DNA of 29,349 nt from IMG/VR virus record IMGVR_UViG_3300044991_000017, positions 1-29,349 of that record. One strand, given 5' to 3'. The DNA comes from a virus. Made by a program: the position numbers and the translations under genes. Positions 1 through 29,349 of this stretch are shown here, piece by piece. The notes beneath the pieces are model-generated. The model was not told where the DNA came from, made no database searches, and was given only the letters and a program-made list of their open reading frames with translations. Each line of letters opens with the position of its first letter. Within the stretch, counting starts at the first letter, position 1.

Positions 1-20
1 AAAATACTTAAGGAAAAATC

Positions 21-638
21 ATGGGTGTACATAAAAAGTTAATGGAAGCAAGGATTGCCTTGCAAGCGGCTCCACTTAAAAAGTCAGGCCACAACAAGTT
101 TGCAGGGTATCAATACTTTGAGCTTGGTGACTTTCTACCGCAAATCAATGAGATATTTTATAGAAATGGATTGTGTGGAGTTATTTCATACACAAAGGAC
201 TATGCAGATTTGACAATTACTGATGTAGATGATGGCACTAACATTGTCATTAGCTCACCAATGGTAGAAGCAAATTTAAAAGGCGCACACGCTATCCAGA
301 ACCTTGGTGCAGTAGAAACATATCAGCGCAGGTATCTCTGGATGACAGCAATGGAGATTGTTGAGCATGATGCGCTTGACTCTTCACCGCCAGTAAAAGA
401 AGAGAAGCAAGCCCCAATCATTACGCCAACACAGGGTGCAATGGATAGCATCCCAGAAGAAGAACAGAATTATCTCAGAGAGTTAGCAATGGAATTAATT
501 GCTATCTGCGAGAATGAAGAACCTAAGACAGCTTGGGTAAAGTTGGAGGCAGAGAACTTAGATAGCGAACAAAAAGTCGCTTTATGGACTTTGCTTCCTA
601 GTAAAGTAAGAAGTGCATTAAAGAATGCGAAAGGTTAA
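21..638 (+). CDS. erf: ERF-family single-strand DNA annealing protein
   Basis: Probable phage recombinase that anneals complementary single strands during recombination or genome circularisation. The 205-residue protein has the ERF-type core: a KFAGYQYFELGDFLP segment near residues 26-40 and a QNLGAVETYQRRYLW segment near 93-107, followed by an acidic HDAL patch and a linker to a helical C-terminal part, which is the usual family layout and length. The ATG has an AAGGA site about 7 bases upstream. It opens a + strand run whose third gene looks like an SSB-type protein, which supports a DNA metabolism role. The next gene starts one base after the stop, or overlaps it if its upstream ATG is used. 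Function is inferred from family knowledge; the motifs are read directly. Confidence 0.88.
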   Translation: MGVHKKLMEARIALQAAPLKKSGHNKFAGYQYFELGDFLPQINEIFYRNGLCGVISYTKDYADLTITDVDDGTNIVISSPMVEANLKGAHAIQNLGAVETYQRRYLWMTAMEIVEHDALDSSPPVKEEKQAPIITPTQGAMDSIPEEEQNYLRELAMELIAICENEEPKTAWVKLEAENLDSEQKVALWTLLPSKVRSALKNAKG

Positions 639-639
639 T

Positions 640-1149
640 ATGGAAAAGCTAGCAATTAGCCATGATTATGTTTTGTCAGCATTTGACTATCAAGATGGAA
701 ATCTGATTAGAAAAACAGGGCGTGTAAACGAGATTGGTCAAATTGCTGGTTGTGTTCATAAGGGGAAAGGTTATATCCATGTGAAGATAAAAGCGAAAGC
801 CTTTAAAGCCCATCGCCTTGTGTTCTTGTATCACCACGGATATTTGCCTGAATGTGTTGACCACATTGATGGCGATAAGACTAACAATAAGATAGAGAAC
901 TTGAGGGCGGCAACGAAAGAAGAAAATTGCCGCAATCAAAAGATTCGATCAACAAACAAATCTGGATACAAAGGAGTCAAATGGGTTGAACATTGTAAAA
1001 AATGGCAAGTTGAAGTTTGCAAAAACTACAAACAATTGCGTTTTGGTATGTATGAAGATTTAGAGTTAGCAGGTCTTGTTGCTATCGAAGCGACAGAGTT
1101 AATACATGGCAGATTTTCTGCTTACAAAGGAGTTTTAAATGGAAAATAA
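640..1149 (+). CDS. HNH endonuclease with AP2-like DNA-binding domain
   Basis: Probable free-standing homing-type nuclease of 169 residues. The N-terminal half carries an HNH_3-like core: an AHRLVFLYHHG segment, then CVDHIDGDKTNN and a following asparagine-rich ENLR...ENCRNQ stretch, giving the H-N-H metal and catalytic positions. The C-terminal part (SGYKGVKW ... WQVEV ... LRFGMYEDLELAG) looks like an AP2 domain, which in phage HNH proteins binds DNA. An in-frame ATG exists at 625, but the ATG at 640 has a GAAAGG site at 629-634 with 5-base spacing, so 640 is preferred. It sits between the annealing protein and the SSB-like gene, overlapping the latter by 11 bases, as expected for a mobile insert in a recombination operon. 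Activity and target are unknown. Confidence 0.85.
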   Translation: MEKLAISHDYVLSAFDYQDGNLIRKTGRVNEIGQIAGCVHKGKGYIHVKIKAKAFKAHRLVFLYHHGYLPECVDHIDGDKTNNKIENLRAATKEENCRNQKIRSTNKSGYKGVKWVEHCKKWQVEVCKNYKQLRFGMYEDLELAGLVAIEATELIHGRFSAYKGVLNGK

Positions 1150-1390
1150 CAAATCAATGCAGCGCGACAATAGTGGCGTTCTTTTTTCTAATGACAAAAA
1201 GGACAACGAACGTGCTCCCCACTATAAAGGGAACATAACTGTTGATGGCAAGGATTACTGGCTATCTGCATGGATTAAAGAGGGAAAATCAGGCAAATTC
1301 ATGGGTCTAGCAGTATCACCCAAAGAAGACTATCAGCCCAAACAAGCCCCTAAGAAGGCAAGTTTTGAAGACGAAGATTTGCCTTTTTGA
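1139..1390 (+). CDS. Small SSB-like protein with acidic DEDLPF tail
   Basis: An 83-residue protein that resembles small phage proteins of the DUF736-like type (SGVLF.NDKK near residues 12-20, then a G.I.V.G..YWLSAWIKEGKSGKF.GLAVSP strand-rich core), probably a single OB-like domain. It ends in FEDEDLPF, which closely mimics the C-terminal acidic tip (DDDIPF) with which bacterial SSB recruits partner proteins. Placed two genes after the ERF annealing protein, it is a good candidate for the phage single-strand binding protein. The start has an AAAGGAG site 6 bases upstream, inside the end of the HNH gene. The fold and DNA binding are inferred; the tail is seen directly. It could also be a decoy for host SSB-binding proteins. 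Confidence 0.6.
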   Translation: MENNKSMQRDNSGVLFSNDKKDNERAPHYKGNITVDGKDYWLSAWIKEGKSGKFMGLAVSPKEDYQPKQAPKKASFEDEDLPF

Positions 1391-1404
1391 GTTAATATAA
1401 ACCC

Positions 1405-1460
1405 GAGGGGAGAGCTGTGCAAAGGATTTTCCTAGCTTGCAGACGAGCAGTTTTCCCCTC
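1405..1460 (+). other. Nested RNA/DNA stem-loop in the 5' leader of the next gene
   Basis: Bases 1405-1417 pair with 1448-1460 over 13 continuous positions (11 Watson-Crick, 2 G-U). Inside, 1418-1422 (TGCAA) pairs with 1437-1441 (TTGCA) and 1423-1426 (AGGA) with 1430-1433 (TCCT), closing a TTT loop. All unpaired bases lie on the 3' side (1434-1436 and 1442-1447). No T-run follows, so it is not an intrinsic terminator. The foot ends 7 bases before the AGGAG site at 1468-1472 of the gene at 1479. It may be a leader RNA, a processing or protein-binding site, or an origin-type hairpin. Confidence 0.6.
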
Positions 1461-1478
1461 ACCCAATAGGAGTCAATA

Positions 1479-1808
1479 ATGAGAGATCTTTTTAACAACA
1501 TGAAAGAATCGATGGAAAGATTCTTTGGTACTGAGCCATTTAAGTTGGTCAGAAACCAAGACCCTGCAACGAGCCATCAGGCTGCTCAGTTGGTAGACAG
1601 CACCAAGCTAGAGAAAATGGTCTACGAGGCCATTAAAGGCTTCCCAGACGGGTGTATCTCAGATGAGATACTGGCTATGTATCCCCAATACCCATATTCC
1701 TCTATAACAGCAAGGTATCGTGCTTTGTTGGACAAGGATTTAATTGAAGTAACTGGTGTCAAACGTGGCAGGTTTGGCAGAAATCAACGAGTGATGAAAG
1801 CAAAATAA
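1479..1808 (+). CDS. Winged-helix-like phage protein
   Basis: A 109-residue basic protein of a common phage type: an N-terminal stretch, then RNQDPATSHQAA, then a helical region and a segment SSITARYRALLDKDLIE followed by VKRGRFGRNQRV, which reads as the recognition helix and wing of a winged helix. The likely role is DNA binding, perhaps in transcription control or replication, but no specific function can be claimed. The ATG at 1479 has AGGAG at 1468-1472 with 6-base spacing. It follows an 88-base leader that contains a strong stem-loop, the only sizeable non-coding gap in the + strand block, so it may be regulated separately from the recombination genes. Its TAA overlaps the next ATG (TAATG). 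Confidence 0.65.
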   Translation: MRDLFNNMKESMERFFGTEPFKLVRNQDPATSHQAAQLVDSTKLEKMVYEAIKGFPDGCISDEILAMYPQYPYSSITARYRALLDKDLIEVTGVKRGRFGRNQRVMKAK

Positions 1809-1987
1809 TGTTAGAAAAACCACCGCATTCAAAGATTAGTTACCCATCTGTAGCTACAAAAGACTTCAAATGGGAGTCTGGATCAGATGTCCAGGCACTA
1901 TGGAAAAAGCATGGATGGAACCCACCAAGCGAAAAGATGTTACCCCCACCACCTGAGAAAGTAATGGAATTAAGGAGAGTTAGATGA
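1808..1987 (+). CDS. Small hypothetical protein (59 aa)
   Basis: An open frame of 59 codons starting at the ATG that overlaps the upstream stop (TAATG) and ending in a TGA that overlaps the next ATG (ATGA at 1984-1987). This exact filling of the gap between two genes is the main evidence. The protein starts MLEKPPHSKISYPS, contains DFKWESGSDVQALWKKHGW, which looks like a short helix ending in a Trp, and a PPSEKMLPPPPEK proline-rich part. This pattern is typical of small phage proteins with a conserved W...HGW..P core, but no function is recognised. No Shine-Dalgarno sequence is needed if translation is coupled. Confidence 0.6.
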   Translation: MLEKPPHSKISYPSVATKDFKWESGSDVQALWKKHGWNPPSEKMLPPPPEKVMELRRVR

Positions 1988-2235
1988 TTGAAACATTAAA
2001 ACTAGCTCTTGAGGCTCTTAAATCTGTTGAGCACGTTGGTAAAAGAATGGATGGTGGAAATCCAAAAATAGATGAAGCAATAAAAGAAATTGAATCAATA
2101 TTAGAAATTACTGGATACGAATGGGAAGGTCTTACAGAAGAAGAATTTATTTTCTTTTGTTCTTATGTTGACCATGATATTCTTAGTCAAATTGAAGATG
2201 TTTTAAGGAGAAAAAATGAGTTATGCAGCAATTGA
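1984..2235 (+). CDS. Hypothetical protein, acidic helical (83 aa)
   Basis: An 83-residue protein with a helical N-terminus (IETLKLALEALKSVEH) that resembles a frequent small phage protein type in which LALEAL is followed by a loop and an AI.EIE helix, seen here as IDEAIKEIESILEI. The rest (YEWEGLTEEEFIFFCSYVDHD) is acidic and has no recognised domain. The ATG overlaps the TGA of the previous small gene (ATGA) and a GGAG site lies upstream. The 3' end overlaps the MazG-like gene by 20 bases. Function unknown. Confidence 0.65.
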   Translation: MIETLKLALEALKSVEHVGKRMDGGNPKIDEAIKEIESILEITGYEWEGLTEEEFIFFCSYVDHDILSQIEDVLRRKNELCSN

Positions 2236-2524
2236 AATGAAGATCATTCAATGGTCTGAAGCCCGTAAGATTATCCCCAATAGCACACCAGATGTTCAGC
2301 TTCTCAAAGCAATGTCAGAGATGGGAGAACTAGCAGATGCCACGATTAAAAATGACAAAGAAGCTATTGTGGATTCTGTTGGTGATGTCATGGTCTGCCT
2401 TATCAATTATTGCGCTTTGCAAGACATACATCTGATAGACTGTATGGAAATAGCGTACGATCAGATTAAGAATCGGAAGGGCATACTATTGCCCAACGGA
2501 GTGTTCCAGAAGACACTTGAATGA
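2216..2524 (+). CDS. MazG-like nucleotide pyrophosphohydrolase
   Basis: A single-domain, 102-residue protein of the all-alpha NTP pyrophosphatase group. It shows the metal-binding helix pair: SEMGELADA with E35 and E38, and VDSVGDVMVCLI with D53 and D57. Phage members often have this D-x-x-G-D form rather than the EELGD of bacterial MazG. The family hydrolyses nucleoside triphosphates to monophosphate and pyrophosphate; in phages it is thought to shape nucleotide pools or alarmone levels. The exact substrate cannot be read from sequence. An AAGGAG site precedes the ATG, inside the end of the upstream gene. It lies at the end of the DNA metabolism block. Confidence 0.8.
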   Translation: MSYAAIEMKIIQWSEARKIIPNSTPDVQLLKAMSEMGELADATIKNDKEAIVDSVGDVMVCLINYCALQDIHLIDCMEIAYDQIKNRKGILLPNGVFQKTLE

Positions 2525-2567
2525 CATAAATTTAGCCTAGTATTTCATTGCAACAATCGGTTGCGTC

Positions 2568-2572
2568 AGGAG
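2568..2572 (+). promoter_or_regulatory. Ribosome binding site fixing the start of the next gene
   Basis: AGGAG lies 6 bases before the ATG at 2579. An in-frame TTG at 2561 lies upstream of this site and would place it inside the coding region, so the ATG is the better start. Confidence 0.75.
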
Positions 2573-2578
2573 AACATC

Positions 2579-2797
2579 ATGAAATTTGAAATGGAATTTG
2601 GCTGGACAGGCAGTGAGAAAATTGTTGTTGAAACCTTCGACTTCGATAAGATTCAAGTCATTCAAGAATTTATCCAGTTCCAAGAGGAAAATGGATGGGC
2701 AGTTGAATATGAAGCAATTGACGAACTTGATGAAGACTTTGAAGAAACTGAAGAAGAAGTAGAAGCCTTCCCTTCAAACGCTCACGAGCCTTTGTAA
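2579..2797 (+). CDS. Small acidic hypothetical protein (72 aa)
   Basis: A 72-residue protein with strand-like ends at the start (MKFEMEFGWTGSEKIVVETFDF), a helix (DKIQVIQEFIQFQEENG) and a very acidic tail in which most residues between 47 and 63 are Asp or Glu. No domain is recognised; such acidic tails occur in DNA-mimic and protein-binding phage proteins, but that is only a possibility. It is the last gene of the + strand block and stops one base short of the stop codon of the convergent gene at 2799. Confidence 0.65.
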   Translation: MKFEMEFGWTGSEKIVVETFDFDKIQVIQEFIQFQEENGWAVEYEAIDELDEDFEETEEEVEAFPSNAHEPL

Positions 2798-2798
2798 G

Positions 2799-2942
2799 CT
2801 ACTTTGCTAGTAAGTACAGCCCCACATTGCTAAAGGCGTACCCCGCATAGACAATAGCCATGTGTGGGTTATCTTTCCAAAGCTGCTCACCAGCAATGTA
2901 AGCGTAGATAGCCCCCGTGAGAATGATTAGCCATGCACTCAA
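2799..2942 (-). CDS. Tiny two-helix membrane protein with TTG start (47 aa)
   Basis: A 47-codon frame that begins with TTG at 2940-2942, overlapping the TGA of the metallophosphoesterase gene (TTGA), and ends in TAG just before the convergent + strand gene. The translation reads as two membrane spans: AWLIILTGAIYAYIAG near residues 3-18 and AIVYAGYAFSNVGLYLLA near 29-46, joined by a polar loop (EQLWKDNPHM). The Gly- and Tyr-containing helices, the GEQ loop and the short length match a small protein type I recall from aquatic phages, with no known function. The 4-base overlap and a full membrane-protein pattern are the reasons to call it. It may act on the host envelope; that is a guess. Confidence 0.6.
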   Translation of the reverse strand: MSAWLIILTGAIYAYIAGEQLWKDNPHMAIVYAGYAFSNVGLYLLAK

Positions 2943-3925
2943 AATGCACCTACATCAATCACTTCACCCCTAAATTCAATCTGATCTTCATCAAACTTGT
3001 GGACTAACTCAGGCCATAACAACTTACCATTAAAGAAGTTGAGAACCGCAAAGCCTGACCTGTGGTTGTTTGGGTTTATCTCAGCGTAAGTAAACTGCGG
3101 TCCATCTGGTTCAGCCAAGGTCCCCGTATCTACCCCGTATCTACATCCATTGTAATCAGAGAATGGAGTGACCTTTAATGAGTGCAAGTGTCCAGTAACG
3201 ATTGACACACCAGCATTTACAGTATTGTTGTGAGTGGCATGAACACCACCTTTATATCGGTGCTTGATGATGCAATCAGGAGTAGGCCACACTGCCCAAC
3301 AGAAGTCCCAATCTGGGATATGGTCTGTCAACTTAAAACCTAGAACTTCTTTAAATTGTGGTGCGTGTTGAGCAAGCCTGTTGCCAAACCGAATGTCGTG
3401 ATTGCCCCATGTAAAGCATAACTTTACATTGTGTCTTGCTGCTTTAGCTATTTCCTCTATTTCACCCAACGCACCCTGACAAGCCTTTAACTCTTGAATA
3501 ACAGAAGTTTGTGGTTGGTCAGTAACATCGTGGCGGGATATAGACGCACCATCAAAGGCATCCCCGTTACATATCACTGCCTTTGGTTTGAAGGTTTCTA
3601 TAGCCCATAGAAGCCCTTTAAACGCTGTTGTTCGTTGACCAGGTATGAAGTGAGCGTCTGAGAAGACAATGACAGTCCCATCTAGGATGCCAAGGTCTAC
3701 TTGTTTTAAAGGAGAGAAGGATTTAGGCTTAACTTTATCGTATTTAACGCCACGATGGTCACTTGCATGAAGTGCCATGTTGTAGTGCTTTTCAATCCAT
3801 CTTCTACGCAAATGAACTGCCCTGTTTGCAATGCCAAGATGGTCAGCTACTTTTTGAGCAGATTGAAGTTGACCCCATAGTTGGATAAACTCGGTATCAG
3901 TACACGTTTCGTTAGCACTTCCCAT
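2939..3925 (-). CDS. HTH-containing calcineurin-like metallophosphoesterase
   Basis: A 328-residue protein with an N-terminal helix-turn-helix (about residues 20-45, SAQKVADHLGIANRAVHLRR) joined to a calcineurin-like phosphoesterase domain. The metal motifs are all present in order: SDAH (89-92), GDAFD (121-125), GNHD (174-177), VHATH with H229, and GHLH (245-248). Such enzymes hydrolyse phosphodiesters or phosphomonoesters using two metal ions; with an attached HTH, a nucleic acid substrate is plausible. An AAGGG site lies 7 bases before the ATG. The start overlaps the zincin-like gene by 14 bases and the end overlaps a tiny membrane protein gene by 4, so the three are co-translated after the lysis genes. 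The phosphoesterase call is firm, the substrate unknown. Confidence 0.85.
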   Translation of the reverse strand: MGSANETCTDTEFIQLWGQLQSAQKVADHLGIANRAVHLRRRWIEKHYNMALHASDHRGVKYDKVKPKSFSPLKQVDLGILDGTVIVFSDAHFIPGQRTTAFKGLLWAIETFKPKAVICNGDAFDGASISRHDVTDQPQTSVIQELKACQGALGEIEEIAKAARHNVKLCFTWGNHDIRFGNRLAQHAPQFKEVLGFKLTDHIPDWDFCWAVWPTPDCIIKHRYKGGVHATHNNTVNAGVSIVTGHLHSLKVTPFSDYNGCRYGVDTGTLAEPDGPQFTYAEINPNNHRSGFAVLNFFNGKLLWPELVHKFDEDQIEFRGEVIDVGAF

Positions 3926-4286
3926 TGGAATCCCTTGAAAGTAACTTTTCTAGCAGATTGATGACCCTATGCTCTTGCATTTCAATCTCATCTTGAGATG
4001 ATTTAGGGTCTTGTGCCACAGTCATCAAGTCATGCAGAAACACATGAAGTAACTCATGTAAAGCAGTCTGATCCAGAGACTCTGGCGTGATCTTCTCAGC
4101 ACCAAAGTCTCCTAAACGATAAACAGCAAGTCTTGCAGCAGGGGTAAACTCCACACTAGCCATTGCTGATTTAGCTGCCTTACTTCCTTTCTCTAATCTC
4201 CAATCACCCAAACTCAGCACTTGTTGCCACTTTCTGACACTTTGTGCAAACAACTCAGCTTGTTCTGGCGTAGGAATGTTAGGCAT
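3912..4286 (-). CDS. Zincin-like metalloprotease-fold protein
   Basis: A 124-residue protein with a clear HExxH zinc-binding helix, HELLHVFLHDL, starting at residue 77, and a downstream EMQEHRVIN helix near residue 102 that can supply the third zinc ligand. The N-terminal part (ELFAQSVRKWQQVLSLGDWRLE) is typical of short phage zincins. It would be a small cytoplasmic peptidase or a protein using a peptidase fold; its substrate is not known. The gene follows a 35-base gap after the lysozyme gene and has an AAGGTG site 6 bases before the ATG. The 3' end overlaps the metallophosphoesterase gene by 14 bases. The active site appears intact. Confidence 0.7.
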   Translation of the reverse strand: MPNIPTPEQAELFAQSVRKWQQVLSLGDWRLEKGSKAAKSAMASVEFTPAARLAVYRLGDFGAEKITPESLDQTALHELLHVFLHDLMTVAQDPKSSQDEIEMQEHRVINLLEKLLSRDSNGKC

Positions 4287-4321
4287 TTCAACACCTTATA
4301 CAGTTATTATGACAATTTAAT

Positions 4322-4825
4322 TTAAGAAAGGAACAATGCTACTTCAGCTTTGCGTCTTTTGACAAGTCCTGCAACCTCTTTACCACCCGCTTTAGTCCAC
4401 GACATAAAAGCCTCGGCAGCCCCTTCCCAATCACCACGATTAACCTTAATGCGAATGGTTGACCTCTGGTAATTGCCTAAACCAGCGTTGTACGCAAAAG
4501 ATGTAATAGCGTCGAATTTGCTTTGATGACTAGCAAGAGTAGGAGAAAGTCGAAGAACACCACGTTCAAAAGTATCGATGTCAACCTTGAACAGATTGAC
4601 CAGTTCATCTTTAGACCAAACACGGGCATCTTCCCCCTTAAGTTGATAATCAGACCTGATAAGCCCTGTGTAACCCTCTTTGCGGACGTTTGGCAGGTTT
4701 AATTGGTCTGCGTACATAGCGTGACCCCACCCAACTGTCCAAATGGCAGCACTGCACCGATAAGGCTTGTTTCTGTAGCCTTCAAAGAAGTGCATCAAGT
4801 CCTCACCAGCTTTGCTAATTTTCAT
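4322..4825 (-). CDS. Endolysin, GH24 T4-type lysozyme
   Basis: A 167-residue muramidase that would cleave the glycan strands of peptidoglycan at lysis. The catalytic layout is Glu15 - eight residues - Cys24 - five residues - Thr30 (FFEGYRNKPYRCSAAIWT then VGWGH). Known GH24 enzymes use E-8-D/C-5-T, so the Cys form is an accepted variant. Length fits the family. The N-terminus is polar with no signal or SAR helix, so release should depend on a holin. The gene start overlaps the holin stop by 4 bases (ATGA), giving a compact holin-endolysin pair at the end of a chain of overlapping genes. Confidence 0.9.
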   Translation of the reverse strand: MKISKAGEDLMHFFEGYRNKPYRCSAAIWTVGWGHAMYADQLNLPNVRKEGYTGLIRSDYQLKGEDARVWSKDELVNLFKVDIDTFERGVLRLSPTLASHQSKFDAITSFAYNAGLGNYQRSTIRIKVNRGDWEGAAEAFMSWTKAGGKEVAGLVKRRKAEVALFLS

Positions 4826-5325
4826 TTCTTAGACCATGAGCGTGAGCCAAACCAAAAACCGATAATTGCGCCCAACATAGCCATCTCATCAGAACTAAAA
4901 ATAATGTCAGTAACTCGAATCAAGTCATCCATGTTGTTTACTAAGCTAGGTCTGCTGTAAACGTAGTAGGCAATCCATGCGTTGATTGCACATAACTCAA
5001 AGATGAAGATGTAAGTCACAATAGGTCTTACAGTACCGACAAAGTTAACCACCCAAGTGCTTGCCTTTTCCAAGACTTTTGCATCATGTTGTAAAGCAGC
5101 CTCAGTCATCTGGGCATCTGTTTGCATGGCAATCTGGTCTGTACGAATCTCCTCCATTCGCTCTTGAGCCGCAAAGCCTTGAGCCATCATTTGTAGTTGT
5201 AGTTCTACTTGTACTCTAGCCAAAGCTAACTCATGACTCTGGTCTGCTTTGTTTTGGAAGAAGTCTAAAAGTTTAGGTAAGCCTGAAATTAACAAGCCAC
5301 CAAGTGTTGAGAATAAAGATAGCAT
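4822..5325 (-). CDS. Holin, three-membrane-span type
   Basis: A 167-residue membrane protein directly before and overlapping the endolysin gene. Hydrophobic segments lie at about residues 4-20, 101-123 and 147-160, separated by a long charged helix (about 27-90). The end, MLGAIIGFWFGSRSWSKK, matches the GF.FG.R...K ending typical of the three-span holin group first described for gene transfer agents. It should form membrane lesions that release the lysozyme. The ATG overlaps the TAA of the tiny upstream gene (TAATG), so its translation may be coupled. The family match is by eye, but position and topology strongly support it. Confidence 0.8.
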   Translation of the reverse strand: MLSLFSTLGGLLISGLPKLLDFFQNKADQSHELALARVQVELQLQMMAQGFAAQERMEEIRTDQIAMQTDAQMTEAALQHDAKVLEKASTWVVNFVGTVRPIVTYIFIFELCAINAWIAYYVYSRPSLVNNMDDLIRVTDIIFSSDEMAMLGAIIGFWFGSRSWSKK

Positions 5326-5474
5326 TACAGACCAATCCTTCCAAGTAAGAGATTAACAATTTTGTCCGACAAATCGTCAGGTAAAAACTTTAAGAAACCA
5401 AGAAACCATAACGCCACACACCCGTAAACGAATATCTTGAGGCATAGGTCAAAGGTCTTCTGGTATTCATTCAC
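5325..5474 (-). CDS. Tiny membrane protein with GTG start in lysis cluster (49 aa)
   Basis: A 49-codon frame starting at GTG (5472-5474) that overlaps the TGA of the upstream gene (GTGA) and ending with TAA that overlaps the holin ATG (TAATG). An AGGTG site lies upstream of the GTG. The protein has a polar start (NEYQKTFDLCLK), one strongly hydrophobic span (IFVYGCVALWFLGFLKFL, about residues 14-31) and an amphipathic end (LSDKIVNLLLGRIGL). By position it could be a second holin, an antiholin or a lysis regulator. No homologous family is recognised. It fills the otherwise empty 145 bases between two genes exactly, which is the main support. Confidence 0.62.
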   Translation of the reverse strand: MNEYQKTFDLCLKIFVYGCVALWFLGFLKFLPDDLSDKIVNLLLGRIGL

Positions 5475-5965
5475 CGACCACACCTTTTAGTGGTTTCACA
5501 GAAATCCATGAGTTCATAGATACCAATGGCAACCAAGAACAATACAAAAGCCACACCACCAATAATGATGGCTAACTCATTCATCTCTTGCTCTTTTTCT
5601 TTAGCCTTCTTCTCTGCTCTTTCTAACGATCTGAGTTCTCTGGCATCATCCACATCCATCTGCTCTTGACGGGCTTTAATCTTGTTCCAGACATCAATCT
5701 TGCCTGTTGTCATGAAAAGCATCTTTAACTCTTCTTCAAACGCTTTAGCTTGATCTAAAACCATCTCAATCTGGAGAGCAGTCCCCATGTTTGAGCCTTT
5801 GTTTTTCTTAGCCTCAATCAATGCTTTAGTAGCAGTTGATTTAGCGTCAAACATCTTGCCAATCATTGGTGCAAGAGAGCCTAAGTCAGAGGCAACCTTA
5901 CTTGCCTTCTTGACCATGCTGATAGCGTTTTGTATCCCTGCTAGGGCTGTTAGAGGATCAATCAT
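5471..5965 (-). CDS. Coiled-coil protein with C-terminal membrane span
   Basis: A 164-residue protein with an N-terminal motif IDPLTALAGIQNA, a helical centre, a WN pair at 93-94, a highly charged helix of about residues 95-130 rich in Glu, Arg and Lys, one membrane span at about 131-150 (LAIIIGGVAFVLFLVAIGIY) and a short Cys-containing tail. This layout resembles a widespread aquatic phage family with a DP.TA start and a late membrane span; it has no established function that I know. Its place in the lysis cluster suggests a role in envelope disruption, for example a spanin-like or accessory lysis protein, but no lipobox or classical Rz signature is seen. It overlaps both neighbours by 4 bases. 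Confidence 0.7.
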   Translation of the reverse strand: MIDPLTALAGIQNAISMVKKASKVASDLGSLAPMIGKMFDAKSTATKALIEAKKNKGSNMGTALQIEMVLDQAKAFEEELKMLFMTTGKIDVWNKIKARQEQMDVDDARELRSLERAEKKAKEKEQEMNELAIIIGGVAFVLFLVAIGIYELMDFCETTKRCGR

Positions 5966-6114
5966 CTCTTATCTACCTTTTGCCATTCAAGACACACAAC
6001 TTTGCGGTTGTAAACATCACCTGTCCAAGCCCACCTGACGCATCTATATTCAGTTTTATCTTTACTAGATGCCACCAATGTAAACAACAATGATGACATT
6101 AGTAACCACTTCAC
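5962..6114 (-). CDS. Tiny exported two-cysteine protein with GTG start (50 aa)
   Basis: A 50-codon frame starting at GTG (6112-6114), which overlaps the TGA of the preceding micro-gene (GTGA), and ending with TGA overlapping the next ATG (ATGA at 5962-5965). The start (KWLLMSSLLFTLVASS) is a plausible signal peptide or membrane anchor, followed by a compact segment with Cys25 and Cys41 (YRCVRWAWTGDVYNRKVVCLEW) that could form a disulphide in the periplasm. There is no lipobox cysteine. The aromatic, Cys-flanked core looks conserved rather than random and resembles small proteins I recall from other aquatic phages, function unknown. A periplasmic accessory role in lysis is an inference from context. 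Confidence 0.6.
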   Translation of the reverse strand: MKWLLMSSLLFTLVASSKDKTEYRCVRWAWTGDVYNRKVVCLEWQKVDKR

Positions 6115-6203
6115 GGATATGCCCAAACTATTATGTAGCTACAAAAAGCCACAAAGACAGTAATACTGACTGCTGCAGTTGTTGCAAGCAGCCAATCTTT
6201 CAT
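6111..6203 (-). CDS. Micro-gene for a single-span membrane peptide (30 aa)
   Basis: A 30-codon frame with an ATG at 6201-6203 directly after the stop of the ejection protein gene, an AGGA site 5 bases upstream (inside the end of that gene), and a TGA overlapping the next GTG (GTGA). The peptide is MKDWLLATTAA then a long hydrophobic run to WAYP: one membrane span with a charged N-terminus. It may be a small holin-like or regulatory peptide of the lysis cluster. The evidence is the ribosome binding site, the exact tiling with neighbours and the hydrophobic pattern; at 30 residues it could still be a leader frame that only couples translation. Confidence 0.5.
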   Translation of the reverse strand: MKDWLLATTAAVSITVFVAFCSYIIVWAYP

Positions 6204-8672
6204 TTAGTTCCTAAAGAAGTCCATTAGACCTCGAATCGGTTTTTGGGGTATGAATTCATCAGGGTTTGTTACTGCTTCTGTCATTGCCTGACCCATTGCT
6301 GTACCCATGCCACCAGCACCTTGAAGTTGCTCACCAAGCAAGAATCTAGTGCCCCCAGGACTACTTAAAGCATTTCCAAGTCTATTTGCCATTGGTGGAA
6401 CTAATGTGACACCAGCCATTGCTCCTACTGTTGGATCAAATCCTAATGAAGTAGCGGCTCCTGCACCAGCACCAGCGCCCATTCCTGTTGTCATCAAAGG
6501 AACAGTCAAAGCACCTGTTTGTGGTGCAACTTTAGGAGTTACAGCACCACGGGTTGCATCAACAATACTACGCAACAAACCTACTTCACCCATTACTTCT
6601 GGTGATTGACCCATAACCATACGTTGAGCAGATGGCAACTCAGATCTGCCTAAATTCAATGTTCTGGTAAAAGCAGGAGATGACAACATAGCCGCTGCAT
6701 CTTCATTTATTGCAGCGCTACGGGCTTGGTTAAGAATTGAGTATTGAGCCGCTTGTCTACCAGTATCAGACATCAAATTAACAGCTAGTTCAGCAGTAGC
6801 AGGATTACCTGTCAAGCTAAAACTTTGGGCAATTTTATCAATTTCGTTTGCGGGTGTTTTGCTTGAAACAATCTTGTAGATGTCTTGATCTTGTCTAAAT
6901 GGGACAACAGTATTTCTAAACTGTTCCATTGCACGAGCGTGTTCTGCACCAGCAGGTGTGTAAACAGGTTTATTGTTTAAAGTTCTAGGAGCAGCCCAAG
7001 CATCCACATCATTTGCAAGACCTCCATATAACTTAGACAAAGCTGCTATTTGCTCTTCACCATATGTAGCAGGAGCTTTTTGTACTCTGTTTAATTCAGA
7101 ACCTACTGATTTTTGTAAAGTTCTTAATTCTTTATAAGTTCCACCACCAGCTTGGTTTAAAGTGGTTGCACGCTCAACAAGCTTGGTAATAAAGGCATTG
7201 TCTGCAACTGCGGGAAACTTGTCTAAAACCTCAATAGTTGCATTGCTTGTGTTTGACAAAGGAATTTGAGTATTCCCTGCCAACTTCTCAGCACGATCAA
7301 ATATTGGAGAAACAGCATCTTTAGCATTGCGATATTGAGTTCTCAAATCTTTAGCAATAACTAGTTTTTCACCACCTTCTTTAACAACAGAAGCAGGTTT
7401 AGCTTGTTCAGTAACTCTTTCAATAAGGCTTCTGACTTGAGCAGATTTCAGTTGATTTGCATCTTGTGTTGAATCGCCAAATTGACGAGTTTTACGCAGT
7501 AAATTAGAGCCTGGTCCACCAACATCGCCAATATCAATATTGACACCACGTTGAGCAGCAGACTCAATCAATTGACCAGTTACTGGATCACGATAACGTG
7601 TGCCAGCAGCAGGGTTTACATTTAATGGATTGGTGTTTCCTGCACGAGCCGCAACAGCACCCGCTGGCAGACCTGCTGCTAAGTTGATACCAAGCAATGC
7701 TAATGGGTTTTGAATATCAAATTGGTTACGGGCAATTTCAGCCGCACCAGTACCTGCTGTAGCACTAGCCATCTGAGCAACTGGTTGAGCCGCTAAACCA
7801 CGACCAACTGCTTGTGTAACAGCGCTTCCTGATTGTTGAAGTAAGCCACCAACACCACCCATCGCAGGTATACCAGCTACTGCACGAGTTACATTGCCAA
7901 TGCCACGCTCAAAACCAGTTTGTGGTTGTGGCAAACCAAGCATGGTTGCAAAGTTTGACATTGCTTGGCTAGGTGGTTGCAATTGACTGCCAGTAGCTCT
8001 GTTAATCAACATATTTAATGGTGATCCAACAATGTCGGCAACCTGCCCTAAGCCTTCCATGCCATAACGAGCAGTTAAGCCTACTTGACGGGCAACAGTA
8101 TCTGTATTCTGTCTTACAGGTGGTCTATCAACAATTTGCTGACCAACCATTGATGGATCAATAGCACGGAAGTTGGTACTTTGCTGTTGATCGGCATTAG
8201 CCATACCTGTCAAATCAATTCTAGGAGCTTGCTGTTCTGTTGGTTGACCAATCATAGAAGGATCAATTACACGATATGTAGCCATATTTGTACCCACAAC
8301 TTTCTGAACGTAATTTTGTGTTTCTTTAAATGGTGGAACGCCACCATACTTTTCAACATTTGCTGGTCCTGCGTTATAAGCAGCCGCTACCAATTTGGGA
8401 TCTTGGAATCTTTCTGTTAATTGGCCTAGATACTTAACACCACCACGGATGTTATCTTTCCAATCCATACGATTGACACCAAGATCTTTAGCAGTAGCAC
8501 CCATCAACTGCATAGGTCCATAAGCACGATCATTGAACCTTGTTTTTGGTCCTATCGCATTGAAAGAGCCACCAGACTCTGTTTCAACAATCTTCTGAAC
8601 TAAAGAAAAAGGAACGCCTTGCCTTTCAGCTTCTTGCCGAGCAAATTCGTAAACTTGATCTTTTGTAGCCAT
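6204..8672 (-). CDS. Ejection (internal virion) protein with lytic transglycosylase domain, T7 gp16-like
   Basis: An 822-residue virion protein whose first ~125 residues are a lytic transglycosylase (SLT) domain: catalytic Glu32 in ETESGG, YGPMQLM at 51-57, AAYNAGP at 97-103 and a closing NYVQKV near 120-125. The rest is long, Gly/Ala/Gln-rich and predicted mostly helical, including a Gly-Ala-rich MTTGMGAGAGAGAATSLG-like stretch near the end. In T7, gp16 has an N-terminal transglycosylase of this kind and enters the cell envelope to let DNA pass; this protein is last in a row that matches gp13-gp14-gp15-gp16. It is shorter than T7 gp16 (about 1,300 residues). Its ATG overlaps the stop of the preceding gene (TAATG). 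It is not an endolysin, since a separate lysozyme is present. Confidence 0.82.
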   Translation of the reverse strand: MATKDQVYEFARQEAERQGVPFSLVQKIVETESGGSFNAIGPKTRFNDRAYGPMQLMGATAKDLGVNRMDWKDNIRGGVKYLGQLTERFQDPKLVAAAYNAGPANVEKYGGVPPFKETQNYVQKVVGTNMATYRVIDPSMIGQPTEQQAPRIDLTGMANADQQQSTNFRAIDPSMVGQQIVDRPPVRQNTDTVARQVGLTARYGMEGLGQVADIVGSPLNMLINRATGSQLQPPSQAMSNFATMLGLPQPQTGFERGIGNVTRAVAGIPAMGGVGGLLQQSGSAVTQAVGRGLAAQPVAQMASATAGTGAAEIARNQFDIQNPLALLGINLAAGLPAGAVAARAGNTNPLNVNPAAGTRYRDPVTGQLIESAAQRGVNIDIGDVGGPGSNLLRKTRQFGDSTQDANQLKSAQVRSLIERVTEQAKPASVVKEGGEKLVIAKDLRTQYRNAKDAVSPIFDRAEKLAGNTQIPLSNTSNATIEVLDKFPAVADNAFITKLVERATTLNQAGGGTYKELRTLQKSVGSELNRVQKAPATYGEEQIAALSKLYGGLANDVDAWAAPRTLNNKPVYTPAGAEHARAMEQFRNTVVPFRQDQDIYKIVSSKTPANEIDKIAQSFSLTGNPATAELAVNLMSDTGRQAAQYSILNQARSAAINEDAAAMLSSPAFTRTLNLGRSELPSAQRMVMGQSPEVMGEVGLLRSIVDATRGAVTPKVAPQTGALTVPLMTTGMGAGAGAGAATSLGFDPTVGAMAGVTLVPPMANRLGNALSSPGGTRFLLGEQLQGAGGMGTAMGQAMTEAVTNPDEFIPQKPIRGLMDFFRN

Positions 8673-10105
8673 TAGTCAAACAACACAATGCTGCCAGTAG
8701 GTAGGCGATACGCTGTTTTGCCCTTATCAGGACCTTGAGTAACTGGGAACTTAGGCAAATATTTACGCATTTTTGGATCTTCAAAAAGTGAAGCACTACC
8801 TTGAGGTGTTTGTGACCATTTTTCAACTACATCTGGCACAGGATTTTTAGCTACATAGTTGTAATAATCTTTACTTCTTTTATTAAGTGATTCTTTTAAA
8901 TCAATGTAATATTGAATTGCCTCTTCTGGATTTCTGATTTGAGGCCCACGTTGTTTCTGGAAAATAACGTCTGCATTAGATATTGCACCAGACATATCTT
9001 GAATATTTGTGGAAACAGTATCAGCAAAAGTTTGTAATAACAAGGGGGCATCAACTGCCATATTTTTTGCTGCTTGTCCACCTATACCTAAGCCTGTTGC
9101 AATAGAAGCAATCTCAGATTGGGCTTCCGCAAACCTACCTGGTTTAAATGCTCCACGATTTAAGATGTTTTGCATATTTTGCAAACTGGTATCAGAACTT
9201 GAAGCAGCTTGGAACTTCTTAAAAGCATCATCTCTAATAGGCTTGTATGCTTCGTATGCTTGAACTTCTGAAGGAGATAAAGAAGTTGGCATTCCTAAAG
9301 CTTGAGCTTCTGTCACACGCTTTTGTCTGCCAGTTGCAGGATCAACAATATTTGTAGGAGTTGTTTGTAAAGAAGCTTGGCCTTTACCCAATTGCTCAGA
9401 AAAATTCAATTGTTGAGTTGCTTGTGGAGCACCAGGAATAACACTTGTGCCAATCATTCCACTTGCATCAATACCAAGCATTTGTCCAGGTCTAACTTCT
9501 GGAGGAGTAGTCTGAATCATAGACTGCATATAGTTCTGGACAGGGGCCGCAGAATACCCACCAGTTAATGGGTTGTATTGAGATGTAATGCCTTTGTCTT
9601 GTGTTGGCAGACCACGCAATATTTCCATATTTGGGTTTAGCAATAAATTACCTTGCACTTTAGGTTGCAATGCAGAAATAGTCTCTCGCATTGGTCCTTG
9701 TGCAGCAGTAGGCAAATTAATTACATCTTGCAAAGCATTCTGGATATTGAAAGGTAAACCTCTTGCTCTGGCTGCTTTTAACTCTTCTTGTTGTTGAGCT
9801 TGAGCTGGCATCACAGGACCCATGTACTGTGGATTATTTTCATTAAACTGCGTAGGCATATATTTGCCTTGGAAATTAGCAATAGATGCACGATCAGCCG
9901 CCTTCTGTTGCATTTCAGTAATAGCACGTTGACCACTCAAATACTGATCTGGTACAGATAAGGCAGACTTCAGACCCATAGATGGGTCATTGCTTAACAA
10001 AGAGCCAAGTAAGAATTGTTGAGTAGCTTGCTTTTGCAGGTTACTCTTTTCATCATCACTAAGACCAGTAAGCGCTGCATCAGACAGCAAACCAAGATTA
10101 AACAT
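8672..10105 (-). CDS. Putative internal virion protein (gp15 position)
   Basis: A 477-residue protein with no recognised domain, lying between the repeat protein and the transglycosylase-bearing ejection protein. It starts with helices (LSDDEKSNLQKQATQQFLLGSLLSN), has a Gln-, Pro- and Asn-rich middle (about residues 80-260), a helical part (about 275-420; for example ADVIFQKQRGP and AIQYYIDLKESLNKRSKDYYNYV) and ends in TAYRLPTGSIVLFD. An AAGGAG site lies 6 bases before its ATG. By position it corresponds to T7 gp15, a core protein that is ejected with gp14 and gp16; this is inference from gene order, not from sequence likeness. Confidence 0.6.
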   Translation of the reverse strand: MFNLGLLSDAALTGLSDDEKSNLQKQATQQFLLGSLLSNDPSMGLKSALSVPDQYLSGQRAITEMQQKAADRASIANFQGKYMPTQFNENNPQYMGPVMPAQAQQQEELKAARARGLPFNIQNALQDVINLPTAAQGPMRETISALQPKVQGNLLLNPNMEILRGLPTQDKGITSQYNPLTGGYSAAPVQNYMQSMIQTTPPEVRPGQMLGIDASGMIGTSVIPGAPQATQQLNFSEQLGKGQASLQTTPTNIVDPATGRQKRVTEAQALGMPTSLSPSEVQAYEAYKPIRDDAFKKFQAASSSDTSLQNMQNILNRGAFKPGRFAEAQSEIASIATGLGIGGQAAKNMAVDAPLLLQTFADTVSTNIQDMSGAISNADVIFQKQRGPQIRNPEEAIQYYIDLKESLNKRSKDYYNYVAKNPVPDVVEKWSQTPQGSASLFEDPKMRKYLPKFPVTQGPDKGKTAYRLPTGSIVLFD

Positions 10106-10114
10106 ATAGACTCC

Positions 10115-12382
10115 TTAGATACCCAACAAACCAAGCAAGCCTTGGCGTGAAGTAGATGATGTTTGCATTCCAGAACCACCTCCAACATTGAGTCCCAATG
10201 CTTGGTTGATGATCTGTTGTTGCTCCAATGGCAGATTGCGGTAAGCGTCCATCTGTTGTTGAGAGAACTGCTGTTGTTGACCACCAATATTGCTCAAAGC
10301 TTGTGCGCCAGCAAGACCCATCTGTTGACCTTGACCTGCAATATTAGACATCTGACCTGCAGCACCCAAACGTGCTTGATTGGCAGTCAATCCTGCTTGT
10401 TGATTAGCTAAGTTAGCTTGCAAAAAGTTTTGAGCATTGGTCAACCCTGCTTGCTGAGTTAATCCTGCTTGTTGGGCAGCACGAGCGTTAATAGCCGCTT
10501 GGTTAGCTAAACCTGCTTGGTTAAACGCAGAAGCTCCAAACTGATTAGCTTGATTCTGATAACCCAAGTTTGCCAATGTCATTGCTTGTTGATTACCAGC
10601 ATTAAACTGATTCATTTGATTCTGAGCCGCAACATTAGAAAGACCTGCTTGTTGCAAGTTGGCTGCATTAAACTGCTGACCTTGATTTAATGCGGCCTGA
10701 TTAGCAAGTGCGGCAGCATTTGTAGCACCTGCACCAAACTGACCAGCTTGGTTCAAGGCAGCCGCATTAGTCAAACCTGCTTGTTGTAGATTACCCGCAT
10801 TGAACTGAGCTAAAGCATTTTGAGCAGCGGCATTCTGTTGAGCAATAGTGTTCTGAGCGCCAGCACCAAACTGCAATGCTTGGTTTTGAGCTGCTTGTGA
10901 AGACAAACCTGCTTGCTGAAGTTGTTGGGCATTAAACTGAGCCAAAGCATTACCTGCTGCTTGGTTAGCCAAACCTGCTTGTTGGAAATTACCAGCGTTA
11001 TATTGCGCCATCTGGTTAGCAGCCGCTTGGTTTGCCAATGATGCTTGGTTACCTGCTTGTGCTCCAAACTGAGCCGCTTGATTAGCCGCTGCTTGTGTAG
11101 ATAAGCCAGCTTGTTGCAAGTTGCCCGCATTGTACTGAGCCATTTGATTGGCGGCTTGTTGGTTAGCCAAAGCCGCTTGTTGAGCATTCTGAGTATTGAG
11201 TTGTCCAGTAGACACATCAACACCTTGATTAGCCAAAGCAGCCCTCAGATTTGCATCTTGATTTGCCAACCCAAATTGACCTGCCAATTGCAATGACTGT
11301 TGAGTAGTAGCAACGTCTTGAGCTTGGTTAAGTTGTTGTGCTTGCATCTGACGAGCCAAATCAGCTTCAGAAGCTTGTTGGGCAGCAGCATAAGCAGCAG
11401 CATTCTGTTGAGCAACCAAACGTGCGGCATTCTCACCAAAAGCACGATTAGTCTCTGCTTCTGCAACACCCTGACGAGATCCACCATAAGCCCTAGCAGC
11501 AGTAGCTTGTGCGGCAGTACGTTGTTGTTCAAGTTGTCGTGAACGCTCTAAATCCTGCAAGCTTTGCTCAGTAACTGCCTGAGTATAAGGATTCATGTAC
11601 TGCTGAATATTTTGATTTAAAAATGAACCAGCATTAACATCACGAATATTAGCCCTAGCTTGAGGAGCAATCTGTCCTAAAGCTTCTGAAGTTATGTCAG
11701 CACCAGAAACACCTTGCACGCCAACATCACGAATAGATGATCGAGCAAGTTGTGCGGCTTGCGCTCTTTCTGCGTCACCAGCAGTAACACCACCAAAACC
11801 CTGTGATGTATAACCTAAAGCTTGAGCTTGTTGAGCAGGACCTGCACCAACACCAGAAAACATAGATGCAGGAGCAGCAGTCTGACCACCAAATCCTTGT
11901 GAGGTATAGCCAGTAGCTTGAGCTAAAGAAGCAGGAGCCGCTTGTGCGCCACCAAACTGAGAAGCAGTGTAACCAGTACCAGTAGCTACATTAGTTGGTC
12001 CTGTTTGCGCTCCACCAAACTGAGATGCTGCACCTGCAGAAGAATACTGACCAGTAGTAGCGTTATAACCTTGTTGAGCAGCCAAAGCAGCAGGGTCTAC
12101 ATTTGCACCGCCATAAGCGTTATAAGTGACATTCTGTGGATTGTAGTTAGCAACACGACCAGCAGTATCAAATGCTGTACGCATACCAGTAAAGGCTTCA
12201 CCACGGGGGTCAGAGAACTGACGAGCAACATTAAAACCTGCCTGTTGGTCAGGAGTAAACCCTGCAAATTGACGAGCTTCTAAACCACCCGCTACACCCT
12301 GTGCGCTTTCTACATTTTTTAGATAAGCATCACGCAATGCAGGATCAAGCTGCGCTGTTTGTTGACTTGAACCACCAGACAT
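10115..12382 (-). CDS. Gln/Asn/Ala-rich hendecad-repeat virion protein (gp14 position)
   Basis: A 755-residue protein almost without charge. The N-terminal part (about 1-210) has Gly/Gln-rich repeats with GYT.Q.FGG units; a charged helical stretch follows (about 265-390); residues 402-632 are 21 gapless 11-residue repeats alternating two types, roughly QAGL.NQAA.N and Q..QFNAGNLQ. Ten aromatics stand exactly 22 residues apart (417 to 615). No Asp, Glu, Lys, Arg or His occurs from 390 to 633 and no proline from 266 to 717; Lys22 is the only lysine. The start is ATG 12380-12382 with GGAGGT 6 bases upstream, not the in-frame TTG at 12406. It sits where T7 has gp14, an ejected core protein. A long helical rod or membrane channel is plausible. 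Confidence 0.7.
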   Translation of the reverse strand: MSGGSSQQTAQLDPALRDAYLKNVESAQGVAGGLEARQFAGFTPDQQAGFNVARQFSDPRGEAFTGMRTAFDTAGRVANYNPQNVTYNAYGGANVDPAALAAQQGYNATTGQYSSAGAASQFGGAQTGPTNVATGTGYTASQFGGAQAAPASLAQATGYTSQGFGGQTAAPASMFSGVGAGPAQQAQALGYTSQGFGGVTAGDAERAQAAQLARSSIRDVGVQGVSGADITSEALGQIAPQARANIRDVNAGSFLNQNIQQYMNPYTQAVTEQSLQDLERSRQLEQQRTAAQATAARAYGGSRQGVAEAETNRAFGENAARLVAQQNAAAYAAAQQASEADLARQMQAQQLNQAQDVATTQQSLQLAGQFGLANQDANLRAALANQGVDVSTGQLNTQNAQQAALANQQAANQMAQYNAGNLQQAGLSTQAAANQAAQFGAQAGNQASLANQAAANQMAQYNAGNFQQAGLANQAAGNALAQFNAQQLQQAGLSSQAAQNQALQFGAGAQNTIAQQNAAAQNALAQFNAGNLQQAGLTNAAALNQAGQFGAGATNAAALANQAALNQGQQFNAANLQQAGLSNVAAQNQMNQFNAGNQQAMTLANLGYQNQANQFGASAFNQAGLANQAAINARAAQQAGLTQQAGLTNAQNFLQANLANQQAGLTANQARLGAAGQMSNIAGQGQQMGLAGAQALSNIGGQQQQFSQQQMDAYRNLPLEQQQIINQALGLNVGGGSGMQTSSTSRQGLLGLLGI
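10487..11179 (-). repeat. 33/66-bp in-frame tandem repeat (21 x 11 codons)
   Basis: The DNA encodes 21 consecutive 11-codon units with no insertion or deletion, forming about ten and a half 22-codon (66 bp) units. Codons differ between units, so the repeat is kept at protein level rather than being a recent DNA expansion, though neighbouring units such as those coding QMAQYNAGN at two places are close to identical and could still recombine. Confidence 0.85.
11759..12022 (-). repeat. FGG/GYT repeat block in the N-terminal part of the virion protein
   Basis: Four degenerate units that start QFGG or GFGG and end GYTxx, of 21, 21 and 32 residues followed by a partial unit (FGGAQTGP, FGGAQAAP, FGGQTAAP, FGGVTAGD). 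This is separate in composition and period from the 11-residue repeats further on in the same protein. Confidence 0.7.
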
Positions 12383-12384
12383 AA

Positions 12385-12789
12385 TTACACCTCCGTTGAT
12401 AGCCAATAATGTGTTGGCTTCATGTTAAATTTGGATACAAAAGTTCTTGACCAGCCTCTACGTCCTGTTAAGGTGATCTTGCGGCATTCCATGTCTTCAG
12501 CGAACTTCTGAATATGGGGGGTGAGTGTTTCTAGTTCTACTAGATCACCAGATGCCAAAAATATATGCAAAACCTTCATTCTTGGAAAGTTCTGCACCTG
12601 AGTTACTACTGCGCTGTTAGTCCCAGGCCATAATTGCATCGTACAACTGTCAATACAGTCGGCTACGTCCTGCATATTATGAGTGTTATCGTATTCTAAA
12701 GCAGGTTCCAGAATTTTCTCTACTTTTTGAAAAGATACAGCCCATAATGGTAGTTCACCATTGGTTTTGTACTTTTCATAGTCAATCAT
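12385..12789 (-). CDS. GNAT-like internal virion protein (T7 gp13 position)
   Basis: A 134-residue protein with an acetyltransferase-like pattern: a strand MKVLHIFLASGDLVE near residues 71-85, a helix (LETLTPHIQKFAEDM) and CRKITLTGRRGWSRTF near 102-117, which reads as the last strands and helix of a GNAT fold. T7 gp13, a small virion morphogenesis protein encoded just before gp14, is also related to the acetyltransferase fold as I recall, and this gene occupies the same place. It probably helps assemble the ejection core; no acetyl-CoA-binding Q/RxxGxG/A motif is obvious, so enzymatic activity is doubtful. Its ATG overlaps the preceding stop (ATGA) and two bases separate its stop from the next start. 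Confidence 0.6.
   Translation of the reverse strand: MIDYEKYKTNGELPLWAVSFQKVEKILEPALEYDNTHNMQDVADCIDSCTMQLWPGTNSAVVTQVQNFPRMKVLHIFLASGDLVELETLTPHIQKFAEDMECRKITLTGRRGWSRTFVSKFNMKPTHYWLSTEV
12389..12394 (-). promoter_or_regulatory. Ribosome binding site fixing the start of the repeat protein
   Basis: GGAGGT on the minus strand, 6 bases before the ATG at 12380-12382. It lies in the last codons of the upstream gene and downstream of the alternative TTG at 12406, so it selects the shorter 755-residue form. Confidence 0.8.
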
Positions 12790-13010
12790 AGTGCTGAAGT
12801 TGTCAATATACCGATATTGCTAACCAAAATCTCATATCTAGTGCCGTTTGGACTAGAGATAATCAGTCTGTTGGGAGGGGTTATCTTGCGAGAGCCAATC
12901 TCAACATCCTGATTACGCTTGTAAATGTTTGTATCTTCAGACTCAATGATCCTGCGAACATTAGCCTGATCTCTAAAATCATAGGTAGGAGTAGGGCTTG
13001 GGAGCTTCAA
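12786..13010 (-). CDS. Small hypothetical virion-region protein with TTG start (74 aa)
   Basis: A 74-residue protein that starts at TTG 13008-13010, overlapping the TGA of the nozzle gene (TTGA), with a perfect AGGAGG site 6 bases upstream. A longer frame back to 13058 is open, but its start has no comparable site and would overlap the previous gene by 52 bases. The sequence (KLPSPTPTYDFRDQANVRRIIESED, then KITPPNRLIISSPNGTRYEI) looks like a small strand-rich domain seen in phage structural regions next to tail genes; the LIISSPNGTRYEI strand pair is typical. The role is unknown; it may be a small tail or baseplate component. The end overlaps the next gene by 4 bases. Confidence 0.7.
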   Translation of the reverse strand: MKLPSPTPTYDFRDQANVRRIIESEDTNIYKRNQDVEIGSRKITPPNRLIISSPNGTRYEILVSNIGILTTSAL

Positions 13011-14479
13011 CGCATACCTCCTGGCTTGCCATCCAATCGAATAGTCCCAACACGCCAATCAGTATTGATGTTTCCTTCAATCTTGACTGCAATCTGTCTA
13101 CCAGTAATACGTACAGAAGTAGGCGTATTCATGGTGTATGGACCAAAGTTATATTCTGCAGCATTGGGGTAAAACTTGGTGCTAAACCTAGCTTTTACAT
13201 CACCCAAAGTGTTTTCATCAGGAACCAAACCAACAATGTTAATCACTCTGTCGCCAGAAGCTAACTCTACAGGTCCTGACTCAGCAAATGGAACAGCTGA
13301 ATCGTATGTAAAACCAGTTTCATGGTCATATACATAAGAATCAGATGAAACCATCATTGGCTTATTAAATACACCAGAATCAGTACCGCAAGTCCTACCA
13401 AAGCTACCAATAGCCCAATGGTTCTCACGATAGTTGTAACTTACATACGAATCATTTTCAACACTGGCTGAACTTGGATAGAACCACCAAACTTCACCAT
13501 ACATTGAGTTATGGACACAGTAAACTTTAGAGGCTTGCTGATAGTTAATGTTGTTGAAAATGTAGTCACCAACATCACAAGGCAAAGGCTTTACAAAGCC
13601 ATCAAACATCCAGAATCCAGACTTAGACATCCAAATAGCTGAATTGTCAGTAGCCGCTACTGCTTGACGGGAAATAACACCACATCCAGTACCAATGCGC
13701 TCAAATCCATAAACGTATGGTGGACCAATATAAGTAGCCGAATGGACATCTACATCAGTAAACAAGATGGTAGCACCACGAACTCGCTTGCCACACATCA
13801 AAGAACCTAATGTGGTCAGATCAAAGTCACCAGCTTGATTGGTAGCACTTGGCGTCCAAGTTGTATTGTTTTCTTGGTCAGACCATTGAACTTTACGAGG
13901 ATTTCCACCTGCTCCAAGAGCAAATAAGAATCTTTCTTCAGTAACCACTAAACCAGAGTTTCCAGTTGGTGCATTTGTAATTGCAGCGGCTACAGTACCA
14001 GTATTTAACTGCCATTCGTAAAGCTTACCATCAGCGTTAGAACAAGCATTTAAATATTGACCCCAAGTATCCATACTCCATGTAGTAGCAGGAGTGTAGG
14101 AGCCAGTATCTGGTCTAGCAATACCATATGACGATGTTCCATATGTACCATAGCCATATCCTAGTTTTGCATCAGCATCTGCAATGCCAACAGTAAAAGA
14201 AGTTGGAGTAATGTCGTATGGAGTACCGCCTTCATTCAAAGCATATAGCTTTGAGTGAGTGCCAACAGCAGTCCACCTAAGATTACTGTTATCACGCCAT
14301 GCAAGTATTCCACGTGCAGAGCCTGTTAACTGGTTAGGAGATCGCTTTCTCCATCCACCAATAGGACGTAGTGTGTTCTGATACCAACGTACCAGATTAG
14401 AGCTATTCCAGCGTCCCTTAGATTGGTACTCAGTACCATTCTTGTAAACACCAGCAGGGATGTTTAGTGGGATATACAT
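13007..14479 (-). CDS. Tail nozzle / tubular B-like protein
   Basis: A 490-residue virion protein. It opens MYIPLNIPAGVYKNGTEYQ then GRWNSSNLVRWYQNTLRPIGGW, a signature common at the start of short-tail proteins in aquatic podoviruses. The body is rich in beta strands and Trp/Tyr/Gly (for example AVGTHSKLYAL, VQWSDQENNTTWTP, LTTLGSLMCGKRVRG), consistent with a beta-propeller-like nozzle such as T7 gp12 or P22 gp10. Its place, just before the gp13-gp16-like row, agrees. Its ATG follows directly on the fibre gene stop. It should form the distal tail tube that DNA passes. Fold assignment is by pattern, not by search. Confidence 0.68.
   Translation of the reverse strand: MYIPLNIPAGVYKNGTEYQSKGRWNSSNLVRWYQNTLRPIGGWRKRSPNQLTGSARGILAWRDNSNLRWTAVGTHSKLYALNEGGTPYDITPTSFTVGIADADAKLGYGYGTYGTSSYGIARPDTGSYTPATTWSMDTWGQYLNACSNADGKLYEWQLNTGTVAAAITNAPTGNSGLVVTEERFLFALGAGGNPRKVQWSDQENNTTWTPSATNQAGDFDLTTLGSLMCGKRVRGATILFTDVDVHSATYIGPPYVYGFERIGTGCGVISRQAVAATDNSAIWMSKSGFWMFDGFVKPLPCDVGDYIFNNINYQQASKVYCVHNSMYGEVWWFYPSSASVENDSYVSYNYRENHWAIGSFGRTCGTDSGVFNKPMMVSSDSYVYDHETGFTYDSAVPFAESGPVELASGDRVINIVGLVPDENTLGDVKARFSTKFYPNAAEYNFGPYTMNTPTSVRITGRQIAVKIEGNINTDWRVGTIRLDGKPGGMR
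13017..13022 (-). promoter_or_regulatory. Perfect AGGAGG ribosome binding site for a TTG start
   Basis: AGGAGG on the minus strand, inside the last codons of the nozzle gene, with 6-base spacing to the TTG at 13008-13010. It decides the start of the 74-residue protein and explains how a weak TTG codon could be used well. Confidence 0.8.
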
Positions 14480-16093
14480 TTATGCAATACCCCAGATGCG
14501 AACTTGACCTGCACCGCCCGCACCACCTGCACCACCTGCAAAGGCAGTAAATCCTGCACCGCCACCGCCACCACCACCGCCTGGGAATCCACCCGCAGCA
14601 CCTGCGGCTCCATTACCAGTAGTAGATGAACCACCACCACCGCCACCAGAAGCCATGCCGTTGGCTAATGTTGCACCTGCAGTACCAGCAACAGTTGCTG
14701 CACCGCCTGCTCCACCACCGCCACTACTAAATGACATAGATGTTCCACCAGCACCGCCTGCTTCACCAGGTGCGCTTCCACTCCTATTACCTCCACCAGC
14801 GCCTCCTGCACCAGAAGAATGAATTGAGCTGCCACCAGAACCGCCTGCGGTATAAGCAATTCCACCACCGCCACCACCCCATGTAGCTGAATTACCTGCT
14901 GCACCACCGCCAGCACCAATATTTGTCAAGAATGATGCGCCATCAGATGGTGTTGCAAATGTAGCAGTTATAGAAGGCGCACCACCATTGCTTGCTGGAA
15001 ATGTAGAACTTGAAGATGTGCCGTTAGAACCAGCACCTCCTTGACCACCACCACCACCGCCATATGAATAATTAGGGAATGTAGTATTACCTGCTACACC
15101 TGCGCCACCGCCATATGCTTTAACAATACTTCCAATAGATGAAAGTCCACCTGCTGTAGCAGCAGCTCCTGCAGCACCAACAGTAGCAGTTACGGAATCA
15201 CCTGCAGAACCAAAATATGAAAATGGATAGCTGCTAATAAATCTAGAACCTGCACCACCACCAGAACCACCAGTTGGTCCATTGGTTGTGGTATCACCAA
15301 CACCGCCTGCACCACCGCCACCGCCACCAGCAACAACATCAAATCCAAGTTGTGAATAGCCAGGCGGTAACGTAATTGAAGTGGTAGAAGTAAGTGTTAA
15401 AGCAAATGTATTGATAACAACAGACTTAAATGAAGTTCCATTGCACATTACCAAACGAACTTCTTTTGGATACATAATGAAACTTGTCAATCCATCAATA
15501 GTTTCTGAACTATTAGGGTCTAAAGTTAAGTTACCAGTTCCAGAATTACCTATGTAGCACCACCATCCTGCGCCCAATGTTGCAGCGGCAACAAATGTCT
15601 GTGTAAAAGTACCACTGGTGATGTCAAAGTAATAACCATTGTCAGCAAGACCTAATATTGTGTTTGAGGTTCTTGTTGCAACAGGAATTGAAAAGTTTGT
15701 ACTGATTGCTGATAAAAGAAAGTTAGTGCCATCTGATTTAACGTAGTAACCTGCTGCACCTGCAGAGGTTAATCCTGTTCCACCATTAGCAATAGGCAAA
15801 GTACCTGTTACACCAGTAGTTAAAGGCAATCCAGTAAGGTTAGTTGCAACTCCAGATGTAGGCGTACCTAATAATGGAGTAACCAAAGTAGGAGAAGTGC
15901 TTAGAACAACAGATCCTGTACCTGTTTTAGTTCCTACACCAGTACCACCTTTGGTAACTTTAAGCAAAGGACCAGTATCAAACAAAGCATCAATGGTGTC
16001 TAAGTCTGTGTTGATCTTAGTACCCCAAGTATCGCTAGAAGCACCTACTTCTGGTTTAGTAAGACTTAAATTTGTGGTTGTGGTATCAGCCAT
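14480..16093 (-). CDS. Tail fibre with glycine-rich distal domain
   Basis: A 537-residue fibre. The N-terminus ([21 protein letters not shown]) is the widespread phage fibre start with paired [27 protein letters not shown] shaft module follows near residues 87-110. From about residue 243 on, the protein is dominated by glycine runs (GGGGGGAGG and similar) between short Ser/Ala/Thr patches, ending in [13 protein letters not shown]. Such glycine-rich domains form flat sandwich folds in some receptor-binding adhesins. It likely contacts the host surface. The glycine codons form GC-rich simple repeats in otherwise AT-rich DNA. It shares its shaft module with the gene at 19222. Confidence 0.75.
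15816..15836. repeat. 21-bp block shared with 19451-19471
   Basis: Second copy of the fibre shaft block, same orientation, about 3.6 kb away. Confidence 0.8.
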
Positions 16094-16102
16094 AATGACC
16101 TC

Positions 16103-16567
16103 TTAATTTACTGTTGTCCAAGTTTCTGATTGATCTGAAACATCAGTCCAACTCTCAGAAACGTCTGTAATTGTTGTCCAAGTCTCTGCAATATCATCTT
16201 CATTTTCCCATTTACGTCTACCAGATGCGGTAACGCTAGATAGGGCAGATGAATTTGCAGATGCTAGGTATACAGCCACACCATTAGCGGATACTGTACT
16301 CTCTGGGAATATAACAATTATCGTAGAAAAAACACTTACTGCATACGCAGTAGCATTGGAAACTGCTTGAATATCTGCTCTTCCACCTGCGCTGTAATTT
16401 GCACTAGTCGCAACTGTAGAAGTTGTAGCACTTGTGGCAGCTCCTGCACCTAAATAGATAGCACTGGCAGTAACTGAAGTAACAGCATCTACATTTGCAG
16501 ACGCATCTTTAAAGCCACCCGCAAGTGACGAAAAAGGAGCTTCAGATAGTGCGTAAAAGCCAAACAT
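16103..16567 (-). CDS. Ala/Ser-rich virion protein with Trp-ladder tail
   Basis: A 154-residue protein of low complexity. It starts FGFYALSEAPFSSLAGG, a motif found at the start of phage appendage proteins (F...A.SE.PFS), has an Ala/Ser/Thr/Val-rich beta-type middle and ends with three tandem segments, AETWTTITDV, SESWTDVSDQ and SETWTTVN. The ending is a regular Trp ladder with period near 10. It lies between the fibre gene and a tiny membrane protein gene, in the appendage cluster, so a role as a minor structural or fibre-attached protein is likely. No enzyme motif is seen. Confidence 0.6.
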   Translation of the reverse strand: MFGFYALSEAPFSSLAGGFKDASANVDAVTSVTASAIYLGAGAATSATTSTVATSANYSAGGRADIQAVSNATAYAVSVFSTIIVIFPESTVSANGVAVYLASANSSALSSVTASGRRKWENEDDIAETWTTITDVSESWTDVSDQSETWTTVN

Positions 16568-16752
16568 TATTTAAGATGTCCGTTCCCACCTAGCCATGCA
16601 AACAAAGCTACTGTTCCTAGTCCAACTACCCAGAAGAACTTTTTAACAATGCTTTCGCCAATGCTAATATAAACATTTTCGATTACTTTTTCAGTAACCT
16701 TTTCAACTAGAAGCTCTAGTTGCTCATCAGTAAGTACAATATTATTTGCCAT
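16567..16752 (-). CDS. Small single-span membrane protein (61 aa)
   Basis: A 61-residue protein with a soluble amphipathic helix (LTDEQLELLVEKVTEKVIENVYISIGESIVKK in sense, acidic/basic heptad-like) and one membrane span at about 39-56 (FFWVVGLGTVALFAWLGG). It has an ATG, a plausible purine-rich site upstream and overlaps or abuts both neighbours by one or two bases. Its place in the fibre cluster rather than the lysis cluster is odd for a holin. It may be a membrane-interacting accessory protein; function unknown. Confidence 0.6.
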   Translation of the reverse strand: MANNIVLTDEQLELLVEKVTEKVIENVYISIGESIVKKFFWVVGLGTVALFAWLGGNGHLK

Positions 16753-16754
16753 GA

Positions 16755-17570
16755 TTAAAAGGTTATGGAACCTGATGAAGTAAATTTGTATATTCTAAAC
16801 CCACCTGATGTAGAAATGGTAGGAGAACCCGTTGTGCTTGTTGCGGCTATAAATGTGTCTGGATAGCGAAGGATGACGATACCTGAACCGCCTGCACCTA
16901 CAACCGTACTTATTCGACCACCGCCACCTCCTCCACCAGTGTTAACTGTGCCAGCAACAGCAACTCCGGGGCTGTCTCCACTACCGTTTCCTCCTCCACC
17001 AACACCTCCAACACCACCAGTAGTATCTCCTCTAGAACCTCCACCCCCACTATATGTAGTTACTGTGCCACTAATGACGCTTGCTATACCTGCGCCTCCG
17101 TTATATACAATTCCAACAGTTCCCGCACCTCCACCTCCACTACCATTAGCAGAAGATACACCCCCAGCATTTCCCTGACCAGAAATACCAGAACCGCTTA
17201 CTCCGTTAGCGCCACCGCCACCGCTTCCACCAACCCCGCCATCAGAACTTCCACCACCACCAAATCCACCACCTGTAGCAGTAATAGATGAGAAGACAGA
17301 GTTTGCACCAGCCGTTCCACTATCTGAACCCCCAGTGCCACCAGTACCACCAGCGCCTACAGTAATAGTCAATGCAGAATTATTAGTTACACTAGCAAAA
17401 CCAGCAAGTAGACCTCCTCCACCGCCACCGCCGCCTGAGTTTTGGCCACCACCCCCTCCACCAGCAACCACTAAATACTCAACATTCTGTGGAGGCAGTC
17501 CTGTCCAGTTATTGGCTTTAATTGCTTGAGCAACTTGGGGGAGTGTAAATATTCCGCTATATTGAGCCAC
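16755..17570 (-). CDS. Glycine-rich appendage protein, copy 1
   Basis: A 271-residue protein starting at GTG (AAGGGG 7 bases upstream). A short N-terminal helix (FTLPQVAQAIKANNWTG) leads into [14 protein letters not shown] and a ~170-residue glycine-rich domain with runs up to eight glycines. The end, SGIVILRYPDTF then TSTTGSP and a GFRIYKFTSSGSITF strand, is a characteristic closing module of phage glycine-rich proteins. It is probably an adhesin or fibre tip. It is a paralogue of the gene at 17936, with the same EYLVVAGGGG entry and RYP...TTGSP exit. Confidence 0.72.
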   Translation of the reverse strand: MAQYSGIFTLPQVAQAIKANNWTGLPPQNVEYLVVAGGGGGGQNSGGGGGGGGLLAGFASVTNNSALTITVGAGGTGGTGGSDSGTAGANSVFSSITATGGGFGGGGSSDGGVGGSGGGGANGVSGSGISGQGNAGGVSSANGSGGGGAGTVGIVYNGGAGIASVISGTVTTYSGGGGSRGDTTGGVGGVGGGGNGSGDSPGVAVAGTVNTGGGGGGGRISTVVGAGGSGIVILRYPDTFIAATSTTGSPTISTSGGFRIYKFTSSGSITF

Positions 17571-17572
17571 AA

Positions 17573-17923
17573 TTAAGCCCCTTGAGTTTTTTCAACCCAT
17601 GCCAATGTTGGCTCATCCCAACGATAGAATTTTCCATCTGTAGGCATAGGAGTTGGTGCTTCCCACAAATATGTTATTACGTTTTTAGTCCAAGATGCAA
17701 ATGGTTGTGGAGGAGAAAATCCTACTCCATCCCATGTGTAACCAATGCCAGCGTAGTTCTTGTGTAATGGAGTGCCACCAGTAGCATGAACATTTCCATG
17801 CGTGTTGTAACTAGTTTGAATCCACTCAGATGGGCTACCCCAATGACCTGTTGCCAATGTTTCAGCATCAATGACTATAACTTGGTCAACAATTCCGTTA
17901 GTAATATGTGCAAAATGTGCCAT
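17573..17923 (-). CDS. Small virion protein of the HFA.I.NGIV family
   Basis: A 116-residue protein beginning MAHFAHITNGIVDQVIVID and containing WIQTSYNTHG, HKNYAGIGYTWD, FSPPQPFASW and LWEAPTPMPTDGKFYRWDE. This set of motifs is one I recall from many marine and freshwater phages, where the protein is encoded near tail fibre genes and is thought to be structural. The Trp/Tyr/Pro-rich pattern suggests a compact beta domain. It sits between the two glycine-rich paralogues, so it may link or cap them. No enzyme motif is seen. Its ATG follows 12 bases after the upstream stop. Confidence 0.65.
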   Translation of the reverse strand: MAHFAHITNGIVDQVIVIDAETLATGHWGSPSEWIQTSYNTHGNVHATGGTPLHKNYAGIGYTWDGVGFSPPQPFASWTKNVITYLWEAPTPMPTDGKFYRWDEPTLAWVEKTQGA

Positions 17924-17935
17924 GTATGTATCCAG

Positions 17936-18817
17936 TTAAAAAGTTATAGTTCCAGATGATGTCCAAGTGTAAATTTGGTATCCATTAGCATTTGTTATTT
18001 GTGGTGAACCAGTTGTTGAAGTTGGAGCTAATTGTGTTGCAGGGTAACGAATGATTACGATGCCAGAACCTCCTGCCTGACCTGACCTAGCAACTCCTGT
18101 TGATCCACCAACAGTACCAGTACCGCCACCACCACCACCAGTATTTGTAGCTCCAGATGTAGCTCCAGCGTTGTATGGATCACCACCATTACCACCGCCA
18201 GCAACACCAAAACTACCAGCTCCTGTTAAATAAGCACCACCACCACCTCCACCAGCATAGAAAACTCTTTGGCCTGTTATGGTTGAGCAAATTCCAGCAC
18301 CGCCACCTGCGCCATTATTAACACCTCCAGTAACGGCAAGTCCAACACTACCAGCACCACCACCACCACCACCACCATTAGAAGATGCGCCACCATTATT
18401 TCCTTGACCTGATGTTCCAGTAGTAGCGGCTTGGGAATTAAAACCACCGCCACCAGCACCAGAACCACGACCACCAGTAGGTGCGCCAGAAGTGCTATGT
18501 CCCGCTGATGGGCCACCTCCAGTTGTGGTAATTGAACTAAAAACAGAATCTCCACCTGCTGAACCTTGACCACCAGATGTGCCACCCGCACCACCTGCGC
18601 CTACAGTTACAGTTAAGCTAGAACCAAGAGATACTGCAAATGATGTTGCCGTTAATAAACCACCTGCTCCACCACCGCCTATACCACCAGAGTCAATTGC
18701 TTGAGAAGCTCCACTTCCACCGCCACCAGCAACCACTAGATATTCAACAGTTGTTGGAGGAGCATTTAAAGGATTAAAAGCTGCTGAAACAAAATTACCA
18801 ATTGATCGTATTCCCAT
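17936..18817 (-). CDS. Glycine-rich appendage protein, copy 2
   Basis: A 293-residue paralogue of the protein at 16755. A short leader (GIRSIGNFVSAAFNPLNAPP) precedes TVEYLVVAGGGGSG, a glycine-rich domain with GG-GAG-type runs, and the same closing module (GSGIVIIRYP, TSTTGSPQIT, GYQIYTWTSSGTITF). Likely an adhesin or fibre tip component exposed on the virion. Two copies separated by one gene suggest duplication followed by divergence of the leaders, which may attach to different partners. The GC-rich glycine codon runs stand out from the AT-rich surroundings. Confidence 0.72.
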   Translation of the reverse strand: MGIRSIGNFVSAAFNPLNAPPTTVEYLVVAGGGGSGASQAIDSGGIGGGGAGGLLTATSFAVSLGSSLTVTVGAGGAGGTSGGQGSAGGDSVFSSITTTGGGPSAGHSTSGAPTGGRGSGAGGGGFNSQAATTGTSGQGNNGGASSNGGGGGGGAGSVGLAVTGGVNNGAGGGAGICSTITGQRVFYAGGGGGGAYLTGAGSFGVAGGGNGGDPYNAGATSGATNTGGGGGGTGTVGGSTGVARSGQAGGSGIVIIRYPATQLAPTSTTGSPQITNANGYQIYTWTSSGTITF

Positions 18818-18828
18818 AAGATCACCAA

Positions 18829-19212
18829 TTAGGAAATTGTTTCGTAACTTACTGTATAGGTAAGCTTACTTGCGGTACTACTAGTAACCCACAAAGTGCT
18901 TGCCTCACCAGAAACAGAAGTGTCCATCAAATAAAACATAGTAGTTTTATCAGAAATAATCAATGAAGCATCTGCTGGTATAGAGATTGTTGAGGCTAAT
19001 GATCTGTATGTTGTGCCATCAGCCAAGCGAACTTCAACTGTTGCGTCATAAGCTGCTGCACCATCAATGTTTGCAACCATAATTTGGTTAATCTTTTGCA
19101 CTGCTCCAGAAGATGGGGCGGCAACTAATGCGTTACGAGCTGTATCTGCAGGAGTAATTGAAACTGTATGCGGTGTTGCAGTAGTTGCGGCAAGAATATT
19201 TGGTGCTGCCAT
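18829..19212 (-). CDS. Small beta-rich virion protein
   Basis: A 127-residue protein with an N-terminal AAPNILAATTATPHTVSI segment and alternating strands (KINQIMVANIDGAAAYDATVEVRLADG, then SLIISDKTTMFYLMD and KLTYTVSYETIS). It reads as an immunoglobulin- or jelly-roll-like domain of the type found in small decoration or fibre-linked proteins in aquatic phages. A TTAAGGA-type site lies before the ATG. It is in the fibre cluster between the fibre base gene and a glycine-rich protein. Role unknown beyond probable structural function. Confidence 0.6.
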   Translation of the reverse strand: MAAPNILAATTATPHTVSITPADTARNALVAAPSSGAVQKINQIMVANIDGAAAYDATVEVRLADGTTYRSLASTISIPADASLIISDKTTMFYLMDTSVSGEASTLWVTSSTASKLTYTVSYETIS

Positions 19213-19221
19213 GATTTATCC

Positions 19222-19875
19222 TTAAATTCCAAAAACAAGTGAAACAGCACTTACTTGCGCTCTTGTTAGACCACTAGCCGCTGGCGCAGTAGAAGACCAT
19301 GTTGTGCCATTAGAAGTCAGTACATTTCCTGTAGTGCCTGGAGCAACAACTTGAACTGCAGAAGTTCCATTTCCTAGAATTACATTATTTAGCGTTAAAG
19401 TAGTAGCACCTGTGCCACCATTACCAACTGGAAGAGTACCAGTAACACCTGTAGTTAAAGGCAATCCAGTAGCGTTAGTCAAAACACCACTCTGAGGTGT
19501 ACCAAGAATAGGTGTGGTTAATGTAGGACTAGTTAAAGTCTTGTTTGTCAGTGTCTGTGTAGAGTCACTCAATACTGACTTATCAGCAGGGTAAGTTACA
19601 AATACATCTTTAGATCCTGCAGCAAACGAGACTTTTGTATCACTATTGCTAGACTGCAATACAGTAGTCCTGGCAAGCGTTAATCCATCACTAGATAACG
19701 TGCCAAGACCAACTTCCCAATCAGAACCAAGGGCTACTGAGTAGTAAGTAGTGTTGCTATTGCCAACACCAGCAGAAAATGTTTGGAAGCCACTTACAGC
19801 ACCACCAAGTGCAAAATCACTTGTGCCTGTTGTGGTAGTAGTTTCCTTTACCCGATCAGCAAGTACAAGTGCCAT
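19222..19875 (-). CDS. Tail fibre base protein
   Basis: A 217-residue protein starting [20 protein letters not shown], followed by [20 protein letters not shown] and [21 protein letters not shown]: a very common N-terminal module of fibre proteins in short-tailed aquatic phages. The second half carries [19 protein letters not shown] and [21 protein letters not shown], trimeric shaft repeats also present in the fibre at 14480, and a C-terminal [19 protein letters not shown] piece. It ends without a receptor domain, so it likely works as a connector to which other appendages bind. It lies directly after a small tail protein gene. Confidence 0.75.
19451..19471. repeat. 21-bp block shared with 15816-15836
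   Basis: The same 21 bases occur at 15816-15836 in the second fibre gene, both in the codons for the LPLTT part of the shaft module. It marks a shared, possibly exchanged fibre module. Confidence 0.8.
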
Positions 19876-19877
19876 GA

Positions 19878-20270
19878 TTAACTCAATGTAATGTCAAGAT
19901 CGCCAGTAGGGATACGGAAAATATCACCCGATTCAATTGTTTTGTTTACAGCTAAGTCTGCCCAAGCCAATAGATTGCCAGAAGTTGAAGCGTCAAATAC
20001 GCCAACAGCAACAATGGTTCCCCATGAGGCAGTAGCGGCAGCAAACTCTACTGCAGCAGAGTTAGTACACAACGTACCAGTTCCACTTACAGTAAATGCT
20101 ACAGATACTCGGGCATAGCTACCACCAGACACTTGTGTGCCACCGCCAGCATCAGTAGGTGCGGCAGTATACAAACCTACATACAAAGTAGATGCAGGTG
20201 TATAAGACGTATTGGTAAATGCGTGTTTTAGAAGCTTATCTTCTAAGTAATCGGAAAATGAACCAGCCAT
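19878..20270 (-). CDS. Small tail protein of the fibre-associated family
   Basis: A 130-residue protein with [22 protein letters not shown], then [29 protein letters not shown]: a start found in a widespread family of small phage tail proteins (LLDHLF.....Y.....LYVGL in general form). The remainder consists of beta strands around [18 protein letters not shown] and a C-terminal [10 protein letters not shown]. It lies right after the adaptor gene with a 3-base gap. Probably a tail component at the base of the fibres; exact role unknown. Confidence 0.68.
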
Positions 20271-20273
20271 ATA

Positions 20274-20894
20274 TCACCCCAAAGATCGGGCACGAACAAT
20301 CGGAGTAGAAGAAACAGATGCCCTTTGATCTGCCACCTCTATGTCGCCCAAGGAGTTTGTATACAACGTACTCCAAGTGGCAAGACGCTCATCATCTTTC
20401 AAATATGGAGTTGCCTCAACCAATGCACCATATAAGTACAAGTCTGGGGCATAAGCTAGAAGCCAGTTGCTTGTGTTTGAATCACTCAACGCAGGAATCT
20501 TACCATAATAGGTAAGTTCACCCGTATAACCACTATCTGGACTTGCAATTACTTCTAACTGAGTACCGACAATAGTGTAATATTTTGGTTGACCAGCAGC
20601 AATGATTGCATCTTGACGCATTAAATCACCCTGCTTTTCAGTAACAAACTCAAGATATGTAATTGGGTTTGTGTTTAACTGAAACTCTTTAGCCTGTAGA
20701 AAGTCTGATGGAAAAGCAAAGAAAGCAGTATCTAAAGTGGCAGTAGCCCGCTTTACCATCTGGCGCACACGCAATTTACGATTAAATTTTGCTTCTGCAA
20801 TAGAGATAAAGCTAGGAATAATAGAAGTCAGGTCATCCCGATTAAGATAATCAGCAATCGTTGTCTTCAATCCACTAAAGGTATCAAGTGCCAT
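20274..20894 (-). CDS. Head-tail adaptor (SU10 / tail tubular A-like)
   Basis: A 206-residue protein starting ALDTFSGLKTTIADYLNRDDLTSIIPSFISIAEAKFNRKLR, a helical start characteristic of adaptor proteins in SU10-like and T7-like podoviruses. It continues with a strand-rich part (AFFAFPSDFLQAKEFQLN, LTYYGKIPALSD) and a helical end (LLAYAPDLYLYGALVEATPYL). The adaptor ring binds beneath the portal and carries the tail nozzle. The portal and capsid protein in this window also look SU10-like. The 5' end overlaps the glycosyltransferase gene by 11 bases. Confidence 0.8.
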   Translation of the reverse strand: MALDTFSGLKTTIADYLNRDDLTSIIPSFISIAEAKFNRKLRVRQMVKRATATLDTAFFAFPSDFLQAKEFQLNTNPITYLEFVTEKQGDLMRQDAIIAAGQPKYYTIVGTQLEVIASPDSGYTGELTYYGKIPALSDSNTSNWLLAYAPDLYLYGALVEATPYLKDDERLATWSTLYTNSLGDIEVADQRASVSSTPIVRARSLG

Positions 20895-21549
20895 TTTCTA
20901 CATCCCTACACGCTAGTGTATGCTCATGTTTGAACTCAAATGTTCCAATATGGAAGATCTCTTTAGAAAGATCTTGATCCACATATGTTTTATGCCCATT
21001 CTGGGCGGCTCTACGGCAAAACCATACATCTTCACCAATGTAGTCTTCCGCAGCGGGAACCCAAGGGATAGCAAACCAAGGATATTCCATAGATTTGTAG
21101 ACTTCGGATTTGACAAGCATTACACCCATCCCGCAGTAGTCTACGTCAACAAGTCCTGTTGAATCATCGTCAGTATATACCCGATTGATAAATGTTGCAT
21201 CCATATCTGGGGTATTTTTCTTTACCGCAATAGGCTCTGTAGGGAATCTACGTTTTGCATAGTTTCCACACACAATACCCGTATCGTGTTTTAACAAGCG
21301 AATGATAGAATCTTTTGGAAACCGCATATCGCTATCTAGCCACAGGGTATGGGTACATTCAGCCGCAATAGCATCCCTAGCCAAATCCTGACGTTGTGCT
21401 GACAACAATGTGCCAGAGCTAGTGTAGATAACTACCTTGTGATTTGTTGTACCTACAGTAAATCCAACTAGCCTAGCTAAATCAAAAGCAAATCCAGAGT
21501 TAACAAAATCCCGTGTTGGAACCAAAATTCCAATGGTCTTACTATCCAT
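20884..21549 (-). CDS. GT-A fold glycosyltransferase
   Basis: A 221-residue protein resembling family 2-type glycosyltransferases. It starts with a strand-turn (IGILVPTRDFVN) and has LWLDSDMRFPKD with D72 and D74 as the metal/nucleotide-sugar DxD element, CGNYAKRRFP, then DVDYCGMGVMLVKSEV and GEDVWFCRRA near 172-181, the acceptor-side acidic motif, and a late HIGTFEFKHEH. Likely role: transfer of a sugar from a nucleotide sugar to a protein, DNA or glycan. Lying between capsid and tail genes and transcribed with them, it may modify virion proteins. The gene overlaps the adaptor by 11 bases. Donor and acceptor cannot be read from sequence. Confidence 0.75.
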   Translation of the reverse strand: MDSKTIGILVPTRDFVNSGFAFDLARLVGFTVGTTNHKVVIYTSSGTLLSAQRQDLARDAIAAECTHTLWLDSDMRFPKDSIIRLLKHDTGIVCGNYAKRRFPTEPIAVKKNTPDMDATFINRVYTDDDSTGLVDVDYCGMGVMLVKSEVYKSMEYPWFAIPWVPAAEDYIGEDVWFCRRAAQNGHKTYVDQDLSKEIFHIGTFEFKHEHTLACRDVENGT

Positions 21550-21863
21550 TAAACTTCTCCAGGTCTTGTGCGAAATGCACGATTATCAGGGTCATTCAAC
21601 CAACGCTTCATGTAAGCTTGGTCATCAAGTTTGCCTTCTGCTTTCATCTGATAAAACAAAGCCATCGGGATGGATGCAACATGGTGCATATCACCCTTCC
21701 AATTGGCTTTCTCATCAAACGAGTTAAATCGTTCTTTATTACTTTCAACTACCTCAGTAGCATCAATAATGGTTTGAATGGTTGCCTCATCTTTGTCATT
21801 GTCGTAATGCCAAAGTTTCTTGGTTCCCATCTCTTGGTTTATGTCAAAGATTTTTGTAGTCAT
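21549..21863 (-). CDS. Small virion-region protein of unknown function (104 aa)
   Basis: A 104-residue protein starting TKIFDINQEMGTKKLWHYDNDKDEATIQTI and ending YMKRWLNDPDNRAFRTRPGEV. The FD...G....WHYD...D..TI start and LNDPDNR.FRT end recur in short-tailed phage proteins encoded just after the major capsid protein; no function is established that I know. Its ATG (21861-21863) directly touches the T-run of the capsid gene terminator and has no visible Shine-Dalgarno site, so it should be translated weakly, from readthrough transcripts. It shares one base with the glycosyltransferase start. Confidence 0.68.
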   Translation of the reverse strand: MTTKIFDINQEMGTKKLWHYDNDKDEATIQTIIDATEVVESNKERFNSFDEKANWKGDMHHVASIPMALFYQMKAEGKLDDQAYMKRWLNDPDNRAFRTRPGEV

Positions 21864-21894
21864 AAAAAAAAGGGTGGGTTATTAGCCCACCCTT
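21864..21894 (-). terminator. Intrinsic terminator after the major capsid gene
   Basis: On the minus strand a 9-bp perfect stem (21886-21894 with 21870-21878), GC-rich in the middle, 7-base loop, followed by a run of eight T (complement of 21864-21871, the first two shared with the stem). It begins about 12 bases after the capsid stop. It would reduce transcription of downstream tail genes relative to the capsid gene. Confidence 0.9.
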
Positions 21895-21905
21895 AGTTAC
21901 TCAGA

Positions 21906-22886
21906 TTAGGTCTGAATTGTTGAGTTCAAGTCATAGACTGCGCCATGAGCTTTCTCATTCTTGATCTTCAAGCCCCACTCACACAAGAGCATACGCTTCT
22001 CGGCATCACCTGTCTTAGCCAGTTCAACTGTCTGAAAGGGACGCAGATAGCAGACGCTTGCGTACTCAGGATCAAGCACAAAAACATCACGCTCACGTTG
22101 GAAGCGGTTAGCAACAATGCTTACGTTACCAAAATCGGAAACATAAACATCTGCAGCGCCAATGATGGTTGAAGGCTTTGCACCTGTAGCATTGAAACGC
22201 TGACCAGCAATACCAGCCATCTTAGACAAGTTCTGTTTGTTAACAGGACCAGCCATAACGATGGAAGGAGCACCACCTTCTGTCCACACCTTCTGAATTA
22301 CGTCTTTCAGCAATGCTTCGCTGAATGAACGCAAGTTAGTAGTTGTAGCATCAGTACGAGCCGCATCAGGGATAGTGGTATATGAAGGATCAGAACCACC
22401 AGTACCTTCGCTAGTATTGGTCTTCAAGAAGGCCAACAAAGCGCCTGATTTACGGGCAGATGACGTAGAACCAGCGGCAGCGGCTTGGTTAGCCAACATT
22501 GTTGACTCCATGTCACGCTTAATTTCCGCAGATTTTTTAGCCATTTGGTAGCTCAATTCTGAGCGCCTGCCTGCTTTGTCAACAGCTTCCAAAGTACCAG
22601 CAATGATTACATCCTTACGGCTAATCTGGGTGTAGTTGCCCAAACGAACTGTAGCTGTAACTGCTGTGAAAGAGGTGATGTCATCGCCCTCGATCTGTGC
22701 ATTGGTTGTGCTGGCAGCAGCCAGGTCATCTGTTTGCCATTCAAAGAATGTGTTGGATACGTTTTCACGACCAACATTGCTCATAAATGGAGTTTCTTCT
22801 GGTGAAATCTGATAGATAACATTTGAAAGATCTTCCCGAACGCCTTTAGCGTCAAATCGGGTGTACGTGTTTGTAATAGCAGCCAT
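21906..22886 (-). CDS. Major capsid protein, SU10-type
   Basis: A 326-residue protein resembling the SU10 major head protein family (HK97 fold). The start NTYTRFDAKGVREDLSNVIYQISPEETPFMSNVG is typical: ...REDL...IY.I.P.ETPF.S..G. Then come WQTDDLAAA, IEGDD, an ISRK segment, the long helix (AKKSAEIKRDMESTMLANQ), and a late SDFGNVSIVANRFQRERDVFVLDPEY with AEKRMLLCEWGLKIKNEKAHG, the usual end of this family. An AAGGA site precedes the ATG. The scaffold gene is directly upstream and a strong terminator directly downstream, as expected for the most abundant virion protein. Confidence 0.9.
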   Translation of the reverse strand: MAAITNTYTRFDAKGVREDLSNVIYQISPEETPFMSNVGRENVSNTFFEWQTDDLAAASTTNAQIEGDDITSFTAVTATVRLGNYTQISRKDVIIAGTLEAVDKAGRRSELSYQMAKKSAEIKRDMESTMLANQAAAAGSTSSARKSGALLAFLKTNTSEGTGGSDPSYTTIPDAARTDATTTNLRSFSEALLKDVIQKVWTEGGAPSIVMAGPVNKQNLSKMAGIAGQRFNATGAKPSTIIGAADVYVSDFGNVSIVANRFQRERDVFVLDPEYASVCYLRPFQTVELAKTGDAEKRMLLCEWGLKIKNEKAHGAVYDLNSTIQT

Positions 22887-22895
22887 GATAGGTCC

Positions 22896-23882
22896 TTAAA
22901 TAAATTTCTCGAAAAGGGATGCGGCATCTCTGACGCTTCCAGTTTGTGCAAGACGCTTTTTTGCGTTATTTAAATCACTCGACTTAGAACTTACGCTACC
23001 CGCTGAACCAGAACTAACCATCTTTGGTGCTTTCTTAATCTTCGCTTGGAATTCTGGACGCTTACTCATCATCTGGTCATACTTCCACGCTTTGTGAAGC
23101 GCTAGTAATGCCCGTGAATCAGAGATAGTGTTCAGCTCCTGCTCGGAAAAGCCCAATTGCTGTCCGTATTCCAATAAAGCCTTACCTTCTGCTTTAGCTT
23201 TCTCTGGAGAACTCCACTCTGGAATTTTCTCTTTCAATATTGCAGTTTCCTGCGCTAAAGTAGCTTGTATATGCTTTTGGGATTCAGCTTGATACATTTG
23301 CTGAAGTCTCATCTGCTCTGCTTGTACTGCGTATCGTTGTTGCTGTCTACGCTGATGTGATGTCCATTGACGGGCATATTCAGTCGGATCTTCAACTTCT
23401 AAACGATTCCAATCAGGCTCTTGAGGCTCAAACTCTTGTAGTTTCTGCTGTAATTGTCCTAACACCTGTGAATATTGTTCACGCTCTACACGTACTTGCT
23501 GAAACTCAGATTCGACTAATTTGCGCTCTTCTGCTAGTTTCTGCGTTTTCCGTGTGTAGTCAGCTTCACGTTGATAACCTCGGATCAGTTCTTCCTTTGG
23601 GACTTCGATTTCTTTACCATCAACTTTGACAATAAACTTCTGATCCCTTGGAGCTTCTTCTTCGGACTCTTCGTCTTCGCTTCCTACTTCCTCGGAGGGT
23701 TCCTCTGCTTCTTCTTGCAATTCCGCAGATTCCACCTCTTCAGACTCAGATTCGGATTGCTCCTCCTCTGGTTGCGCCTCTGCACCAGTGTCAACACCCT
23801 CTTGAGCGTCTAGCATGGAAGCAAAGCTTTGCGCTGCTTGGTTTACTGTAATCGAACCGACTGCATTTGCGTTATCGGACAT
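22896..23882 (-). CDS. Scaffolding protein
   Basis: A 328-residue, highly charged and probably mostly helical protein. After a short start (SDNANAVGSITVNQAAQSFASML) comes a very acidic stretch (about residues 35-80, mostly Glu, Ser and Asp), then KFIVKVDGKEIEVPKEELIRGYQREADYTRKTQKL (a beta hairpin and start of a long helix), a Gln/Glu-rich coiled coil (about 110-250) and a basic Ser-rich C-terminus (KIKKAPKMVSSGSAGS, then KKRLAQTG). The .DG.E..V...ELI.GY.....YT.K element is typical of phage scaffolds. It would guide capsid assembly and leave before packaging. Position right before the capsid gene supports this. Confidence 0.82.
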   Translation of the reverse strand: MSDNANAVGSITVNQAAQSFASMLDAQEGVDTGAEAQPEEEQSESESEEVESAELQEEAEEPSEEVGSEDEESEEEAPRDQKFIVKVDGKEIEVPKEELIRGYQREADYTRKTQKLAEERKLVESEFQQVRVEREQYSQVLGQLQQKLQEFEPQEPDWNRLEVEDPTEYARQWTSHQRRQQQRYAVQAEQMRLQQMYQAESQKHIQATLAQETAILKEKIPEWSSPEKAKAEGKALLEYGQQLGFSEQELNTISDSRALLALHKAWKYDQMMSKRPEFQAKIKKAPKMVSSGSAGSVSSKSSDLNNAKKRLAQTGSVRDAASLFEKFI

Positions 23883-23903
23883 ATCTACCTCTTAGTTTAA
23901 CAA

Positions 23904-24176
23904 TCATTTGTTTGGGGGTCTACCCCGTCTGCGAACAAGGGCAACCTCTGCCATCTTGCCTGTATCCATAACAGAGCGTAGTTTTGCTCTCAGAATGTCA
24001 ACTGTTGTCAGAAGCAAGTAAGCTTGCTCTCGAATAGGATTTTCCATTAACTTGGAATTCCTAATCTCACGATAACAATCGTCTTCAATCTTTGTAAGCA
24101 TTTCATTGAGAAGTTCATCCTCAAGAAGTAACCTAGCTCTGTCTCCTCTTGCGAGGTTAATTTCTAAATCGTCCAT
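23904..24176 (-). CDS. Small helical protein with AT-hook-like tail
   Basis: A 90-residue protein, helical with mixed charge, ending in VRRRGRPPNK, which contains the RGRP core of an AT-hook minor-groove binding motif. The rest (DLEINLARGDRARLLLEDELLNEML, CYREIRNSK, YLLLTTVDILRAKLRS) looks like a helical bundle in the style of small phage proteins encoded next to portals. Its ATG abuts the portal stop. It may be a head completion, packaging or DNA-binding protein; no family is assigned. Confidence 0.62.
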   Translation of the reverse strand: MDDLEINLARGDRARLLLEDELLNEMLTKIEDDCYREIRNSKLMENPIREQAYLLLTTVDILRAKLRSVMDTGKMAEVALVRRRGRPPNK

Positions 24177-26330
24177 TTACATCATTGGTTGGGGCTGTTG
24201 AGGGACTTGCGCCTGATTCATTGCAGCCTGTTGACGGATTAATTCTCGGTCTCTATTCATTGCAGCATCTATTTCTGCGCTTTGAATTTGTACACCATAT
24301 TTCAATTCTAGCTCATATCTACGCAAAATACCATCTTGCTCAATACGATCTCTTTCTCTGTCATCAGACATAATCATTTTCTGACGCTCTAAATCCAATT
24401 CAGCAGCTTTCTTTTGAATATCCGCTTGAATAGATTGTGCTTGTACTTGGGCCAAAACTTCCTCTGGCGTAGGCTTTGGTTCTGGAGGTTCTGGCAGTTG
24501 GAAGTCAGCAGGTAACTGATTAAAGTAATTCTGTGAATCCTTGATGCCAGCAAGTTGCAACATCTTGGTTAAAGTGTTTGTGTACTGTGGTATTGTTACA
24601 ACAGGATTATTAGGACCTGTCTTTTCAATCAGCATTTCCTGACGCATTGCAACCTGATTCAAGATATTGATTCGGTCTTCAATAGTGCCATCACCAACAC
24701 CCACATTGACTGTTACGTCCATCTTAGAATCCCATGAACGGGGGTCAATTGGTACGAATGTATTACGCAAACGAACCATTCTTGCTCGGTCTTGATTCTC
24801 AACAACCAACTTCAAGATGCCAGTAAACAACTTACGTAAACCAGTTTCCGCAAAGATACGGGCAATCATCTCAATGTGCTGATGTGCGGCATTGACAGTC
24901 GCTGATACTGCGGCTTTGGTTGTACTCTGGAGAGCATCTGCATCTAACCCTGCAGCGGCCTTGGAAATGCCTGTACGGGTCTGTTTAATGTCATCCAAGT
25001 AGTCAAGCATTGGGAATGCTGCCTGACCAACAAACGGAGTAGTAAACGGCTGAACCATGCCTGGCGCTCTCATGCGAATCACAGCACCCACTTCAGTATT
25101 AAGGACGTCTTCCATGTTGGCTTGTCCTTCTACGATGGCAGTGCGTGGATGGATAGCTTGAGCCAAAGAGTCTAGGATGCCACGTTGGACATTAGACTTA
25201 ATACGCTGAATATCCATCACTACGTCAGCAGGACACATACCAAAAAAGGTATGGGGTTCTGGATCAGGACAGAAGTCAGCAAACTGCCTGTCATCAACAA
25301 TTTCGTTACGCAGAACTTTGTTGCCTGTACCTACAGTACAAATCCTACGCATCTCAGCAATGCCATCGCCATCAAAGTCTACCTTTAAGTAGCCTTCAAT
25401 ATAGAGAACACTCTTGCTTGATGGATCACCATTGTTTGCGGTACTGATAACAGCAAACGGGTTGCGGGATGTGTACTCTTGGTTGTTGTCAAAGTCGTTA
25501 CCATTGCCAGCAACTTCAACCATCTCATCGTAGTCATAACCCATAGCCACTAGATCGGAAACAGTCTTCATAGTCCTGTGGCCTACAAAAGTAGCTTCTT
25601 CAATAGACTTTGCCCTGCGGTCAATCAGGAACTCTTCTGGTGGTAGAGACTCAATCTTTACCTTACCAGATTTAATTCTGCGCTTGATCTCCACATCGTA
25701 CATCATGGGAGGTGGAGTCATAATGCCTTGAGCTTCATTCATAGGCTCAGTACCTGGCACTGGATACTCACGCACCGCAGAGATTTCCACATCTGGGTTC
25801 TCTGTCAACATCATCATGCTCTGCTCATCAAGCATAGAGAATGATTCTGCTTTAACTTCTACTGACTCATCCCAATAGTATTTAACGATACCGCACTTGC
25901 GAACCAAAGCATCTTTGAAAGCAGAGTGAAGGATCTTAAAGCCAGGGTTATCACGCTTGAAGATAAAGTCTACATAGTCTGTAGCTTGTTCAGCATTCTG
26001 AACATCCTCTGGTCCTTGTGGGGTGAACTCAACCACACGCTCTGGACCAAAGAATATACGCATTAAGCTTGGCAAGATGCCTTGAACAGTATCACGGACA
26101 TCCATTGACACTACTTGTGATCGGCCTTCTTCTTCGTCACCAAATGGTAGGCCATAGTAGTATTCAGTCGCTAATGCACGATTGCCACCAATGTCATCAT
26201 CTATAAAAGAAATGGCATCATAGATTTCAGCAGAGATAACGCCTTGAAGTTGCTCTTCAGACATTACCTCATCGCCTTCCATCTCGCCTTGCATGGTCTC
26301 AGCCATCAACATTGGATTTTCGTTAATCAT
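24177..26330 (-). CDS. Portal protein, SU10-type
   Basis: A 717-residue protein matching the SU10 portal style. Near the start: AISFIDDDIGGNRALATEYYYGLPFGDEEEGRSQVV, then VVSMDVRDTVQGILPSLMRIFFGPERVVEF, typical of this group, and KCGIVKYYWDE. A central segment has PPEEFLIDRRAKS and an ILDSLAQAIHPR region, and a long helical end rich in Gln/Ala (QSIQADIQKKAAELDLERQKM..., AAMNQAQVPQQP) fits the crown or barrel. Twelve copies would form the DNA gateway of the head and bind terminase. An AAGGA site lies ahead of the ATG. Confidence 0.9.
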   Translation of the reverse strand: MINENPMLMAETMQGEMEGDEVMSEEQLQGVISAEIYDAISFIDDDIGGNRALATEYYYGLPFGDEEEGRSQVVSMDVRDTVQGILPSLMRIFFGPERVVEFTPQGPEDVQNAEQATDYVDFIFKRDNPGFKILHSAFKDALVRKCGIVKYYWDESVEVKAESFSMLDEQSMMMLTENPDVEISAVREYPVPGTEPMNEAQGIMTPPPMMYDVEIKRRIKSGKVKIESLPPEEFLIDRRAKSIEEATFVGHRTMKTVSDLVAMGYDYDEMVEVAGNGNDFDNNQEYTSRNPFAVISTANNGDPSSKSVLYIEGYLKVDFDGDGIAEMRRICTVGTGNKVLRNEIVDDRQFADFCPDPEPHTFFGMCPADVVMDIQRIKSNVQRGILDSLAQAIHPRTAIVEGQANMEDVLNTEVGAVIRMRAPGMVQPFTTPFVGQAAFPMLDYLDDIKQTRTGISKAAAGLDADALQSTTKAAVSATVNAAHQHIEMIARIFAETGLRKLFTGILKLVVENQDRARMVRLRNTFVPIDPRSWDSKMDVTVNVGVGDGTIEDRINILNQVAMRQEMLIEKTGPNNPVVTIPQYTNTLTKMLQLAGIKDSQNYFNQLPADFQLPEPPEPKPTPEEVLAQVQAQSIQADIQKKAAELDLERQKMIMSDDRERDRIEQDGILRRYELELKYGVQIQSAEIDAAMNRDRELIRQQAAMNQAQVPQQPQPMM

Positions 26331-26339
26331 ATTATTTCC

Positions 26340-26717
26340 TTATCGTGAACCGATATAAGGGAGGATTCCAGAATTAGTATTCTGTAATAGAGAAGGGATG
26401 CCACCAACATTATTGTTAGCCATACCACCATATGCGTTAGGCATTTGTTTGAAGCCAAGATTCTTTTCATCTTCATTAGGATTAAATGCTAATTGGAAAC
26501 CACTTCTAGCAGTGTCAGCCATGCTTGCATTTGGATTCATAGCTGTGTTGTAGAAGTTTTGGTAGGGTTGCATTTGCGGAGAAATCATATTGCCAACAGC
26601 TTGGGTTGCTTGTTGACCAAAAGATACTGGCGCTGCACCGCCACTCATTACAGCTTCAGATCCACCAACTGCTTCTGGACCAAATGATTCAAATAATGCT
26701 GATAACCATGTAGGCAT
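26340..26717 (-). CDS. Hypothetical Asn/Gln/Gly-rich protein (125 aa)
   Basis: A 125-residue protein without a recognised domain. It starts PTWLSALFESFGPEA and has a Gly/Ala/Ser/Gln stretch (GGSEAVMSGGAAPVSFGQQATQAVG), PQMQPYQNFYNTAMNPN and an Asn/Gly-rich end (YGGMANNNVGGIPSLL...GILPYIGSR). Composition resembles the low-complexity structural proteins near the ejection genes. It ends 9 bases before the portal start and begins right at the stop of the HiPIP-like gene. May be a minor virion protein; function unknown. Confidence 0.55.
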   Translation of the reverse strand: MPTWLSALFESFGPEAVGGSEAVMSGGAAPVSFGQQATQAVGNMISPQMQPYQNFYNTAMNPNASMADTARSGFQLAFNPNEDEKNLGFKQMPNAYGGMANNNVGGIPSLLQNTNSGILPYIGSR

Positions 26718-27158
26718 TTAGTCCTCCTCTTCTTCCATGTCGTATTCGGTCTTAGCCATCATCAACATATTAGATTGATTCTTGGTCATCTTCTTGGTGA
26801 TAGGGCCACCAGATAGCCATGCTGAACAGGTACGCTCACCCGCACACTTAAAGTCAAATAGCTCACAGTAGCCAAGATTAGCCGCACCCTGTACATCTTT
26901 GGCATAGCCATCAGTCTCTTCATCTATACCTTTAAGGATACAGTCAAGCATCTCTGGGGTCTGGATAAAGGCAGCGCAGTTACCGCAACGCATCTCTTGA
27001 ACTTTATCAATAGATACTGTCCACATATCAGCGAGGTTCTGCCAGTATTCTTCGTTGTCTTCTTCTGGGTTGGCAGGACCATAGTCCACATTCTTGATTG
27101 CCCAATTACGGGCTTTCAAGTTGGCCTTGATGTCATAAGTAGCGATAGGGCATTTCAT
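26718..27158 (-). CDS. HiPIP-like cysteine protein
   Basis: A 146-residue protein with six cysteines in its second half, in the order RCGNCAAF (C58, C61), LDCI (C73), GYCELFDFKC (C98, C105) and ERTCSAW (C111). The C-x2-C ... GxCxLF ... CSxW layout closely parallels high-potential iron-sulfur proteins, in which CxxC, a G-C-x-LF cysteine and a final C.SW cysteine hold a [4Fe-4S] cluster (here C58, C61, C98, C111). C73 and C105 are extra. The N-terminus (KCPIATYDIKANLKARNWAI) and acidic tail (MEEEED) are additions. Cluster binding is inferred; zinc is an alternative. It is co-transcribed between terminase and portal; no function is known. The ATG overlaps the upstream stop by 4 bases. Confidence 0.62.
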   Translation of the reverse strand: MKCPIATYDIKANLKARNWAIKNVDYGPANPEEDNEEYWQNLADMWTVSIDKVQEMRCGNCAAFIQTPEMLDCILKGIDEETDGYAKDVQGAANLGYCELFDFKCAGERTCSAWLSGGPITKKMTKNQSNMLMMAKTEYDMEEEED

Positions 27159-27442
27159 TTTTTATTCCTTGCAGAAATAGCTTTAGCCTTTGCTCTAGCA
27201 TCTGCTTTACTGCTTGCACCCCATGCTTGGAGGCTTAGAAGTAATCTAGTTGGCTTTCCATCTTTGTACTCAGGACCATCATTTCCTGCCATCCTTGCAA
27301 GGAAACTAGCTCTACGTGGATTATCTCCAGACTTAACAGGGGCTTTAATGTCTTGGCCTTGTGCTTTTAAACTAGCACGACCTTTAGCATTTAACCCACC
27401 TTTAGGGTTTTGCCCTTCTTTTCTGGTCCACGCAGCGCTCAT
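27155..27442 (-). CDS. Small basic phage protein (DUF6321-like)
   Basis: A 95-residue basic protein: AAWTRKEGQNPKGGLNAKGRASLK, then VKSGDNPRRASFLARMAG, then LLSLQAWGASSKADARAKAKAI. This WTRKEG...P.GGLN..G ... NP...SF.ARM.G order matches, from memory, a small phage-borne domain of unknown function. High Lys/Arg content suggests nucleic acid contact. The ATG overlaps the stop of the 48-residue gene upstream (ATGA) and its stop overlaps the HiPIP-like start (ATGA). It belongs to a cluster of three basic small proteins between terminase and portal, where a packaging or head-linked role is plausible. Confidence 0.65.
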   Translation of the reverse strand: MSAAWTRKEGQNPKGGLNAKGRASLKAQGQDIKAPVKSGDNPRRASFLARMAGNDGPEYKDGKPTRLLLSLQAWGASSKADARAKAKAISARNKK

Positions 27443-27585
27443 TTTTTCTTAGCAGTCTTAGCCGCTTGCTTAAAGTCTTTGGCAGTAGGTGCGCCCTTAG
27501 TGCCAGGCTTACGCATCTTCTCTTTAGAGCCAGCCTTGATACGTTCTTGCTTGGCATTAATATTGGCATAGAGTCCAGGCTTCAT
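27439..27585 (-). CDS. Tiny basic phage protein (48 aa)
   Basis: A 48-codon frame from ATG 27583-27585 to TGA 27439-27441, overlapping both neighbours by 4 bases (ATGA on each side). The protein, KPGLYANINAKQERIKAGS then KEKMRKPGTKGAPTAKDF ending QAAKTAKKK, is a Lys-rich short protein I recall as recurrent in phages (K.GLYANI..K..RI..GS..KMR.PG..G.PT...F). Its nature as a real gene is therefore well supported. Function unknown; nucleic acid binding is possible from charge. Confidence 0.72.
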   Translation of the reverse strand: MKPGLYANINAKQERIKAGSKEKMRKPGTKGAPTAKDFKQAAKTAKKK

Positions 27586-27902
27586 AACAACTCCGTAACG
27601 CTAATTGTGGAAGCAGTAACACCAGAATCTTTAATAACAGCAATCTTGTCACCAGAAGCCACGGGGAAAATTTCAGATGTATTGTTTGCCATCATTGGGC
27701 TTGTCGTAATGCTTGCTGTTGGTGCAGATCCAAACTGGATATGGCAATGGCCTAATGAGCAAGAAACTCGAACATGAGTAGTTGAGGCCGCAAAAGCGGT
27801 ACTTGCAACACTAGAATTTGTTACTGTAAAAACTTGTGTCGTACCAATTCTAAATACATTAGGGATGGTATTACCATTGTTATCTCTTGTTAAGAAAGAC
27901 AT
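27582..27902 (-). CDS. Small beta-rich hypothetical protein (106 aa)
   Basis: A 106-residue Thr/Ser/Val-rich protein (LTRDNNGNTIPNVFRIGTTQVFTVTNSS, HVRVSCSLGHCHIQFGSAPT, EIFPVASGDKIAVIKDSG) with a typical beta-sandwich look. It resembles small virion or decoration proteins with a HC.I.FG segment and an ..G..IAVI.D end. A TTAAGGA-type site lies 6 bases ahead of the ATG. Placed between two basic small proteins after terminase; probably structural, function unconfirmed. Confidence 0.6.
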   Translation of the reverse strand: MSFLTRDNNGNTIPNVFRIGTTQVFTVTNSSVASTAFAASTTHVRVSCSLGHCHIQFGSAPTASITTSPMMANNTSEIFPVASGDKIAVIKDSGVTASTISVTELL

Positions 27903-27916
27903 AATTTTTCCTTAAG

Positions 27917-28102
27917 TTACTTTTTGCTTCGATTGGTTGCAGTTCTGCCACCACGTTTAGGCATAGCACGAGACTCGCTCATTGCGATAGCTACGGCTTG
28001 GTCACGGGATTTAACCTTCTGACCAGAAGAAGACTTGAGCTTGCCACGCTTGTATTCACCCATTACTTTGCCAATCTTGTTGGCAGCATCATCCATGTTC
28101 AT
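27917..28102 (-). CDS. Small basic phage protein (DUF6496-like, 61 aa)
   Basis: A 61-residue, strongly basic protein: MDDAANKIGKVMGEYKRGKLKSSSG, then KSRDQAVAIAMSESRAMPKRGGR. The KVM.E.K.GKLKSSSG..V..R.QA.AIA.SE pattern matches, from memory, a short domain common in phages and bacteria. The start is ATG 28100-28102 with GGAG (28109-28112) 6 bases upstream; an in-frame TTG at 28114 would swallow that site. It is the first gene after the terminase terminator. Function unknown; DNA contact is plausible from charge. Confidence 0.72.
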   Translation of the reverse strand: MNMDDAANKIGKVMGEYKRGKLKSSSGQKVKSRDQAVAIAMSESRAMPKRGGRTATNRSKK

Positions 28103-28131
28103 AGGAATCTCCAATATAGGTTTCGCAATAC

Positions 28132-28146
28132 TACCATACTGTGGTA
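28132..28146. other. Short inverted repeat upstream of the small basic gene
   Basis: Perfect 5-bp arms TACCA / TGGTA with a 5-base spacer, between the terminase terminator and the first gene after it. It may be an operator or chance; no clear promoter boxes could be assigned next to it. Confidence 0.3.
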
Positions 28147-28148
28147 AT

Positions 28149-28180
28149 AAAAAAAAGAGCCACTTGCTTAAGGTGGCTCT
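28149..28180 (-). terminator. Intrinsic terminator after terminase
   Basis: On the minus strand an 8-bp perfect stem (28173-28180 with 28156-28163), 9-base loop, followed by a run of eight T (complement of 28149-28156). It starts 16 bases past the terminase stop and separates it from the small basic genes. Confidence 0.9.
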
Positions 28181-28196
28181 AAAATGGCAACGGCAA

Positions 28197-29349
28197 TCAG
28201 ACTAGGCCACGGATCAACCTTTTTATCGGTTTACCCCAAGACATATTTGATCCCCAAGACACAGTAGCGGCATCGGATGCAAATGTCAACACAAAAGCAT
28301 CAGCCATGTCAGGAGATTTCAATCCCCTACGTCTAATATCGTCCTTAGATTCAATCTTAATCTTGCCGTTGGATGTAAAGGTGTACCTTACAGTCGCCAG
28401 TTCAGCAATGAAATCTTCATTGTTTGGTATCTTGCAGTCACGTTTCTCAAGCCAAGCCTTGGTTTTGTGCCATAGTTCTGCTCTCAGGTTGAGATAAGTA
28501 CCGCCCATTGCTGGACTCTCAGATACGTTAATACCCCTGCATGGCAACTTAAGTTCTCTTAATCGGTCAACAACACCAGCTCCAAGGCCAATAGAGTCAA
28601 CCAGAATCTCTGTAGGTTTACTCTTGTGGTCACAGGCTTCGTACTGAGCCACCACCGCACCAGTGAGTTGCATGAGGTCTAGGTTTCTCCAGCGCTCTAG
28701 TGTATGAACCACATTGGATTGACGCTTACACAAAACTGACGAGTCAGAGCCGAACCGAGCAACGTCCAATCCCCAAACAATCGGAGCGTCTTCATAGGCT
28801 CTTGTATCTCGATGTTTAGCAGACTCAAGTAGTTCCATTGGGATAATCGTGTCATCGTCACTCCTTGGGAATTCACCTAGTACACGGATACGATAGGCAT
28901 TAGATTCCTCGCCATAGCGGGATTTCATGTCTTCTACGTACTCTTTACTGACACGGGTAGAGTCCAGACAGGATACCCGTCTAGTCCACCATTCATCTTT
29001 TAGACGATTATGTGTGTCAAAGAAGAAGCCAGAAGAGCGTACTGGATTGCCTAACAGTATGGTTAGAGCGTTATGACCAGACATAGAACCCGCAGCGGCC
29101 TCAAATACTGCCTCTGGGACACCAGAAGCCTCATCTGCTACCAGCATCACGTTATCAGAGTGGACACCTTGTAAGGCTTCGGGTTGTTCAGCACGAGATG
29201 TTCGAGCAGAGATAAAAGCCTCGGTAGCGGAAGCTTTGAGTTCTATCCTCTCTTGTTTGACATCAAGTAGGTCTTGGATAGGCTTGGGTAGTTCTTTGAC
29301 CCATCTCTTTAGCTCGGCAAACAAAGCGTCATACAGCTGGGCAGAAGTA
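28197..29349 (-). CDS. terL: Terminase large subunit, C-terminal part (cut by window edge)
   Basis: The visible 383 residues stay open to the window edge (TSAQLYDALFAELKR at the edge), so the gene continues beyond it; an internal TTG at 29324 is not the true start. Seen: Walker B strand with catalytic acid NVMLVADEAS (about residues 67-75), a TILLGNPVRSSG coupling motif (about 96-107), and the nuclease domain with GLDVARFGSD (Asp195), EILVDSIGLGAGV (Asp251) and SPDMADAF (Asp347/350), the three acidic groups that hold metal ions. Walker A lies off the window. It packages DNA into proheads and cuts concatemers. No small subunit is seen here; it is probably upstream of the edge. A strong terminator follows. 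Confidence 0.9.
   Translation of the reverse strand, partial: TSAQLYDALFAELKRWVKELPKPIQDLLDVKQERIELKASATEAFISARTSRAEQPEALQGVHSDNVMLVADEASGVPEAVFEAAAGSMSGHNALTILLGNPVRSSGFFFDTHNRLKDEWWTRRVSCLDSTRVSKEYVEDMKSRYGEESNAYRIRVLGEFPRSDDDTIIPMELLESAKHRDTRAYEDAPIVWGLDVARFGSDSSVLCKRQSNVVHTLERWRNLDLMQLTGAVVAQYEACDHKSKPTEILVDSIGLGAGVVDRLRELKLPCRGINVSESPAMGGTYLNLRAELWHKTKAWLEKRDCKIPNNEDFIAELATVRYTFTSNGKIKIESKDDIRRRGLKSPDMADAFVLTFASDAATVSWGSNMSWGKPIKRLIRGLV

Follow-up and report, generated by a model that had tools for sequence, protein, structure and literature searches.

A five-cysteine protein with a predicted HiPIP-like fold encoded among the head and packaging genes of aquatic phages

The window analyzed here is a 29,349-nucleotide stretch of viral DNA (positions 1 to 29,349 of IMG/VR record IMGVR_UViG_3300044991_000017) in which densely packed late genes form a cluster. 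This cluster encodes the terminase large subunit (28197..29348, running off the window end; phrog_2, E=5e-33), small proteins, a basic DUF6321 protein (27155..27442; PF19846, E=7.5e-19), a 146-aa five-cysteine protein resembling high potential iron-sulfur proteins (HiPIPs) (26718..27158, ATG start, TAA stop), a 125-aa protein without matches (26340..26717), the portal protein (24177..26330; phrog_1216, E=3e-164), a head scaffolding protein (22896..23882; phrog_3927, E=7e-70) and the major head protein (21906..22886; phrog_1328, E=8e-109), all on the minus strand. The last 4 bases of the DUF6321 gene are shared with the start of the HiPIP-like gene, and the frame of the 125-aa protein starts directly past the HiPIP-like stop codon.

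The cysteines of the 146-aa protein are found at positions 3, 58, 61, 73, 98, 105 and 111. The putative cluster ligands 1 to 4 are C58 (codon 26985..26987, minus strand, as are all codons given here), C61 (26976..26978), C98 (26865..26867) and C111 (26826..26828), each invariant in 119 of 119 non-redundant family members; C98 lies in a G-x-C-x-L-F context and C111 in a C-x-A-W context, both HiPIP-like. C105 (26844..26846) is an extra near-invariant cysteine that HiPIPs do not have; it was overlooked in an earlier note on this DNA and is conserved as strongly as the four putative ligands (119 of 119). C3 (27150..27152) and C73 (26940..26942) are accessory cysteines that occur together. What the earlier note had described is otherwise present in this ORF: C58-x2-C61, GYC98ELF and TC111SAW follow the ligand layout of HiPIPs, the gene lies between terminase and portal in a coupled late operon, and the last spacing (12 residues) is near that of HiPIPs, with 12-13 residues in the 30 HiPIPs counted and exactly 12 in 3h31 from Rhodothermus marinus. 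A generic form of the HiPIP ligand layout, C-x2-C-x(8,45)-C-x2-[FWYLIMV]-x(7,12)-C-x2-[FWY], is found in the window protein, in 347 of 348 family members and in all 30 HiPIPs, versus 8 of 8,455 non-family ORFs from the same loci and, as a measure of chance, 236 of 200,000 shuffles of the window protein. The spacing between the second and third ligands is 36 residues in the window protein and 21-42 in the family, versus 8-16 in HiPIPs. In addition, HiPIPs have their hallmark G-[WY]-C at the fourth cysteine, but the G-Y-C of the window protein is at the third; the matching third-cysteine context in HiPIPs is G-x-C-x-L-F or G-C-x-L-F.

The window protein belongs to a large aquatic-phage family, with at least 319 relatives of the window type in IMG/VR. 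Conservation of the cysteines across homologues had been set as a test of the HiPIP proposal, and the layout C-x2-C-x(21-42)-C-x6-C-x5-C is kept in 346 of the 348 collected sequences, the two exceptions being one truncated sequence and one with C105 changed to serine. The latter (L287, ORF at 3270, plus strand) is the sole intact relative seen with this change and keeps the other four cysteines. In the 119 members sharing less than 90% identity, G96 is invariant along with the five cysteines, and N60, F64, F103 and W114 are nearly so; the five cysteines are near-invariant across an identity range of 19-100%. The median dN/dS was 0.06 over 85 comparisons, indicating strong purifying selection on the family. 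C3 and C73 are both found in 188 members and neither in 155, with 4 exceptions (2 of them truncated contigs); this pairing follows subfamilies, so few events may lie behind it, and a disulfide or a shared metal site is possible.

Annotated phage records with a relative are few, consisting of Actinomycetia phage DSL-LC01, six uncultured Manatee Spring phages and Roseobacter phage CRP-13, for which the host strain is named. Except for that of CRP-13, the depositors' name for all of these relatives is 'high potential iron-sulfur protein' (records annotated in this way include OQ999401, MW202701, MW202710, MW202867, MW202879 and MW202462), a point the earlier note had also overlooked. The proteins annotated in this way belong to the same family as the window protein, with 33-49% identity and the same five cysteines. 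The plasmid records searched contained no relative, and genome contigs yielded only 6, all on MAG contigs, at least one of which (L162) has phage capsid genes. The HiPIP resemblance is already flagged by GenBank annotation and is undiscussed in the literature searched for HiPIPs in phages, which held no paper discussing such a protein; the main text of the DSL-LC01 paper makes no mention of it.

The profile-profile comparison with HiPIPs that the earlier note called for did reveal a similarity, although a weak one. Alignment by hhalign to a profile that combines 1cku with 29 HiPIPs from genomes gave P values of 0.001-0.06 and a probability of at most 18%. Of 60 shuffles that kept the cysteines and scrambled the other HiPIP columns, only 0-2 reached the observed profile score, indicating that context residues contribute to it, namely C-x-N-C-x2-aromatic, G-x-C-x-L-F and C-x-[AS]-W. 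The Pfam HIPIP model (PF01355) gives no hit to the window protein; it matches 4 of 117 relatives, with a best E of 0.013 that does not reach the curated cut-off. Searches of Pfam, NCBIfam and PHROGs assigned no family to the window protein, and sequence searches of the PDB with the single protein and two family profiles returned nothing meaningful. The PROSITE-like pattern with the fourth ligand in G-[YW]-C is found in 0 of 348 family members versus 27 of 30 HiPIPs. Given the weak profile similarity, the sparse Pfam matches and the lack of this signature, we class this as a family with a HiPIP-like fold and not as a classical HiPIP. Inspected by eye, the first residues of the window protein show no twin-arginine motif or hydrophobic run.

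The window protein was modeled by template-free AlphaFold2 from a 117-row alignment (pLDDT 91.4). C61 and C98 are separated by a long insertion in the window subfamily, so we also modeled a compact relative from the shortest subfamily (99 aa, 100% identical over its length to CRP-13 gp68; template-free AlphaFold2, pLDDT 87.7). When 350,542 PDB chains were searched with Foldseek, HiPIPs took ranks 1-13 for the window model, with E values of only 0.29-1.9, and all 14 rows upon VIA realignment were HiPIPs (Z 3.2-4.4). For the compact relative, 13 HiPIPs again occupied ranks 1-13, with E values down to 0.007 and probabilities up to 1.00, and the first Foldseek match after them appeared only at E 2.3. 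VIA realignment of this model gave HiPIPs Z values of 4.6-6.5, the remaining rows being only the small chains of benzylsuccinate synthase and another glycyl-radical enzyme. By themselves the VIA Z values are moderate; for these models HiPIPs outrank everything else and nearly the whole HiPIP chain is covered. Judged by their end-points, the structural alignments pair C111 with C77 of 1b0y, C55 of 1isu and C66 of 3h31, provided that the ends are ungapped. The models are metal-free, and what AlphaFold2 learned may include the HiPIP pattern. Because two template-free models match HiPIPs first and no other fold consistently, structure prediction sides with the earlier proposal of a HiPIP fold, and we consider the predicted HiPIP-like fold well supported and hold it with high confidence.

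The genomic setting of the family points to the phage head. Among 108 representative loci, the fetched flanks contain a terminase gene in 73, a portal gene in 61 and either in 80, always on the same strand as the HiPIP-like gene; in a minority of phages the gene is located outside the terminase-portal block. At L162:891-3923, a single 1,011-aa frame carries an N-terminal HiPIP-like domain followed by phrog_2859, DUF5824-like, prohead protease and HK97 major capsid domains, and in L232 and L235 a HiPIP-like domain precedes a head maturation protease within one frame. In DSL-LC01 the HiPIP-like gene is directly upstream of genes named capsid maturation protease. Structural relatives in BFVD have the names portal, prohead protease, XkdF and DUF6321 protein, the fusions to Dps, portal and XkdF being known here from BFVD names alone; the HiPIP-like model also matches one BFVD relative called DUF6321 protein, which suggests a fusion there as well. 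Gene order differs among phages whose portals and capsids also differ, which suggests that the domain is mobile between head modules. The linkage to terminase and portal and the fusions to prohead protease and capsid support a role in the prohead and do not in themselves show the partner or the step. They also back the suggestion in the earlier note that the fold was recruited as a component of the virion or of packaging, and we regard a head or packaging role as probable.

Overall, as the best explanation of this gene we lean towards the reuse of a HiPIP-fold [4Fe-4S] domain, located in the cytoplasm, as a subunit for prohead assembly or packaging. C58, C61, C98 and C111 would most likely hold one [4Fe-4S] cluster, the presence of which we consider likely from the ligand pattern and predicted fold, and C105, probably adjacent to the cluster, would be a core residue or else a spare or alternative ligand. 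The protein would be produced together with the late gene products, its most likely role being that of an accessory subunit of the prohead, at the portal, the prohead protease or the packaging complex. By analogy with the HiPIP-fold subunits of glycyl-radical enzymes, the cluster would mainly stabilize a small fold or tune a conformational step and not carry electrons. A bolder version, in which these are head subunits with a redox-active [4Fe-4S] cluster, the C105-type fifth cysteine is a switchable ligand and maturation or packaging is tied to host Fe-S assembly or redox, is speculative and in our judgment improbable.

Relative to HiPIPs (PF01355; 1b0y, 1hlq, 1isu, 3h31), the phage family is alike in predicted fold, in the C-x2-C ... 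C-x12/13-C layout and in the residue contexts of the cysteines, and unlike them in its longer C2-C3 loop, C105, its head-gene setting, the missing G-[WY]-C at the last ligand, the lack of a significant sequence match for the phage protein and the lack of a visible export signal. The accessory subunits of glycyl-radical enzymes are HiPIP-fold [4Fe-4S] proteins with a C-x2-C-xn-C-xn-C pattern and with roles in solubility and conformational control; in MASS beta the ligands are C32, C35, C51 and C86, and the loops are of variable length (PMC12358834, 2025). The phage protein resembles these subunits (benzylsuccinate synthase beta/gamma, MASS beta/gamma and HPAD gamma) in its predicted HiPIP-like fold, its C-x2-C-xn-C-xn-C pattern and its proposed place as a small cytoplasmic subunit of a larger assembly, whereas cysteine spacing and partners differ. 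No glycyl-radical enzyme gene was found among the window proteins or the neighbor clusters scanned. Phage particles have an iron-sulfur precedent at the tail tip, where siphophages and gene transfer agents have Fe-S proteins (lambda gpL type) that belong to a different family.

The main rival to this reading is a head or packaging protein with the same small fold, or a related knuckle, whose cysteines bind zinc in a solely structural role. Zinc sites, too, typically have C-x2-C plus further cysteines, and some relatives give weak, sub-threshold matches to the zinc ribbons Zn_ribbon_6, Zn_ribbon_12, Znf_XAF1_N and Zn_ribbon_Com (E 0.05-0.11) and to DUF7140 (E 0.0017). However, the leading structural matches do not include any zinc-binding fold, the consistent ones being [4Fe-4S] proteins throughout, and the aromatic and small residues that flank the cysteines fit the HiPIP pattern, such that we consider zinc unlikely. 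Somewhat less likely still is a late-gene regulator or redox/oxygen sensor acting outside the head, whose cluster would report the state of the cell and modulate packaging, lysis or host functions. Consistent with such a function, the protein is small, apparently cytoplasmic and equipped with an extra near-invariant cysteine, its gene position differs between phages, and HNH endonuclease and methyltransferase genes often adjoin it, but the prohead protease and capsid fusions and the same-strand linkage to terminase and portal indicate a head module.

The fold, the ligand layout and the depositors' name on the relatives would also agree with an auxiliary metabolic gene encoding a true HiPIP-type soluble electron carrier for host respiration or photosynthesis. 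HiPIPs work in the periplasm, whereas no signal peptide is evident in the first residues of the phage protein; it also has neither a Pfam match nor the GWC signature, and it is encoded with head genes, with no metabolic neighbor, and fused to head proteins in relatives. With no export signal seen, and with partner and signature lacking, this candidate was set aside as very improbable.

What is found here is a known fold in an unexpected place, as a variant, and is partly pre-empted by GenBank annotation. If confirmed, the favored reading would place an iron-sulfur protein in the head or packaging module of aquatic phages on a wide scale, link phage production to the iron and cluster assembly of the host, and add a third setting for the HiPIP fold after electron carriers and glycyl-radical-enzyme subunits. 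It also offers a testable cofactor and testable partners for a family unrecognized by PHROGs.

Several minor observations concern the same loci and sequences. The DUF6321 gene is a frequent neighbor of the HiPIP-like gene, and an HNH endonuclease gene (the cluster of L106:3072-3398, present at 16 loci) is located one or two genes upstream of it in 13 loci. Eight family members match phrog_5424 ('ATPase', 527 positions) with a best E of 0.0003, the protein at L249:5001-5297 doing so at positions 83-149, and the phrog_5424 family may contain the same domain. Elsewhere in the window, the late protein encoded at positions 6204-8672 (822 aa) has an endolysin-like domain at its N-terminus and is probably a lytic protein that is ejected or associated with the tail.
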